DNA from: an uncultured Neomegalonema sp.
Lineage (GTDB): Bacteria; Pseudomonadota; Alphaproteobacteria; Rhodobacterales; Rhodobacteraceae
Assembly (NCBI GenBank): GCA_937990185.1
Contig: CALKBI010000031.1
Coordinates: 1 to 64,000, forward strand
Length of the DNA: 64,000 nucleotides
Direction: 5' to 3'
Shown: piece after piece, positions 1-64,000 of the stretch
Numbering within the stretch: the stretch's first letter is position 1
How the letters are laid out: every line of letters begins with the position of its first letter
Made by a program: the position numbers and the translations under genes
The notes under the pieces: model-generated
What the model saw: only the letters and a program-made list of their open reading frames with translations
The model's database searches: none
Told to the model about the DNA's origin: nothing

Positions 1-52
<52 letters not shown>

Positions 53-413
53 ATTTTCCGAAGGTCTGTCAGTGACTTAGGTGAAACCGCAGAAAATGCG
101 ATTTCATCCACTGGCGTGCTTTTGGCCCGTAAAACTATGTAACCGGGCACAGCACAGACTATTTCGTCATACGCGCGACAACATTTCGCAGAATTTATGA
201 TACGGAGTTATCGCAATCATTCTCTAACAGGCTGCTACAAAACGTAATTGACCTGCCATTTTGTCATAATGTTCTGTAGTTGGCCATTGACCGAGTGCCC
301 TGACCGGTTCGTTCGGACAGGGCAGATTATCTGCGGGTTCAGCTTAACGTCGATGGTAACTGATCCCATTTCTCTTTTCAGAAATTGGCAGGGTGAAACA
401 GAATTTGACTCTG
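53..413. other. Intergenic region after tRNA-Gly, with one strong hairpin
   Basis: No convincing gene is seen. A hairpin at 295-324 pairs TGCCCTG with CAGGGCA and, inside it, CCG with CGG around a GTTCGTT loop. It has no T-run on either side, so it is not a standard terminator. It lies downstream of the minus-strand methyltransferase and could stabilise or end that transcript. Confidence 0.4.
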
Positions 414-1397
414 TTATGAGCTTTCTCTGTTTAGATCTTTTTCTCCGACCGCAAACAGATTTACCCCTGTCTCGTCTGAACGGATTTCGATATTTTTATA
501 TCCGGATTCTTTGAGCAAATGCTTCATATCTTCGGGGGTTCGGTGAATGAGGAACCATTCTCCGATTAATTCCATATAAGGACGCGATATTTGTCCTTTT
601 GCAAAATTACCGATGAAGACCTTACCACCATCAGCTAAGCCCGCATGGAGCCTTGTCAGCAGGGCAATTGCTAGGCGGTCATTTAAATAATCAAAAAGAC
701 CGGCGCTCCAAATAAGAGAGAAATCTTTATCGTCGAATTTTGCACGAATTGCATTTCGCTGTATGAAACTTACGCGATCATCAAAACCTTGAAGGTTCTT
801 TTTTGCTCGTTCAATTGCCTTTGCGTCATTGTCGAGCAGAGTGAACGTCGTCGCTGTGCTATTATAAACAGCTTTCCTGATGTCCAAACCAGAACCGCAG
901 CCGACAGACAAGACACTCTTAGGATTCTCAGCAGCGATATAATCAAGAATGATTTGTGAACGATTGCGGACCGCTTTCACTGCATCAGCAGTGTGAAAGA
1001 ATTTATCCCACTTTATAAACTCTTCCCGTTGCGAAACATTATGTCCGTGTATGCGTTCAATGACTTCGAAGTCCCCTGCATAACCATGAGGTTTTAGCAG
1101 AGAGAGACCTTGCATTGACGAGACATTGTAAAAAAATTCGCGATACTTGGACTTTAATGGTCTTAATAGATCAATATCGATTTTCTTAACTGATAAGCCG
1201 TTTTCTTCCCTATACATAGCATTATGTAATTGATCGAGAGATGTAAGAATATTTCTGTAATCAGAAATATCAGGGCCACCTTTAAGTATAGTTTTTTCAA
1301 AGTCATCGAGGATATTGAACAGTTCAGAATTTTTTAAATTTTGATGGTTTTCCCGAAGTTTAAGTGCAACTGAACCGTCCGATATAATCGCATTCAC
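414..1397 (-). CDS. Class I SAM-dependent methyltransferase, PhcB-like
   Basis: A 327-residue protein. The AdoMet-binding motif I (VLSVGCGSGLDI) lies in the middle, followed by an acidic 'LLDND' strand typical of motif II. A conserved-looking HGYAGDFE segment precedes it, and GNFAKGQISRPYMELIGEW near the C terminus resembles methyltransferases annotated as 3-hydroxypalmitate methyl ester synthases (Ralstonia PhcB type). The fatty-acid substrate is inferred only. The start chosen is the GTG at 1397, which has a GGGGAGG ribosome binding site 6 bases upstream; an earlier TTG at 1412 overlaps that site. The gene looks more AT-rich than its neighbours and sits next to a tRNA, which suggests acquisition by transfer. 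Confidence 0.75.
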   Translation of the reverse strand: MNAIISDGSVALKLRENHQNLKNSELFNILDDFEKTILKGGPDISDYRNILTSLDQLHNAMYREENGLSVKKIDIDLLRPLKSKYREFFYNVSSMQGLSLLKPHGYAGDFEVIERIHGHNVSQREEFIKWDKFFHTADAVKAVRNRSQIILDYIAAENPKSVLSVGCGSGLDIRKAVYNSTATTFTLLDNDAKAIERAKKNLQGFDDRVSFIQRNAIRAKFDDKDFSLIWSAGLFDYLNDRLAIALLTRLHAGLADGGKVFIGNFAKGQISRPYMELIGEWFLIHRTPEDMKHLLKESGYKNIEIRSDETGVNLFAVGEKDLNRESS

Positions 1398-1431
1398 AAG
1401 TAGCCTCCCCAAATTCCAAGCGTATATAGAC

Positions 1432-1545
1432 TTAACGCTCCTGAATAGTCATCTGCAGTGACTGTGCCAGCCAGGCGATAGCTCTCAAGGAAAACTTCAT
1501 AATTGTGGCAAAGTATTCACCCATTGGAACAAGTGGTTCGGGCAT
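1432..1545 (-). CDS. Possible small protein upstream of the methyltransferase
   Basis: A 37-codon frame starting at ATG 1545 (open upstream to a TTG at 1617 that overlaps the -35 box, so the longer form is unlikely). The product has a hydrophobic middle (FATIMKFSLRAIAWLAQSL) that could be a membrane-associated helix. It lies 34 bases upstream of the methyltransferase GTG and downstream of a strong promoter, but lacks a good ribosome binding site. It may be a leader peptide or not translated. Family unknown. Confidence 0.3.
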   Translation of the reverse strand: MPEPLVPMGEYFATIMKFSLRAIAWLAQSLQMTIQER

Positions 1546-1589
1546 TGTGTTGTATACGGCACAACTTATCTTTTTAAGGAGATCTTTTA

Positions 1590-1617
1590 TTAATATATCT
1601 CCATATAGGTGTGTCAA
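1590..1617 (-). promoter_or_regulatory. Sigma-70-like promoter for the methyltransferase transcript
   Basis: On the minus strand TTGACA (1617-1612) is followed by a 16-base spacer and TATTAA (1595-1590). The -35 box matches the housekeeping consensus exactly and the -10 box is close. It would start transcription near 1583 and read into the small ORF and the methyltransferase. Confidence 0.5.
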
Positions 1618-1685
1618 TTTGGTGAGCTGAGTCAGCCAATCAGGGATTGTTCAAATCGGATTCGTTAACTCACTGATTTGAATGA

Positions 1686-1850
1686 CGCGATTTCGCGCAC
1701 CAGCGCTCGGTTGATGCGGTTTTGCCTTATGATCAGCAATTTAGGGTGGATGAAACCGGGCGGTATCTTGATGCGCTAGGACTGGTTGAAGAGGCTGAGG
1801 CAAAAGCCGAAAAACACTTTTGCATTTGCTTACATGAGTTGAAGGTTTAG
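1686..1850 (+). pseudogene. Remnant of an unknown coding sequence
   Basis: A 54-codon open frame with no start codon at its head, flanked by a stop at 1683 and ending in TAG at 1848. The translation (includes VLPYDQQFRVDETGRYLDAL, then Glu/Ala-rich LVEEAEAKAEKHF) looks like a natural protein, unlike the other frames here. It is probably the truncated 3' end of a lost gene. Family not recognised. Confidence 0.35.
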
Positions 1851-1949
1851 ATTTTTAAAATGGACGCTTGGTTTCGCTGCCACGCATCCAAAAATTGGCA
1901 TCTAATTTTTCCAACGCCATGCTTTCTGAACCGAGCGGCCATGCATGCT

Positions 1950-2936
1950 TTATAGTGCCGCTACTGCTTCGAGGATTTTATCTGAGACATCGACAGGGCC
2001 GCCTTTGGCGCGGTTGGCGTGACGTCGTGCGCCGGGGAGGCGGGCGCCCTCCATGTTTTCGATCTTACCAAGCAGTTTCTCACCATGGGCGAGGAAATTT
2101 GCGCCTGCTGTTTTGCTAGGATCAATCGCCATGAGGAATTCGCCGCCATTGAATGGGCAACCGGGAACAGCGGTTTCTTTGGCCTCGAAGCTGAAGACCT
2201 CTCCGATCATTGCGCCGGCCATCAGTTCGATCATCAGGGCAATCGCGGAGCCTTTATAGCCGCCGAACGCAAGTTGAACGCCGCCATCAAGGATGGCTGC
2301 GCCGTCTGTCGTCGGGTTGCCTTCCTTATCCAGCCCTGTGCCCTCGGGAACCGGGTGGCCGTCGCGGGCATGGATCATGACATCGCCGCGTGCAATTACG
2401 GATGCGGCCTGATCAAAGGCGAGCACGCCGCCGCTCTCACGCGGCCAAGCAAACGCCATCGGGTTTGTACCAAACAAAGCTTCGCGGCCACCGGCGGGTG
2501 CGACATACGGAACGGCGGCTGTGACGGCAAAGCCGACAAGTCCCTGTTCGGCTAACATTTCCACCTCGGGCCATAAAGCGGCGAAGTGGCGAATGCGGGT
2601 TAAGCCACACATGGCGATGCCTTGGTCTTTAGCCAGCTTTACGAGGGGGTTTTTAGCGCGCTCTAAGGCGAGCGGTGCAAAGCCTTCCTGTCCGTGAACT
2701 TTGATAACGGACGGGGCAACCTGTTCGATGGTTGGGTCAGCCGTACCGTTTGCATCGCCCTCGCGAAGACCTTTGATGTAAGCGGGTAGGCGGAAAATGC
2801 CGTGGGATTGCGATCCATCGCGCTCGGCAGCGGTTATCGTGCGCGAAACGGCGGCTGCGTTGGGCGCATCACAGCCATTGTCCATCAGCGTTTTCTCACT
2901 GAGGGCATAGATTTCGTCGAGGGTCATTTTAGCCAT
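1950..2936 (-). CDS. Ldh2/malate-lactate dehydrogenase family oxidoreductase (DpkA-like)
   Basis: A 328-residue NAD(P)H-dependent reductase of the Ldh2/DpkA family. Visible signatures are SHGIFRLPAYI near residues 44-54 (catalytic His region), the FGTNPMAFAWP cofactor segment, the GLDKEGNPTTD loop and the GGYKGSAIALMIE motif. Members act on 2-oxo acids or cyclic imines; the FDQAASVIARGDVMIHAR stretch and overall shape are closest to delta-1-piperideine-2-carboxylate/pyrroline-2-carboxylate reductases, which take part in D-lysine, D-proline or hydroxyproline breakdown. The exact substrate cannot be fixed from sequence. It is monocistronic or the last gene of the minus-strand run. Confidence 0.85.
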   Translation of the reverse strand: MAKMTLDEIYALSEKTLMDNGCDAPNAAAVSRTITAAERDGSQSHGIFRLPAYIKGLREGDANGTADPTIEQVAPSVIKVHGQEGFAPLALERAKNPLVKLAKDQGIAMCGLTRIRHFAALWPEVEMLAEQGLVGFAVTAAVPYVAPAGGREALFGTNPMAFAWPRESGGVLAFDQAASVIARGDVMIHARDGHPVPEGTGLDKEGNPTTDGAAILDGGVQLAFGGYKGSAIALMIELMAGAMIGEVFSFEAKETAVPGCPFNGGEFLMAIDPSKTAGANFLAHGEKLLGKIENMEGARLPGARRHANRAKGGPVDVSDKILEAVAAL

Positions 2937-3038
2937 GGGTCACGCTCCGCTTTACAGGGGATTGACCGTGGCGAGACAGGCGGGAAATTGCAAGTGCAGA
3001 ACACCGCCGAAGGCGATGCTCAGGTCATGTGGTGGCTG

Positions 3039-3596
3039 TTAGCGTCTGCCAAAAAGCATTGCGACAACGATACGTTCATTGCGGATCGCGGTTCCAACAC
3101 CGGCAAGGCGTAGATTCGGATCAAGAATAGCTTCGCGGTGGCCCTCTTTGGAATTAAGCCAATCAAGGACAGCGCGGCGCACGGTTTCCTGATATTCCCA
3201 CTGGATCTCGCCTTCGGCGGTCCAGAGATTCTCTGCAACTTCAGAGAATTGCAGGACATTGGCTTCTTCAAGACGGGCTTGCAGATCGCGCCCGTCCGGT
3301 GCGAAGTGACCAAAGAAATCACCGGAAAGCATGTCACCCGCATAAGATCCTGCGACAAGCCCAAGAGACGAATCTGCTTCCAGAGGTTGAAGCCCCTTAT
3401 TCGTGCGTTGCAGGTTGATCGTCTTGAAGATCGATTTGCTGACTCTCAGTGAATAATCATAACTCGACTGGCCCCAAGGGCCTTGGCGGTCAGCGCCCGC
3501 TATTGTCGATACCAGCGTTGCCTGCTGTGCGCTTGCAACGGGTGTAAGAGTTGCGATGGCAATGACGGCGGCGGTAAGCATTCGGAGAATCGACAC
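3039..3596 (-). CDS. Secreted CAP (SCP/PR-1) domain protein
   Basis: A 185-residue protein with a cleavable signal peptide (hydrophobic residues 5-22, likely cut after ASA). The rest is a CAP domain: NLQRTNKGLQPLEADSSL at the start of the fold, then FFGHFAPDG (the H of the usual 'sHxspdG' motif) and the terminal segment KEGHREAILDPNLRLAGVG with its conserved H and NP. CAP proteins in bacteria are secreted or periplasmic, of mostly unknown role. Its 3' neighbour is the Ldh2-family gene. Confidence 0.85.
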   Translation of the reverse strand: MSILRMLTAAVIAIATLTPVASAQQATLVSTIAGADRQGPWGQSSYDYSLRVSKSIFKTINLQRTNKGLQPLEADSSLGLVAGSYAGDMLSGDFFGHFAPDGRDLQARLEEANVLQFSEVAENLWTAEGEIQWEYQETVRRAVLDWLNSKEGHREAILDPNLRLAGVGTAIRNERIVVAMLFGRR

Positions 3597-3673
3597 AGGG
3601 GCTTCCCTTAAATCAGGACAATTTTAGTGAGTGTGCGTTGGTATGGTTATCAATTCCTTAACTAAGTCGCAAA

Positions 3674-4045
3674 TCACGACAATCGGAATTGTCCCGGTGC
3701 AATGGGAACCCATGCTTCAACCGCAGCGGTTGCGATGATATTTGTCTGCCCGAGGGAGGGATGATCGACGTTTAGGCCCCCTTTGCGCGCCGTAACGGTC
3801 GCGACACCGCGCGGCAGGGAGGCCGCGACTGCCTCTGTGTCGACTTTCTCGGGGTGTTGAACGCCGATTGTAACGCGGACTTCCATATCTTTGTGATCAA
3901 GGTCTAAGCTGCGAAACAGTAACAAAGACGAATGATGCAGTGCGTCCTGAACGGCGCGGTTTGCCGCCTTGGTGTAGTCTTCGCCGTAAAGGTCGTTGCC
4001 CGTTCCCATTTCAAGGATGATGCGACGCAGTTTGGTCTCCGCCAT
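3674..4045 (-). CDS. Lin0512 family protein, second paralog
   Basis: A 123-residue protein of the uncharacterised Lin0512 family (TIGR02058 type). Shared landmarks with its upstream neighbour are an EMGTGNDLYGEDYTKAA opening, a DALHHSSL helix, a V-T-I-G-V-Q strand and an alternating small-residue tail ending in IIATAAVEAWV. Its ATG overlaps the stop of the upstream paralog (TAATG), so the pair is translationally coupled and made in similar amounts. Function of the family is unknown. Confidence 0.8.
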   Translation of the reverse strand: MAETKLRRIILEMGTGNDLYGEDYTKAANRAVQDALHHSSLLLFRSLDLDHKDMEVRVTIGVQHPEKVDTEAVAASLPRGVATVTARKGGLNVDHPSLGQTNIIATAAVEAWVPIAPGQFRLS

Positions 4046-4392
4046 TATGCGGCCTCCATATCAAAGCTGACCGTGACGGCGGCATTTGCGATTACAGTGA
4101 ATTTTGTGCCGTCTTCGCTTGGGACGTCCAAGCCGCCTTCGACGGCTTCAACGGTGGCGGTTCCATAAGGCAGGATGGCGGCGACTGCGTATTTATCAAC
4201 GGTATCCGGTTGTGCGACGCCGATTTTTACATGCACATGCATGGCCTCGCGCGGGAAACCAAAAGCATCGGCCATATTCAGCGAGTTATGCCAGAGAGCA
4301 TCTTTCAACGCGCGAATGGCTGCTTTGGTGTGGTCACCGCCTTGCAGGTCAGTACCCATACCGAATTCAACGGCAACAGGAGTGAGGGGCAT
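4045..4392 (-). CDS. Lin0512 family protein, first paralog
   Basis: A 115-residue Lin0512 family protein opening with VEFGMGTDLQGGDHTKAAIRAL, with a DALWHNSL helix and strands HVHVKIGVA and FTVIANAAVTV. It begins one base after the stop of the PLP dehydratase and ends in a TAATG overlap with a second copy. The two are clearly homologous but diverged, so they may form a hetero-oligomer. The operon places them with a dehydratase and a hydrolase; the function remains unknown. Confidence 0.82.
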   Translation of the reverse strand: MPLTPVAVEFGMGTDLQGGDHTKAAIRALKDALWHNSLNMADAFGFPREAMHVHVKIGVAQPDTVDKYAVAAILPYGTATVEAVEGGLDVPSEDGTKFTVIANAAVTVSFDMEAA

Positions 4393-4393
4393 A

Positions 4394-5389
4394 TTAGTCT
4401 TCCAATTTGGTCAGAGCGCGCTCGAAAATGGTGCGGTCTACATTGCCGCCCGATGCTGTAACGATGACCGCATCGCCGTCGATAGTGTCTTTGCGAAAGA
4501 GAGCGGCGGCGAGCGCGGCGGCTCCGCCAGGTTCAACGACAATACGCAGCCAACGCCATGCTAATGCCATTGCGGAGAGAACTTCTTCGTCCGTAACGGC
4601 AAAGCCGGGTCCAAAAAGTCTTTGGCCGATGGGAAAGGTCAGATCGCCGGGGCTGGGCGTAAGGATTGCGTCTTGGATCGAGCCGGACATGCGTTCGTTG
4701 ACAACCCGCTCTCCTGCAATGAGAGAGCGTCCGAAATCATCGAAGTTTTCGGGTTCTGCGGGTCGCACCCGAAGCCCCGGCGCGTCGGCTTCAACGGCTA
4801 AGGCAACGCCGGAACTTAACCCGCCGCCGGAACAACAGACGATAAAATCGGCTTGGTCTACGTTCAGCGCGCGGGCCTGATGCGCCACTTCGAGGCCGAT
4901 GGTCCCTTGACCTGAAATAACGTAGCGGTCGTCATAGGGCCTGACGAGTATGAGGCCGCGCTGTTCGGAGAGCGTCGCGCCGATTTCTTCGCGGCTTTCA
5001 GTATCGCGGTCATAGAGGATGACTTCAGCCCTGTATCCGCGTGTGGCTTCGATTTTTGCGCTGGGTGCATCTTTTGGCATGATGATGACAGCGGGTGTGC
5101 CCCGAAGCTGGGCCGAATGAGCCACGGCTTGGGCATGGTTCCCTGACGAAAAAGCGACGGCACCGCGTTTTAACTCATCTTCGGTCAGTAAAGACAACCG
5201 GCTCCATGCGCCGCGAAATTTGAAAGACCCTGTTCGTTGAAGGCATTCGGCCTTTACCAAGACACGGCGACCAGCGATCTCATTGATTTGAGGGGCTTCC
5301 AAAAGAGGTGTGAGCCGTGCAACACCGTCGAGGCGCTGGGCGGCTTGGCGGATATCCCCGATATCGGGCGCAAGGGTCGCATCGATCAT
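4394..5389 (-). CDS. PLP-dependent threonine/serine dehydratase-like enzyme
   Basis: A 331-residue fold-type II PLP enzyme. The lysine that binds PLP is in GSFKFRGAWSRL (about residues 50-60), the substrate Asn loop is SSGNHAQAVA, and the phosphate-binding glycine loop is CCSGGGLSSGVA. A serine/Gly-rich TASGGN closes the cofactor site. There is no C-terminal ACT domain, so it is the catabolic, single-domain type. Relatives deaminate L-threonine, L-serine or 3-hydroxyaspartate, or act in ectoine use (EutB). It starts two bases after the hydrolase stop. Confidence 0.87.
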   Translation of the reverse strand: MIDATLAPDIGDIRQAAQRLDGVARLTPLLEAPQINEIAGRRVLVKAECLQRTGSFKFRGAWSRLSLLTEDELKRGAVAFSSGNHAQAVAHSAQLRGTPAVIIMPKDAPSAKIEATRGYRAEVILYDRDTESREEIGATLSEQRGLILVRPYDDRYVISGQGTIGLEVAHQARALNVDQADFIVCCSGGGLSSGVALAVEADAPGLRVRPAEPENFDDFGRSLIAGERVVNERMSGSIQDAILTPSPGDLTFPIGQRLFGPGFAVTDEEVLSAMALAWRWLRIVVEPGGAAALAAALFRKDTIDGDAVIVTASGGNVDRTIFERALTKLED

Positions 5390-5391
5390 TC

Positions 5392-6264
5392 TTAAGCTGC
5401 CTTCTCATCCAATATGCTGATGAGCTTTTGAATTGCTGCAAGCGATTCCGGTTCATCAAGGAAAGGAACATGGCCGCGATTTTTGACCGTTACGGCTGTT
5501 AGGTCCGGTTTGGCGCGGCGCATTTCATCCACTGTTTTTGCCGAGAGTAAATCTGAATTTTCGCCGCGTAGTACCAATGTTGGGATCTCTAGTATTGCCC
5601 GAAATTGCGGCCACATTTCCGGGACGGGCTCGGTATTTTCCAATACGGCATCCCGCAAAGTGAGATCGTAATCGAGAACCGGCTTTCCATCTTTTTCATT
5701 AAACGTACGCTCAGCCCATGCGCGCCATTCAGCCTCGCTCAGATGAGGGAAGTCTTTTGCGTTACCGGCTTTCATAGCGGCGATTGCATCGTCCCAAGTT
5801 TCAAGCGGTTCCGGAACAATGCCGAGGTAATCGGCAATGCGCTCTAAGCCCTTGGGTTCTAAAACAGGACCAATATCATTGAGCACGACGCCTGCGATCA
5901 TGGATGGCCGCACACTGCAAAGGATCATCGCAGCCAAACCACCGCGCGATGTGCCGAGGATTAAACACGGGCGGTCAAACTCTGCTGACATCAACGAAAG
6001 AATGTCGCCGACTTCGATGACGAGATTGTAGTTTTTAAAGTTGGGGTCGTAATCCGAACGTCCGCGTCCCCGCGCATCGAGTGCGATAACGCGGCGGGTT
6101 GGTGCGAGTATTGTTGCGATAGCGTGAAAATCTTTCGCATTTCGGGTTAAACCCGGCAGGCATAAAACCGGCGTGGCGTTTGAAATGCGCGATCCATACT
6201 CACGAAAAGCCAGCGTCAGGCCGTCACTCGTGCGGAGCGTACCGTTTCGAAACTCTGTCTCCAC
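5392..6264 (-). CDS. Alpha/beta hydrolase
   Basis: A 290-residue alpha/beta hydrolase. The nucleophile elbow is GTSRGG (Ser about residue 105), the oxyanion region is in LCLPGLTRN, DARGRGRSDYD marks the early strand/loop typical of the family, the acid is likely in LRGENSD and the catalytic His in NRGHVPFLDEP. It has no signal peptide, so it is cytoplasmic. It is first in a four-gene operon with the dehydratase and two Lin0512 genes. Substrate not predictable; ester or amide hydrolysis feeding the dehydratase is an inference. Confidence 0.85.
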   Translation of the reverse strand: METEFRNGTLRTSDGLTLAFREYGSRISNATPVLCLPGLTRNAKDFHAIATILAPTRRVIALDARGRGRSDYDPNFKNYNLVIEVGDILSLMSAEFDRPCLILGTSRGGLAAMILCSVRPSMIAGVVLNDIGPVLEPKGLERIADYLGIVPEPLETWDDAIAAMKAGNAKDFPHLSEAEWRAWAERTFNEKDGKPVLDYDLTLRDAVLENTEPVPEMWPQFRAILEIPTLVLRGENSDLLSAKTVDEMRRAKPDLTAVTVKNRGHVPFLDEPESLAAIQKLISILDEKAA

Positions 6265-6380
6265 CAGTATTTATCCCTCGTCCCGCTGTCTGTAAGCGCG
6301 CGTCGACCTGTGATGTCTAACGTCTTACAGGTTATAGTTTGCCTGTGCAGTAGAGTCGGCGCAACCGGCGTTAGAAATTT

Positions 6381-6953
6381 TTATCGAGGGCAGTTGGGAT
6401 CAGCTTTGCCTACTTTTTCGCCAATGCGCGAGAGATCGCGGGAAAACAGGATGTGAGATACGTGGTCTTTGACATTCTCGCGGTGTACGATTTCAAAAGC
6501 CCAAAATTTGGACTTTCTAGTCGTTTCAAATTCGGAGTTTATGAAAAGGACATACTCCAAAGGAATGGTGAGCGTTTCGTTTTCGCCCATCTCCAGACCC
6601 GCCTTTACGAGCCATTCGGCTGTCATTGTTTTCGTTTTTTGGTCGACCCGATATCCGGTATCCGTCAATGAAAAGACGCTTCCTTCCTCCGCGATGACCT
6701 CACTGTAAGTTCCGGATCGACGGTTGACGGATAGAAAACGAACCATGTCGCCAACGCAAAAATCTGCACCGACTTGGCGTAGATACATTGTTCGTGTCTC
6801 AAGCCCGTCGGCTGTTTTTGTGAGATTAGTCCGAACGTAATCGAAACGCTGACCTAAGAGGAATAATGCAACGAAAAACAAAAGGTACGGGGCAAGACCG
6901 CGTATCGTATCATTCGTGCGCCAGTTTTTTGCTTTTTCTGTCAAAGAGGTCAT
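6381..6953 (-). CDS. Single-pass membrane protein, degenerate S26 peptidase-like
   Basis: A 190-residue protein with one N-terminal membrane helix (about residues 20-38). The segment that follows, LTKTADGLETRTMYLRQV then VGDMVRF, parallels the opening of S26-type signal peptidases and TraF (T-x-S-x-P-x-GLY... GD-x-V), and SEFETTRKSKFWAFEIV near residues 140-156 parallels their S-x-DSR-x-(W/F)G motif. The catalytic Ser and the Lys context are not preserved, so it is probably inactive as a protease. This assignment is by eye and tentative. It begins 5 bases after the TPR gene and is third in the AAA-TPR operon. Confidence 0.6.
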   Translation of the reverse strand: MTSLTEKAKNWRTNDTIRGLAPYLLFFVALFLLGQRFDYVRTNLTKTADGLETRTMYLRQVGADFCVGDMVRFLSVNRRSGTYSEVIAEEGSVFSLTDTGYRVDQKTKTMTAEWLVKAGLEMGENETLTIPLEYVLFINSEFETTRKSKFWAFEIVHRENVKDHVSHILFSRDLSRIGEKVGKADPNCPR

Positions 6954-6958
6954 GGCGC

Positions 6959-7903
6959 TCAGTATTTCTTCAACGTGACGGATTTTTTCCGTTTGAAAAA
7001 CTTATTGTAAATTGCCGGGACCGTCACAAACAGTAATAGCGCGATCCATCCAATCACGATCAGGGTTCGTATGAAATTTAATTCGAATCCTGTCAGGACA
7101 ATCAACACGCTGAAGGCAATATTATAAAAATCCAAGCCTATCAGAACGATAGGAATAAGAGCGATCCAAGCCGCTATCCTGCCCACGAGCGAGTCGAAAC
7201 CGTAAAAGAGTGCAAGCATCAAGCTCAGTAAGAAGAATGGCGGAAAATACATTAACCAGCTTGTCTTGATGAGTAGGGCCATTCGGCGGTTTGACGGGTC
7301 TGCCGCAAGTGCAAGACGCGCGTATTTGCGGGCGGTTCCAGGTCTGGCTAGTTGGAAGTAGTTTGTTGCCATTGCTGCGTTCAGTTCCGGATCATTTGGA
7401 AATTCCGGATGCGCTTGGTCCATCATGCGTCTGGCACGAAAAATATCGTCAATGCGGTGATGGGCAATCCCGAGATCTTTGAGAATTATCGGATTGTCAT
7501 TTTCACTACTGAATTCCTGAAGTTTTTTGCTGACGGATTTGGTTTTGCCGGATGCTGCATCTAATTGCAGGTCCATCAACTCAATACGATGACTTAGAAA
7601 CGGAAAGTCTGTTTTGAAGCGGTCGCGAATTTTACGGGCTTCACGCTTTTTCCCCGCTTTCATCAACGCTTCAAATTCTGAGTTTCGTAGCCCTGCGTTT
7701 TGAGGGTTTTCGGCTAGGATGTGCCGGACGAGCTTTAGCGCTTCTTTCGGTTGCTTGGCTTCGATTTCTATATCGACGCGAAGCTGCCACGCATTGATGT
7801 TTTTCGGGTCTTCATCCAGCGCTTTTCTGACAATACGCCGCGCGCCATCGAAGTTTTCTGCTTTCAATAAGGCACGCGCCGTATTGAGAGACGCGCCACT
7901 CAT
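6959..7903 (-). CDS. TPR protein with C-terminal membrane domain
   Basis: A 314-residue protein. Residues 5-195 are helical repeats of TPR type (for example KAENFDGARRIVRKALDEDPKNINAW and QLARPGTARKYARLALAADPSNR). After about residue 210 come several membrane helices (LMYFPPFFLLSLMLALFYGF, AAWIALIPIVLIGLDFYN, ILVLTGF, LIVIGWIALLLFVTVPA) and a Lys-rich tail. TPR and tail are probably cytoplasmic. Its ATG overlaps the stop of the AAA gene (ATGA), which argues that ATPase and membrane adaptor work together. Family not named. Confidence 0.75.
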   Translation of the reverse strand: MSGASLNTARALLKAENFDGARRIVRKALDEDPKNINAWQLRVDIEIEAKQPKEALKLVRHILAENPQNAGLRNSEFEALMKAGKKREARKIRDRFKTDFPFLSHRIELMDLQLDAASGKTKSVSKKLQEFSSENDNPIILKDLGIAHHRIDDIFRARRMMDQAHPEFPNDPELNAAMATNYFQLARPGTARKYARLALAADPSNRRMALLIKTSWLMYFPPFFLLSLMLALFYGFDSLVGRIAAWIALIPIVLIGLDFYNIAFSVLIVLTGFELNFIRTLIVIGWIALLLFVTVPAIYNKFFKRKKSVTLKKY

Positions 7904-9078
7904 TTTGCGTATTTTTTCAGAAACGCAGCGAGGTCGTCATACATGCCGCTCTCATTGGCATATTCGGCAAAGCTGCGGGCTTGGCCGAGCCATTCGCCGA
8001 CAGAAGATTTTATCTCCTTGAAGGCTTCTGCGAATTGCTCGTTAGAAAGTGGTGACAGGGTATCGACCGAGTCGCTTTCCTCAATGGCAATGTCGATGGC
8101 CGTATCCACCAGAGCGGACAGGTCGGCACCTGAAAAGCCACTGCTTTTGTCGATGATTTTGTCGATGTTTAAATCGGAAGCCGTGGGGCGATCATCGAGT
8201 AGGGTTTTGAGAATGAACTTCCGCGCGACTTTATCAGGGGGTGGTACAAAGATTGCGCGATCAAATCGACCGGGGCGGCGGAAAGCCGAATCGAGAGACC
8301 ACGGCACGTTCGTTGCGCCGAGGAACAGCATCCCCTCGTTGTTTTCGCTAAAGCCGTCCATCTCGGTCAACAGGGCTGAGACGGTGGTGTTGATTTTGGC
8401 CGCGCCATCAAACTGTCTGCGTTGTGCAAGGGCTTCCACCTCGTCAAAGAACAGCACAACGGGTCGCGAGGCGCGGGCGTCTGCGAAGATTTGGGCGATG
8501 CGCTTTTCTGCATTTCCGACATATTGATCGAGAACATCCGCCGCGCGCACGTCATAGAAATGTGCATTACATTCTGTTGCTAGAGCGCGTGCCAACATGG
8601 TCTTGCCGCATCCGGGCGGTCCATACATCAGCACGCCGCCGCCTGCTTTACGTTTGAACCTGTCGAACAAAGCTTTCTTGTTCTGGAACGGGTTGATGAT
8701 CTTTCGACGAACCTGCTTTTTGACTTCTTCCAAGCCGCCAATATCGTTGAAGGTGATGCCGGTTGGTTTTTTGGCTGGCAGAATGGTTTGCTTTTTCGTC
8801 AGGCTATAGACGTTTGAGGCGGCCTCGGGCTCTTGAGGCTTCCACCGTGCGGCTTCTTCTGTTGCTTCTGCGCCGATGAGCAATTCTGCCGCTTTGTCGC
8901 GGAGGCTTTCATCAGCGATGGTATCGGGGTCAATCTGCGCAAGGGCATCCACCACGATGCTGCTGTCCGGTGCATTCTCCAGCAAAATCAGGGCAGCCCG
9001 AAAGCTGCCCTCAGCTTTCGGGTTTTGGATGGTCAGATCGAGAAGCGATTGAATGTCGCTGCTGACTTTTCGATGCAT
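7900..9078 (-). CDS. AAA ATPase of the Cdc48/Vps4-like class
   Basis: A 392-residue classical AAA protein. Residues 1-90 are helical and resemble a TPR-like adaptor domain. FNDIGGLEEVK (110-120) starts the AAA module, Walker A is GPPGCGKT (153-160), an aromatic pore-loop motif YVG follows (about 186-188), Walker B ends in DE (212-213) and the second region of homology has RRPGRFDR (267-274) with arginine fingers. The C-terminal lid ends in a helix as in Vps4/spastin. Only one AAA ring domain is present, with no protease domain (so not FtsH). As first gene of the operon it probably acts on clients held by the TPR membrane protein. Confidence 0.88.
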   Translation of the reverse strand: MHRKVSSDIQSLLDLTIQNPKAEGSFRAALILLENAPDSSIVVDALAQIDPDTIADESLRDKAAELLIGAEATEEAARWKPQEPEAASNVYSLTKKQTILPAKKPTGITFNDIGGLEEVKKQVRRKIINPFQNKKALFDRFKRKAGGGVLMYGPPGCGKTMLARALATECNAHFYDVRAADVLDQYVGNAEKRIAQIFADARASRPVVLFFDEVEALAQRRQFDGAAKINTTVSALLTEMDGFSENNEGMLFLGATNVPWSLDSAFRRPGRFDRAIFVPPPDKVARKFILKTLLDDRPTASDLNIDKIIDKSSGFSGADLSALVDTAIDIAIEESDSVDTLSPLSNEQFAEAFKEIKSSVGEWLGQARSFAEYANESGMYDDLAAFLKKYAK

Positions 9079-9131
9079 CGGGCACTATCCTATTGTTCAG
9101 TACTCAGTCATGCGTGCCTTTGATCTATAGT

Positions 9132-11069
9132 TCAACGCATTCGCGCGCGATAAACCGCCACATTCTCTAGAACGCGCTGCACGTAGTTTCGTGTTTCATG
9201 AAACGGAATGCGCTCGATCCAATCGACCATATTGATCTCGCCCCGGCGGGGGTCGCCGTTGCGTCTTACCCATTCTTCAATGCGGCTTGGGCCAGCATTG
9301 TAAGAGGCGATGGCAAGGGGATAAGACCCGTCAAACCGTTCCAGCATTTTAGATAAGTAACATTGGCCGATAATCGCATTATACGACCGATCAGACCCGA
9401 GCCGCGCGCGGGAATAACGCATTCCGGTGTCGCCAACGGTGCGTTTGGCTGTGGCGGGCATCACTTGCATGACGCCTTGAGCACCTGCAGAACTGCCGGC
9501 TCTCGGGTCAAAGCCGCTTTCCTGTCGGGCGATGGATAATGTCAAAGCGCGTTCCGGTGGTGCAACTCCCTGACAGCCTTGGACGGGAAGGCGAACGAGC
9601 GGGTGCGAGATTTCAGGGACGAAAATCCCTTTCTCGCGCACCTTCCGGCTTAAACCGATTGAAATACGAAAAGCGCCTTGTTTTTCGGCGATCAATCCAA
9701 GCGCTTTGACTTCATTGGCATTTTGGCAGGTTTTAGCTGCGTCATAAAAGAACGTCCGCGCCGGTACGACGGCCCCGCCCAAGGCAAGCGCAGCACCAAC
9801 AGCGACGCGGCGGTCTTGGGTGCAGGCTCCGGCGGATTGCTGGATCTGCCCCGGAATTTTCAGAGTGGCTTGACCGGTCAGGCGCTCGGACGCGAGCTGA
9901 CCGTAAAATGCGCTTTGATAGCGCGCGCCTTCTTCGCGCCATTGAGAGGCGAGAGCGGGATTGCCAATTGCTGATGCAGCTTCGCCTGCCCAAAAGGCGG
10001 CGCGGGCTTTGCTGACGGGTGTTTTGACGCCTCCATGTAGCCGAGTGAAATGCGACAGCGCCATTTTAGGATCGTTTAGTTTTCTCAATGCGATCCAACC
10101 GGCAATCCATTCCATATCGGCAAAGTACTTGCCTTCGGTAAGGCCATGACCTGCGGCGAGGGCATAAGCACGCTTATCACGTTTTGCGTCGAGGGATTCG
10201 CGGACGAATAGAGCGCGCTCGTCGCCCCATTTTTCAGCTCTTCCAAGGCGGTTTTGGCGGGACATCTCAAGCATCATGTCTTCAGCGCCGCGACGGAGAC
10301 CGCGTTTCTTGCGCCAAACCATGCGGGCGTAAGCTAGCCCCGGATCATTTTGCAGCGAGCGTGGGACTGCCCGCACCAGCCGGTCAACGCCGCCATCGTT
10401 CTTAAGCAGTGCAATACGCGCATCTGCCAATGCGCGGGCGGGAGGGGAGGCCCGGCGCATCTGACGCCTTGCGGGAGTCAGGCGGGTTCGCCAAATCAGA
10501 TTGTCAAGCCGTTGATCATGTAAGCGACTGAGAACATGATTGAATTTTGACAACATGCGACCTTCATATTCCGCTGTCAGATCCATATTTAGCCAAGCAT
10601 CAATCGCGACTTGATCCGCGCGTTGACGTTGGCCGGTCGCAAGTAGGGCTTCGGCATAAATCGTTGCGCCTTTGCCGGAATGAGGGGCATGGCGGTCGAA
10701 GAAATTTACGAGCTTTTGTGGCGGAAAGACGCCTGGTATGAGTGCAGCTTCGCCCTGAGCTTGAATGCGCCTTTCATCAGGCCAATCGGGATGGGCTTCG
10801 ACCCAAACCGCCATTCGCTCAAAATTATCAATGCCGGGTTGCCGCAAACGCAACCATTCATACGCTTCCAGTGCAACAGGATCGCGCAGCGATTTCGCGG
10901 CATTAAGAGCCGCAGTCCATTCTCTGGCTTTTGCCTTGGACACAACGCGCTTCATGGCTTCGGCCCTTGGGCTATCTTGCGTTGAAGCCATTCCAGCCTG
11001 TGCGCCAAGAGTAACGCATAGCCCTAATACGATCGCGGAAAAGCGATTTCGGTATATCGGTCGGATCAT
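9132..11069 (-). CDS. slt: Soluble lytic murein transglycosylase
   Basis: A 645-residue periplasmic Slt-type lytic transglycosylase. The start at 11069 gives a clean signal peptide (RFSAIVLGLCVTLGAQAGMA); an upstream in-frame GTG at 11090 only adds seven residues. A long alpha-superhelical region is followed by the catalytic domain near residues 490-640: LSIARQESGFDP carries the catalytic Glu, then GSSAGAQGVMQVMPATA and ASYNAGPSRIEEW, both diagnostic. It cleaves glycan strands to 1,6-anhydro-muropeptides. It is divergent from dapA. Confidence 0.92.
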   Translation of the reverse strand: MIRPIYRNRFSAIVLGLCVTLGAQAGMASTQDSPRAEAMKRVVSKAKAREWTAALNAAKSLRDPVALEAYEWLRLRQPGIDNFERMAVWVEAHPDWPDERRIQAQGEAALIPGVFPPQKLVNFFDRHAPHSGKGATIYAEALLATGQRQRADQVAIDAWLNMDLTAEYEGRMLSKFNHVLSRLHDQRLDNLIWRTRLTPARRQMRRASPPARALADARIALLKNDGGVDRLVRAVPRSLQNDPGLAYARMVWRKKRGLRRGAEDMMLEMSRQNRLGRAEKWGDERALFVRESLDAKRDKRAYALAAGHGLTEGKYFADMEWIAGWIALRKLNDPKMALSHFTRLHGGVKTPVSKARAAFWAGEAASAIGNPALASQWREEGARYQSAFYGQLASERLTGQATLKIPGQIQQSAGACTQDRRVAVGAALALGGAVVPARTFFYDAAKTCQNANEVKALGLIAEKQGAFRISIGLSRKVREKGIFVPEISHPLVRLPVQGCQGVAPPERALTLSIARQESGFDPRAGSSAGAQGVMQVMPATAKRTVGDTGMRYSRARLGSDRSYNAIIGQCYLSKMLERFDGSYPLAIASYNAGPSRIEEWVRRNGDPRRGEINMVDWIERIPFHETRNYVQRVLENVAVYRARMR

Positions 11070-11232
11070 GTTTCTGCCTGCTCGTTCCACGTTTCGTGGT
11101 TTATTAGGCGTATCCTATCAAATATTGACGATGCGTGAAAGCATCGACTTTATCAACTACGAGAGGCGGTTTCTTTTGTGACGTTGTTCCCTTACGGTCC
11201 AGCTTCCTGAAACATAACGAAAGATTCGACCG

Positions 11233-12135
11233 ATGTCCTCTTCCCTTCCATTGTCTGAGCGTTTCCGTGGGTCCATGCCTGCTTTGGTTACGCCGTTTAA
11301 GAACGGCATGGTGGATGAGGACACGCTCAAACAGCTCATCAATTGGCAAATCGAAGAAGGCAGTAACGGAATTGTACCCGTAGGGACAACCGGAGAGTCG
11401 CCCACGCTAACCCATGAAGAACATGAGCGCGTCATTGAATTGACGGTTCAAACGGTTGCTGGACGTGTGCCTGTGATGGCGGGTGCAGGGTCGAACAATA
11501 CCGCAGAAGCCATTCGCTTTATGAAACATGCAGCAGATGTTGGTGCGGATGCGGCGCTTGTGGTGACACCTTATTATAACAAGCCGACGCAGCGAATGCT
11601 GTATGAGCATTATAAAGCACTGCATGATGCGGCTGACCTGCCGATCTTTATTTACAATATTCCTGGACGCTCCGTAGTTGATATGAGCACGGAAACGATG
11701 GTCGAGCTGTTTAAGCTGCCCCGAATTGTCGGCATTAAAGATGCGGGCGGTGATGTTGGTAAGGTCGCGGTGCAGCGCATGGCGATGGGACCAGAGTTTA
11801 TCCAGTTTTCTGCCGAAGACCCTACGGCGGTCGGGTTTAATGCGATGGGCGGAATTGGCTGTGTTTCTGTAACAGCGAATGTTGCGCCTGCTGCTTGTGC
11901 AAAACTTCAGGCGGCGTGTTTGCGCGGCGATTATGCTGAGGCGCTGCAATGGCAGGATCGTCTTTTACCGCTTCATCAGGCGGTTTTCATTGAATCCAGC
12001 CCTGCGCCAACGAAATACGCTCTTTCATTGCTTGGTAAATGCACCGAAGACGTTCGGATGCCGATTTGTCCGGTAACCGAAGAGTCGAAGACGGTAATCA
12101 GAGATGCAATGGTTCATGCCGGTGTATTGAACTGA
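11233..12135 (+). CDS. dapA: 4-hydroxy-tetrahydrodipicolinate synthase
   Basis: A 300-residue class I aldolase-type enzyme that condenses pyruvate with aspartate semialdehyde, the first committed step to diaminopimelate and lysine. Signatures: [14 protein letters not shown] near residue 55, the proton-relay Tyr in FIYNIPGRS (about 140) and the Schiff-base Lys in GIKDAGGD (about 170). Length matches the family. It lies 51 bases before smpB, with a hairpin between. DapD and DapE of the same route are at 35355 and 37062. Confidence 0.96.
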
Positions 12136-12157
12136 CCGGCTTATTGAATGGAAGGAG

Positions 12158-12178
12158 GCCCCGTATTTTATGCGGGGC
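12158..12178 (+). terminator. Hairpin between dapA and smpB
   Basis: GCCCCG (12158-12163) pairs with CGGGGC (12173-12178) around a 9-base AT-rich loop. No T-run follows, so it is more likely a processing or pausing hairpin than a full terminator. It lies just upstream of the probable smpB start at 12187 and overlaps the longer possible reading frame. Confidence 0.4.
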
Positions 12179-12186
12179 ATAAGACA

Positions 12187-12675
12187 GTGGCTCCGAAATC
12201 CAAGGCAAAACCCGGCGATAATGGCAAGCTGATTGCGGAAAACCGCAAGGCGCGGCACAATTATGCCATTGAGGAAAAGATCGAAGCCGGATTGGTTCTG
12301 ACCGGAACCGAGGTGAAATCTTTGCGCTCGGGGCAGGCCAATATTGCTGAAAGTTATGCCTCGCCGGAGAAAGGCGAGATTTGGCTGATCAACGCGGCAA
12401 TCCCGCCGTATCCGCAGGCTCATGAAAAGCTCAATCATGCGGAGCGTCGTCCGCGAAAACTGCTGCTCAAAAAACGTGAGATGGAAAAGCTGAAACAAGC
12501 GCGTGAACGGCAGGGTATGACAATCGTCCCGCTGCGCTTGTTCTTCAATGATCGGGGTATAGCCAAGTTACAGATCGGCGTGGCAAAAGGTAAGAATGTC
12601 GCTGATAAGCGGCAAGACTCCAAAAAGCGTGATTGGCAACGGGATAAGGCGAGATTGCTGCGCGATAAGGGCTGA
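12187..12675 (+). CDS. smpB: SsrA-binding protein SmpB
   Basis: A 162-residue SmpB, the partner of tmRNA in ribosome rescue. [16 protein letters not shown], the [16 protein letters not shown] core and the [13 protein letters not shown] segment are characteristic, and the C-terminal tail ([19 protein letters not shown]) matches the helix that enters the mRNA channel. The GTG at 12187 gives the usual 'xAPKSKxKPG' N terminus; an in-frame ATG at 12148 would add 13 residues not typical of the family and run through the hairpin. The tmRNA gene itself is not in this window. Confidence 0.93.
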
Positions 12676-12764
12676 ATTTGCTCTCTAGCCTTCGCAATCG
12701 TTGACTTTTTGGCGTGCGCCTGTCATGCGCGGCGTTTTCTACACCCCTGTCCGAGAGAGACTCC

Positions 12765-13862
12765 ATGGGCTTCAAGACCGGCATTGTCGGCCTGCCAAAT
12801 GTTGGCAAGTCAACGCTTTTCAACGCATTGACCCGCACGGCGGCAGCGCAAGCGGCGAATTTTCCGTTTTGTACGATTGAACCGAATGTCGGCGAGGTCT
12901 CGGTCCCGGACCCGCGCCTTGATACGATTGCGGAAATCGCCGGATCAGCAAAGATCATTCCGGCACGTATGACATTTGTGGATATTGCCGGATTGGTCAA
13001 AGGCGCTTCGAAAGGCGAGGGCCTGGGCAATCAGTTCCTTGCCAATATTCGCGAGGTTGATGCTATCGCGCATGTGCTGCGCTGTTTTGATGATGGCGAT
13101 GTCACCCATGTTGAAGGGCGCGTTGATCCGATAGCGGATGCGGAGATTATCGAAACTGAATTGATGCTCGCGGATCTCGAAAGCATTGAAAAGCGCTTGG
13201 TCAACACCACCAAACGGATACGGGGCGGTGATAAAGAGGCTGCGCAACAGGCGGCTTTGATGGAAAAAGTCAAAGTTCTGCTCGAAGACGGACGCCCCGC
13301 GCGCGAAATGGAAGTCGATGATGAGGATGCCCGCGCATGGCGGATGCTCCAGCTTATTACGGCAAAACCTGTCCTCTTCGTCTGTAATGTCGATGAAGAT
13401 GCCGCAGCGGAAGGGAATGAACATTCTGCCCGCGTCGCAGAAATGGCAGCAGCACAAGGTGCTTCAAGTGTTGTGATTTCCGCAGCGATTGAAGCGGAAA
13501 TCTCTCAGCTTGGCGATGAAGACCGCATGGCGTTTCTGGAAGAAATGAGCCTTGATGAGCCGGGATTGGATCGGCTGATCCGCACGGGGTATCAAATGCT
13601 GGATTTGATTACGTATTTTACCTGTGGCCCCAAAGAAGCGCGGGCTTGGACGATTCCGGCAGGCTTTCGCGCACCGCAAGCAGCGGGGGCAATTCACACA
13701 GATTTTGAAAAGGGATTCATTCGTTCGGAAACGATTGCGCACGCAGATTATGTAGAATTGGGCGGTGAACAACCGGCGAAAGATGCGGGAAAAATGCGCC
13801 TAGAAGGAAAAGACTACACCGTCGTTGATGGGGATATTATGCATTTCCGCTTCGCAAACTAG
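12765..13862 (+). CDS. ychF: Ribosome-associated ATPase YchF/OLA1
   Basis: A 365-residue P-loop protein of the Obg superfamily. GLPNVGKST (residues 8-16) is the P loop, [20 protein letters not shown] the switch region, and the noncanonical NVDE replaces the NKxD base-recognition motif, which is why the family prefers ATP. The C-terminal TGS-like domain ends in [15 protein letters not shown], the usual YchF ending. ATG 12765 gives the standard [16 protein letters not shown] start, with GAGAGA upstream; a longer frame from 12714 is not needed. Confidence 0.95.
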
Positions 13863-13870
13863 AGCTGGTT

Positions 13871-13923
13871 ATGCTTCGTTTGAAGCATCAAGTATCGAGT
13901 AAAATCAGACACTTGATGCTTCA
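13871..13923. repeat. Nested inverted repeats between convergent genes
   Basis: A perfect 13-base inverted repeat, TGAAGCATCAAGT (13881-13893) and ACTTGATGCTTCA (13911-13923), has a 17-base loop. Its left arm can alternatively pair with ATGCTTC at 13871-13877 to make a short hairpin, so the two structures exclude each other. It lies between the ends of ychF (+) and the XRE regulator (-) and may end transcription from both sides, although neither strand has a T-run. Confidence 0.6.
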
Positions 13924-13947
13924 ATGTCTCTCAAACGTGGTAACGGG

Positions 13948-14355
13948 TTAATCTACTAATGTCTTTACAAGATCGACCAGCTTTCTGCGGGTTTCGATAT
14001 TATCAATTTTGCTAAACGCTGTGTTGAGTTGCAGGCCTTCTGCGCTGCTGACAAAGCCCATGACATATTCTGTCTGATCAGGCTCTTTCATACCTTCTGA
14101 TGCACCGGGTAAGTTTTCTGTTGCAGATCCGGGCATATCTTCAAAGAAAAATTGGACAGGAACGTCAAGGATGCTTGCGATCGTAAATAATCTGCTTGCA
14201 CCGATGCGGTTCGCGCCTTTTTCATATTTCTGAACCTGTTGAAAGGTCAGATTTAGTTTTTCGCCAAGTCGTTCTTGAGACATACCGATCATCATGCGTC
14301 TGAGGCGCACTCTGCTTCCGACATGAATATCGATGGGGTTTGGGGATTTAGTCAC
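13948..14355 (-). CDS. XRE-family helix-turn-helix regulator
   Basis: A 135-residue DNA-binding protein. The HTH covers about residues 8-65: VGSRVRLRRMMIGMSQERLG, then LTFQQVQKYEKGANRIGASR, the form common to small alphaproteobacterial XRE regulators. An acidic linker and a C-terminal helical region (TAFSKIDNIETRRKLVDLVKTL) follow. The start is the GTG at 14355, preceded by GGAGGAATC, a strong ribosome binding site; an ATG at 14400 lies upstream of that site. Targets unknown; the AT-rich region upstream could hold its own operator. Confidence 0.87.
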   Translation of the reverse strand: MTKSPNPIDIHVGSRVRLRRMMIGMSQERLGEKLNLTFQQVQKYEKGANRIGASRLFTIASILDVPVQFFFEDMPGSATENLPGASEGMKEPDQTEYVMGFVSSAEGLQLNTAFSKIDNIETRRKLVDLVKTLVD

Positions 14356-14907
14356 GATTCCTCCGAGGGGGGGTGAGAGCTGAGGGGTAAAATAAATCAC
14401 ACGTTTGAGATGAGTACAGGACGCGATACTAGTGCGTTAAAGGAGAAAGGTCAAAAACTAATTCTTATAGTTGCAATGAAATTTTGTTTAAAAATATATA
14501 GATCAGTCCGTATTTGCAACCTAAGAAATAATTAAATCTCCAATTTATTGTCGGTCAGATAATAAAATGTTCTTCCAAGTTGTATTAGCTGAGATTTATT
14601 TCTTTTAGTTGGTACGAAAAACTTGATATTTAAATAAATCGATTCTGTGTAGTCTTTGTGTAGCGTTTCGATAGAAATCTAATTGGTTATTATTGATCGA
14701 TGAGTGAGCTGTATGTTTTTTATTCATGTTCAAGTTGAAGCGGATCGTATCTCGAAAACCAATGTCTAAGTTCTGGTGCTGTAAATGTCCTGTATGGAAA
14801 GCGATCAACTGAAGATGTCCGCGACTTCAGCGATCTAAACTGATTCCACTCTTCCAATAATAATACGTCATGACATGGTGGCCTCTGCCAAAACAGGGGA
14901 AGAAACC
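14356..14907. other. AT-rich intergenic region with a possible gene remnant
   Basis: No intact gene is seen over about 550 bases. Near 14700-14865 on the plus strand the frames read like broken pieces of a LuxR-type C terminus: one frame gives HVQVEADRIS, and after a frame change another gives SSGAVNVLYGKRSTEDVRDF, which resembles the 'LTxREveVLxWxAxGKSTEDVAxIL' HTH. This is a faint match. The rest is AT-rich and may hold the promoters of the XRE regulator (minus) and the M24-like gene (plus). Confidence 0.35.
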
Positions 14908-16071
14908 ATGCCGCATTTTTCTGACATAGAATTTCAGAGCCGTATCGACCGTACGCGCAAGTCAATGAAGAAGATGAATCTTGATGCGATGCTTCTGTTT
15001 GCGCCGGAAAGCCAATACTGGCTGACCGGCTATGACACATTTGGGTTTTGTTTTTTCCAATGTTTGATTCTGCCTATGAAAGGCGAACCGGTTCTTCTGA
15101 CGCGCTCGGCTGATCTCCGGCAAGCTGAGTTCACGTCAATCCTGAATGAAATTCATGTCTGGAAAGACCGGAAGGATGCAAATGGGGCTGACGATCTTCG
15201 CAATCTTCTTAAAGATATGGGCCTTTTCGAAGGTAAGCGCCTTGGCGTTGAGCTGGATACTCAAGGGCTGACGGCAAAAAATTGGCGGATGGTGAAAGGT
15301 GCTTTGGTCAATGGCCGTAAGAAACGGCCTGAACTTGTAGATGCTTCATCGCTTATATCTGAGCTGCGCTTGGTCAAGTCAGATGCGGAAGTCGACTATG
15401 TCCGTAAAGCCGCTGAACTCTCGGATCTTGCTTTGGAAGCAGCCATTGCGATGACCGGCCCGGGCGTTGATGAAGGCGCTATCTTAGCTGCAATGCAGGG
15501 CGAGGTTTTTGCGCGCGGTGGTGATTATGCCGGAAACGAGTTCATTATCGGCTCCGGCGAAGGTGCATTGCTTTGTAGATATTATTCTGGCCGCAGGGTC
15601 CTCGAATCACTTGACCAACTAACTTTGGAATGGTCGGGAGCATGGCGCCGATACCATGCGCCGATGATGAATACGCTGATTATTGGTAAACCGCGACCTG
15701 AACATTTACGGATGCGAGAAGCGTGTATTGAGGCGTTAATTGCCTGTGAATCCGCGCTAAAGCCAGGAAATACGATGGGAATGGTGTTTGGCGAGCACGC
15801 CAAGGTTCTCGATAAATATGGTTTACGGAAACACCGTCTTAACGCTTGTGGATATAGCGTCGGCGCACGGTTCACTCCCTCGTGGATGGATTCGCAAATG
15901 TTTTTTGAAGGCGCTGAGACGGTAATCGAACCAAATATGACTTTCTTTTTGCATATGATCCTGATGGACAGCGAGACGGGTACGGCACAATGCCTTGGTC
16001 GTACTTCGCTTGTGACTCAGGATGGTTCTGAGAGCCTTTCACGCGCCAGCCTCGACCTCGTCGTGACATAG
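14908..16071 (+). CDS. M24 (creatinase/aminopeptidase-fold) hydrolase lacking metal ligands
   Basis: A 387-residue protein with the two-domain creatinase/prolidase fold. The N-terminal domain carries ESQYWLTGYDTFGF and the catalytic-fold domain starts near LRLVKSDAEVDYVRKAA. Where true M24 metallopeptidases have the two metal-binding Asp residues, this protein has LEWSGAWRRYHAPMMNT, as in metal-free relatives such as creatinase and ectoine hydrolase DoeA (RYHxPLxRT). So a non-peptidase C-N hydrolase is more likely than a peptidase; the substrate is unknown. The start at 14908 has GGGGAAGAAACC before it; the longer frame from 14875 would bury that site. Confidence 0.75.
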   Translation: MPHFSDIEFQSRIDRTRKSMKKMNLDAMLLFAPESQYWLTGYDTFGFCFFQCLILPMKGEPVLLTRSADLRQAEFTSILNEIHVWKDRKDANGADDLRNLLKDMGLFEGKRLGVELDTQGLTAKNWRMVKGALVNGRKKRPELVDASSLISELRLVKSDAEVDYVRKAAELSDLALEAAIAMTGPGVDEGAILAAMQGEVFARGGDYAGNEFIIGSGEGALLCRYYSGRRVLESLDQLTLEWSGAWRRYHAPMMNTLIIGKPRPEHLRMREACIEALIACESALKPGNTMGMVFGEHAKVLDKYGLRKHRLNACGYSVGARFTPSWMDSQMFFEGAETVIEPNMTFFLHMILMDSETGTAQCLGRTSLVTQDGSESLSRASLDLVVT

Positions 16072-16086
16072 CCCGCTGGTGACCCA

Positions 16087-18099
16087 ATGACCACTCCAAA
16101 GCTGACCCAATCTTCCACTGCGCTCGTGCGTGTTCTTGCTCTGCCAATTATGGTGGGCGCTCTTGCCGGGTGCGACTACGCAAGTAAGTTGCCTGATGCT
16201 CCCGGTAATTTGGGCAGCTATGATATCACGCAAAAACCACCCAGTGTGACGGGGAGTGGCGAAGCTCTACGGCTTCCACCGCCTCCGGCAGATGCGTTTG
16301 CGCGTTTGAAAGCACCGGTCGAAGATCGCACTAAAGATGCGGTTCAACCGCAGCTCAATCAAGCTCTTGCAGGTGCTCAGAATGATGTGGCTGAGGCGAC
16401 CAATGGTCTTTCCGCGCCAGATGTAGCAGGTGTATCGCCGATTGATACGCCGCCTCTACCTGTCCCGACAGGGCGGGAGGCTCAAGCTGAACAAGTTGCC
16501 TTCGCGCCTTTGGAATTTGAAAACATTGGTGGTTCGGGCGAAACAGCTCTGCAAGCACCAGCTATACAAACCCCGGCCATACAAGCGCCGAGCGTAGAGC
16601 CAATCGTCGCAACGAATGATTTCGCTGCCCCTCTTGATTTTGAGGCGCAAACATATGCTCCGATAAGTTCGGAGGCTCCGACATATACCACTGTCGAAAC
16701 GTCCGCTTATCAAGCGTATGACTCAGCGCCTCTGGATACATATTCGGTCGCAGGAACCGCTTCTCAACCAGAAGTGAGTTCGTACGAGCCAGCGCCGATT
16801 CAAAATGAGACTTATTCGATCCCTGCGCTTGAAACGTATGCACAAGCGCCTGTTGAGACGTATTCGATTTCTGCGCCTCCAATCGCGCCTCTTGATTCGT
16901 ACAGCGCGCCTGTTCCGACAAATGTTTCGCCGATTGCTGTTTTGCGGTCGCGTCTTCCGAATGGCGCGGTTGTCAATGTGCATCCGGTGATTGGCGCTCC
17001 CGGTGTTGCTTCGGCGACTTTGGCTCGTACCGTGGTATCAACAATCGGTACGCCAATTGATGAAGCGACAGCACGTGGTGCTGCGGTTTCCTATAATCTG
17101 CGGGGACGTGCTGAGCGTAACACTCAAGGGTATGTCTCTGTAGAATGGACTCTGTTTGATGCCAGCAAGAATGTTATTGGTGTCTTCCCAGAGCGTCAGG
17201 AGGGCGGAAACTGGAAAGAGATGAATGACAGCGCACTCCGTGCGATGGGTCAAAGAGTTGCTGACCGGATTGCGCGAAATGGTGCATTGCGCCAGTCAAC
17301 TCTTTATGCTGCTGCAAATTCTACATATGAAACGATTAACACCGCTCCTATTCAAAACGTGCAATATGAAACGGTTCAGGCGACACCAAATTCTACCTTC
17401 GTCTTGACCAGAGGTGCGAGCCTGGCCGAAGCACCAATGCCTCGGATTTCGCCGCGTAATACAACGGCATATAGTGCTCCTGTTGAAGTTGTTACCCGTC
17501 CGTCGCAGTCCGCTGCGCCGCGTGCTGTGATCCAAGCGCCGACGCGTGCAGCTGTCCCGCTTCCTGCGCCGACGCGCGTAGCTGCGCCTGCACCAGCGCC
17601 GGTTCGTGTGACACCGCCAGCGCCGCAAGTTGTTACGCAAGCGCCGCGTCCTGTTGCGCCGCCGCCTGCATTTGACACGCTGCGTCCACAGAATGCGCAA
17701 CAGCCTGTTTCAGCTCCGACGGTTGTTGCGTCCGGCCCTCGTCCGCTCGTGTTCCGCGGTGTTCAAGGTGCGCCGGGTGATGGTGATCAAGCGCTGGGCC
17801 GTGAAGTCGGTAAGCTGCTGGCTCAATCAGGTGCTCGCGTGACCTCAACGCCAGAGCCGGGTGCTTTGTTCCTGACTGCGCGTGTGTCGAAGACGCCGGG
17901 TGCAAACTCTGATCGCATTGCGATTGTCTGGGAAGTTCAAGACTCGGATGGTGCGAATGTTGGCCAAGTGACGCAAGAAAATGAAGTTCCGCGTGGCTTG
18001 CTCGATAATGCATGGGGTGAAGATGCCTACTACGCGGCTGAAGGCGCGCGTGATGGTATCATTGAATTGCTGCAAGGCGTTGGCGCTCTAGAATCGTAA
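16087..18099 (+). CDS. Large Pro/Ala/Thr/Tyr-rich lipoprotein
   Basis: A 670-residue lipoprotein. The N terminus is a signal peptide ending in the lipobox LAGC (Cys about residue 29). Residues about 150-280 and 440-560 are low-complexity, rich in Pro, Ala, Ser, Thr and Tyr, with short repeats such as ETYSIPALETYAQAPVETYS and RVAAPAPAPVRVTPPAP. Two more ordered domains remain: about 290-410 (TLARTVVSTIGTPIDEATARG, with a SVEWTLFDASKNVIGVF strand pair) and the last 110 residues (QALGREVGKLLAQSGARVTS, IAIVWEVQDSDGANVGQV). These two resemble each other in strand pattern. It probably sits in a membrane facing the periplasm. Family not recognised. A terminator follows. Confidence 0.8.
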   Translation: MTTPKLTQSSTALVRVLALPIMVGALAGCDYASKLPDAPGNLGSYDITQKPPSVTGSGEALRLPPPPADAFARLKAPVEDRTKDAVQPQLNQALAGAQNDVAEATNGLSAPDVAGVSPIDTPPLPVPTGREAQAEQVAFAPLEFENIGGSGETALQAPAIQTPAIQAPSVEPIVATNDFAAPLDFEAQTYAPISSEAPTYTTVETSAYQAYDSAPLDTYSVAGTASQPEVSSYEPAPIQNETYSIPALETYAQAPVETYSISAPPIAPLDSYSAPVPTNVSPIAVLRSRLPNGAVVNVHPVIGAPGVASATLARTVVSTIGTPIDEATARGAAVSYNLRGRAERNTQGYVSVEWTLFDASKNVIGVFPERQEGGNWKEMNDSALRAMGQRVADRIARNGALRQSTLYAAANSTYETINTAPIQNVQYETVQATPNSTFVLTRGASLAEAPMPRISPRNTTAYSAPVEVVTRPSQSAAPRAVIQAPTRAAVPLPAPTRVAAPAPAPVRVTPPAPQVVTQAPRPVAPPPAFDTLRPQNAQQPVSAPTVVASGPRPLVFRGVQGAPGDGDQALGREVGKLLAQSGARVTSTPEPGALFLTARVSKTPGANSDRIAIVWEVQDSDGANVGQVTQENEVPRGLLDNAWGEDAYYAAEGARDGIIELLQGVGALES

Positions 18100-18144
18100 T
18101 TGAGCACATAACACGCTGAACTTTCCATCGAGATACAGTTTTAG

Positions 18145-18177
18145 AAAGCCCTGCCATTGTGCAGGGCTTTTTATTTT
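18145..18177 (+). terminator. Rho-independent terminator after the lipoprotein gene
   Basis: AAAGCCCTGC (18145-18154) pairs perfectly with GCAGGGCTTT (18161-18170) around ATTGT-like loop bases, followed by TTATTTTATT. A textbook intrinsic terminator for the lipoprotein transcript. Confidence 0.9.
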
Positions 18178-18241
18178 ATTGCTCTTTACATCTAAGATAT
18201 TTGGGATGCTTCTAGTCCATGTGAAATCATGGAGAAACATT

Positions 18242-18466
18242 CTATTGGCGTTTTCGATATTCGCGATATCCAAACAGCAAAATTAAAGCGCCAATCGCTG
18301 CGCCAATCAGACCAATCATGATTTGGAAAAGCAGTTTTACGACGACTCCTCCTAAAAGGCCACCAACTGCTCCTAATGCGCCGCCAACCATCGGGTCAGC
18401 CTGAAGACGCGGTGCTGCGAAATACCCAAGCACAGCACCAATGACGATGAAGAGAAGATAAATCAT
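18242..18466 (-). CDS. Small glycine-rich membrane protein
   Basis: A 74-residue, very hydrophobic protein with about two to three membrane helices (YLLFIVIGAVLGYFAAP; GGALGAVGGLLGGVVVKLLF; IMIGLIGAAIGALILLFGY) and a short basic tail YREYRKRQ. The glycine-zipper pattern recalls the GlsB/YeaQ/YmgE small stress-protein family, but the match is only general. It lies about 50 bases downstream of fmt on the same strand. Confidence 0.7.
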   Translation of the reverse strand: MIYLLFIVIGAVLGYFAAPRLQADPMVGGALGAVGGLLGGVVVKLLFQIMIGLIGAAIGALILLFGYREYRKRQ

Positions 18467-18517
18467 GCCGTCGCGTCCTTTTCCAATTGCAGCATCTATA
18501 TAAGCGAGCGCCCCCGG

Positions 18518-19438
18518 TTATTCGAGGGTTGACCCGGCATTTAGTGGAAAGCCGCGTATAAAATCCGTGAAGCCCATAGCCGGCTTACCTGCGCGCTGCA
18601 CGCGTTGAAGCCGGAGTGCGCCAGTGCCGCAGGCGATTAATCCCTTATCGTCCAGCATCGTACCCGCTATGCCGCTCGCATCCTCGACAGTGGCAAGTAG
18701 AATCTTGATGCGATCTTTATTCGCTTCGCACCATGCGCCGGGAAAAGGCGAGAGACCCATAATATGAGCACGTAAATCATCCGCAGAACGCGACCAATCA
18801 ATGCGTGCTTCTGCCTTGTCGATTTTATTTGCGTAAGTGATGCCGTCTTCGGCTTGGGGCGTCGCCGTCAATGTGTCGAGCGATGCGAGCGCCTGAACCA
18901 GCAATCGCGCGCCGTCTTTGGCAAGACTGTCGTGAAGGTCCGCAGAGGTTTCCCCCGGATCAATTTTTGTGTCTTCGCGCAAAAGAATAGGGCCAGTGTC
19001 CAAGCCCGCTTCCATCTGCATGATGCAAATAGCGGTCTGCGTGTCGCCCGCCATAACAGCGCGTTGAATTGGCGCTGCACCGCGCCATCGGGGAAGGTCA
19101 GACGGGTGGATGTTGAGGCAACCGTATTTAGGCGCGTCAAGGATTGGCTGTGGCAAGATCAATCCATAGGCAGCAACGATTGCGGCATCGAGATTGAGGG
19201 CGGCGAAGGCTTCTTGTTCCGTATCATCACGAAGTGATTTTGGTGTGCGGACTTCGAGACCGAGTTCATCGGCGCGTGCATGGACGGCGGTGGGTCGATC
19301 TTTTTTTCCGCGCCCAGCGGGGCGGGGCGGCTGTGCATAGACAGCGGCAATCTCGTGTCCCGCTTCAACCAAAGCGTCGAGTGTGGGAACGGCGAAGTCC
19401 GGGCTACCCATGAAAGCCAAACGTAAAGATTTAGTCAC
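18518..19438 (-). CDS. fmt: Methionyl-tRNA formyltransferase
   Basis: A 306-residue enzyme that formylates initiator Met-t[17 protein letters not shown] opens the Rossmann domain, and the catalytic Asn-His-Asp region is seen in [20 protein letters not shown] and ETSADLHD. The C-terminal domain ([15 protein letters not shown]) follows. The start is taken as GTG 19438, which overlaps the end of proA by 8 bases; an alternative start at 19462 lies inside proA. Translational coupling to proA is likely. The usual partner def (peptide deformylase) is not next to it. Confidence 0.93.
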
Positions 19439-20705
19439 GCAGGGCGCACTCCGCTTCAACAAGATATTTGAAACTTGTCAGTTGCTCGGCTCCGATAGGA
19501 CCGCGTGCGTGCATTTTTCCGGTGGCGATTCCGATCTCTGCGCCCATGCCGAATTCTCCGCCATCAGCAAATTGTGTCGACGCATTGCGCATGAGAATTG
19601 CACTATCCAATCGGGTGAAAAAGCGATCCGCAATAGCGTCATCTTCGGTCACGACGCTCTCGGTATGGCTGGAACTGAATTGGCGGATATGGTCGATAGC
19701 GCCATCAATGCCGTCAACAGTTTTCGCAGCGATGATGGTGTCGAGGAACTCGAAACCGTAGTCGCCATCGGAGGCCGGTTCTACACGCGTGTCGACTGCT
19801 TGTACCGAGGCATCGCCGCGCACAGCACATCCGTTGTCGAGCAGTGTCTTAACCACTGGGGCAATGTTTTCTGGCTTTGCGTTGTCGAACAGCAAACATT
19901 CAGCAGCCCCACAAATACCGGTTCGGCGCAGCTTGGCATTTTTGGCAATGGCAACGGCTTTTTTGATGTCTGCCGCGCCGTCGATATAAAGATGCACGAT
20001 GCCGTCGAGATGGGCAAAGACAGGGACACGGGCATCTGTTTGGACGCGCTCCACGAGGCCGCGTCCGCCGCGTGGAATGATCACATCTACACAGCCGTTC
20101 AGACCGGATAGCATCGCGCCCACCGCTGCGCGGTCTCTCGTTGGGACGAGTTGGATCGCCGTCTCTGGTAAATCAGCGGCACGCAAGCCTTTTACTAAAC
20201 AAGCGTGAATGGCACGGGCGGAATGGAAGCTCTCGGAGCCGCCGCGCAGGATTGTTGCATTGCCCGCTTTCAGGCATAGCGCCCCGGCATCGGCGGTGAC
20301 GTTCGGGCGGCTTTCATAAATAACGCCTATAACGCCAAGCGGGGTTCGAACGCGCTTGATATGAAGGCCGTTTGGACGATCCCATTCCGATGTTACCTCG
20401 CCCACAGGATCGGGTAGATCGGCAATGCCTAGAAGTGCGGAGACGATGCCTTCTATCCGCTCGTCGGTTAAGACAAGCCGGTCAATCATTGCTGCGCTGA
20501 GGCCCTTTTCAGTGGCATAGGCAACATCCAGAGCATTGGCGTCAATGATTATCTCGCGGTCGTTGCGGATCGCTTCTGCCGCTGCAATCAATGCCGCATG
20601 TTTGCGTTCAGCGTTGGCGCTGGCGAGTTCAGTAGCGGCGTCTTTGGCAGCGTCGCCAATCTGCTGCATGACGGCGGCAACGTCCAAGTCGGTATGCGTG
20701 TTCAT
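19431..20705 (-). CDS. proA: Gamma-glutamyl phosphate reductase
   Basis: A 424-residue aldehyde-dehydrogenase-fold enzyme that reduces gamma-glutamyl phosphate to the semialdehyde in proline synthesis. [20 protein letters not shown] and [14 protein letters not shown] are diagnostic, and the catalytic Cys is in [15 protein letters not shown]. It begins 15 bases after proB and runs into fmt, giving a cgtA-(small ORFs)-proB-proA-fmt run. Confidence 0.96.
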
Positions 20706-20720
20706 AATCGGACTCCTCCC

Positions 20721-21827
20721 CTAATCCCATAGCACAAGATCGTCGCGGTGGGCTATTGCTGGACGAGGGGGATATCCGAGAATTTCTTCGATTTGATCCG
20801 TGCGGCGTCCCGCAATCGCGCGCGCTTCGTCTGCAGCATAAGCGCATAAGGCGGCGCCGAGAGTGGTTCCTTCTAATGTGGTGATTGTAACCGCTTCACC
20901 GCGTTCAAAGCTACCAATGACGGTACGCACGCCCGCTGGCAGGAGTGAGCGACCCGCCCCCAGTGCATCCGCAGCCCCTTGGTCGATGACGAGTGTACCC
21001 GCCGATTTGAGACCAGCGATCCATTGCTTGCGGGCATTGGGGGGATCGTTCGGCGGGATGAACCATGTGCAGGGACCACCTTCAGCCAAAGCTCGCAGCG
21101 GGTTGAGTGCCTCTCCCTTTGCGATGGCCATGGCACAGCCACCTTGCATCGCAGTTTTCGCGGCGAGAATCTTTGTCGTCATGCCGCCTTTGCTGAATGC
21201 TGAGGCTGCGCCGCCTGCCATGGCTTCGATTTCTGGGGTGATGGCGTCGACGCGGTCGAGGCGTTTGGCTGTCGGATCAAGCATCGGGTTGGCTGTGTAA
21301 AGCCCGTCAACATCCGAGAGCAAAATCAGCCGGTCCGCGCTGGCCATTACAGCAACGCGGGCGGCAAGGCGGTCGTTATCTCCATAGCGAATTTCATCGG
21401 TAGCGACGGTGTCATTCTCGTTGACGATGGGCAATGCGCCAAGGTCTAGCAAGGTTGCCATTGTCGCGCGCCCGTTCAGATAACGGCGGCGGTGCTTTGT
21501 ATCATCAAGAGTGAGCAGGATTTGTGCAGCGGTGATATTATGGGGCGCAAAGGCTTCTGCATAAGCGCGGGCGAGAGCAATTTGACCAGCGGCTGCGGCT
21601 GCTTGGGCTTGCTCCAGTGCGAGTACTGTGCGGGGCAGTCCGAGGACTCCGCGACCTAGCGCTATCGCACCGGAGGAAACAAGGACAACCCGCTTTCCCT
21701 GTCGGCGAAGGTCGGCAACGTCTTCTGCTAGAGCATTAAGCCATTCAGAACGTAGACCGCCTGTATTAGGATCGACCAAAAGAGCTGAACCGATTTTGAC
21801 GACAATCCTGCGGGCGTCTGGGATCAT
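20721..21827 (-). CDS. proB: Glutamate 5-kinase
   Basis: A 368-residue enzyme with an amino-acid kinase domain ([12 protein letters not shown] at residues 9-20, [18 protein letters not shown], and [14 protein letters not shown]) and a C-terminal PUA domain after about residue 270. It phosphorylates glutamate at the start of proline synthesis and is usually feedback-inhibited by proline. Its ATG overlaps the stop of the preceding 83-residue ORF (ATGA), so it is coupled to it. Confidence 0.96.
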
Positions 21828-22075
21828 TTTACCGTATTAATATGATATCGTTTTCGTTCTTCGGCTAATTTTTCACTTGATTGGGTTTGCTTTTGAACCC
21901 GGGTCGTAGGAGCGCGACCGCGTGGTGCGGGCACAAGCGGTGCGCCAGCCGGTGTTTGCCCCGAACCGGACGATGTTACGGCGGGTGCGGAGAGGATCAA
22001 TTCATCTTCGAATAACGAAGCGGGGTCTTTGGCTTCGGGTGCGGGTATGGGTGAAGCAGAGTTTATGGTGTCCAT
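21824..22075 (-). CDS. Small Pro/Ala-rich protein coupled to proB
   Basis: An 83-residue protein, probably disordered: an acidic N-terminal part ([17 protein letters not shown]), a Pro/Ala/Gly-rich middle and a basic tail ([18 protein letters not shown]). No family recognised. Its stop overlaps the proB ATG by 4 bases and its start overlaps the end of a 29-codon ORF. GAGGAT lies upstream of its ATG. Position between obgE and proB suggests a regulator or partner of one of these, but this is speculation. Confidence 0.6.
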
Positions 22076-22152
22076 CTTGCGGTATCCTCTTCTTTTATTC
22101 CGTTCTGCCAGCTGCGCGGTAAATAAGGCATGATGTCAACAGGATCAGCCAT
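22063..22152 (-). CDS. Possible 29-residue protein
   Basis: An ATG-started frame (22152) coding 29 residues, beginning MADPVDIMPYLPRSWQNG and ending in an acidic then Trp-containing tail. Its TAA lies 10 bases inside the next ORF, a pattern expected of translational coupling. The composition looks like a real protein, but the ribosome binding site is weak and no homolog is known to me. Confidence 0.35.
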   Translation of the reverse strand: MADPVDIMPYLPRSWQNGIKEEDTARWTP

Positions 22153-22280
22153 TCTACCAAGGGTTACAGCGTTGCAATTATAAGTAGATTTCAATTTGTA
22201 CACCTTCCAACGTCACTTTTTTTTTCATCTCGTCAAGCCTGTAATTGACCAGAAATGGATGTGGACCATGGAGCAGTGCA

Positions 22281-23321
<1,041 letters not shown>

Positions 23322-23350
23322 TCACGCCGTGCGACGAAGCGCAATCGTGG

Positions 23351-23734
23351 TCATTGCCCGAGTTCCTGTCGGACCATGTGCAGGAATTGCCCCCGACCAT
23401 AGTGGAAGAGGGCTTCGATGACAGCTTCGGCGTCTTGACCGGAAAATGTTTGGCTGCGAAGGGCGATTTCGGGTTGGGCCGGTAACAAGCCCCAGAATGA
23501 AGCATTGCGGGGCGCGCGGCCAATGACTTCGGCTTCGAATAAGTCGTCCTGCGATGGTCTGACGCGCAGCCGGCCATCATGTTGACTGAGCAGGGTAAAA
23601 ACGGCGCGTCCGCCGGGGCGCTCCGCGTAGAAAGTACGGAAGACCTCTAAGGTTTTCGGATGACTCGCCATGCCGCGCACCAAAAACGAGCCGTCTTCTT
23701 TTGTGACGCTGACATAGAGTTTGGTTGGTTTCAT
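23351..23734 (-). CDS. Uncharacterised 127-residue protein coupled to LysE
   Basis: A 127-residue cytoplasmic protein beginning MKPTKLYVSVTKEDGSF. No family recognised. It has a mixed alpha/beta look, with GRAVFTLLSQHDGRLRVRPSQ strands and a C-terminal helix pair (AEAVIEALFHYGRGQFLHMV). Its ATG (23734) overlaps the TGA of the LysE exporter (ATGA), so the two are translationally coupled. A much longer frame through this region is only an extension across the LysE gene in another frame. Confidence 0.7.
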   Translation of the reverse strand: MKPTKLYVSVTKEDGSFLVRGMASHPKTLEVFRTFYAERPGGRAVFTLLSQHDGRLRVRPSQDDLFEAEVIGRAPRNASFWGLLPAQPEIALRSQTFSGQDAEAVIEALFHYGRGQFLHMVRQELGQ

Positions 23735-24324
23735 CGCAGCATCGCCCAAATGATCGTGGCAAGTGTTGCAAGGCCGAGAGTTATCATCAAGCCACGCTCG
23801 ATTTTTGTACCCGCGACCACTGAGGCAATGCGATCTCCGGCAGCGCACCAAAGCGTGTGAAAGATAAGCTGCATTGCTGCGAATCCGGCAATAATCACCA
23901 GAACTTGCGGGGTCCATGGTGCGGCGGTATCGGTGAATTGCGTGAACGCACCTAGGGTCATTGCCCATGCTTTCGGATTGAGCGGGTGGACAATCACGCC
24001 GTCTTTGAAGGTCAGGCGGTTTGGAACGTCGCGGCTCATCATGCTTGATCCCGCAATGCGCCATGCGAGCCATATCATATAGGCGGCGCTTGCCCATTTC
24101 GCGGCTTCGAAGATCATTGGATAGGCACGGATGGCGGCGACTAAGCCTGCGCCCATCGCAACGTTGAGCAAAACCTTGCCGGTTGTCAGACCGATGATCA
24201 GACCGGCACACCCGCGCAGCCCAAACCGCGCACCCGCACTGAGCGCGACCATATTGGCCGGTCCGGGTGTACTGACCATTGCCGCAGCAAAGATCAGGAA
24301 CGGTATGAGGGTGTCCAGGGTCAC
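23731..24324 (-). CDS. LysE family amino-acid exporter
   Basis: A 197-residue inner membrane exporter with about six helices. MVSTPGPANMVALSAGARFGLR near the N terminus is the LysE/RhtB signature, and NPKAWAMTLGAFTQF is the second conserved loop. The family exports lysine, threonine, homoserine or similar solutes; the substrate here is unknown. It follows the rplU-rpmA terminator and is coupled to the 127-residue gene downstream. Confidence 0.9.
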   Translation of the reverse strand: MTLDTLIPFLIFAAAMVSTPGPANMVALSAGARFGLRGCAGLIIGLTTGKVLLNVAMGAGLVAAIRAYPMIFEAAKWASAAYMIWLAWRIAGSSMMSRDVPNRLTFKDGVIVHPLNPKAWAMTLGAFTQFTDTAAPWTPQVLVIIAGFAAMQLIFHTLWCAAGDRIASVVAGTKIERGLMITLGLATLATIIWAMLR

Positions 24325-24337
24325 GAAGGCTCCGAAA

Positions 24338-24372
24338 ATGAAAAAGGGACCGGCTTTCGCCGATCCCCTTCA
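24338..24372 (-). terminator. Terminator after rpmA
   Basis: On the minus strand GGGGATCGGC, a GAAA tetraloop and GCCGGTCCC form a stem (with one G-T pair), followed by TTTTTCATTTTC. It separates the ribosomal genes from the LysE gene. Confidence 0.85.
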
Positions 24373-24398
24373 AAAGTCACAAAGATGAAGGTGGCGGC

Positions 24399-24668
24399 TT
24401 ACTCAGCAGCCTCCGCCGGTAGTTCAACATTGATGAACGTGCGGCCTTTCAGACCTTTGCTGAATTTTACATGGCCTTCGACTTTCGCGAAGATCGTATG
24501 ATCTTTGCCCATGCCGACGTTCTCACCGGGCCACCATTTCGTGCCGCGCTGACGGCAAATGATGTTGCCGGGAATGACCAGCTCGCCGCCGTATTTTTTG
24601 ACGCCAAGGCGACGCCCTGCGGAGTCGCGACCGTTGCGGGATGAACCGCCTGCCTTTTTATGTGCCAT
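24399..24668 (-). CDS. rpmA: 50S ribosomal protein L27
   Basis: An 89-residue L27 protein. [20 protein letters not shown] followed by LGVKKYGGE and [26 protein letters not shown] is the full family signature. The N terminus begins directly with the mature Ala-His-Lys-Lys form, with no Firmicutes-type prepeptide. It follows rplU by 12 bases. Confidence 0.97.
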
Positions 24669-24680
24669 CGGTTGTTCTCC

Positions 24681-25418
24681 TTACTCTTCGAGCAGTTTCT
24701 TGATTTGAACCATGATTGATGGACGATCAACCTTAACACGGCCTTCAAGCTGCGTCTCGATGTATGCCTCAACATAATCCCAATCTGCCGCCGAGAATTC
24801 ATCAAACTGGCGGTAGTAATAGATGCCCATGTCGTTCAGTTGCTTTTGCGATGCAACCCCGAGGCCGGGCAGTTTGGTCAGATCATCACCGTCTTCGACA
24901 GGTGCATCCAAGAAGTTGTTTGGACGGGTGTAATCGTCGATATTTTTCGCAGGTGCTGCCGGAGCCTCATCAGCAGGTGCAGCAGCAGCGGGTGCTTCTG
25001 TAGCAGTGGATGCAGCAGCCGATTCAGCTTCTTCGTCAGCTTTTGCTTTTGCAGCGGCGTCGCGCGCTTCTTTTTGCGCTGCGTTGGATTTCGAGCCGTC
25101 TTCGTCGCCCGGAATTCCCTTGATACGAACCGCTGTAAGATATTGGCGGTGACCCTTTTTGGTCATTGAGGAATGCTTACGACGGCGTTTCTTGAACGCG
25201 ATAACTTTCTTGTCGCGGAATTGCTCGAGGATTTCTCCTGTGACAACCGCGCCGGAAACCATCGGTGTTCCAACGGTTGCCGAGCCATTCGCGCCGTGCA
25301 TAAGCACATTGTCGAAAGTCAGCGTGTCGCCAGCTTCACCAGCCAGTTTTTCGATTTTGATAACGTCGTTGACAGCAACTTTATATTGCTTGCCGCCAGT
25401 CTTGATGACCGCGAACAT
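24681..25418 (-). CDS. rplU: 50S ribosomal protein L21 with C-terminal HhH-like domain
   Basis: A 245-residue protein. Residues 1-103 are ordinary L21 (MFAVIKTGGKQYKV; KKRRRKHSSMTKKGHRQYLT). An Ala/Glu-rich linker (about 105-180) then leads to a 60-residue domain with LTKLPGLGVASQKQLNDMGIY and WDYVEAYIETQLEGRV, a helix-hairpin-helix-like fold also found in other alphaproteobacterial L21 proteins. Typical L21 is about 103 residues, so more than half of this protein is extension; its job is not known. Confidence 0.93.
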   Translation of the reverse strand: MFAVIKTGGKQYKVAVNDVIKIEKLAGEAGDTLTFDNVLMHGANGSATVGTPMVSGAVVTGEILEQFRDKKVIAFKKRRRKHSSMTKKGHRQYLTAVRIKGIPGDEDGSKSNAAQKEARDAAAKAKADEEAESAAASTATEAPAAAAPADEAPAAPAKNIDDYTRPNNFLDAPVEDGDDLTKLPGLGVASQKQLNDMGIYYYRQFDEFSAADWDYVEAYIETQLEGRVKVDRPSIMVQIKKLLEE

Positions 25419-25802
25419 ATTCGCCTCTCAATGTCCCGCGTCCTGTGGCGGCGCTTTTCAGCGCGCTTTCTGGCTTATGCCAGCCTCAAACAGCGTCAAA
25501 TAATAAAGATGCCGCAGGCGGACTGCGGCACAGGAATGCGCTGTATGACGGGAGCGGACGGGAGAGTCAACATGCGCAGTGTGTGGTTTTTCTAAAATTG
25601 GAGTTCATCTGATCAAAACAAGAACATTCATACTTTTGAGGTGCTTGGGATAGATATTATGCCAAATTCAGAAGAAGACTGCACGGTACACGACATTGCG
25701 CAGTTCTTGGGGTCATCACAGGAACAAGTCGGGCAATGACAATTACCGTTGTGTTGTATGAGAAGACTGGAGTGTCGACACATCTCTAGCAATAACACGG
25801 AA
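25419..25802. other. Leader of rplU and a possible 26-codon ORF
   Basis: At 25511-25529 GCCGCAG/CTGCGGC forms a hairpin followed on the minus strand by ATCTTTATTATTT, which could terminate the Lrp transcript or attenuate rplU. On the plus strand an ATG at 25659 opens a 26-codon frame (to 25739) that continues upstream without a start; it contains TVHDIAQFLGSSQEQV, which recalls a helix-turn-helix. This is probably a gene fragment. Nothing else is seen. Confidence 0.4.
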
Positions 25803-26282
25803 TTATACGACAAGCGGCGCGTTATCGATGACTTCTTTCAAGACGAAATAGCTTCTGAGCTGGCGCACTCCCGGTAGGGTAAGGAGTTTCTGGCGGTGGA
25901 GGCGGTTGAAATCTGCCGTGTCCCGGACGCGCACCTTCATGAGATAATCGAAATCTCCGGCGACACATTGACAATCCAAGACAAACGAGAACTTCGATAC
26001 TGCTTCTTCGAAGGCTGAAAAACTCTCCGGGGTAGAACTGTCCAAAATCGCACCGACCATGACTAATGCACCAAGCCCGACTGCATCTGGATTGATGGTT
26101 GCTCTGACATTGCTGATAATGCCCTCATCGAAGAGGCGCTGAGTTCTTCGATGGCAGGTAGCAGGACTCACATTGATTTTCTCTGCGAGGTCTGCATTTG
26201 AAATCCGACCATCCACCTGAAGACATTTGAGGAGTTCTTGATCGATTTTGTCGATTTCAGGTGTCATGAAAGATTTTTCCAT
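25803..26282 (-). CDS. Lrp/AsnC family regulator, probable AcdR
   Basis: A 159-residue Lrp/AsnC regulator. The N-terminal HTH spans IDQELLKCLQVDGRISNADLAEKINVSPATCHRRTQRL and the C-terminal RAM ligand domain contains VAGDFDYLMKVRVRD and LPGVRQLRSYFVLKEV. It is divergent from the ACC deaminase gene with a 139-base AT-rich spacer. In rhizobia and pseudomonads acdS is commonly controlled by a divergent Lrp-type AcdR, so the same role is likely here. The gene start could be 26282 or 26267. Confidence 0.9.
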   Translation of the reverse strand: MEKSFMTPEIDKIDQELLKCLQVDGRISNADLAEKINVSPATCHRRTQRLFDEGIISNVRATINPDAVGLGALVMVGAILDSSTPESFSAFEEAVSKFSFVLDCQCVAGDFDYLMKVRVRDTADFNRLHRQKLLTLPGVRQLRSYFVLKEVIDNAPLVV

Positions 26283-26421
26283 ATTTTATCACATATACAG
26301 ATTGAAAACGTATTTAATTATAAAAATACGGAAAATCTATTCGTTTATTGGCAATTTATGAAAGCACCTTTCTTAAGCTCTCTGGTATGTTGGGTCATCG
26401 CAACTCTGAATGGATCAACCC

Positions 26422-27438
26422 ATGAACTTGAGTAAATTTGAACGCTATCCTTTGACCTTCGGGCCGACCGCAATCGAACACCTGCCGCGCCTTACCAATG
26501 CTATCGGTGCCGATGTCGAAATCTACGCTAAGCGGGATGATTGCAATTCGGGTCTGGCAATGGGTGGTAACAAACTGCGCAAGCTCGAATACATCGTCCC
26601 TGATGCGATTGCATCGGGCGCAGACACGCTCGTTTCAATTGGTGGCGTTCAATCCAACCATACGCGGATGGTTGCTGCGACGGCTGCAAAGATCGGAATG
26701 AAATGCGTGGTTATTCAGGAAAGCTGGGTTCCGCATGATGATGCCGTTTACGATCGGGTGGGCAACATACTTATGACGCGCCTCATGGGGGCGGACAGCA
26801 GGCTGGTTGATCATGGATTTGACATCGGCATCCGTCAAAGCTGGGAAGATGCGATGCAGTCGGTTCGCGATGCAGGCGGCACACCCTATCCGATACCGGC
26901 AGGGGCCTCGGTCCACAAATACGGTGGCCTTGGCTATGTTGGCTTTGCCGAAGAGGTTCGTGCGCAGGAAGCTCAGATGGGCATTACGTTCGACTATATC
27001 GTCGTATGTTGTGTCACCGGATCGACCCAAGCGGGCATGATCGTTGGTTTTGCCGCAGATGATCGCGCGAGCCGTGTCATCGGGATTGACGGGTCCGGCA
27101 CGCCGGATCAACTGCGTGATCAGATGCGCGGTATTGTTGATAATACTGCCGAACTTGTCGAACTGGGACGTAAAATCCGTGACGATGAAATCGTGATCAA
27201 TCCGGATTACGCTTATCCCGCCTATGGTGTTCCCAGCCATGAGACGAACGAAGCCATTCGTCTGGCCGCGCAGACAGAGGCGATGATTACTGATCCGGTC
27301 TACGAGGGAAAATCTATGCAGGGTATGATCGATCTTGCGAAGAAAGGATTCTTCCCGAAAGGGTCCAAAATTCTTTATGCCCATCTCGGCGGTGCGCCTG
27401 CCCTTAACGGTTACAGCTATACTTACAGGAACGGGTAG
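26422..27438 (+). CDS. acdS: 1-aminocyclopropane-1-carboxylate deaminase
   Basis: A 338-residue PLP enzyme that converts ACC, the plant ethylene precursor, to 2-oxobutyrate and ammonia. Starting at 26422 the numbering matches the Pseudomonas enzyme exactly: Lys51 (PLP) in GGNK, Ser78 in GGVQSN, Tyr268, Tyr294, Glu295 in PVYEGKS and Leu322 in AHLGG. Glu295 and Leu322 separate real ACC deaminases from D-cysteine desulfhydrases, which have Ser and Thr there. An ATG at 26410 would add four residues. A hairpin at 27463-27486 follows. Confidence 0.93.
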
Positions 27439-27462
27439 GGACTGTGGACTAGGGTCATCGCT

Positions 27463-27486
27463 GCAAAGGAACCGAGATTCCTTTGC
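27463..27486 (+). terminator. Hairpin after acdS
   Basis: GCAAAGGAA (27463-27471) pairs with TTCCTTTGC (27478-27486) across a 6-base loop. There is no T-run after it. It lies between the convergent acdS and the 247-residue gene and may end or protect both messages. Confidence 0.45.
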
Positions 27487-27524
27487 GGAATTGCAGAGAT
27501 AACCGTTTCCATACCGTTGATCTT

Positions 27525-28268
27525 TTAGGCGTCTCTGACGTCCCGCATCTCCAAGAGATCAGCGAGGGTGGCGGAGCCTTTCGACGCGCCTACGCTCAGA
27601 TGAGCAGCCATAGAAAAGGCGCGCGCTGCGGTCCAGATATCGTGTTTCTCTAAGGTCGCGTTCAAATGTGAAACGAGAGCGTTCAAATCTGTCGAGGCGC
27701 ATTGATCTAAAAAGGCTTTGGTTTCTTCGAACCGAACCTCGCTCAACGCCCACTCGACTTGTGCATCATCGTCGAGCATCGCAAAAGCGCCTTTCAGCGC
27801 CAGTGACGTTCGCGCGCGTGTGCCCCGTGATAGCGTCGGCCTGCCCATCAGTGTCAACACAGTGTCAAAAAGGTCCAAGCGGCACGACAGCATTAGGCGC
27901 GTGACCAAGTTTCCGTTGTCCGGGTCTTCAGCGACAATCGGGTCATTCTCGAATACCGATATAACCCGAGGATCGCGGGGAGCATTGCTATGCAGGTCAG
28001 CGAGAACGCTCGCGCGCCGTGCCGCCGCTTGTATCGGGTCAACAGGGATTTTTTCCTGTAATAGCTGATCAGCATGAGGGTCGTTTGCGCCAGCGGGCGG
28101 GTTAAGTGTCTTGCTGCGCTCCGCCATACGGTTGCCAGCCAGCCATGCAAGAGTCTCATTGCCATCGGGCATACGTGTGGTCTCAGGAAACTCCGTATCG
28201 GGTTGCGCAGGGTTCTTTGTACTACCCGTTAATCGAGTGGTCTGGGCGCCAAGGTCAAGTTCTTTCAT
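27525..28268 (-). CDS. Uncharacterised 247-residue protein
   Basis: A cytoplasmic-looking protein with no signal peptide or membrane helix. The first 110 residues are polar and probably disordered; the remainder is alpha-helical (LVTRLMLSCRLDLFDTVLTL, ALKGAFAMLDDDAQVEWAL, DLNALVSHLNATLEKHDIW). No family recognised. It sits 26 bases before the end of pth on the same strand, so it is probably the last gene of the rplY-pth transcript. Confidence 0.6.
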   Translation of the reverse strand: MKELDLGAQTTRLTGSTKNPAQPDTEFPETTRMPDGNETLAWLAGNRMAERSKTLNPPAGANDPHADQLLQEKIPVDPIQAAARRASVLADLHSNAPRDPRVISVFENDPIVAEDPDNGNLVTRLMLSCRLDLFDTVLTLMGRPTLSRGTRARTSLALKGAFAMLDDDAQVEWALSEVRFEETKAFLDQCASTDLNALVSHLNATLEKHDIWTAARAFSMAAHLSVGASKGSATLADLLEMRDVRDA

Positions 28269-28293
28269 TTGCGTCGCCCATTTAAGGGTCGGG

Positions 28294-29022
28294 TCAGGTT
28301 CCCTTGATCATCCGTTTGAGGGCCGCAAAGGGACCATCATCGGAAACAGCAGGGTTTTCAGCAGGATTCACAGGTTTTGCATCGTTTTTTGAGGGTTTTC
28401 CCTCTGCATCTGCGGATTTTGCCACGGTTTTTGATCGTTTTTCACCCTTTTTCGGGGTGTTTAACACTTGGCCTACCGCTGTCTGGAATCGCTGATCTTC
28501 ACCTTTTACCAACCATGTTACTTCTTTAGCGATGGTTGCAAGCAGCGGGCCAAGCCAGTCATTGTCAGACTTCGCAAAGTCATGAAGAACATAGCCGGAA
28601 ACCTTTGATTTATCACCGGGATGTCCAATGCCGAGACGGACACGGCGGTAGGATTCTCCGATATGCGCATGGAGTGACCGCAACCCGTTATGCCCGGCAT
28701 GGCCGCCTCCGGCCTTCGTCCGAAGCTTGCCGGGGGCGAGGTCCAGCTCATCATGAAAGACGACAATATCGGCGGGGTCCAGCTTATAGAATTGAGCAAC
28801 AGCAGCGACCGCTCTGCCGGATTCGTTCATATATGTCTGAGGCTTAAGGGCGATGACTTTTTCGGGGCCAATCGTGCCCTCGCGCATCAAACCCTGATGT
28901 TTGGACTTCTCAGGGCCGAACGAAAAAGCGTCAGCAATCTCATCAACTGCCATGAATCCGATATTATGACGGGTACGGATATACTTATCGCCGGGATTGC
29001 CGAGGCCAACCAGAAGAATCAT
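28294..29022 (-). CDS. pth: Peptidyl-tRNA hydrolase
   Basis: A 242-residue Pth that recycles peptidyl-tRNA. [21 protein letters not shown] carries the catalytic His, [13 protein letters not shown] the substrate Asn, and [29 protein letters not shown] the catalytic Asp. Beyond residue 190 there is a Lys/Pro/Ala-rich extension ending in [13 protein letters not shown], a form common in alphaproteobacteria. It follows rplY, the usual rplY-pth pair. Confidence 0.95.
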
Positions 29023-29035
29023 CGCCTATGCTCCA

Positions 29036-29067
29036 TACAACAACGCCCGCTCTGGTGGGAGCGGGCG
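29036..29067 (-). terminator. Terminator between rplY and pth
   Basis: On the minus strand CGCCCGCTC and GAGCGGGCG (29044-29067) form a 9-base stem with a 6-base loop, followed by TTGTTGT. It would limit read-through from rplY into pth. Confidence 0.75.
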
Positions 29068-29106
29068 CATGATTACACGTAATTTGCGATTAGGTCACGG
29101 ACGTCG

Positions 29107-29772
29107 TTAAGATTCTTCGCCGCCATCGGCAGCCTCATCTTTCTGGCCGGTAACCTCGGTTTCAGGCGTTTCTTCGCCGTCTGCCTCTTCCTCATCGTCG
29201 CTCGCACCGCGTGGTTCGATGATCGTCGCAATCGTAAAGTCACGATCCGTGATCGTCGGGGCCGCACCCTCTGGTAGATTGGCATCACTGATATTGATCG
29301 TTGCGCCAAGATCAAATGCTGCAAGGTCGATCACAATTGTTTCTGGAATACTACCCGGATCAACCGATAGCTCGACAGCGTGACGAACAACATTCAACGT
29401 ACCGCCAGCTTTTAGGCCGGGGCAAGTTTCTTCGTTAAGGAACTCGACAGGAATTTCGAGAACGATTTTCGCGCCTTTGGTGAGTCTCATGAAGTCTACG
29501 TGAATCGGAAGACCATTCAGTTTATTTTTCTGAATGTCTTTCGGGATGACGCGGTGGGATTCGCCGCTGACTTCCATGTCAAAAATTGTCTGATAAAACC
29601 CGCCTTTGTTCAGCGTTTTCAGCAACTCGTTGCCTTTAAGCTGAATGGTCACAGGGTCTTTTTTGTCGCCGTAAATCACGCCAGGTACCATACCAGCGCG
29701 ACGTGCAGCCCGGGCGGCCCCCTTGCCAACTCCCGGACGCGCTTCGACGGACATTTTCACAATGTCGCTCAT
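29107..29772 (-). CDS. rplY: 50S ribosomal protein L25 (general stress protein Ctc)
   Basis: A 221-residue long-form L25/CTC protein that binds 5S rRNA. The N-terminal domain contains GVGKGAARAARRAGMVPGVIYG and the C-terminal domain LKAGGTLNVVRHAVELSVDP and FDLGATINISDANLPEG. The tail is acidic (DDEEEADGEE), as in many CTC-type proteins. Confidence 0.95.
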   Translation of the reverse strand: MSDIVKMSVEARPGVGKGAARAARRAGMVPGVIYGDKKDPVTIQLKGNELLKTLNKGGFYQTIFDMEVSGESHRVIPKDIQKNKLNGLPIHVDFMRLTKGAKIVLEIPVEFLNEETCPGLKAGGTLNVVRHAVELSVDPGSIPETIVIDLAAFDLGATINISDANLPEGAAPTITDRDFTIATIIEPRGASDDEEEADGEETPETEVTGQKDEAADGGEES

Positions 29773-29879
29773 CGCTTATTTCTCCAAATTCCGATTTAAA
29801 GTCTTACGCTCCCTCCAAGGGTGTGAGCGCATGAGAAGCGCGTCTATAAGGACTACAGGCACAAAAGTGAAGGATTATC

Positions 29880-30746
29880 ATGCCCGAGTTGCCAGAGGTT
29901 GAGACGGTCCGGCGTGGCTTAATTCCGGTAATGGAGGGCTATCGGATTGCGAAGGCTGTCCAGAATCGTCCTGATTTACGTTGGCCACTGCCAGAAAATT
30001 TTGCCGAACGCCTGACAGGAACACGGATTGAGCGAATCGGTAGACGTGGGAAATATCTGTTGTTGGATCTCGATAGTGCGGAAACTTTGATCGTTCACCT
30101 AGGGATGTCTGGGCGTTTTTTACTTCATAAAGACGGTATCATTCGTGAAGGAGCAGACTTCCATCAATCAGTAGGGAGCCAGTCCGGTAAGCATGATCAT
30201 GTCGTTTTGGAAATCGAAGGTGGCAGTCGTGCGGTTTTCAATGATGCAAGGCGTTTCGGTGCCATGGACCTTTGGCCAACATCAAAGATTGAGTGCCATA
30301 AGTTTCTGTCCGGCATGGGGCCAGAGCCATTATCCAATCATTTCAACGGCGAATACCTCGCTGAAGCGTTTGCAAATAGGAAAACATCTTTGAAAGCGGC
30401 ATTACTGGACCAGAGGCGCGTGGCTGGACTGGGAAATATCTATGTCTGTGAAGCTCTGCATGGTGCGGGACTTTTGCCAACACGCATGGCAGGAAGCCTG
30501 AATAGCGAAGATTATACGCGACTTGTGGAGGTTATCCGTGACGTTTTGCGCACGGCAATAGATGCAGGTGGATCAAGCTTACGCGATTTTCATGGCGCGA
30601 GTGGTGAGCTCGGATACTTCCAACATGCCTTTAAAGTATACGATCAGGAGGGGAAAAAATGTTCACAATCAATGTGTTCTGGTACAATTAATCGTATCGT
30701 TCAAAATGGACGTTCGACTTACTATTGCGCGTTATGCCAAAATTAA
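29880..30746 (+). CDS. mutM: Formamidopyrimidine-DNA glycosylase
   Basis: A 288-residue base-excision repair enzyme. The N-terminal [14 protein letters not shown] provides the catalytic Pro2 and Glu3. [11 protein letters not shown] contains the conserved Lys/Met region, [15 protein letters not shown] the helix-two-turn-helix, and the C terminus the zinc finger: CSQSMC then CALC, a C-x4-C form common in alphaproteobacterial MutM rather than C-x2-C. It removes 8-oxoguanine and ring-opened purines. Confidence 0.95.
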
Positions 30747-30839
30747 ACTCTTAAATCGTGTATGAGATGCCGTTGCGCGCCGGGTTCCAATCAGATACCC
30801 GTCTCGCTTTACCGTGATGTAGATCAACGGAGCTTATAA

Positions 30840-31616
30840 ATGGCTTTCGAAACGATTGTCGTGGAAACTCAAGGGCATGTGGGCTTGATCACACTTGATC
30901 GACCTGAGTCTCTCAATGCACTGAATGCGAGCCTTTTGGGTGAAATGGCAACGGCGCTCGCTAAATTCGAGGCCGATGAAACGATTGGTGCGATTGTTAT
31001 AACCGGCAGTGAAAAGGCTTTCGCTGCAGGGGCCGACATTAAGGAAATGGCTGAACGGACGTATCCGGGAACCATGTTAGACGATTTTATGGGCGGACCT
31101 TGGGAAGCAGTTTCCAGATGTCGTAAGCCTGTTATCGCTGCTGTTGCCGGTTATGCGTTAGGCGGTGGGTGCGAAGTAGCATTGGCTTGCGATATTATCA
31201 TCGCTGCGGATACCGCTCGGTTTGGTCTGCCGGAAATTACTTTGGGTGTTATTCCCGGTGCAGGGGGCACCCAAAGACTGACCCGTGCCGTTGGTAAAGC
31301 AAAAGCCATGGAAATGATTCTCTCCGGGCGCTTTATGACTGCTGAAGAAGCTGAGCGAGCTTGTTTGGTGAGTCGTGTCGTGCCTGAAGGTGATTTGATG
31401 GATGAAGTCATGTCGCTTGCGGCAAAGATCGCCGATATGTCGGGTGTTGCTGTTATGGTCGCTAAAAAGACCGTTGAGCGCGCCCATGAAGCCTCGCTTT
31501 CCGAGGGTTTGGAATATGAGCGTACAGCGTTCTATTCGCTGTTTTCGACTGAAGATCAAAAAGAGGGAATGGCAGCTTTTGTAGAAAAACGAAAAGCGCA
31601 GTTCCGCAACCGTTGA
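30840..31616 (+). CDS. Enoyl-CoA hydratase
   Basis: A 258-residue crotonase-fold enzyme that hydrates 2-enoyl-CoA in fatty-acid breakdown. AFAAGADIKEM forms one oxyanion-hole segment, ALGGGCEVALACD the other, and LPEITLGVIPGAGGTQRL carries the second catalytic Glu. The first catalytic Glu is in GGGCE. All key positions are present. Paralogs of this family act on other CoA esters, so chain specificity is open. Confidence 0.92.
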   Translation: MAFETIVVETQGHVGLITLDRPESLNALNASLLGEMATALAKFEADETIGAIVITGSEKAFAAGADIKEMAERTYPGTMLDDFMGGPWEAVSRCRKPVIAAVAGYALGGGCEVALACDIIIAADTARFGLPEITLGVIPGAGGTQRLTRAVGKAKAMEMILSGRFMTAEEAERACLVSRVVPEGDLMDEVMSLAAKIADMSGVAVMVAKKTVERAHEASLSEGLEYERTAFYSLFSTEDQKEGMAAFVEKRKAQFRNR

Positions 31617-31678
31617 CGAAACCCATTAGCCGGGTGTATAGCCCGCTCCTCTAATAAATCAGGATCGTGTAGAAGCAG

Positions 31679-31945
31679 ATGGCAAATTCGCCCCAAGCCC
31701 GTAAGCGCATTCGTCAGGCTGCGCGCCGTACCGAGATTAATACAGCACGCCGCAGCCGTATGCGTACTTTTATTCGTAAAGTCGAAGAAGCTATTGCTTC
31801 TGGCGATGGTGCAGCTGCCAAAACAGCTCTGCAAGTGGCTCAGCCTGAAATTATGCGTAGTGCCAACAAAGGCATCGTGCACAAGAACACCGCGAGCCGT
31901 AAAATCTCTCGTCTAGCCGCGCGTGTTAAGGCATTGAGCGTCTAA
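31679..31945 (+). CDS. rpsT: 30S ribosomal protein S20
   Basis: An 88-residue basic helical S20. [21 protein letters not shown] and the end segment [19 protein letters not shown] are characteristic. It is upstream of dnaA, as in many alphaproteobacteria, and is followed by a terminator. Confidence 0.96.
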
Positions 31946-31982
31946 ACACTGCCAACCATTTTGTGTCGTTATAATTATTCAG

Positions 31983-32012
31983 TCGGCGTATCAGCGGGTC
32001 CGCCGATTTTTG
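31983..32012 (+). terminator. Terminator after rpsT
   Basis: TCGGCG (31983-31988) and CGCCGA (32001-32006) form a 6-base stem with a 12-base loop, followed by TTTTTG. Confidence 0.75.
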
Positions 32013-32300
32013 CGTTTTCACGATAAAAAACTCAAAAAAATTTGATTTATTTATCTTGCGCGACTCGGCGCTCGTTCGTTAACTATATTTTGTGACGTAG
32101 GGAGCGACTCGGCTTTGATATTAATGCAAAAGCATTATCTTCGAAGTTGATGGGGGGTCGTTTTAGAGGATCGTGGATATTTTAGATGCATCATCATCTT
32201 TGGGTGATGCTGGATTTACTATCGTTTTGCTTACTTAAGTGTACCGATAACTTTGGCTTTACGACTTGGGCGGTCGTGTTTGTGGGGGAGCACTTGGCAT
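32013..32300. other. dnaA upstream region
   Basis: AT-rich DNA that must hold the dnaA promoter and a leader. A short hairpin pairs GCATCA with TGATGC near 32188-32210, and a palindrome AATGCAAAAGCATT lies near 32125. No cluster of DnaA boxes was found; CGTGGATAT near 32172 is the only rough match. This argues against oriC here. Confidence 0.4.
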
Positions 32301-33704
32301 TTGACCGATAATTTGCCGCCATCAATGGATGCGATTTGGTCACAAATCCGCAATGCCTTACGTGCTGATATTGGCGAGGCATCTTATCTGAGTTGGATAG
32401 CAGTTCTTTCCGGACTCTCGTTCAAAGACGGTACGATTTGGATTTGCGCGCCCAACCGATTTGTTCGTGATAAAGTTTCTGATCGCTTTGGATCAATCCT
32501 TCGCAAATATTGGATGGATGCCGACGTCGGTGTATCGGATGTTCGATTTAGCGCTGCGAGCGAACTTAATCAGTCGGTTGTTACCCAGCAGGCCTGTTCT
32601 GTTGGAGGCCCGCGTCTCACATTGTCTTCTGTGCCTGAGAATGACAATGGCTATGGTTCCACCTACGTCACTTTAGACGAGCGTTTGAAGTTCGATACAT
32701 TTGTTGTCGGAAAATCAAATGAGTTGGCACATGCTGCGGCGCGGCGCGTTGCTGAGTCGGATGGGGCCGGTAATGCCTATAATCCTCTGTTTCTTTTTGG
32801 GGATGTCGGTATTGGTAAAACTCACCTGATGCAGAGCATTGCGTGGGAGACCAAAGAACTCTATCCGCACAAAAAAATGCTCTATGTATCTGCAGAAAAA
32901 TTTATGCACCGCTTCGTTAGTGCACTGCGCTATAAAGACTCCCACTCGTTCAAAGAAGAATTCCGCTCGGTTGATTTGCTTTTGATCGATGACTTCCAGT
33001 TTATCGCCGGCAAGGAATCAACGCAGGAAGAATTTTTCCATACGTTTAATGCTTTGATCGATCAAAATCGTCAGATCGTCATTAGCGCAGATCGGTCGCC
33101 AAGTGATCTTGATGGTGTTGAAGATCGGATCAAATCTCGATTGAATTGGGGTTTGGTGGCCGATATAGGCGCGCCGGATTACGAACTACGCCTTGGTGTG
33201 TTGCAATCAAAATTAGACGCCGTGTTTGCCACATCACCGAACCTCGATATTGACCCGGAAGTTATAGAGTTTATTGCCAAGCGCGTCTCCTCAAACATGC
33301 GCGTCATCGAAGGGGCATTAAATCGGCTTGTGGCTCATGCGTCATTGTTCGGACGTCGGGTTGATTGCGATATTGCTGAGCAACTTTTGCAAGATCTGCT
33401 TCGTGCTTATGATCGTAAGATAACCATTGATGAAATCCAGCGCTGTGTCGCAGAGCATTATGACATCAAGCTGTCTGATCTACTGTCACCGCGCCGCGCT
33501 CGTTCTATCGCCCGCCCACGACAAATCGCGATGTTCTTATCTAAAGACCTTACCGATAAATCTTTACCGGAGATCGGTCGGAAGTTTGGCAACCGTGATC
33601 ATACCACCATTATGCACGGTGTTAAGCGTGTGATTCAGCTTTGTAAGGATGACTCAAGTACGCGCGAAGATGTCGAGATGCTGCGGCGGAGGCTGCAACA
33701 CTGA
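32301..33704 (+). CDS. dnaA: Chromosomal replication initiator DnaA
   Basis: A 467-residue DnaA. Domain I begins at MDAIWSQIRNAL, the AAA+ domain has Walker A GDVGIGKT and Walker B LLLIDDFQFI, and domain IV carries the DnaA signature NRDHTTIMHGVKRV. The start is uncertain: TTG 32301 has a GGGGGAG ribosome binding site ten bases upstream, whereas ATG 32325 has none visible. A TTG start would keep translation low. A longer frame to 32253 is unlikely. A sirtuin gene begins two bases after its stop. Confidence 0.95.
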   Translation: MTDNLPPSMDAIWSQIRNALRADIGEASYLSWIAVLSGLSFKDGTIWICAPNRFVRDKVSDRFGSILRKYWMDADVGVSDVRFSAASELNQSVVTQQACSVGGPRLTLSSVPENDNGYGSTYVTLDERLKFDTFVVGKSNELAHAAARRVAESDGAGNAYNPLFLFGDVGIGKTHLMQSIAWETKELYPHKKMLYVSAEKFMHRFVSALRYKDSHSFKEEFRSVDLLLIDDFQFIAGKESTQEEFFHTFNALIDQNRQIVISADRSPSDLDGVEDRIKSRLNWGLVADIGAPDYELRLGVLQSKLDAVFATSPNLDIDPEVIEFIAKRVSSNMRVIEGALNRLVAHASLFGRRVDCDIAEQLLQDLLRAYDRKITIDEIQRCVAEHYDIKLSDLLSPRRARSIARPRQIAMFLSKDLTDKSLPEIGRKFGNRDHTTIMHGVKRVIQLCKDDSSTREDVEMLRRRLQH

Positions 33705-33706
33705 TT

Positions 33707-34399
33707 GTGATCTTAACGGGTGCGGGTGTTTCAGCCGAATCTGGTCTGGGAACTTTCCGGGATGTGGATGGCCTTTGGTCGGAATACGATCTTGAAGATG
33801 TTGCGACACCGCAAGGGTATGCGCGTAATCCGAAACTGGTTTTGGATTTTTATAATGCCCGCCGTGCTAATCTGCTGTCGGCGACACCGAATAAAGCGCA
33901 TCAGGCGTTGGCGCGTTTGGCGAGCCAGCATGATGTTACTTTAATCACTCAAAATATTGATGATCTGCATGAACGCGGCGGTTCAGATGACGTGATTCAC
34001 ATGCATGGGTCTCTTGTCGAGTCGCTTTGTACATCATGTTCGGACGTGCGCGATTGGCGCGAAGAGATGACGTCCGATAGTACCTGTCCGCAATGCAAGA
34101 CTGTTGGCTCTATCCGTCCCAATGTGGTTTGGTTTGGAGAAATGCCTTATCATATGGAGCGGATTGAACAGGTTTTACCTGACGCGACTTTGTTTGTGTC
34201 TATCGGCACTAGCGGTGCCGTTTATCCTGCTGCGGGATATGTTGCGGCATGCAAGCAATTTGGAATTCCAACGCTTGAATTGAATCTTGAGCCTTCAGAT
34301 AATGCATTTTTGTTTGATGAGGGGCGGTATGGCCCAGCGACTGACATTGTCACGCGCTGGGTTGATGAAATGATCTTGGCAAAAATCGGCAACGCATAG
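33707..34399 (+). CDS. Sir2 family NAD-dependent deacylase (class III)
   Basis: A 230-residue sirtuin. LTGAGVSAESGLGTFRD is the NAD-binding motif, TQNIDDLHERGG and HMHGSL the catalytic His region, and CTSC plus CPQC the zinc site. Tyr49 and Arg52 (in DFYNARRANL) are the pair that marks CobB/SIRT5-like class III enzymes able to remove succinyl or malonyl groups. GTG 33707 is two bases after the dnaA stop, so the gene is probably co-transcribed and re-initiated from dnaA. Confidence 0.93.
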   Translation: MILTGAGVSAESGLGTFRDVDGLWSEYDLEDVATPQGYARNPKLVLDFYNARRANLLSATPNKAHQALARLASQHDVTLITQNIDDLHERGGSDDVIHMHGSLVESLCTSCSDVRDWREEMTSDSTCPQCKTVGSIRPNVVWFGEMPYHMERIEQVLPDATLFVSIGTSGAVYPAAGYVAACKQFGIPTLELNLEPSDNAFLFDEGRYGPATDIVTRWVDEMILAKIGNA

Positions 34400-34400
34400 C

Positions 34401-35234
34401 TTACGTAGGCAGGTCGTAATATTTTGCAATCGCTGCCCATCCGTCTTCAGCGGTATCCACGAAAGAAAAAAGATCGGTGTCATTTGGCCCGATCGTGCCT
34501 TCTTCTGCGAGCGCTTCGAAGTTGATGACACGCCGCCAAAATGATTCTCCGAACAAGATAACCGGGACCGGTTCCATACGTTCGGTTTGGATCAGAGTCA
34601 GTGTTTCGAACAGCTCGTCCATTGTTCCGAAACCGCCGGGGAATACAGCAATCGCTTTTGCACGGAGCAAAAAGTGCATCTTGCGTATTGCGAAATAGTG
34701 GAAATTGAAACACAGTTCTGGCGTTGTGTATGCGTTCGGCAAAGGCTCTTGCCGTAAGACAATATTGAGACCGATAGACTTTGCACCGACTTCGGTTGCA
34801 CCGCGATTTCCAGCTTCCATGACACCGGGGCCACCGCCGGTCACGACGACATATTCTTTGTTGTCATGTTTCAAGGATTCTTGGCTCACGCGCTGGGCGA
34901 AGAGACGGGCTTGTTCGTAATATTTCGAATTTTCTTTTAGATTTTTGCGCTGCGTGTCGTTTTTGGCAGCCCATGGTTCTACGCCCGGTTCAGGCAAACG
35001 CGCGCCACCAAATAAAACAACCGTCGATTCAATGCCATGTTCGCTCAGGATCATTTCAGGTTTGAGCAATTCTAATTGCAGTCGGATCGGGCGTAATTCT
35101 TCGCGTAGTAAGAAATCCTGATCTGCTACGGCGAGCCGATAGGTTGGTGACTCGGACTGCGCCGTATGTGGAATATCCTCGAATCGTTCAAGGTCTTCTT
35201 CGACATGCGTGAGTGGCGATTGTTTTTTCTTCAT
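34401..35234 (-). CDS. LOG family nucleotide phosphoribohydrolase
   Basis: A 277-residue Rossmann-fold protein of the TIGR00730/LOG family. The catalytic signature is PGGFGTMDELFETLTL, and VTGGGPGVMEAGNRGA is the nucleotide loop. Homologs release bases from nucleoside monophosphates; in some bacteria they make cytokinins. The start at 35234 has AAGG upstream; the frame stays open far beyond, across the divergent dapD start, but that part is not coding-like. It is convergent with the sirtuin gene. Confidence 0.87.
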   Translation of the reverse strand: MKKKQSPLTHVEEDLERFEDIPHTAQSESPTYRLAVADQDFLLREELRPIRLQLELLKPEMILSEHGIESTVVLFGGARLPEPGVEPWAAKNDTQRKNLKENSKYYEQARLFAQRVSQESLKHDNKEYVVVTGGGPGVMEAGNRGATEVGAKSIGLNIVLRQEPLPNAYTTPELCFNFHYFAIRKMHFLLRAKAIAVFPGGFGTMDELFETLTLIQTERMEPVPVILFGESFWRRVINFEALAEEGTIGPNDTDLFSFVDTAEDGWAAIAKYYDLPT

Positions 35235-35354
35235 CTTTGGACCTTCTCGCGTTGTCCTTAGCCCTTCGCACGGCAGAGAGTGAATCGAAAGATTTTCTTT
35301 TGCAGGCGAGTCCGCTAGGTGTGCCGGTGAATATTTAAATACGAGGAGAGTCTC

Positions 35355-36200
35355 ATGGACCGCGCACAGCTGCAATCCGTTATCGAAGCTGCCTTTGAAA
35401 CCCGTGATGGAGTGAATGCAGATACAAAAGGCGAAGTGCGTGACGCGGTTAACGAGACGCTGAATTTGCTCGACTCGGGGGCGCTGCGCGTTGCTGAAAA
35501 AGGTGTGGACGGCGATTGGTCCGTTAATCAATGGGCTAAGATGGCAGTGCTCTTGTCTTTCCGCCTCAATGATATGACCACGATAGAGGGTGGTCCCGGC
35601 GGTTCGTCATGGTGGGACAAGGTCCCATCCAAATTCGAAGGCTGGGGCGATGCTGAGTTTACGAAAGCTGGGTTCCGCGCCGTTCCAAACTGCGTTGTTC
35701 GCCGGAGTGCGCATATTGCGCCAAATGTGGTCCTCATGCCGAGTTTTGTAAACCTAGGCGCGTTTGTCGACAGCGGGACAATGGTCGATACATGGGCCAC
35801 GGTAGGTTCATGTGCGCAGATTGGTAAGAACGTTCACTTGTCAGGCGGCGCGGGCATCGGCGGGGTTTTGGAGCCGCTTCAAGCAGGGCCTGTTATTATC
35901 GAAGATAACTGCTTCATCGGGGCGCGTTCCGAAGTGGTTGAGGGCTGCATCGTGCGTGAAGGCGCGGTCATTGGAATGGGTGTCTTCATCGGGCAATCAA
36001 CCAAGATTGTTGATCGCGCAACCGGCGAGATCTTTATGGGTGAAGTGCCCCCGTACTCGGTGGTGGTCTCGGGTTCGATGCCCGGAGCAAACCTTCCAGG
36101 AAAAGACTACGGTCCAAGCTTGTATTGTGCAGTAATTGTGAAGCGCGTTGATGAGCGCACACGCTCAAAAACATCAATAAATGAACTATTGAGGGATTAA
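35355..36200 (+). CDS. dapD: Tetrahydrodipicolinate N-succinyltransferase
   Basis: A 281-residue left-handed beta-helix enzyme that puts succinyl on tetrahydrodipicolinate in lysine/diaminopimelate synthesis. The hexapeptide repeat region runs from about residue 118 ([20 protein letters not shown]) to 230, with [27 protein letters not shown] lies before the ATG. It leads towards dapE, with a DUF805 gene between, and shares a pathway with dapA. Confidence 0.96.
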
Positions 36201-36309
36201 GAGTGTGTGTTTCTTGATTACTCTATGAAATTGCATAAAATCTGATGTATTAATCTATACGCTACTCCGATGTTGTACAATTGTAGTTGGGCAGCATGGG
36301 GGTGGCTAA

Positions 36310-36786
36310 ATGTTACGTATTTTATTTGGAATTGAAGGTCGTATTGGCCGCAGGAACTATTGGCTCGCGATAATTGGCCAGTGGACAATTCTTCTCGGGT
36401 TGTTTTTTGCTTTTTCCAGCGCTTTAGTCGCAATTCTAAGTATTATCGGCATTGACCTTAACCAAGGTGCCGAAAACGTAAATCTTGCGGAGCTTGATGA
36501 TCGTGAATCAGCTGTGGCTGGTGGAGTGGGAATAGCGGCGATTATTTTCTTGATTTTCGTTCTCGGCCTGTCGCTTTACATGGGAATTGCTGCACAGGTA
36601 AAACGCCTCCATGACATGAACATGAGTGGGTGGCTCACGGTCATCAATTTTGTTGCTGTTCCGATTTCGTCGGCCTTGATTGCTTCTGATCCGGCAAATG
36701 GACCAATTGCATTTTTCGTAATGTTGATGCCTATCGGTTTGGGTCTCGCATGTGGATTTTTTCCAGGAACTTTTGGAGAAAAATAA
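36310..36786 (+). CDS. DUF805 family membrane protein
   Basis: A 158-residue membrane protein opening LFGIEGRIGRRNYW, the DUF805 start, followed by four membrane helices and the internal motif AAQVKRLHDMNMSGW (usual R-L-H-D-x-(N/G)-x-S-GW). The function of the family is unknown. It lies between dapD and dapE. Its last 35 bases overlap another open frame. Confidence 0.9.
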   Translation: MLRILFGIEGRIGRRNYWLAIIGQWTILLGLFFAFSSALVAILSIIGIDLNQGAENVNLAELDDRESAVAGGVGIAAIIFLIFVLGLSLYMGIAAQVKRLHDMNMSGWLTVINFVAVPISSALIASDPANGPIAFFVMLMPIGLGLACGFFPGTFGEK

Positions 36787-37009
36787 GTATGGCGCAGACC
36801 GGATCAGTATTTTTGACGGTGCGGCTCGTACTGATGAAAGCTGGGCAGATCGTGCACAGGCCCATAAGATCGCCCTGCGCCAACAAAATCAAGCCGTCCG
36901 TGACACCGCTCCTGAGGTGTTGCATGAGGAAACAACCGCGCGTCGTGCTGAAAGACGCGTCTCTAGCGGTTCTGGGCGAAAAGGCTTTGGCAAACGCGGA
37001 ATGGCGTGA
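36752..37009 (+). CDS. Possible small charged protein overlapping DUF805
   Basis: An 85-codon frame starting at ATG 36752, overlapping the 3' end of the DUF805 gene by 35 bases. The product is hydrophilic (DESWADRAQAHKIALRQQNQ then EETTARRAERR) and ends in a Gly/Lys/Arg tail. Codon use looks coding-like. A second frame over the same bases (from 36789) is Cys/Pro-rich and less convincing. No family known. Confidence 0.42.
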   Translation: MDFFQELLEKNKYGADRISIFDGAARTDESWADRAQAHKIALRQQNQAVRDTAPEVLHEETTARRAERRVSSGSGRKGFGKRGMA

Positions 37010-37061
37010 TTTGATTAGAGCGTGTTGGGTTAACTCTAGGGCGGTATTGGAGAGACAGACC

Positions 37062-38204
37062 CTACTGGGTCTGTGAGAACCAACTTTCCAAAACCTTACG
37101 ATAGACACGCGTCAGTGTTTCGATGTCTGCGACTTCGACATGTTCATCAACTTTGTGGAGTGTTTTTCCTACGAGACCGAATTCGACGACAGGACAGACG
37201 TGACAGATAAATCTGGCGTCAGATGTTCCACCTGTTGTCGATAGCTCCGGTGAAAGCCCTGTTTCTGATTTGACGGCTTCTGAAACGGTTTCGCTCAAGG
37301 AGCCGGGTTCTGTGATAAAGCTTTCGCCGCTGATTTTTGTCTGCATCGAAAATGTAACGCCGGTTTCTTCAGCTGTTTCATCCATCCATGTCTGCATTGT
37401 TTCAATTAATGATGCCCCGGAATGACTGTCATTAAAGCGAATATTGACGGTGGCATTCGCTTGCTCAGGGATCACGTTTGTCGCTTGGTTTCCAACATCA
37501 ATCGTCGTGATTGCAAGGGTTGAAGGATCAAAATGGTCGGTCCCGTTATCCAACTTCCAACGCGCAAGCCGATTTAGGAAAGAGACAAGAGGAGGAATTG
37601 GGTTGTTGGCTCGATGTGGATAGGCGCTGTGTCCCTGAATCCCTTGGGCTGTAAACTTAGCCGTGAGAGATCCCCGCCGCCCTATCTTCATCATGTCGCC
37701 CATACGCTCTGGGCATGTGGGTTCGCCAACGAGACAAGCGTCGATAGTCTCGCCAGTTTCGCGCATCCAATCTAGAATTGCGACCGTGCCATCTGTTGCA
37801 TCGGCTTCTTCATCGCCGGTGATCATAATCACGATGGAGCCATCAAAATCGGAGTTTTCTTCGACGAAAGATGTTGCAGCCGCGACAAAGGCCGCAACGC
37901 CGGATTTCATATCTGCCGCCCCGCGCCCCCAGATTTTGCCGTCGCTGATGTCCCCGGAAAAGGGGTCCATTGACCATCCTTCGCCTGTTGGAACGACATC
38001 GGTATGGCCGTTGAAACCAAAGACTGGTCCTTTAGTGCCAAAGCGTGCGTGTAGATTGAGGATGCCGCCGCGATCTGGCCGGTTACAGGTAAATCCTTTG
38101 TCTTCTAGTGTTTTTTGTAAAAGAGGGATGGCTCCTTCATCCGCCGGGGTTACAGAAGGACACTGGATTAGTGAGGCGGTTAGGGCGACAGGATCTATAT
38201 TCAT
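37062..38204 (-). CDS. dapE: Succinyl-diaminopimelate desuccinylase
   Basis: A 380-residue M20 zinc hydrolase that removes succinyl from N-succinyl-L,[18 protein letters not shown] carries the first metal ligands, [16 protein letters not shown] the bridging Asp, and [12 protein letters not shown] the catalytic and ligand Glu. [10 protein letters not shown] near the end is also diagnostic. It is convergent with the dapD-DUF805 run, and its 3' end overlaps an 8-base hairpin (37055-37074). Confidence 0.95.
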
Positions 38205-38303
38205 GCGCGGAAAATAACCGCCTAATTCATGTGATGCAAAGCCGTGATTTCCCTTTATTCAACTCTGTTCTAAGATCATGCCCAGTAAGAGAGGTTTGCA
38301 TCA

Positions 38304-38555
38304 ATGAAACTGCTTTATTTCGCATGGTTGCGTGAGAGGATCGGGGTCGGTTCTGAAGAGGTGTCGCCACCGCAGGGAGTTGATACCGTTGGGGCTTTAA
38401 TTGAATGGCTCAAGACGAGAGAACCGCGTTACGAGGCGGCCTTTGCACAAACCGCTGCAATCAAGGTTGCAGTTGATCAGGAGCAAACCGACTTTGACGC
38501 GTCAATTGTCGGTGCGCGTGAAGTTGCTCTCTTTCCTCCGGTTACAGGCGGATAA
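38304..38555 (+). CDS. moaD: Molybdopterin synthase small subunit
   Basis: An 83-residue ubiquitin-like sulfur carrier. It starts KLLYFAWLRERIGV and ends with the required Gly-Gly (PPVTGG), which is thiocarboxylated and donates sulfur to precursor Z. It abuts moaE (stop at 38555, ATG at 38556). Confidence 0.95.
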   Translation: MKLLYFAWLRERIGVGSEEVSPPQGVDTVGALIEWLKTREPRYEAAFAQTAAIKVAVDQEQTDFDASIVGAREVALFPPVTGG

Positions 38556-38999
38556 ATGGCTGTCCGCGTTCAAGAAGAAGACTTTGATCCCACTACCGAG
38601 CTTGAGGCTTTATCGGTAGGACGGGACGATATCGGCGCGTTGGTCAGTTTTACGGGATTGGTTCGGGGTGGGGATGTGTCTGAGATGGTGCTAGAGCATT
38701 ATCCCGGCATGACGGAAAAAGCGCTGGAAGAGATTGAGGAAGAAGCAAGAAAGCGGTGGTCTTTACAAGGTGTTACCATCATTCACCGTGTTGGACCTTT
38801 GGCTCCGGGCGCACGTATTGTCTTTGTGGCAACGGCTTCGCGGCATCGTGCCGTGGCTTTTGAAGCGGCGGAATTCCTGATGGATTTTCTTAAAACGCGC
38901 GCTCCGTTTTGGAAAAAAGAGAGCACAGCGGATGGTGCGCGGTGGGTTGATGCGCGAGAAACCGACGATACCGCTGCTGCACGATGGGCGTTGGAATAG
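38556..38999 (+). CDS. moaE: Molybdopterin synthase large subunit
   Basis: A 147-residue MoaE. GALVSFTGLVRG, LEHYPGMTEKALEEI and the C-terminal APFWKKESTADGARWVDARE with its catalytic lysines match the family. With MoaD it converts cyclic pyranopterin monophosphate to molybdopterin. No other moa or mob gene is in the window. Confidence 0.95.
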   Translation: MAVRVQEEDFDPTTELEALSVGRDDIGALVSFTGLVRGGDVSEMVLEHYPGMTEKALEEIEEEARKRWSLQGVTIIHRVGPLAPGARIVFVATASRHRAVAFEAAEFLMDFLKTRAPFWKKESTADGARWVDARETDDTAAARWALE

Positions 39000-39034
39000 A
39001 CCTGCGTTTTACAAAAATTCCTAGGCCTCTTGTC

Positions 39035-39466
39035 TCAACGTACACTTCGTGGGGAAATGATTTGGAAGAAGGTTTCGGTTAACACCCGAACATCTGGTGT
39101 GACCGTTGGCGGCATATGATCCATAATACTGTTGACGTCGATGATCGGCCACTGACCATCATTTGTGGCTGTGGTTTCGACCCGATAGCATCCCATTGAC
39201 CAATCGGGGAAACAGCGTTCAGAAATCGTGCTGTCTTTGAATTCAGATATTCCAGTGTGACGCTTGTCGCTCCAGATAAGGTCTTTCATCTCAGCGATTT
39301 TGTCGGTTTGGCCCTCTAAAATCTGGAAAAACATTTGATCGCCATAGATCAGCATTCCGGTTAGATTATTAATGCTGTTATTTCTTTTGGCTTGTAGGGA
39401 AATGGTGTTGAGTTTCTGGGGCGTCATTTCGACCACAGCACTACTCGCATAAATCATTTGTCGCAT
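39035..39466 (-). CDS. BLUF-domain blue-light receptor
   Basis: A 143-residue stand-alone BLUF protein that should bind FAD. The photocycle residues are all in place: Tyr6 (MIYAS), Asn30, Gln48 (FFQILEG) with the usual spacing, and Trp89 and Met91 in FPDWSMG. The last 40 residues would form the capping helices and have no effector domain, so it must signal through a partner. It is divergent from the MotA-like gene. Partner not visible. Confidence 0.93.
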   Translation of the reverse strand: MRQMIYASSAVVEMTPQKLNTISLQAKRNNSINNLTGMLIYGDQMFFQILEGQTDKIAEMKDLIWSDKRHTGISEFKDSTISERCFPDWSMGCYRVETTATNDGQWPIIDVNSIMDHMPPTVTPDVRVLTETFFQIISPRSVR

Positions 39467-39772
39467 CGCTCACCTGAAGATCATGTTCAGCAATCTGATA
39501 AATCTCACTTTTGCGCATGAAAAGTTTTACTCTAGTATTTTTGGTTACTACAAAACTCAGTATTTGTCTGTTTTTTATCGCTCCAAACTTCTGCCGTCTT
39601 TGTTCATCACAAGGTTAGAAAGTCGGTTATGTATCGCTCGGTTTGAGTATTTATAAGGGCAGAACGCAGCATTTGCTCGGATTTCTTAAATCGAGCGTGA
39701 CGAATGAGTGGTCGGCGAGCGGGCTAAGGTTTACGAAGCTAAGCCCAGGAATGAAAAAAGATAGGAATGCCG
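39467..39772. other. Divergent promoter region between BLUF and MotA-like genes
   Basis: About 300 bases that must carry promoters for both directions. AT-rich near the BLUF start. No gene, repeat or clear operator was recognised. Confidence 0.4.
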
Positions 39773-40945
39773 ATGAGTGAACGGATGGGCGGTCATTTCA
39801 GGCACGCGGTCAGTGTTACGCGCCCATCGCGCACCGCTGTTTTCATGCTCGGATTTCTTCTGATTGTTGCGGTCGTAGGATTTCTCCTATTTCAGTCAAT
39901 CCGTACCGTTTTCACGGCAAACCCGTGGCTGAACGGCTTAATCTTCTTCGTTTTGCTGGTCGGTATCGCTTACACTTTCTGGCAGGTGAGCCGGTTAAAT
40001 CGGTGTGTTGATTGGATCGAGGCTTTCATTGCCGAACGTCCCGGTTTGGAGACGATTGAACCGCCGAGGCTCGTTGCGTCAATGGCTGGAATGCTGCGCG
40101 ACCGCGAAAGCAGGCGCAGCCTCAGTGCGACAACTGTGCGTGCAATTCTTGACTCGATTGCAACCCGTCTTGACGAAGCGCGGGACATTGCACGTTATGC
40201 AGCCAATTTGCTTATTTTTCTGGGGCTTTTGGGTACGTTTTGGGGGTTATCGATTACGGTCCCTGCTATTGTTGCCACTGTTCAAGATCTAGCCCCCGGC
40301 GCGGATGAAAGTGGTGCGAGTACGTTCTCAAGATTGATAGATAATCTCGGCGATCAACTTGAAGGCCTCGGTACGGCGTTTGCCTCTTCGCTTCTGGGAT
40401 TGGCAGGATCATTGATCGTCGGCTTTCTCGAAATCATGGCGGGCCACGCGCAAAACCGCTTTTATCGTGAGCTGGAAGAAGCCCTCTCTCAAATCACTCA
40501 TGTGGCGCGGGGAGAGAGCGGTCCTGAGCATATTTCCAGTTCTATAAGTCGCACCGCTGAAGCGATGGAAGATCTTGCCGCTTTGATGACGGAGGATTAC
40601 GAGCGCGCTGCTCAGACTCATTCGTTGATGGAAGGAACTGCGGCACACCTTGCCGCTGTGACGGAGCACTACGAGGCTGGAAAGTCCGCAACGATGCATT
40701 TATCCGGCTCGCAAGATGCTTTGCGCCTCGCATTGTTGGAGGCTACCGAACGCAACAAGGGTGTTATCGGCGGTATGGACGAAGCAACGCGATCCCGCAT
40801 TCAAAGCATCGATACTCATATCCTGCGATTGGTAGAAGAGCTGACGGCGGGGCGTGCGGAATCGACCACTCAATTGCGCGCTGAGATTCAACAGCTCGGT
40901 CGGGTGATTGAGGCAGCTGCACGCGGGGAGTTGGGCGGTGATTAA
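39773..40945 (+). CDS. MotA/ExbB-family proton channel-like protein
   Basis: A 390-residue membrane protein with about four membrane helices: residues about 20-42, 48-68, NLLIFLGLLGTFWGLSITVPA near 147-167 and GTAFASSLLGLAGSLIVGFLEIM near 200-222. The last two match the channel helices of MotA/TolQ/ExbB (LGTFWGL; GTAFxxSLxGL). A long cytoplasmic tail of amphipathic helices follows. The ATG at 39773 has AGGA six bases upstream, better than ATG 39767. It is followed by a MotB/OmpA-like gene, as in proton-driven motors, but no flagellar gene is near. Confidence 0.85.
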   Translation: MSERMGGHFRHAVSVTRPSRTAVFMLGFLLIVAVVGFLLFQSIRTVFTANPWLNGLIFFVLLVGIAYTFWQVSRLNRCVDWIEAFIAERPGLETIEPPRLVASMAGMLRDRESRRSLSATTVRAILDSIATRLDEARDIARYAANLLIFLGLLGTFWGLSITVPAIVATVQDLAPGADESGASTFSRLIDNLGDQLEGLGTAFASSLLGLAGSLIVGFLEIMAGHAQNRFYRELEEALSQITHVARGESGPEHISSSISRTAEAMEDLAALMTEDYERAAQTHSLMEGTAAHLAAVTEHYEAGKSATMHLSGSQDALRLALLEATERNKGVIGGMDEATRSRIQSIDTHILRLVEELTAGRAESTTQLRAEIQQLGRVIEAAARGELGGD

Positions 40946-41026
40946 TCTCTTGCGATCACGTCTAGCATCGACCGAGCGTTTGCTTGATGAACAACGTTGC
41001 TTTCTTGATATGTACGGGAACAGCTA

Positions 41027-42565
41027 ATGGCTCTCCGGCGTCGTTCTTCCGACGGATTAGGCGGAGCAATTTGGCCCGGCTTTGTCGATGCCATGACCGC
41101 GATGTTGCTGGTTCTGACCTTCGTTTTGTCGATCTTTATGATCACGCAGTATTTCTTGCGCGAGACGATTACGGGTCAGGAAACTCAGATTGAACAACAG
41201 GAAGAAGCAATTGAAGAAAAAGAACGCGCCCTGGATACGCTGACTTCCCGGTTAGATTCTTTATCTGATCTTCTTTCACTTGAACGTACTGAAAAAGAAA
41301 AGCTCGCGACGGAAGGAACGGCGCTTCGTGCTTCGCTCGTCGACGTTTCAGAGGCGAAGAGCGCGGCTGATAGGCGAGTCGCGTCACTGCTCGCAAGTTT
41401 GGCGACGTCAGAAGAAAGCCGTTCAAAACTTGATGAAACGCTGACTGCTGAGCGAGTTGCCTTAGAGAGAGAGCGTGCGGAAACCGAAGCCTTGAAAGCG
41501 CTTACGGCTGACCTCAAGGCAAAAGCCGAAAAAGACCTTGCTCAGTTAAAAACCCTTGAAGGGTCACTCGCAGAGCGCACCGAGGCATTGACGAAAGCTG
41601 AAGTACAACAACTTGTCGAGCAAGAGGCCGCTAAAGCGCTTCGGGAGCGCCTTCAATCGTCTGAAACAGAAATGACGGCGCTAGAACTTGAACTTGATGC
41701 ACGGCGCGCTGAAGCCGAGGATACGCTGACATTGCTCGCTGCAGCGAATATTGCGCAAGAGAAACTGACGGAAGATTTAGACGCGCGGGATGAAGAACTG
41801 ACGCGCAGTGAAGCTTTGCTCAAAGTTGCCCGCGCCCAGCTTGCGACAGTTGAGCAGTCTTCGGAAAGCGAACAGCAACAGGTTGCGCTTTTGAACGAGC
41901 AGACCAGAGAATTACGCGCTCAGCTTAGATCGTTGGAAAGCCGTCTTTCCGTATCTGAAGAGGCACGTGACACAGCCGAATTGACCTCAGAGGAACGGGG
42001 GGAAGAAATCGCGTTGCTTGGGACGCGCCTCAATGCTGCTTTGGCTGATCGCAATGCGGCGTTGGAAAAGAACAAGGAATTGCTCGAAGCGCAGGTTGAT
42101 GAGCTTGAGAATTTCCGGTCGGAGTTTTTCGGGCAGGTGCGGCAGGTCCTTGGCGGGCGCGATGAGGTCGAGATTGTGGGAGATCGTTTTGTCTTCCAAT
42201 CAGAGGTGTTGTTTGAACCGGCCTCTGCAGCTCTTGCCGATGCAGGTAAGGCGGAACTTGGCAAGTTTGCGGGTATTTTGAATGAGATTGCGGCTGATAT
42301 TCCGTCTGAGGTGAATTGGATTCTTCGCATAGATGGGCATACGGATAAACGTCCGCTTCGTAATAGTCCTTTATATCGGGATAACTGGGCGCTCAGTCAG
42401 GCGCGGGCACTGTCTGTTGCTCAATACCTGATCCGTGAGCACAACGTATCCCCTGAACGTCTTGCACCGACTGGCTTTGGTGAGTTTCAGCCGCTTGATA
42501 ATGGGGACACAGCCCAAGCATTGGCGCGGAATCGACGTATCGAGCTAAAACTGACAGAGCGATAG
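41027..42565 (+). CDS. MotB/OmpA-like protein with very long coiled coil
   Basis: A 512-residue protein. One membrane helix (WPGFVDAMTAMLLVLTFVLS, residues about 17-36) carries the Asp expected of a proton-pathway subunit (compare MotB D32). Residues about 45-365 are an almost uninterrupted Glu/Ala/Leu/Arg coiled coil. The end (about 375-512) is an OmpA-like peptidoglycan-binding domain: ILRIDGHTDKRPLRN, ALSVAQYLI and ARNRRIELKL. The whole makes a rod from an inner-membrane motor to the wall. A hairpin GATAGCC/GGCTATC spans the stop codon. Confidence 0.87.
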   Translation: MALRRRSSDGLGGAIWPGFVDAMTAMLLVLTFVLSIFMITQYFLRETITGQETQIEQQEEAIEEKERALDTLTSRLDSLSDLLSLERTEKEKLATEGTALRASLVDVSEAKSAADRRVASLLASLATSEESRSKLDETLTAERVALERERAETEALKALTADLKAKAEKDLAQLKTLEGSLAERTEALTKAEVQQLVEQEAAKALRERLQSSETEMTALELELDARRAEAEDTLTLLAAANIAQEKLTEDLDARDEELTRSEALLKVARAQLATVEQSSESEQQQVALLNEQTRELRAQLRSLESRLSVSEEARDTAELTSEERGEEIALLGTRLNAALADRNAALEKNKELLEAQVDELENFRSEFFGQVRQVLGGRDEVEIVGDRFVFQSEVLFEPASAALADAGKAELGKFAGILNEIAADIPSEVNWILRIDGHTDKRPLRNSPLYRDNWALSQARALSVAQYLIREHNVSPERLAPTGFGEFQPLDNGDTAQALARNRRIELKLTER

Positions 42566-42674
42566 CCTATGGCTATCAAAGATATAGGCAATCAATATTT
42601 TTAATTAGTTAACGTTTGGGGCATGTTGCTTTTAAGAGAAATCACAAATGATGTAACCGATTAGGAGACAGATT

Positions 42675-43088
42675 ATGAAAACCACAGCCCTCGCAGCCAC
42701 CTTGTTGCTCGGTTTTGTATTCGCAGGAACGTCTCAATCTGCGCAAGCTGGTCCAATTAATGCGCTCGATTTCAACATTGAGGCTTCTGTTCAGGCCGAT
42801 TTTGATAATACGGACGTCGGTTCAGACACGCTGCTTCATAACGTCAATGGCTTTAAGAAGGGCCACCATGGTCTTCGTCGCCACCGGAGTTTTGGCCATA
42901 GAGGTTTTGGTCGCCGTGGGTTCAGAAGCCATCGGGGCTTTGGTCACAGACGTTTTCGTGGTCACCGTGGCTTTAGCCATCGCAGTTTCGGCCACAAGAA
43001 TTTCGGTCATGGTGGTTTCAAGCATAAAGGCTATGGTCATCACGGTGGATTCGGCCTGTTTGGGTTGTTTTTCAAAGATAAACACTAA
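42675..43088 (+). CDS. Secreted His/Gly/Phe/Arg-repeat protein
   Basis: A 137-residue protein with a signal peptide (LAATLLLGFVFAGTSQSAQA), a short mixed segment (about 25-60) and then a 70-residue repeat of roughly five-residue units (FGHRG, FGRRG, FRSHRG, FGHRR, FSHRS, FGHKN, FGHGG, FKHKG, YGHHGG) ending in FGLFGLFFKDKH. It is extremely rich in His, Gly, Phe and Arg. Such composition can bind metal ions or drive phase separation. No family known. AGGAG lies before the ATG. Confidence 0.8.
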   Translation: MKTTALAATLLLGFVFAGTSQSAQAGPINALDFNIEASVQADFDNTDVGSDTLLHNVNGFKKGHHGLRRHRSFGHRGFGRRGFRSHRGFGHRRFRGHRGFSHRSFGHKNFGHGGFKHKGYGHHGGFGLFGLFFKDKH

Positions 43089-43124
43089 TACAGCAGCAAG
43101 CGATGGTGCTGCCATTTGGAAGGT

Positions 43125-43153
43125 CAAAAACGATTTGTAATGGATCGTTTTTG
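43125..43153 (+). terminator. Terminator after the repeat protein gene
   Basis: CAAAAACGAT (43125-43134) and ATCGTTTTTG (43144-43153) form a perfect 10-base stem with a 9-base loop; the T-run is part of the stem's right arm. Confidence 0.6.
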
Positions 43154-43723
43154 ATAAAAAGCCGTTTGGCTCAAAAAGCAGAAAAATACATTTTTGGTTG
43201 AAGAAAGGTATTTAGCTTGAGGTGTCTGCTGGAGATTTACGGACAGAATGTCAGGTAAAAATCTATCTAATGGATTGAAATTATAGTATTAATTGGGTTG
43301 CGGAATAGTGACCTATATCCTTTAACATTAAGCTATGTTCATCAGACGATTGCCAAAAGTAGCAGTCCTATAACGATCGCAAAAATAAACGTCCAGGAAA
43401 CTACAGCTTCCATGAATCATCTCCAGATGAATTGATTGTTCATTTTTGATTAATAATAAGAAACAGTCAATAAAATCAATTGTATATTAAGTAAATTTAA
43501 TATTTATTGATTGTAATTGTACAGAGTAATCTATTAATTGTATAATTAATTTTTTAATTTTATTTTATACATGGTTAATATGTTCTAGTATTCATCTATT
43601 GCAATAAATACATCGCTTATTTTCTCCAATAATAATGTAGCTATTATTTGCATTTTTAGAGTAATAAGACAAATCAATCTAAAGAAGTCGACAATATTTT
43701 GGTACTGCTAACCGGGTTGGCGC
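43154..43723. other. AT-rich intergenic region
   Basis: Strongly AT-rich, with many short A/T runs, especially 43430-43720. It contains the 23-residue ORF described separately; no other gene, repeat or known RNA was recognised. The composition suggests promoters, a binding region or old insertion debris. Confidence 0.4.
43342..43413 (-). CDS. 23-residue single-helix membrane peptide
   Basis: A very short frame: ATG at 43413, TGA at 43342. The product starts MEAVVSWTFIFAIVIG and ends in LLLLAIV, so it is one hydrophobic membrane helix with an acidic N terminus. A ribosome binding site (CTGGAGATGATTC) sits at the correct distance before the ATG. The coding pattern and binding site together make it likely to be real. 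Such peptides usually modulate a larger membrane protein; the partner is unknown. Confidence 0.62.
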   Translation of the reverse strand: MEAVVSWTFIFAIVIGLLLLAIV

Positions 43724-44761
43724 TTAATCTGCTAAACGTTCCGATGCAGGTTGAATAGGCGTAGCGGGCAGGGTGAATGTCGTAGACCTTTTGCCAATCT
43801 CTTGCCCACCGCGATAAAATGCGAACCGTCCTTCATACGTCCCGGCTGGCCAGCTCTCGAAGCCCCCATCGGATGGTTCGACACCGATATTCGCCGAAAA
43901 GATCGTTTTATCTTCAGTGATCTCGAACCGCTCACTGGCGAGAATTTTCCCTTCGGGAGCAAAGGCCAAAAAGCGTAACGTGTCGCCTTCTTTCACTCCC
44001 ATCAAATGCGCCCAGATATAAAATGGTGCATATGGTTCATTCGGCTTCGCAGATAGGATGCCATTTTCCATTGCTTCGAGATTTGGGAAATTGCGTGTTG
44101 CGCCAAAGCCGAGAACCGCACTTTCTGCATAGAAAATATCAACTGATTCATCCCATAGCGCCCCAGCTTCTTCAGCGTCGCACCCCGTTGGACTTACGCC
44201 AATAAATGGATCAATTGTCGCGTTAAAGGCGCGGATTGCATAATGCAAATGGGGAAAGCTTGTACCACCAGAAGATCCAATAAAACCAATAGGTTGTCCG
44301 GTTTTCACATGATCGCCATTCTGTACGCGGACACTGCCTTCTGCAAGGTGACAATATTGAGATAACCAACCGCCGCCATGGTCGATCATCACAGCGTTTC
44401 CACAATCAAGCGCATTATACGCGCCTTCCTCAAATCCGTGATCAGGTCGGTTGTTGATGACTTGGACCACTTTACCCGGCGCAGTCGCTAAGGCGGAGTA
44501 AGGCCGTTTTAATGCTGCTCGATTGAGCAACCGAAAGTCAGTTCCTTGGTGGTTATTGTAAGCGAGTGGTCCGCAAGTGAAATCCTTCGCGTCCTCGCCG
44601 GGGTCCATATCAACATAATTCTGAACGAAACAATCTTTGCCCAGCGTGCAATCAATCGGCAGTCCCAACTTGATTGGCGTGATCCCGGAAGGTGTCGGCG
44701 ATGCGGCTGGCAAAAATAGGACTGCACCAACTGCAATCACAGCCAATTTCGAATATGTCAT
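43724..44761 (-). CDS. M23 family peptidase (LytM-like) with extra C-terminal domain
   Basis: A 345-residue periplasmic protein. The start at 44761 gives a signal peptide (KLAVIAVGAVLFLPAA) preceded by AAGGGTGG; an earlier ATG at 44842 adds an unlikely leader. The LytM domain has HQGTDF (zinc His and Asp), a QYCHLAEGSVRVQNGDHVKTGQPIGF-type segment and HLHYAIR with zinc-ligand and catalytic His. Several Cys (CTLGKDC, CGP, CGN) probably form disulfides. A beta-rich domain of about 120 residues follows, of unknown role. It should cut peptidoglycan cross-links or activate another hydrolase. Confidence 0.87.
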   Translation of the reverse strand: MTYSKLAVIAVGAVLFLPAASPTPSGITPIKLGLPIDCTLGKDCFVQNYVDMDPGEDAKDFTCGPLAYNNHQGTDFRLLNRAALKRPYSALATAPGKVVQVINNRPDHGFEEGAYNALDCGNAVMIDHGGGWLSQYCHLAEGSVRVQNGDHVKTGQPIGFIGSSGGTSFPHLHYAIRAFNATIDPFIGVSPTGCDAEEAGALWDESVDIFYAESAVLGFGATRNFPNLEAMENGILSAKPNEPYAPFYIWAHLMGVKEGDTLRFLAFAPEGKILASERFEITEDKTIFSANIGVEPSDGGFESWPAGTYEGRFAFYRGGQEIGKRSTTFTLPATPIQPASERLAD

Positions 44762-44840
44762 TGCCAACCACCCTTGTCTTTTGACGTTGCAATAAGAATT
44801 GCCAAACGTGGTTAAATTGCCGTTAGCAAAACCAAGCGTC

Positions 44841-44875
44841 AAAAGAAAAGGCCGTGTTGGTTTCCCGACACGGCC
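44841..44875 (-). terminator. Terminator after clpA
   Basis: On the minus strand GGCCGTGT (44875-44868) and ACACGGCC (44857-44850) form the stem, then TTTTCTTTT. A clear intrinsic terminator, placed 8 bases after the clpA stop. Confidence 0.9.
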
Positions 44876-44882
44876 TCAATTT

Positions 44883-47219
44883 TTAGTTAGCCTCTAATAA
44901 AGGCGTTTTCTTCTTACCAATCCGGGGTGGATCGGGGGGCATGATGATCAGGTCGAGTTTGCCTTGCTTAACCGCTACTTTGACAATGCCGCCCTTGGCC
45001 AGCTTGCCGAATAAGAGTTCTTCGGCCAGCGGCTTTTTGATGTGCTCTTGAATGACGCGGCCCAGAGGACGTGCGCCCATCTTCTCGTCATAGCCTTTAT
45101 CGGCGAGCCATGCGGCGGCAGGTGTTGTCAGTTCGAAACTAACATTCCGGTCAGCAAGTTGACCTTCAAGCTGCAATACGAACTTTTCGACCACTTTGAG
45201 AACAACCTCTTTCGGCAGACGTCCGAACGGGATCACAGCATCTAGGCGGTTGCGAAATTCCGGCGAGAACATTTTCTCGACAGCGGCCATGTCTTCGCCT
45301 TCGCGTTGGCCTCGGCCAAAGCCGATGGAGTTTTTCTCCATTTCGGTCGCGCCTGCATTCGATGTCATGATCAGGACAGCATTGCGGAAGTCGGTTGTCT
45401 TACCCGAATGATCGGTCAACTTGCCGTTATCCATCACTTGCAGCAGGATATTATAGACGTCCGGATGCGCCTTTTCGATCTCATCAAGCAGCAAGACACA
45501 ATGCGGATGCTGGTCAACGCCATCGGTAAGTAAGCCGCCTTGATCAAAGCCTACATAGCCCGGAGGCGCACCGATCAAACGTGATACCGAGTGTTTCTCC
45601 ATATATTCCGACATATCAAAGCGTAGCATTTCGACGCCAAGAATCTCGGAGAGTTGTTTGGCGACTTCAGTTTTGCCAACGCCGGTAGGCCCGGTGAAGA
45701 GATAAGAACCGATTGGTTTTTCCGGTTCCCGCAAGCCTGCCCGTGCCAGTTTGATAGCGCTTGCCAATGCAGTGATGGCATTATCCTGACCAAATACGAC
45801 CCGTTTCAAACCACCTTCGAGGTCTTTCAGAGCCTCCGCATCGTCTTTGGTAACCGTTTTAGGTGGAATGCGCGCGATCTTGGCCACGACAGCTTCGATT
45901 TCTTTCGCGGTCATTGTTTTGCGGCGTTTGGCCTCTGGCATAAGCATCTGAGCCGCGCCAACTTCGTCGATCACATCAATTGCTTTATCGGGTAGTTTCC
46001 GATCATGGATGTAGCGCGCCGACAACTCGACGGCAGATTTGATCGCGTCTGATGTGTATTTAACGCCATGATGCTCTTCGAAGTAGGATTTAACACCCTT
46101 CAAAATCTTGATTGCGTCTTCGACAGATGGCTCGTTGACATCAATCTTCTGGAACCGGCGTGAAAGTGCGCGGTCCTTTTCAAAATGCTGACGGTATTCT
46201 TTATAGGTCGTGGACCCCATGCACCGCAGCTTACCGGACTGAAGCGCGGGTTTGAGCAAATTGGATGCATCCATCGCACCACCAGAGGTCGCGCCAGCAC
46301 CGATAACCGTATGAATTTCATCAATAAAGAGAATAGCATCTTCATGTTCTTCAAGTTCAGTCATCACGGCTTTGAGGCGTTCTTCGAAATCACCGCGATA
46401 GCGTGTTCCGGCAAGCAAAGCGCCCATATCGAGAGAGAAGATCGTTGAACCCGCTAAGACTTCAGGTGTGTCACCTTCATTGATTTTTCGTGCCAATCCT
46501 TCGGCGATAGCTGTCTTACCGACGCCTGGATCACCAACCAGCAATGGGTTATTTTTACGCCGACGACACAGTACTTGAATGCAGCGGTCCACTTCATCAC
46601 CGCGACCAATCAAGGGATCAACGTCGCCAGATTCTGCCTTAGCATTAAGGTCAACGCAGTATTTTTCGAGTGCCGTTTCGGTTTTTGCGGCTTCGCCTTC
46701 GCCGTTATTTTCGATTTCGGTCGTTTCTTCGTCTTCGTCGTCGGCTCCGCGAACACTGCGTGCTTCGTTCAAAGTTGGGTCTTTGGCAACGCCGTGTGCG
46801 ATGAAGTTCTTTGCATCATACCGGCTCATGTCCTGTTCTTGCAGGAAGTAAACGGCATAACTTTCCCGCTCATGGAAAATCGCAACAAGGATGTTGGCCC
46901 CTGTGACTTCCGAGCGACCTGAAGATTGAACATGCGCAGCGGCGCGCTGAATGACCCGATGAAATCCTGTTGTCGGTGTGGCTTCGTTGCCTTCGACATC
47001 AGAGACCAGATTGATCAGTTGTTCATCGATATACGCCGTAAGCGCAGCCCGCAATTCATCAAGATCGACGCCACATGCACGCATAACCTGAGCGGCATCT
47101 TGCTCATCAATCAAAGCAAGAAGTAGATGTTCCAGCGTCGCAAGTTCGTGCTTGCGGTCGTTCGCCACTGAAAGAGCGCGATGAAGCGCTTCTTCGAGCG
47201 TTTTAGTGAATGAAGGCAT
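44883..47219 (-). CDS. clpA: ATP-dependent Clp protease ATP-binding subunit ClpA
   Basis: A 778-residue HSP100 unfoldase for ClpP. The N domain opens SFTKTLEEALHRALSVA, the D1 ring has GDPGVGKT and LFIDEIHTVIGAGAT, and the D2 ring has GPTGVGKT and VLLLDEIEKAHPDV. There is no long M-domain coiled coil, so it is ClpA and not ClpB. The start 47219 is preceded by GGAGGGTCAAA. clpS lies upstream with a 208-base gap. clpP is not in the window. Confidence 0.96.
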   Translation of the reverse strand: MPSFTKTLEEALHRALSVANDRKHELATLEHLLLALIDEQDAAQVMRACGVDLDELRAALTAYIDEQLINLVSDVEGNEATPTTGFHRVIQRAAAHVQSSGRSEVTGANILVAIFHERESYAVYFLQEQDMSRYDAKNFIAHGVAKDPTLNEARSVRGADDEDEETTEIENNGEGEAAKTETALEKYCVDLNAKAESGDVDPLIGRGDEVDRCIQVLCRRRKNNPLLVGDPGVGKTAIAEGLARKINEGDTPEVLAGSTIFSLDMGALLAGTRYRGDFEERLKAVMTELEEHEDAILFIDEIHTVIGAGATSGGAMDASNLLKPALQSGKLRCMGSTTYKEYRQHFEKDRALSRRFQKIDVNEPSVEDAIKILKGVKSYFEEHHGVKYTSDAIKSAVELSARYIHDRKLPDKAIDVIDEVGAAQMLMPEAKRRKTMTAKEIEAVVAKIARIPPKTVTKDDAEALKDLEGGLKRVVFGQDNAITALASAIKLARAGLREPEKPIGSYLFTGPTGVGKTEVAKQLSEILGVEMLRFDMSEYMEKHSVSRLIGAPPGYVGFDQGGLLTDGVDQHPHCVLLLDEIEKAHPDVYNILLQVMDNGKLTDHSGKTTDFRNAVLIMTSNAGATEMEKNSIGFGRGQREGEDMAAVEKMFSPEFRNRLDAVIPFGRLPKEVVLKVVEKFVLQLEGQLADRNVSFELTTPAAAWLADKGYDEKMGARPLGRVIQEHIKKPLAEELLFGKLAKGGIVKVAVKQGKLDLIIMPPDPPRIGKKKTPLLEAN

Positions 47220-47427
47220 TTTGACCCTCCTCTTGGGCACAAGAAAATGGTGCATTTACCATCCACATTGGACCTTTGGCTGCTCGATTCATGGTATGCT
47301 TCCTGAACCTTTTCTCAAGTTCAGCACGTCCAGAGACGCGCGTCACGGATTTTCGTCAGGATGTTCGAATTTGATGATGATGCCACGAAGAAGTGCGACG
47401 GGGTGAGTGACTGATATTGGGACGATG

Positions 47428-47790
47428 TCACTCTTTTTCCATACGGCAAGTGAGTGGATGTTCATGCCGGCGGGCGTCATCCATCACAGCGGCAACTTTT
47501 GTTTCAGCCACTTCATAGGTGAAAACCCCCACAACTGCTGCTCCTTTGAGATGAACAGTCATCATAATTTCGACTGCTGCATCACGTCCTATTTGAAAAT
47601 ATTTTTCGAGAACGTGAACGACAAACTCCATCGGGGTGTAGTCATCGTTAAGCATGATGACCTTATAAAGTGGAGGTTTCTTTGTTTTCGGTTTTGTTTG
47701 GGTCAGGACATTAGAATCCTGATCGTCTCTCGGTTTATCCGCGAGAGAGGGCAGTTGAATATCGGTTAATGGATTCTGGTTCTTCGGCAT
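47428..47790 (-). CDS. clpS: ClpS adaptor
   Basis: A 120-residue adaptor that presents N-degron substrates to ClpA. The core begins [20 protein letters not shown], contains the conserved ND and M, and ends CRMEKE. A 35-residue polar N-terminal extension precedes it. The start 47790 is chosen because the longer frame from 47853 would add hydrophobic residues not seen in ClpS. Confidence 0.95.
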
Positions 47791-47962
47791 GAAACGTGAA
47801 TATAACCTCTTAGCGCCGATAAAAAAGGCGATGAGTACGAGAAAAGAGTCCAAGCATCATAATTTATCGCCGCCCTAACACAAAGATTTACGTTATATCT
47901 TTAACCTTGCTGAATATGTTATGATTCTGAAGATTCGAAAATTTGGGGCGACGCTGGTTCTT

Positions 47963-49237
47963 ATGTTAGATTTTGCGCGAAAAACCTCGATGATTATGAC
48001 AATACTGTTAGCAGCAGTATTTGTCTTTGTATCCGCTCCTAACGCACAAGCGAACTCCAAATATGCTGCGATTGTTCTCGACATGGATACGGGAAAGGTA
48101 CTCCACTCCAGTCGCGCAGACAAAAAGCTGTATCCCGCTTCATTAACCAAGATGATGACGCTCTATATGGCGTTTGAGGCAATCGAAGACGGGCGTCTTT
48201 CGCTCGACCAGCATCTACCCATTTCGCGTAATGCTTCGCGGCAACCTCCTTCAAAAATCGGCTTGCGTGCAGGACAGACCATTACTGTACGTGATGCAAT
48301 TCAGGCATGTGCGACGAAATCTGCCAATGATGCAGCGGTTGTACTGGCGGAAGCGATTGGCGGCTCGGTGAGTAACTTTGCTGCGATGGCGACGGCGAGA
48401 GCGCATTCTCTGGGCATGTCCAGAACAACTTTCAAAAATCCTCACGGCCTTACTCAGCGCGGACAGCTTTCCACAGCCCGTGATATGGGATTGCTCGGTC
48501 GGCGACTTTTCCTTGATTTTCCTGATCACTACCACGTTTTTAAACGCAAAGTGTTCCGCCATAGTGGTCGCAAATATCGCGCGACCAATAAGCTTTTGGG
48601 CAAGTACCGTGGCGCAGATGGCATTAAAACTGGATATACCAGCGCATCTGGTTTCAACCTTGTCGCTTCTGCTGAACAAGACGGTCGTCGTATCCTCGGT
48701 GTTGTTTTTGGTGGGAGATCGAGTGCCCGTCGCAATCGCCACATGCGTAAGCTGCTGGATGATGGCTTTAAAATCGCGCCAAAGCGCGCTGTAGCGACAA
48801 CGTTGCCTCCAGTTGATTATTATTTGGAATCGCCGCTTCCCCGTCTCAGTCCTAAACGTGGGGGATGGAAGGGGACGAGCGTTGCGATTGCTGCTGTAGC
48901 GAGTGAGAGACAAAAGTCGGTTGTGGGCAAAGGACTTGCCGCTCTTTCCAGCGTTATTGTGGCTCCAGCCGAAGCGTCAGAAGCGAACGGGAATTATGCG
49001 GTTCAAATAGGCGCTTATCGGAAACGTTCGTTGGCGGAACGTCGCCTACGTGACGTGAAAAGGCTGTCACAGCCCGCTAATCTTAGAAAAGCTGCACCTG
49101 TTGTCTCGGTGCGTAATGCTGGTGGTCGGCCCTTGTATCGCGCGCGGCTAGCTGGTTTTGCTAAACGTGATGCCGACAATGCATGCCAAAGGCTCAAAGC
49201 AAACCGCGTTGATTGCTTCGTCGTTATTGATAACTAA
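47963..49237 (+). CDS. D-alanyl-D-alanine carboxypeptidase with SPOR domain
   Basis: A 424-residue S11 penicillin-binding protein. A signal peptide (MIMTILLAAVFVFVSAPNAQA) is followed by the catalytic triads PASLTKMM (S-x-x-K), SAND (S-x-N) and KTGYT (K-T-G). After a basic linker the last 80 residues form a SPOR domain (NYAVQIGAYRKRSLAERRL), which binds denuded glycan at the division site. So it should trim pentapeptides at the septum. An ATG at 47921 would extend the leader; either start is possible. Confidence 0.92.
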   Translation: MLDFARKTSMIMTILLAAVFVFVSAPNAQANSKYAAIVLDMDTGKVLHSSRADKKLYPASLTKMMTLYMAFEAIEDGRLSLDQHLPISRNASRQPPSKIGLRAGQTITVRDAIQACATKSANDAAVVLAEAIGGSVSNFAAMATARAHSLGMSRTTFKNPHGLTQRGQLSTARDMGLLGRRLFLDFPDHYHVFKRKVFRHSGRKYRATNKLLGKYRGADGIKTGYTSASGFNLVASAEQDGRRILGVVFGGRSSARRNRHMRKLLDDGFKIAPKRAVATTLPPVDYYLESPLPRLSPKRGGWKGTSVAIAAVASERQKSVVGKGLAALSSVIVAPAEASEANGNYAVQIGAYRKRSLAERRLRDVKRLSQPANLRKAAPVVSVRNAGGRPLYRARLAGFAKRDADNACQRLKANRVDCFVVIDN

Positions 49238-49409
49238 GCTTCTCGTAATCTGTGTTCAGGAAAGCGTTCAAGATGCAAAGTCTTGCTGCGCTTTCATGCA
49301 TAAATCGGCATACAGTTAGTAAGGGCTATGAGCGGGCGCGGAATTGCGCACCGCGTCCTCGCCTGTCGTTCAGTGAAAGTAGATCGATCCAATAAATACG
49401 GGAGGGCGC

Positions 49410-50498
49410 TTATGCACTCCGTCCAAAACGCTCAAAGATACTGAAACGACGTTTTTTCTTTGGTGGTTCTGCCACCGGGAGTGGTGGAGGCGTACTTGGT
49501 GCTTTGATCTCTTCAGGTGTAGAGATCGTCGGCGTAGTTTCAACCACTTGTGGCGTTTCCGTTTTTTCCGGTTCCGGTGTTACGGATGCGGCAATTGATG
49601 GTTCTGGGATTGGTGCGGGTGGTGGAGCAATTCCCGGTCCTCCAACAGCAATCGGAGTTGGTGGTGCTACAGGTGCAGGTTCAGCTTCCGGCTTAATATC
49701 AGGTAATATATTCAGAACATTCATCAATTCGCGCACTTCCTGCCGCGCGGCGATCTTGGACATATCCATTTGCTCGCCGGTGTCACGGAGGTCCATGAGC
49801 GTTAGTCCGGACAGGAACATTTCGCGGAAAATAGGTCTTTCGCTCAAACCATGGGCGATGCGGAAGCCGATTTTGCTGGATAGTTGTTGCAGCATCTCGC
49901 CGACCCGCCGCTTATTGGCGGCATTTTCCAGTGGCATACGGTTGCGAACAACGACCCAATCCGTTGGGCCAAGTCCCACTTGCGCGCGCAACTTGCGTGT
50001 ATCCCAAACCATTTCCGCATAAACGGAAGGCCCGGAAATCGTGTAAGTTTTTGGATCAATGCGGGCGAGAAGGTCAAAATCAATGAAGCTGTCATTCATT
50101 GGCGTTACGAGCGTGTCCGCACGGCTATGCCCGAGGCGCGACAAGTTCGAGTGCGCTCCAGGACAGTCAATGAGAATGACGTCACACGTTTCACTTAATT
50201 GAGTTATAGCGTCGTTGAACCGTTCGCCTTCAATCGCCCATGATTTTTCTCGATCAGGATCATTGCTGGCTTCGATGGATAAACGCTCTGGAAGGATAAG
50301 TTCGACGTCTTTGCGTCTGCACCAGTCTTCACGGTTATCAATGTAGCGGAAAAAGCTTTTCTGCCGGAGATCCAGATCCAATGCACCGACACGCAATCCT
50401 CGCCGCGCTAGCGCGACGAAAACATGCATAGCAGTAGTAGACTTACCGGAACCGCCTTTTTCGTTACCGAAGGCGATGATATGGGGGCGTTTATTCAT
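49410..50498 (-). CDS. mipZ: ParA-like division positioning ATPase MipZ
   Basis: A 362-residue P-loop ATPase. GNEKGGSGKSTTAMH is the deviant Walker A, ALDLDLRQKSF and LIDCPG follow, and the DTLVTPMNDSFIDFDLLARID segment is very close to Caulobacter MipZ, as is VGFRIAHGLSERPIFREMFLSGLTLMDL. MipZ forms gradients from the poles and blocks FtsZ, setting mid-cell division. A 95-residue Pro/Ala/Glu-rich tail ending in a basic KKKRRFSIFERFGR patch is an addition to the usual 270-residue protein. Confidence 0.93.
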   Translation of the reverse strand: MNKRPHIIAFGNEKGGSGKSTTAMHVFVALARRGLRVGALDLDLRQKSFFRYIDNREDWCRRKDVELILPERLSIEASNDPDREKSWAIEGERFNDAITQLSETCDVILIDCPGAHSNLSRLGHSRADTLVTPMNDSFIDFDLLARIDPKTYTISGPSVYAEMVWDTRKLRAQVGLGPTDWVVVRNRMPLENAANKRRVGEMLQQLSSKIGFRIAHGLSERPIFREMFLSGLTLMDLRDTGEQMDMSKIAARQEVRELMNVLNILPDIKPEAEPAPVAPPTPIAVGGPGIAPPPAPIPEPSIAASVTPEPEKTETPQVVETTPTISTPEEIKAPSTPPPLPVAEPPKKKRRFSIFERFGRSA

Positions 50499-50540
50499 AT
50501 GGAGAAGTTAACGAAGATTAACGCCGAATCAACGTCGAAA

Positions 50541-50762
50541 TTAAAAGCCGAAGCCTTTGAATTTCTCTTTAAACTTAGAAACCCGTCCGCCGGTGTCCAT
50601 AAGACGCTGATGACCGCCGGTCCAAGCAGGGTGGGTTGTTGGATCGACGTCGAGCGCCATTTCCTTACCTTCTTCACCCCAAGTTGAACGCATCTGGATG
50701 ATCGTCCCGTTCGTCATCTTTACGTTGATCATATGATAGTCAGGATGCGTATCTTTTTTCAT
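50541..50762 (-). CDS. rpmE: 50S ribosomal protein L31
   Basis: A 73-residue L31. [19 protein letters not shown] starts it, and [23 protein letters not shown] followed by RVSKFKEKF matches the family. No CxxC zinc motif is present, so it is the zinc-independent form. The start 50762 drops a poor 13-residue leader. A terminator lies upstream. Confidence 0.95.
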
Positions 50763-50793
50763 CGGATCGGTCTTTCGAGTTGGCGGAAAGCCA

Positions 50794-50826
50794 TAAAACA
50801 ATCGCGCGCCAGATGAACCGGCGCGC
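50794..50826 (-). terminator. Terminator after prs
   Basis: GCGCGCC (50804-50810) pairs with GGCGCGC (50820-50826); on the minus strand the stem is followed by GATTGTTTT. It separates prs from rpmE. Confidence 0.7.
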
Positions 50827-50925
50827 TATACGGCGGTGCTATAGCGATGTAATGCTGGATTGGCAAGGATTCGGGCGCGTAATACGGGGAAAAAGACTCT
50901 TTAATCTTAGCTTTTTCATCGACGC

Positions 50926-51891
50926 CTAACTCGTAGGGGCATCGTGGAATAGCCGTGAGACCGAGTCATGCCGCGTTATGGACCCTATAGCTTCAGCAAG
51001 CATTGGCCCGATAGTGCATACTTTGAGTTTTTCTGAAGGGGCACGTTGAGTTTGATCAATGGAATCGGTCACTGATACAGTCTTTAGCTCTGAAGCATCA
51101 ATTCTGGCCATCGCGCTGTTTGATAAGACGCCATGGGTACACATAGCATGGACATCTTTTGCACCCTTTTCGCGCAGCGCTTCTGCCGCTTTGCATAAGG
51201 TTCCGGCGGAATCGACGATATCATCAAAGAGGATGCACGTTCTTCCATCCACATCCCCGAGAACTTGCATCTGATCAACAACACCGGCGCGCTCTCGCCT
51301 TTTGTCGATTACAGCTAGGTCTGCATCTATTGATTTTGCAAAAGTGCGGGCACGGACAAGACCACCAACATCTGGAGACACCACCATCAGGCTGTCATCG
51401 CCATTAAATAAGGTCTTCGCATGATTGGCAAAAACGGGGACGGCATAGAGGTTGTCCGTCGGAATATCAAAGAAACCTTGGATTTGCCCTGCATGCAGAT
51501 CAACGGTCAGAACGCGCTCTGCACCTGCTTGTGTAATGAGGTTCGATACTAATTTCGCCGTAATTGGAGTACGCGGTGCGGGTTTTCTGTCTTGTCGTGC
51601 ATATCCGAAATAGGGGATGACTGCGGTGATCCGGCCTGCTGATGCGCGGCGCAGCGCATCGGTGATAATGAGCAGTTCCATCAAGTTATCATTCGCAGGT
51701 TTAGAGGTAGATTGGATGATAAAGACATCCTCACCGCGCATGTTTTCCTGAATTTCGACCCAAATCTCATCATCTGCGAAACGTTCGACGCGTGCTTTGG
51801 TCAATGGCCGAAACAGCTTGTTACTAATGATCTCAGCCAGAGGCAGGTTTGAATTGCCAGAGATTAGCTTGATGTCTGCGTTTGGCTTCAT
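50926..51891 (-). CDS. prs: Ribose-phosphate pyrophosphokinase
   Basis: A 321-residue enzyme making PRPP from ribose-5-phosphate and [46 protein letters not shown] (ATP loop), [12 protein letters not shown] and the PRPP loop [13 protein letters not shown] are all present. A complete, ordinary class I enzyme. Confidence 0.97.
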
Positions 51892-52100
51892 GGTGGTCCC
51901 TCACCTGTCTCAGGAAACAACGCTGGATAACTTTTCCGGCGGCTGCGCCCTGATTTCCCTCTGGCAGCATCACTTAACCATGGCCGAGTATCGGTCTTGA
52001 TGAAGACGGCACTGCGATGCAGCCGCGTCTAACAATGGCTGGGATCGAAGTAAATCCGACTTCCCGTCATTTCGGTGATTTTGCGATGGTTTTGTGACTT

Positions 52101-52889
52101 CTATCCCGCAATTGGAACATTATCAGTCAAGCGAACACGCCCTAGCTGTACCGCGCCAAATAAACGCGCAGGTTTTGCAGGGTTAAACGTCGAGATTGGT
52201 GTCAGGTCGTAGGCCCGAAGGGCCGTTACATATTCGACTGACGAGAAGTTTGATTCGGTCAAGAATTTATACGTTGCGGCTGTAACGCTTTCGACCGGAT
52301 TTCCGCGTGCTAAAAGCTTAGCTGAAGCAGTAAGTACTTTATGCAAAGTTGGCGCAATAGCTCGCTCTTCTGGCGTCAGCATTGCGTTTCGAGATGAGAT
52401 AGCCAGCCCGTCTTTTTCGCGAATGGTTGGAGCGGAAACAATGCCGATTGGTAATGCGAGATCTTTGACCATCTGGCGCACAGTTATGAGTTGAAGCCAA
52501 TCTCTCTCGCCGAAGACAGCAACGTCTGGCTGCACCTGTCCAAATAGGCGCGCGAATTTTGTTGTTTTTGCTTTGGGTGAAGACTGACCACCGAGATTGG
52601 CTTGAGTGACCTGCACTCTGGTGGACCCCGTCACAGATTGGGGCGCAAATATTAGATCGCAGGCCGCTCGACCCAATAGCACCGCTTGCGTCATATCAAC
52701 ATCATCGAAGACGGAAACGATGACTTTTCCTGCATGACGTTTAGCTGTTTCAAGTACGCTGAAATGCCCATCATGTGGTCCGCCCCTCATCGGGGCGAGG
52801 GCTATTGTCTCGCCCGTTTTGCGCCAACCGCGAAGCAATCTGCGTAACTGATCTGTGTCACGAACGATCTGTGGTATTGAGGACTGCAT
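52101..52889 (-). CDS. panC: Divergent pantothenate synthetase-like protein (PanC)
   Basis: A 262-residue HIGH-family nucleotidyltransferase related to PanC. The HIGH motif (PHDGH), FGERDWLQL and IREKDGLAISSRN are conserved. Two parts are not: after VVSVFDD the Asn-Pro-x-Gln-Phe and YPR segment that holds pantoate is missing, and the usual RPGHFxGVxTVV loop reads QSSPKAKTTKFAR. It is about 20 residues short. It may be a functionally altered or decayed PanC. panB is not nearby. Confidence 0.75.
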   Translation of the reverse strand: MQSSIPQIVRDTDQLRRLLRGWRKTGETIALAPMRGGPHDGHFSVLETAKRHAGKVIVSVFDDVDMTQAVLLGRAACDLIFAPQSVTGSTRVQVTQANLGGQSSPKAKTTKFARLFGQVQPDVAVFGERDWLQLITVRQMVKDLALPIGIVSAPTIREKDGLAISSRNAMLTPEERAIAPTLHKVLTASAKLLARGNPVESVTAATYKFLTESNFSSVEYVTALRAYDLTPISTFNPAKPARLFGAVQLGRVRLTDNVPIAG

Positions 52890-53076
52890 CGACCCTCTGC
52901 ATCACTGTCCTGATTTGAGACATAATGATTAACAGGATTTTTGCACCGAAGCTACAATCAGTTTTCCGAATAAAATATAGTCAGTGCGTCACTCAAGATC
53001 ATTGCCCAAGGTGCTAGCGCGGTAAACTATTGATTAATTTGTAAGTTAATGGGCCATGTGGTTAGCAGACTTCGCC

Positions 53077-53442
53077 TTAAAGATTAAAGGTCAAAAAATC
53101 TGCAATTAAAAAGTTAGATATAACAACACTGGCGGTCCAGCAGCAGGTCAGTGCCATGATGAAAATTGTTGGTTTGTTTGGAGACCAGACGATCATTGTC
53201 GCAACGAGCGCTTGCAACATCATTTTTGGAATAAACCAGAGAGCCCCAAGCTTTTCTTGAAGATAGCGCATAAAGCCATTCACTTCATAAGCGCCGGCTT
53301 CAAGTGCCCAATTCGTAGAAATAGCATCAAGAATACCCAGAATAACAAAAGTCCCGGCTACCAAAGACCCGGCTCTTGCTAGTGACGGGTTTTTGCGTGC
53401 TTTTTCCGCCTCATGATCATATCTGGAGACGGTGGTAGACAT
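53077..53442 (-). CDS. Small membrane protein, DUF5658-like
   Basis: A 121-residue protein with a polar N-terminal tail and about three membrane helices (GSLVAGTFVILGILDAIST, LWFIPKMMLQALVATMIV, IFIMALTCCWTASVVISNFL). ILDAISTNWALEAGAYEVNGFM resembles the DUF5658 motif (D-x-x-T ... GxxExNP). Start 53442 is preferred over 53478. Function unknown; it stands alone on the minus strand. Confidence 0.65.
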   Translation of the reverse strand: MSTTVSRYDHEAEKARKNPSLARAGSLVAGTFVILGILDAISTNWALEAGAYEVNGFMRYLQEKLGALWFIPKMMLQALVATMIVWSPNKPTIFIMALTCCWTASVVISNFLIADFLTFNL

Positions 53443-53609
53443 TAGCATCCTGATGTTTTTGAGAGAGCCCGCCAACATTATCCCGTTTGCCCCTTAATTC
53501 TCCGTGAATGTCTTATAGATCTACAGAGCAAACAGCGCGCCATTTTGGTACGGACGGTATATAAATAATTAAAGTTCGGGTTTTGGCTCATAGGACAGCA
53601 TATGAGGCG

Positions 53610-54947
53610 CTATCGGGGCAATGAGAGCGTCGCTTTTAAACCGCCGAGATCTGAATCATTCAGCGCGATATCCCCACCATGCGCTCTGACAGCATCCAAT
53701 GCGATGCTTAAGCCAAGCCCCGAACCTCCTCCACCATCCATGTTTCGGGCAGGGTCTAAGCGGTGAAATGGACGGAAAGCTTCTTCACGAAGAGACTCGG
53801 GAATGCCCGGCCCGTCATCTTCGACCGTTACTTTGATCCGCTGGAGCGTAGCTTCAAGGGAAACAATGGTTTTCTTTCCATATTTCACCGCATTGCCAAT
53901 CAGGTTTTGAATGGCGCGCCGTGTCGTATCTGGACGTAACAACAGATTAAAATCGTCGTCAGCATTAACCGCTATCAACGTTATATCGTGCCCGGCTGTT
54001 TGTTCGGCCTCTACGATTGACACGATGATTTCTTGTAAATCTGTCGCTGAAGGTGCTTCTCCTTCTTCTCCGCGTGCGAAAGCTAGAAACCCATCAATCA
54101 TGCGCTCCATTTCGTCCACATCGGTTTTTAGAGCGTCCGTCTCTTCATCGTCTTCAGCGAGTGCCAATGCGAGGCGCATCCGGGTTAGAGGTGTCCGCAA
54201 ATCATGGCTTACACCTGACAACATCATGGTTCGTTGGCTGATTTGCCGTTCAATTCGTCCTCGCATTTGCTGAAAAGCGCTTGCAGCGCGGCGAATTTCT
54301 TCCGCGCCCGTTGGTCGGAATGGCTTTGCAGGCTGTCCTTTACCAAACGCTTCTGCGGCATCAGCCAACTGGCGGATAGGGCGCACTTGATTGCGCATGA
54401 AGATCACCGCGATCAAAAGCAATACAAGAGCGGCGACTACCATCCAAACCAACAACAGATGCGGCTTTGATGCGATCATCCGGCTTTCCCGGGGTGTGGC
54501 ATGGAGAATGCCAACCTTCGTCTCCACTTGCAGATCAACCCGTTTGTCGAGTGCGACGGTGTCAACACGGACAGATCGGTCAATAGAATCGTGCAATGTT
54601 TCGGTAAGAACGCGTGGAATGATGCCATATGCAGGTCGGCGGATGCCGGGGGCGAGAACACCTTCGGGTTCAATCCAGAAATCGTATCCAAATGTCTCAG
54701 ATATCTCTGCTAGTAGCGCTTCGCGTTTTAAGGGATCGGTTTCTTTTTCCACTAACGTCGCAACAAAATTGATCTCATTTGCAAACTCTGCTGCGAGTTG
54801 CCGTGTGACCCCGGTCCAGTGTCGTTCAATAAATACCAGTGCAACGACCACCTGCAGAATGGCGATGGGCAAAACCAGAATCATGACCGATCTGCCAAAA
54901 AGGCTTCTCGGCAAAAACTTTTTATAGCGCGGCGATGGCCGTTCCAT
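53610..54947 (-). CDS. EnvZ-like sensor histidine kinase
   Basis: A 445-residue two-pass membrane kinase. Helix 1 is about residues 16-38 and helix 2 about 166-185, enclosing a periplasmic sensor of about 125 residues. A HAMP domain (VRPIRQLADAAEAFGKG) precedes the H box SHDLRTPLTRMRLAL, the N box NLIGNAVKYG and the G boxes DDGPGIP and GSGLGLSI. No response regulator gene is beside it, so its partner is elsewhere. It follows Smr by 17 bases and may be transcribed with the mltA-smr group. Confidence 0.92.
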   Translation of the reverse strand: MERPSPRYKKFLPRSLFGRSVMILVLPIAILQVVVALVFIERHWTGVTRQLAAEFANEINFVATLVEKETDPLKREALLAEISETFGYDFWIEPEGVLAPGIRRPAYGIIPRVLTETLHDSIDRSVRVDTVALDKRVDLQVETKVGILHATPRESRMIASKPHLLLVWMVVAALVLLLIAVIFMRNQVRPIRQLADAAEAFGKGQPAKPFRPTGAEEIRRAASAFQQMRGRIERQISQRTMMLSGVSHDLRTPLTRMRLALALAEDDEETDALKTDVDEMERMIDGFLAFARGEEGEAPSATDLQEIIVSIVEAEQTAGHDITLIAVNADDDFNLLLRPDTTRRAIQNLIGNAVKYGKKTIVSLEATLQRIKVTVEDDGPGIPESLREEAFRPFHRLDPARNMDGGGGSGLGLSIALDAVRAHGGDIALNDSDLGGLKATLSLPR

Positions 54948-54964
54948 CCTGATCTATCTGCCTT

Positions 54965-55573
54965 TCATCGAGAGCGCTTAAGATAGACATAAAGTGCGCC
55001 TTCGCCACCATGTCGCTTATGCGCTTGATAAATGCCGACAACCGCTCCGGCCAGAGTTGGTTCGCGCAGCCATCTGGGGACATCGCGTTTGATTGCGCCG
55101 CGTCCGTCTCCATATCCAATCGCGCGTCCGCGGTAATCACCACCTTTACCGGTAACTACGAGCACGCACCGTGAGCCATTGTTATATTCTCTGAGAATAA
55201 ATTGCGTTAGGGCGCGATGAGCCGCATCAAGCGTTAATCCATGCAAATCCACTTTGGCCTCTGGAGTTCGCTCCCCTTTTTTGAGTGTCTTTGCAGTTTT
55301 GCGATCTAGCCCCGGCGTACTTTCAGTGAGGGGATCGACTGCGGAAGCGTCAGGATAGAAACGCCTTGCCGGAACAGAAGGTGCGGGGCGTGACGGTCCG
55401 GAAAACGCCCGTGGTCCGCTAATGCGAATACGGGGCTTTGTCGACGGCGCATAATTGAGATCGAGAGGTGTTGTTTCGCGGGTCGCCCCTTGCCAGAGCG
55501 CCAATTCTTCATCATTGGGATTGCGCGGGCCACGATCAGGCTTATCGAGTTTCGGAGGACGTCTTGTACTCAC
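54965..55573 (-). CDS. Smr domain protein
   Basis: A 202-residue protein. The first 100 residues are basic and low-complexity; the Smr domain follows, with VDLHGLTLDAAHRAL (DLHG motif) and VVTGKGGDYRGR (GKG motif). Smr domains nick or bind nucleic acids; recent work on related proteins links them to collided ribosomes. Its start overlaps the mltA stop by 4 bases, a conserved alphaproteobacterial arrangement. Confidence 0.9.
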   Translation of the reverse strand: MSTRRPPKLDKPDRGPRNPNDEELALWQGATRETTPLDLNYAPSTKPRIRISGPRAFSGPSRPAPSVPARRFYPDASAVDPLTESTPGLDRKTAKTLKKGERTPEAKVDLHGLTLDAAHRALTQFILREYNNGSRCVLVVTGKGGDYRGRAIGYGDGRGAIKRDVPRWLREPTLAGAVVGIYQAHKRHGGEGALYVYLKRSR

Positions 55574-56991
55574 GATCCTGCTCGGAACACCCGTCTTAGG
55601 GCGGCAGTTGGTGCGAGCGCAATTAATCGCCCTCGTGCTCGCGTTTCACCAGCGGCTTGCCCCGGTCCATCTCCAGAGCCAAAGAAAAAGTCTGCGCGTC
55701 CTGATCCTTTTATTGCGCCGCCAGTATCCAGAGCAATAACGAGTCTTTGCATAGGTCCGACAGGAGATTGGAAATCAATCCAAAACGGGATTCCGAGTGG
55801 ATAGCTTTTGCGGTCAATGGCTATTGATCGGACCGCAGGGAGCGGTATGCCGAATGTTCCGATAGGACCAAGTGATGGATCAGCAGCTAATTCAGGGCGC
55901 TCGACGAAGAAGACATAAGATTTGTTGCTGGCGAGCAGCTCATCGCGTCTTTGCGGGTTTTGTCGTATCCAAGCTTTGATGGATTGCGCAGAAACTTGCT
56001 CTAGGGGCAGTTCGTTCCAATCAACAAGAGTCTTTCCGATAGCTGTATAGGCATGGCCGTTCTTTCCGGCGTATCCAACACGAGCAACCTGACCATCGGG
56101 CAATCTCACCCGCCCTGATCCTTGAATTTCAAGAAAGAAAGCTTCGACTGGATCATCAATCCAAAAAAGCTCTAAACCCCGCCCTGCGATAGCGCCGCGC
56201 TGAATTTGGCTGCGCTCGAAATAAGGTGTCCTTGATCGTAAGTCAGAAGGTTTGGAATAAATCGGATATTGGTAAGGGCCACCACGTACGCGCGATCCAC
56301 GGAGTTCTGGTTCAAAATAAGCGGTGAAGAGGGAGCCTTCTGCTTCGCCGGCCCCGTTGACCGATACCGGCTCGAACCATTTCTCGAAAAACTCTCTGCT
56401 GTTCCGCGTATCAGTCTGCGCTGCATCCGCGCAAATCGGTCGCCAATCACTTGCGCGTCCAAAAACCGGTTCATCGTTAAATACGAGGCCACCGATGCTT
56501 TGATCCGCAGCGCGGTCCGAAATTTTTGGACAAGCATCACGCAAAGTCAGCAAAACAGGAGCGTGATCTCCTTCGGCCCAACCGGGAATCGATGCGAAAG
56601 TAAAGCGCTGCGCTACAGGGGCAGAAAATGCCGTTTGTGACGGAGGTGATTGGATGGCTTGCGCTGGAGGCTGTTGGATAACCGGCGCTGAAACTTGCGG
56701 GTTAATTGATGTCGGGGGTTGCTGATTAAATGGCGTCAGAACCGTGTCATTAACCTGAGGTTGGTTTGGAATAGGCTGAGTGTTCGGAATAGGGCGCGCA
56801 GGAGGGCTGGTCGGGGTACTTTGCGCGACTGGCGCCGGGTTTTGCGATGGGCCGGGCGGTACTGTTCTTCCGGCACATGCAGACACCGAAACAGCGATTA
56901 AGGCTAGTAAAGACGCACGAAGAGAGGTTTTTCGGGCTGTATAGGAAAGGGTTTTATTTTCCTGTCGATCAGACAAAAGCGCGTCAGTCAT
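55570..56991 (-). CDS. mltA: Membrane-bound lytic transglycosylase A
   Basis: A 473-residue lipoprotein. The start at 56991 leads to a signal sequence and lipobox (VSAC, Cys about residue 39), then a Pro/Gln-rich linker to about residue 140. The catalytic part includes GYFEPELRGSRVRGG-like residues, FLEIQGSGRVRLPDGQ and the active Asp segment LVIALDTGGAIKGSGRADFFFG, characteristic of MltA and its 3D lid. It cleaves glycan strands. The long disordered linker would let it span from the outer membrane. Confidence 0.93.
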   Translation of the reverse strand: MTDALLSDRQENKTLSYTARKTSLRASLLALIAVSVSACAGRTVPPGPSQNPAPVAQSTPTSPPARPIPNTQPIPNQPQVNDTVLTPFNQQPPTSINPQVSAPVIQQPPAQAIQSPPSQTAFSAPVAQRFTFASIPGWAEGDHAPVLLTLRDACPKISDRAADQSIGGLVFNDEPVFGRASDWRPICADAAQTDTRNSREFFEKWFEPVSVNGAGEAEGSLFTAYFEPELRGSRVRGGPYQYPIYSKPSDLRSRTPYFERSQIQRGAIAGRGLELFWIDDPVEAFFLEIQGSGRVRLPDGQVARVGYAGKNGHAYTAIGKTLVDWNELPLEQVSAQSIKAWIRQNPQRRDELLASNKSYVFFVERPELAADPSLGPIGTFGIPLPAVRSIAIDRKSYPLGIPFWIDFQSPVGPMQRLVIALDTGGAIKGSGRADFFFGSGDGPGQAAGETRARGRLIALAPTAALRRVFRAGS

Positions 56992-57097
56992 GATATTCGC
57001 CGTTTGGTTAGTTGAAATGCGCCCCTGTAGTCCGTATCTCGCGATCAAAGTACCGTATGCAAATGTCGGAATGTAGATGCGCTATAATTGAAGGGCT

Positions 57098-57799
57098 TTA
57101 GTCGCCAGTTTCAACCAACAGCCAACCAGGGTTGGAATCGCCGAGGGTGCGTTCAAAAGTCCACAGATCGTTCATCCGACGTACGAAGGTTGGATCGCCA
57201 TCGACAACCTCGCCTTCCGCATTACGAACCGCAACAATCATTTCCGCGTCAAAGCGTACGTCAATCTGTAGTGTTTTTGTTTCTTCGGTGAGTTCAGCGT
57301 TTTCAATTTTGGCGCTTCTTAACCCCACAAAACGAGCGTCTACCGAGAGATTGTTGGCCGCGCGCTCATCAATAACACTCGTAAAGCTGTCAAAAACATC
57401 ATTTCCAAGCAGTGGGCGTAGTGCGGTCTTATCCCCCGCTTCAAACCCCATAAGAATCATTTCGTAAGCTGCTTTTGCGCCCTCAATAAACTGTTGAGCG
57501 TTGAAAGACGTTTCATGATCTTTGGCTGCAACGAGCGTCTCACCAATTGGGCTTTCCAAATCTACAAGTGCCGCAATGTCGGCATGGCGCATCGATGGGT
57601 CCATCTGTTCTGCGCCAGGAAACGGAATAACGGTGTCCGAGCTGCCTTCATGCCCGCTCGTCGCTGATCCGCCCGGCCCAAAGTAATCACTTGGATTTTC
57701 ATGTCCGGTTCGACGACCCAAGACATCGCGCAATCGCAGGACGAGGAAGCCAGCAACAGCCGCCAAGATTATAATTTCTATCATCACCGCGCCGTTCAT
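57098..57799 (-). CDS. Tim44-like protein TimA
   Basis: A 233-residue protein with an N-terminal membrane helix (IEIIILAAVAGFLVLRL) and a C-terminal Tim44 domain (FIEGAKAAYEMILMGFEAGDKTALRPLL; RNAEGEVVDGDPTFVRRMNDLWTFER). In alphaproteobacteria this gene lies beside mltA, smr and secB, and TimA is seen as the bacterial relative of mitochondrial Tim44. The start may be 57799 or 57784. Confidence 0.92.
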   Translation of the reverse strand: MNGAVMIEIIILAAVAGFLVLRLRDVLGRRTGHENPSDYFGPGGSATSGHEGSSDTVIPFPGAEQMDPSMRHADIAALVDLESPIGETLVAAKDHETSFNAQQFIEGAKAAYEMILMGFEAGDKTALRPLLGNDVFDSFTSVIDERAANNLSVDARFVGLRSAKIENAELTEETKTLQIDVRFDAEMIVAVRNAEGEVVDGDPTFVRRMNDLWTFERTLGDSNPGWLLVETGD

Positions 57800-58132
57800 T
57801 GCACACTTACACAGGGTTTGCGTCTATCTAGCTCGTCTGTCTCGAACCTTAGCGTTTTATCACTAAACATTCTACTCACGCTATGAATATAAAGCCTAAG
57901 AATGCAAAACGATAGGGTCTGCCTGAAAATGAGTGAAATCAGGTAACGCCAATGCTAGCCGTGCAACTTAAGCATGTTAGAACCGGACTACTGGAATTGC
58001 TTGTTCTCTAATCAAGTTTAAGGCAACTCGCCTCGATCAATCGAACATGAATCCGCGTGCTTTACTTTGCAATGAGGCAATTCGCGTGATAGCGGTTCGC
58101 CAAATTGACATTCCAGAAGGAGAGTTCTGCTC
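57800..58132. other. Divergent region between timA and secB
   Basis: About 330 bases holding the promoters of both genes. AGAAGGAGAG lies before the secB ATG. No gene, repeat or known RNA was recognised. Confidence 0.4.
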
Positions 58133-58606
58133 ATGGCAGATGAAGCGCCTGCTGCAGCAAAACCTGCACCCCAGCTTAATATCCGGGCTCAACTAACCCG
58201 CTCACTAACTTTTACAAATCCAGGTGCTTTAAAACGGTACGAAAAAGCACCAACGATCTCCGTCAACATCAATGTTGATGCCAGTAAAGGCGGCGAAGAC
58301 GACTATATCGTCGGCTTGAAAATTGAAGCGAATGCCAAGACCGAAGAAGAAGCGGTTTATAGCCTTGCTCTCGACTATGCGGGTGTATTCAATATCAGTA
58401 ATGTTGAACCCAAGATGCTAGAGCCGATTTTATTGGTTGAGTGTCCGCGCCTGCTATTCCCTTTCGCCCGTCGCATTATTGCTGACGTCACGCGGGATGG
58501 TGGATATCAACCGATGATGCTCGATCCTGTTGATTTTGTTGCGCTTTATCGTCGTGAACTTGAGCGCCGCCAAACTGCCCAAGCAGCCGACGCAACTGTA
58601 AACTAA
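58133..58606 (+). CDS. secB: Protein-export chaperone SecB
   Basis: A 157-residue SecB that holds presecretory proteins unfolded for SecA. DYIVGLKIEANAKTEEEAVYSL, LDYAGVFNI and CPRLLFPFARRIIADVTRDGGY are the family landmarks. A good ribosome binding site precedes it. A GAAGCTC/GAGCTTC hairpin and a larger inverted repeat follow. Confidence 0.96.
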   Translation: MADEAPAAAKPAPQLNIRAQLTRSLTFTNPGALKRYEKAPTISVNINVDASKGGEDDYIVGLKIEANAKTEEEAVYSLALDYAGVFNISNVEPKMLEPILLVECPRLLFPFARRIIADVTRDGGYQPMMLDPVDFVALYRRELERRQTAQAADATVN

Positions 58607-58639
58607 TATCGGAAGCTCGTGAGCTTCGGATTTCCATAA

Positions 58640-58679
58640 TGAAACGCGATTAAATAACGTTCATATTGATCGCGTTTCA
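58640..58679. repeat. Inverted repeat between convergent secB and kinase genes
   Basis: TGAAACGCGAT (58640-58650) and ATCGCGTTTCA (58669-58679) are an 11-base perfect inverted repeat with an 18-base loop. It probably ends transcription from one or both sides. Confidence 0.55.
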
Positions 58680-58724
58680 CTTAATATGTTGCTGCGATAA
58701 TTCTTTGGAAGACTGCAACCTTCA

Positions 58725-60464
58725 TCATATTGGTTCAGAGATTTCCGCTTTTGGAATAGCCAATTCGATATGAAAGCTATCTTCGGTTTGTGTGCGTTTT
58801 ACGGTCCCTCGCAACTGCCGGGCGAAACCATCGATTAATTTTTGGCCGATGCCGCGTCTGGCATTTTCTTGCTTATCCATCTTGATTGCTTCCGGATGTA
58901 CGCTGTTTCGTACGCTTAAGCTGAGACAATCGGAACGATCCTTCATCACGATCTCTAATTTACCATCCTCGACATGGCTGAGCGCGTGCTTGAATGTGTT
59001 CACAATGGCTTCTGTTGCGAACAAAATAAGAGGTACAGCCGTATCGGGAATAACCGTAACAGGATCAAGATCTGTTGAGAGTTTGATCGAGTCCCTCTTC
59101 CGGGCGCTGCCACTCAATAGATTTTCAGCAATCTCGGCAATCATGACATCTATTCGGACTGCATTCGTATTTTCTGATTCATAAATTTTCTGGTGTACGA
59201 GAGCCAAACCTTGGATTCTTTCCTGAAGGCGCTCTAATCCAAGCTTTTCGCGGTCACTGTCAGCATCGCGAATCTGCAAGCTCATCAGACTCGAAATCAT
59301 CTGTAGATTGTTTTTAACCCGGTGATTGACTTCGAGAAGAAGGCCATCTTTTTCCTGAACGGTTTCGACCAAGTCGTGTTCACGTGTTTCGATCACTTCA
59401 ACCATTTCATCGAAGCTGGACCCGAGTTTGGCGATTTCTGTTGGTGCGTTTCGCATACGATGCGCGCGCAACGGTCTTCCGCTCCGTCCATAGGCGGTAA
59501 CCAAACGATCAAGATACAGTATGTGGCGCAGGGCTAGTTGATCGACTGCAAAATATGCAACAGCAACAGCAAGTCCCCACATCAGGATTGGTAAGCTCAC
59601 GGTTAGTAGGTTCAACCATCCGAGTGAAGCGGGTACTATCTCACCGGGCCAACTGGAAATCGCAAAAATGTCCTGTTTAAATAACGGGGCGATAGCGAAT
59701 ACCCTCGTTTGGCCTGATCGTGAGCTCACCTCGACGATCCTATCGGAACTTTTAAAAATTCGCCTCAATTCTGTAGCCGACGGCAACCAGTCAAAATTAG
59801 TAGCTGAGCTGCTTTGCGCAACCCCTGATCCATCTGGGGTGACAATTGCGAAGCGTGCTTCCGGAGCTAGATTTTTTGATCGGGCGACCCATTCCAAGTA
59901 GCGGCTCGAAATTGACATGCTAAGGGCGCCGCGCAGCGTACCATTACGGTATAAAGGGTGGTTGATGACGATTACTTGCTGGCCACTGACTTCACCTTTC
60001 TCGCGCGCTGTGACGGCACGTCGGGGCGATTTTAAGAAGGTTTGCACACCAATTTGATGGCTGAAATCTGTCGGGGGTCTCGGAGGAAATGAACATTCCA
60101 TCATCCCTGCAGAGTCGATGAACCCAATAAAAGGTACTGTTGGTTCTTGCTTGATAAATGCATTGAGGACGTTCCGGCAGGCGCTGACCTCCCCATCCAG
60201 ATCAATAAGCGCATCAAGGGCATTCAGCGCCCCAAAAGCCTCGAGTATCGCGGCCTGTTCGACTTGACTGGCTTGAACAGCTTCAAAGGTGAACGCTTCG
60301 CGGCGTAGCTTCTTTGTTTCGGAGTAATTGGTTATACCCTGGGCTACAGCAAAAACGCCGATTGGGAGCATTGCGACAGCCAATAGGATTGCGACTTGTG
60401 CGCGAAGACTTAGTTTGCGGAGCAAACGCTCTAAAGATGGGAACATGAACTCGGAGCGTCGCAC
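58725..60464 (-). CDS. HisKA_2-type sensor kinase of the general stress response
   Basis: A 579-residue membrane kinase. Helix 1 (VAILLAVAMLPIGVFAVAQG) and helix 2 (LLTVSLPILMWGLAVAVAYFAV) enclose a periplasmic sensor of about 250 residues. The HisKA_2 motif LEVNHRVKNNLQMISSLMSLQ carries the phosphoacceptor His, followed by a HATPase_c_2 domain. Kinases of this kind phosphorylate PhyR. The start GTG 60464 lies 4 bases after the ecfG stop, with GGAAG from the ecfG end as its ribosome binding site; ATG 60446 is the alternative. So nepR-ecfG-kinase is one operon and this is a probable PhyK. Confidence 0.88.
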   Translation of the reverse strand: MRRSEFMFPSLERLLRKLSLRAQVAILLAVAMLPIGVFAVAQGITNYSETKKLRREAFTFEAVQASQVEQAAILEAFGALNALDALIDLDGEVSACRNVLNAFIKQEPTVPFIGFIDSAGMMECSFPPRPPTDFSHQIGVQTFLKSPRRAVTAREKGEVSGQQVIVINHPLYRNGTLRGALSMSISSRYLEWVARSKNLAPEARFAIVTPDGSGVAQSSSATNFDWLPSATELRRIFKSSDRIVEVSSRSGQTRVFAIAPLFKQDIFAISSWPGEIVPASLGWLNLLTVSLPILMWGLAVAVAYFAVDQLALRHILYLDRLVTAYGRSGRPLRAHRMRNAPTEIAKLGSSFDEMVEVIETREHDLVETVQEKDGLLLEVNHRVKNNLQMISSLMSLQIRDADSDREKLGLERLQERIQGLALVHQKIYESENTNAVRIDVMIAEIAENLLSGSARKRDSIKLSTDLDPVTVIPDTAVPLILFATEAIVNTFKHALSHVEDGKLEIVMKDRSDCLSLSVRNSVHPEAIKMDKQENARRGIGQKLIDGFARQLRGTVKRTQTEDSFHIELAIPKAEISEPI

Positions 60465-60468
60465 TGAA

Positions 60469-61017
60469 TTACTTCCGTCCCGCGTCACCGCCTGATCCAA
60501 GGGCAGCCAGCAGTTCGCCCTCAGACCGATCATTGCTGCCGGTGTCATCGTCGAGCAGTTCAACTAAGCGTGCGCGAGCGCGGTTAACGCGGCTTTTTAC
60601 AGTGCCAATGGCGCATCCACAAACGGCTGCGGCTTCTTCGTAAGAAAATCCCGATGCACCCACGAGTGTTAAAGCTTCACGCTGATCTGCTGGCAAAGTG
60701 GCAAAAGCTTCATTGAAGTCGCGCAAATCCAATATGCCGTGCTGCGTTGGCTTGTCTGGAACCTGAGCAGCATAGCGTCCGTCAATATCCTCTACTTCAC
60801 GGCGATGTTTGCGAATTTCAGAATAAAAAGTATTTCGAAGGATCGTAAACAGCCAAGCACGCATGTTTGTCCCCTCCTTAAAGCTACTCAGATTGCTCCA
60901 TCCTTTTAGGATTGTTTCCTGCACGAGATCATCTGCTCGTGTTTGATCATGAACAAGGCTTCTGGCGAACGCGCGTAGGTTATTTGTCTGAGCGATCAGA
61001 TCATCTTCGAGGCTCAT
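60469..61017 (-). CDS. ecfG: ECF sigma factor EcfG
   Basis: A 182-residue ECF15 sigma factor. Region 2 is LRAFARSLVHDQTRADDLVQETI and MRAWLFTILRNTFYSEIRKHRR; region 4 is LPADQREALTLVGASGFSYEEAAAVCGCAIGTVKSRVNRAR. It directs RNA polymerase to general stress promoters (GGAAC-N16/17-cGTT) and is held by NepR. Its ATG overlaps the nepR stop (ATGA). Dependence on its own promoter is inferred from the upstream site. Confidence 0.93.
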   Translation of the reverse strand: MSLEDDLIAQTNNLRAFARSLVHDQTRADDLVQETILKGWSNLSSFKEGTNMRAWLFTILRNTFYSEIRKHRREVEDIDGRYAAQVPDKPTQHGILDLRDFNEAFATLPADQREALTLVGASGFSYEEAAAVCGCAIGTVKSRVNRARARLVELLDDDTGSNDRSEGELLAALGSGGDAGRK

Positions 61018-61193
61018 TTTTTATCGCCATTACGAAGTTGTTCGAGCAACGAGTTCAACTTATCGGGTAATGGCTCATTTGCTACTTCATCGTAAACTTG
61101 TTTTAATGCGCTTGATATTGGGTCGTTTGAACCTACTTCTTGCGGAGACGTTTCATTCTCATCAAAACCGTTTGTTTTGGAATTAGTCGTCAT
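61014..61193 (-). CDS. nepR: Anti-sigma factor NepR
   Basis: A 59-residue protein that binds EcfG and is pulled off by phosphorylated PhyR. The two-helix core is DPISSALKQVYDEVANEPLPDKLNSLL, the NepR signature. The frame is open to an ATG at 61259, but that would place the start upstream of the promoter elements, so ATG 61193 is chosen; it also gives the normal length. Translationally coupled to ecfG. Confidence 0.92.
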   Translation of the reverse strand: MTTNSKTNGFDENETSPQEVGSNDPISSALKQVYDEVANEPLPDKLNSLLEQLRNGDKK

Positions 61194-61224
61194 TCCGGTT
61201 CCCACATTGATTTCATTGCGCAAT

Positions 61225-61250
61225 GGAACCAAACTTCTGTAAGCGGCGTT
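61225..61250 (+). promoter_or_regulatory. EcfG-dependent promoter of phyR
   Basis: GGAAC (61225-61229), 17-base spacer, CGTT (61247-61250): an exact match to the general stress promoter consensus, about 50 bases upstream of the phyR ATG. It is one half of an inverted repeat shared with the nepR promoter. Confidence 0.8.
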
Positions 61251-61257
61251 TGGTTCC
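61232..61257 (-). promoter_or_regulatory. EcfG-dependent promoter of nepR-ecfG
   Basis: Reading the minus strand, GGAAC (61257-61253), 17-base spacer, AGTT (61235-61232). It differs from CGTT only in the least conserved first base and overlaps the phyR promoter on the other strand almost completely. It is 39 bases upstream of the nepR ATG. Confidence 0.7.
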
Positions 61258-61300
61258 ACTACCTTATAAATATTTAAGCGAGTGAGGGTTTTTTAACACG

Positions 61301-62134
61301 ATGGACGAGGACATCAAATCGCCGAACGACACGACTGACATTCACGGCGCTGTCGCAACTCATCTTCCATTTCTTCGCCGCTTCGCGCGGGCATTAACAG
61401 GATCACAGGAAAGCGGTGACTCATATACCGTTGCTACGCTTGAGGCGATAATTGAAGATCGAAGTACGTTTGATACGGCCCTTCCAGCAAAGGTTGCCTT
61501 GTTTCGTTCTTTTCATGCGGTGTGGTCGAGTGCGGGATCTGCCGCTCACTTGTCCTCTGACACCGCTTCTGGGTTAGAAGGAATAGCGCAGCGCAGAATA
61601 GCCGTATTGACCCCACCGTCGCGGGAAGCATTGCTCCTTAATGCGCTGGAAGATTTCTCACTGAATGATATCGCTGCGATTATGAACGTTCCGACGACCG
61701 AGGCGGAAATGTTGCAGACGGCTGCGCTAGCAGAGATTGAAAAGCAGACATCTGCACGTATCTTAATCATCGAAGATGAACCGATCATCGCGATGGATAT
61801 CGAGTCAATTGTCCTCGAATTAGGTCACACGAGTGTTGGCATTGCCGATACTCACGAAATTGCTGTTAAGCTAGCTGACGAGGAACGCCCTGATTTAATC
61901 TTGAGCGATATTCAATTGGCTGATGGATCGTCAGGAATTGATGCTGCGAAAGATATCCTCGAGAAATTCAGCGTCCCGATTATATTTATTACGGCTTTCC
62001 CGGAACGATTATTGACTGGTGAGCGTCCGGAACCGACTTTCTTAATTACGAAACCATTCAAGAGGTCGGCGGTGCAAATTTCCGTCTCACAAGCACTGTT
62101 TTTTGGGAGTACTTCCGCGATACATCTTGAATAG
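61301..62134 (+). CDS. phyR: General stress response regulator PhyR
   Basis: A 277-residue protein. The N-terminal half mimics an ECF sigma factor (LPFLRRFARALTGSQESGDSY; PPSREALLLNALEDFSLNDIAAIM) and the C-terminal half is a receiver: RILIIEDEPIIAMD, the phospho-Asp in LILSDIQLADGSSG, and IIFITAFPERLLTG, the signature of the FATGUY group, then KPF. On phosphorylation the sigma-like domain captures NepR and frees EcfG. It is divergent from nepR. Confidence 0.95.
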   Translation: MDEDIKSPNDTTDIHGAVATHLPFLRRFARALTGSQESGDSYTVATLEAIIEDRSTFDTALPAKVALFRSFHAVWSSAGSAAHLSSDTASGLEGIAQRRIAVLTPPSREALLLNALEDFSLNDIAAIMNVPTTEAEMLQTAALAEIEKQTSARILIIEDEPIIAMDIESIVLELGHTSVGIADTHEIAVKLADEERPDLILSDIQLADGSSGIDAAKDILEKFSVPIIFITAFPERLLTGERPEPTFLITKPFKRSAVQISVSQALFFGSTSAIHLE

Positions 62135-62254
62135 TTTGGTGAGCGCATTTCCATAATTTATGATTATGAAAATGACTCGGATATCGCTGGTTTTTGCACT
62201 GCTAGCCGAGGAAGCACTATGCACTTTTTCAGAAGGCGCGCCGGATAAATCTCT

Positions 62255-63895
62255 CTATTCAGAAAGCGATTTACCCGGTGCAATCGCACTGGATGATGTA
62301 ACGACATGGATCAACGCTGGGCGTCCCGCACTGCGAGAGCGTTCAAAGGCGGCAGGAAACTCCAAGTCGTCAGTGACGATTTCACCATGAAATCCATAAG
62401 CTTCTGCAAGGGGTGCAAAACTTGGGTTCTGTAGCCAAGTACCACTGACCCGTCCGGGATACTCCCGCTCCTGATGCATTCGGATTGTGCCATACATGCC
62501 ATTGTCCGAGACAATCACGATGACGTTCGCACCTTCTTGGGCAGCAGTTCCCATTTCTTGAATTGTCATCTGCAAGCATCCATCTCCGGCGAGGCAAATA
62601 ACTTCCCGGTCTGGATAGCGCAGCTTGGCAGCGATAGCGGCAGGCAGGCCATACCCCATCGACCCGGACGTTGGAGCGACTTGCGTTCCATAACGATGAA
62701 ACCGGTAAAACCGATGCAGCCATCCGGCATAATTTCCTGCCCCGTTTGTCAGGATTGCATCTTGCCGTAATACATCGCGCAAGTGTGTAATAACCGCGCC
62801 CATCGTGGCATCACCAGGGGCTTCCGGTGGTGTCTCGCTCCAAGCGAGATAGCTCTCATGGGCGATTTCGGTTTCGCGTGTCCAACTAAGAATTTCAGGC
62901 GCGTCTATCTCGAGCGCACGGGACAAAAATCCTCCCGGAGTCGCATTAATGGCCAGATTAGGTGCGTAGATGCGGCCCAGTTCCTCTGCGCCGGGATGGA
63001 TATGGATCAGCATCTTATCCGGGTTCGGAATTTTGATGAGATCGAATCCCTGTGCAGGATTTTCAGAGAGACGACCCCCCAATAAAATCAGCAAGTCACT
63101 TTCTTCAATCCGCTGACGTAATTCTGGATTTATGCCTAGCCCAACATCGCCAGCGTAGCAAAAATGATTGTGATCAAACAAATGTTGCCGCCGGAACGAA
63201 CATCCGACAGGCAGCATCCATTTTTCTGCCATGACTCGCAAAGCTCGAACTGTTTCAGGATTCCAACGCGAGCCACCAACAATGACGAAGGGTTTCGCTG
63301 ATTGCGAGAGGAGCGTTTTGAACCATTCCATTTGCGCGGCGCTTGGTGATGGTTCAGAGACTTCAACCCGGCGCGCCGGGTTCACGTTGACTTGCTCGCG
63401 CAGCATATCTTCAGGAAGAACGAGTATCACGGGACCGGGGCGGCCACTCATGGCGACGTGCCATGCACGATTGATGATCTCGGGGATGCGGGCCGGGTCT
63501 TCGATCTGTTCAACCAACTTGGCCATACCGCCGAACATCAGACGATAATCTACTTCTTGAAATGCATCGCGACCTGTCCAGCCGCGGGATATTTGTCCAA
63601 CGAAAAGGATCATCGGTGTTGAGTCTTGCTGAGCGACGTGCACACCCGCCGAGGCATTCGTCGCGCCGGGACCACGGGTGACAAAGCAAACGCCGGGGCG
63701 CCCTGTCAATTTCCCGTCTGCTTCCGCCATCATCGCCGCGCCGCCCTCTTGTCGGGCAACAACAGTTTGAACAGCAGAACCGTGCAGGCCATCGAGTACG
63801 GCTAAATAACTTTCACCGGGGACGCAAAATACACGTTTGACCCCTTGTTCAACGAGACACTCTACCAGCAGTTCGCCACCTGTTTGAGCCGTCAT
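62255..63895 (-). CDS. Thiamine diphosphate-dependent enzyme, acetolactate synthase-like
   Basis: A 546-residue TPP enzyme. VVARQEGGAAMMAEADG holds the catalytic Glu, FVTRGPGATNASAGVH and a central domain follow, and CLAGDGCLQMTIQEMGTA then SDNGMYG is the GDG...N cofactor motif. It resembles the large subunit of acetolactate synthase, but no small subunit is next to it and no FAD-site motif is obvious to me, so other decarboxylases (for example of oxo acids) are possible. Its ATG overlaps the stop of a rhodanese gene (ATGA). Confidence 0.85.
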   Translation of the reverse strand: MTAQTGGELLVECLVEQGVKRVFCVPGESYLAVLDGLHGSAVQTVVARQEGGAAMMAEADGKLTGRPGVCFVTRGPGATNASAGVHVAQQDSTPMILFVGQISRGWTGRDAFQEVDYRLMFGGMAKLVEQIEDPARIPEIINRAWHVAMSGRPGPVILVLPEDMLREQVNVNPARRVEVSEPSPSAAQMEWFKTLLSQSAKPFVIVGGSRWNPETVRALRVMAEKWMLPVGCSFRRQHLFDHNHFCYAGDVGLGINPELRQRIEESDLLILLGGRLSENPAQGFDLIKIPNPDKMLIHIHPGAEELGRIYAPNLAINATPGGFLSRALEIDAPEILSWTRETEIAHESYLAWSETPPEAPGDATMGAVITHLRDVLRQDAILTNGAGNYAGWLHRFYRFHRYGTQVAPTSGSMGYGLPAAIAAKLRYPDREVICLAGDGCLQMTIQEMGTAAQEGANVIVIVSDNGMYGTIRMHQEREYPGRVSGTWLQNPSFAPLAEAYGFHGEIVTDDLEFPAAFERSRSAGRPALIHVVTSSSAIAPGKSLSE

Positions 63896-64000
63896 TCGAC
63901 TCCCTCAACTGGCAAACCACCACGACGCCAGCCGGGGTTGCTGGATGAGCCGTACATGCCGCCATCGACGCTGTAGACGTTGGTGTAGCCTCGGCTCTTC
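63892..64000 (-). CDS. Rhodanese-like protein, 3' end
   Basis: Only the last 35 codons are inside the window. RGYTNVYSVDGGMYG then GWRRGGLPVEG is the end of a rhodanese domain (G-Y-x-N-V-x-x-(V/L)-x-GG ... W ... G-x-P-V). The active-site Cys loop lies outside. It is translationally coupled to the TPP enzyme through the ATGA overlap. Confidence 0.8.
   Translation of the reverse strand, partial: KSRGYTNVYSVDGGMYGSSSNPGWRRGGLPVEGVE

Follow-up and report, generated by a model that had tools for sequence, protein, structure and literature searches.

A mirror pair of EcfG-type motifs between phyR and nepR-ecfG, a probable bidirectional promoter of the Rhodobacteraceae

The window, a stretch of 64,000 nucleotides from an uncultured Neomegalonema sp. 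(Rhodobacteraceae), contains the divergent genes phyR and nepR-ecfG, with the gene for a PhyK-like histidine kinase behind ecfG (Table 1). The identities proposed for phyR, nepR, and ecfG from the sequence alone were borne out by profile matches over cut-off. The nepR start at 61193 is a chosen one, as the longest frame opens with a GTG at 61259. For the kinase, the best NCBIfam match was NF051872 (PhyK), which was below its cut-off. Neither a sigma70-like promoter nor a terminator was found in 61150–61320. On the other side of phyR, a gene for a thiamine-diphosphate enzyme (62255–63895) adjoins it in convergent orientation; on plasmid pDSHI02 of D. shibae, a gene annotated as the large subunit of acetolactate synthase is also located near phyR. 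The genome to which the window belongs encodes a further ECF-like sigma factor (L311; G000 contig C41, 72425–72583, minus strand) with a match to PF22029 (PhyR_sigma2) over cut-off.

Table 1 Genes and promoter motifs at the phyR locus of the window
Feature	Position	Strand	Basis
phyR, response regulator with sigma-like domain (anti-anti-sigma factor)	61301–62134	+	NF006623, PF22029, PF22233, and PF00072 over cut-off
nepR, anti-sigma factor	61014–61193	-	PF18557 over cut-off; NF051865 below cut-off
ecfG, ECF sigma factor	60469–61017	-	NF009199, PF04542, and PF08281 over cut-off
PhyK-like HisKA_2/HWE histidine kinase	58725–60449	-	PF07568 over cut-off
Mirror element	61225–61257	.	10-bp inverted repeat and 13-bp centre
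phyR-ward promoter, -35 GGAAC	61225–61229	+	Motif
phyR-ward promoter, -10 CGTT	61247–61250	+	Motif, spacing 17 (N17)
nepR-ecfG-ward promoter, -35 GGAAC	61253–61257	-	Motif
nepR-ecfG-ward promoter, -10 AGTT	61232–61235	-	Motif, one letter off CGTT, spacing 17 (N17)

Between nepR-ecfG on the minus strand and phyR on the plus strand lies an element that we call the mirror element. The 10-base inverted repeat described here by the sequence-only reading was confirmed as perfect: the arms GGAACCAAAC (61225–61234) and GTTTGGTTCC (61248–61257) match throughout and enclose a centre of 13 bp (N13). Each arm consists of GGAAC, two bases, and AAC; these last three letters belong to the four-letter -10 of the opposite promoter. 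The motifs that had been assigned to it, GGAAC-N17-CGTT towards phyR and GGAAC-N17-AGTT towards nepR-ecfG, were also found as EcfG-type motifs on both strands. Compared with the EcfG (ECF15) promoter, the -35 was exactly GGAAC on both strands, the spacing was 17 both ways against the required 16 or 17, and the -10 was CGTT on the plus strand but a 3/4 match, AGTT, on the minus strand. A spacing of N16 has been described for the EcfG promoters of R. etli and S. granuli, and the -10 of stress promoters in Sphingopyxis has been described as flexible, with up to 14 putative boxes (PMC7083833). The same reading had the -35 of each promoter overlapping the -10 of the other, which was wrong: 2 bp separate them on each side (61230–61231 and 61251–61252), so that the elements interleave, and the two -10 elements are distinct. 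Each arm contributes a -35 to one promoter and, 2 bp further in, a -10 to its partner, which gives both promoters a common centre.

The frequency of the pattern and of its parts was investigated in the window and in whole genomes. The palindrome pattern, with up to three mismatches, occurred once in the window and in none of 100 window shuffles, and a relaxed mirror pattern was detected at a single place in the window's genome. The single motif was unremarkable: the window contained three copies of GGAAC-N16..18-CGTT against 1.82 expected, and 24 of 100 shuffles reached three. Exact EcfG motifs showed no excess in the window's genome, with 26 (N17) and 30 (N16) matches where the reversed pattern had 66 and 60; 27 of the 30 N16 matches (by a crude rule) and 18 of the 25 N17 matches away from the mirror locus were inside an ORF. 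An EcfG regulon based on exact motifs in this genome was dropped because there was no excess over the reversed pattern and most matches were within ORFs. Two N17 matches precede frames that we take to encode an OmpA-like lipoprotein and a type I secretion ABC protein. When 150 genomes of the family were searched with the pattern, 93 were positive among the matches listed, and the reversed control also gave one-strand matches. Two-strand matches occupied at least 43 places among the matches listed (counted by eye), and all 43 were at phyR, 42 directly upstream by position and one by translation. The last of these, on contig C113 of genome G162, is flanked by a NepR frame and, on its opposite side, by the start of PhyR.

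To survey the element across phyR loci, 183 loci were scanned over a region reaching from 400 bases upstream of the beginning of the PhyR match to 30 bases into it, using a strict rule for mirror pairs (both -35 exact, -10 at least 3/4, spacing 16 or 17, offset 4–10). Left out of these were PhyR matches that are partial or split (in G044, G035, G471, and G162), as well as G034 and G415 and the second copies G009:C17 and G011:C4; the upstream part of G162 was scanned separately as L296, and G418, with 31 bases upstream, was classed as short. Among the 142 loci of the family, which includes Dinoroseobacter, 106 had a mirror pair, 15 a minus-strand site only, 11 both sites without a mirror, 5 a plus-strand site only, and 5 neither. 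The offsets of the 106 mirrors were 6 bp (26), 7 bp (74), and 8 bp (6); the only other offset with more than two family pairs was +2, with six. Conservation of the arms is partly due to construction, because a pair passes the strict rule only if each strand has GGAAC. Less affected by this is the proportion of loci with a nepR-ward site that also have a phyR-ward partner at 6–8 bp, which was 106/132 in the family and 3/24 in other families. A degenerate pair with a looser score of at least 15 was present at five family loci without a mirror (L015, L017, L028, L186, and L227), the best of 300 shuffles being 14. Of 245 good-quality genomes of the family, one per genus, 116 had a clear PhyR (E value of 1e-40 or lower); thus, about half are without one.

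The 41 loci of other families comprised 3 with a mirror, 16 with both sites but no mirror, 9 with a plus-strand and 5 with a minus-strand site only, 7 with none, and 1 that was too short. In 7 of those 16, the two sites were back-to-back and 31–34 bp apart, and the phyR loci of S. meliloti and M. bullatum also had two sites apart. The only strict mirrors outside the family (L162, L251, and L252) were from one genus of family f42; they had 17/17 spacing, an offset of 6, CATT as the plus-strand -10, and centres containing a G-run and a C-run, and their independent origin is possible.

The sequence-only reading had proposed looking for the same palindrome in related genomes, and it was present there, both in the 106 family loci and at 9 of 10 phyR loci on named Rhodobacterales plasmids (10 of 15 records were scanned; two of the nine loci are from strains of one species). 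The named carriers include Dinoroseobacter shibae, Gemmobacter, Ketogulonicigenium, and Roseobacter ponti; at the tenth of these plasmid loci, that of Roseobacter litoralis, the mirror pair was absent. Among 80 loci from titled records, strict mirrors were found in four of six Neomegalonema loci and in Pseudooceanicola endophyticus. The remaining 73, nearly all sphingomonads by title, included one without upstream DNA (L097), and none of the other 72 had a strict mirror. A looser scan of the titled loci (-35 at least 4/5) flagged 22 mirrors; 17 did not pass under the strict rule, including 13 at shift 3. Sphingomonad loci mostly had the nepR-ward site only. The PhyR sequences in records titled Arthrobacter sp. 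TPD3018 (L042) and Microvirga sp. SRT01 (L069) showed 61% and 56% identity, respectively, to that of the window and fell among the sphingomonad matches; these record titles may be wrong.

Within the window's genus, the mirror was present at 6 of 14 primary phyR loci, the other 8 having no strict phyR-ward site, and at none of five second phyR copies; family loci outside the genus had it in 100 of 123 cases. Four of the second copies (L261–L264, from G007, G002, G012, and G001) have EcfG-type sites back-to-back at offsets of -32 to -35, which is the layout of other Alphaproteobacteria and not the mirror. A PhyR tree of 82 rows was constructed from full phyR only, with a midpoint root for drawing only; L121 was left out because its PhyR match starts ahead of the start codon. 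The family rows grouped together (support 98/97), with the mirror in 43 of 55, and the nepR-ecfG-ward site was kept in 11 of the 12 family rows lacking it. Rows of the window's genus without the mirror formed a supported clade of seven, plus one further row. The family grouping and the 43 mirrors within it suggested that the mirror is probably ancestral to the family, and its decay probably removes the phyR-ward half. Five loci of the genus clade lacking the phyR-ward site (L008, L010, L012, L014, and L016) have the short dyad GGTTCCAT-N5-ATGGACC, or something near it, after the nepR-ward -35.

Here, we propose that the palindrome is a bidirectional EcfG promoter whose two orientations are mutually exclusive, a reading to which we assign a probability of roughly 0.7. 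EcfG-RNA polymerase would bind the 33-bp site in either orientation, one of which would fire phyR and the other nepR-ecfG. Stress-response-dependent promoters are known to drive both units in the class (PMC8103513), and in the window's organism both directions are presumably used. Because the opposite -35 lies only 2 bp beyond each -10, in the stretch that is melted and started in, two polymerases should not fit; one polymerase would exclude the other, and competition for one site would follow from the geometry. The proposal draws on the narrow range of offsets and the broad occurrence of the pair among family loci. Several observations count against it: the minus-strand -10, AGTT, is off consensus, a strict phyR-ward site is missing from 8 of 14 primary loci of the genus, Roseobacter litoralis has no mirror pair, the exact motif shows no excess in the window's genome, and E. 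coli bidirectional promoters do not compete at basal activity. A role as an RNA hairpin was rejected, because both predicted starts are downstream of the palindrome, which these promoters should therefore not transcribe.

The proposed mode of action resembles that of the sigma70 bidirectional promoters of E. coli and Salmonella (PMC12825309, PMC10268837), in which DNA is symmetric, polymerase binds either way, and divergent RNAs arise from a short site. In E. coli, binding in one orientation has been reported to prevent binding in the other (PMC12825309). The starts of sigma70 bidirectional promoters are described as flanking or falling within a common -10, commonly 18, 10, or 23 bp apart, whereas the mirror element would be used by an ECF sigma factor, has two -10s and two -35s with predicted starts roughly 33–37 bp apart, and is conserved at one divergent gene pair across the family. 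By its sequence, the mirror element has the symmetric DNA with two polymerase orientations described in PMC12825309, but its starts would not flank, or fall inside, one common -10; with two distinct -10s, it may work like a bidirectional promoter but is not classed as a member in that sense.

The strongest alternative, which we regard as a serious one at somewhat below even odds, is that the two promoters are genuine and in use but interleaved by descent or for compactness, and that neither fires often enough for competition to make a difference. In PMC12825309, the five E. coli bidirectional promoters examined were all reported as too weak at basal activity for competition, which appeared once activity, or that of one direction, was raised; furthermore, the window's genus tolerates the loss of one half. 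However, the 6–8 bp geometry is kept across the family while the centre varies, other families hold two sites apart between the same genes, and autoregulated stress promoters should reach high activity.

It is also conceivable, but improbable, that only the nepR-ecfG-ward promoter matters and that the phyR-ward half is a fading relic, phyR being transcribed from elsewhere. The minus-strand site is indeed the one kept in the non-mirror tree rows of the family, and the plus half is the one lost in the genus. Nevertheless, the plus-strand site agrees in 9 of 9 letters in the window and its nearest relative, and the absence of a sigma70-like promoter nearby argues against transcription of phyR from elsewhere. 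Across the 106 mirrors, the -10 was CGTT in 77 on the plus strand compared with 69 on the minus strand (52 on both; 50.1 expected if independent), which also counts against a relic phyR-ward half.

Much less probable again is that the palindrome is the operator of a dimeric DNA-binding regulator and its likeness to EcfG promoters accidental. The dyad is perfect in the window, and among the 106 mirrors the linkers showed weak symmetry at the level of single bases (P 0.032) and paired centre positions matched in 174 of 531 cases, somewhat above the expected 27.5%. Yet the conserved letters are those of the EcfG -35 and -10, in other families these motifs occur separately, and the half-site distance varies with the promoter spacing of 16 or 17, with spacings of 16/16 in 53 mirrors, 17/17 in 25, and mixed in 28, and centres of 10 nt (50), 11 nt (55), or 12 nt (1). 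The linkers range from 1 to 3 nt, and whole two-base linkers were identical in 23 of 66 cases against 20.7 expected (P 0.25), so that their symmetry was not significant. While the arms are kept, the centre sequence is variable except beside the -10s, where C and G predominate. Thus, apart from the weak symmetry of single bases, neither a fixed half-site spacing nor symmetry beyond the promoter letters, as in a palindromic operator, was found in the 106 mirrors, and spacing and linker variation make the operator unlikely. T-rich tracts were present 12–17 nt outside both -35s, and two promoters with a common centre, each possibly preceded by an upstream A/T element, would fit better than a dimer operator. 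Finally, spontaneous origin of mirror pairs from the partial self-symmetry of EcfG motifs holds at offset +2, where the sites share bases (six family pairs and three others), but is refuted at offsets 6–8, where no base is shared and strict pairs arose in 2 of 42,600 dinucleotide shuffles of the 142 family regions (0 of 20,000 for the window's own region) against 106 of 142 real loci.

What is already known comprises the stress-dependent transcription of both units and bidirectional promoters of the sigma70 type. Other Alphaproteobacteria share with the mirror locus the divergent phyR and nepR-ecfG and the same motif on both strands, but their EcfG sites are not interleaved. R. sphaeroides has the gene order of the window (RSP_1274 and RSP_1273-RSP_1272; PMC5830050) and was compared at the level of gene order and mRNA. 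The dRNA-seq data described in that study suggest that RSP_1273-1272 share a promoter upstream of RSP_1273. Under membrane stress, ecfG mRNA was reported to increase but not phyR mRNA, and under singlet oxygen, superoxide, and diamide, phyR mRNA increased two- to threefold (PMC5830050). As described there, the phyR and ecfG mRNAs were not induced together, which we counted against the bidirectional reading. No report of an ECF mirror form at the phyR locus was found in the open-access titles, abstracts, and passages searched.

If the mirror element is a bidirectional promoter, one site with two competing orientations would hold the ratio of PhyR to NepR-EcfG initiation at the ratio of the two affinities. 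Because both orientations compete for one site, this ratio should be constant at every level of active EcfG, although we are much less sure of this step; with separate promoters, it would drift towards 1:1 on saturation. A two-state occupancy calculation gave the same picture: the output ratio stayed constant when one site was shared and drifted to 1:1 when the sites were separate. The earlier idea that competition sets the ratio is therefore best restated as locking rather than tuning. On this model, the general stress response of the family would pass through one switch of ECF polymerase orientation, which would fix PhyR versus NepR-EcfG by the affinities of the arms at every induction level. 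Transcription bursts of phyR and nepR-ecfG would be anti-correlated, and locking of the partner-switch stoichiometry would be the reason why the shared site has been kept in preference to a pair of autoregulated promoters standing apart. We consider this extension speculative and, taken as a whole, rather doubtful.

The finding bears on the question of selection for competition at bidirectional promoters in bacteria. The mirror element would provide an alternative-sigma case in which two full promoters are kept in a fixed geometry across a large family, at a locus where the output ratio of anti-sigma to anti-anti-sigma factor should decide the response, and the same genes with their promoters apart in other Alphaproteobacteria would serve as a natural control.
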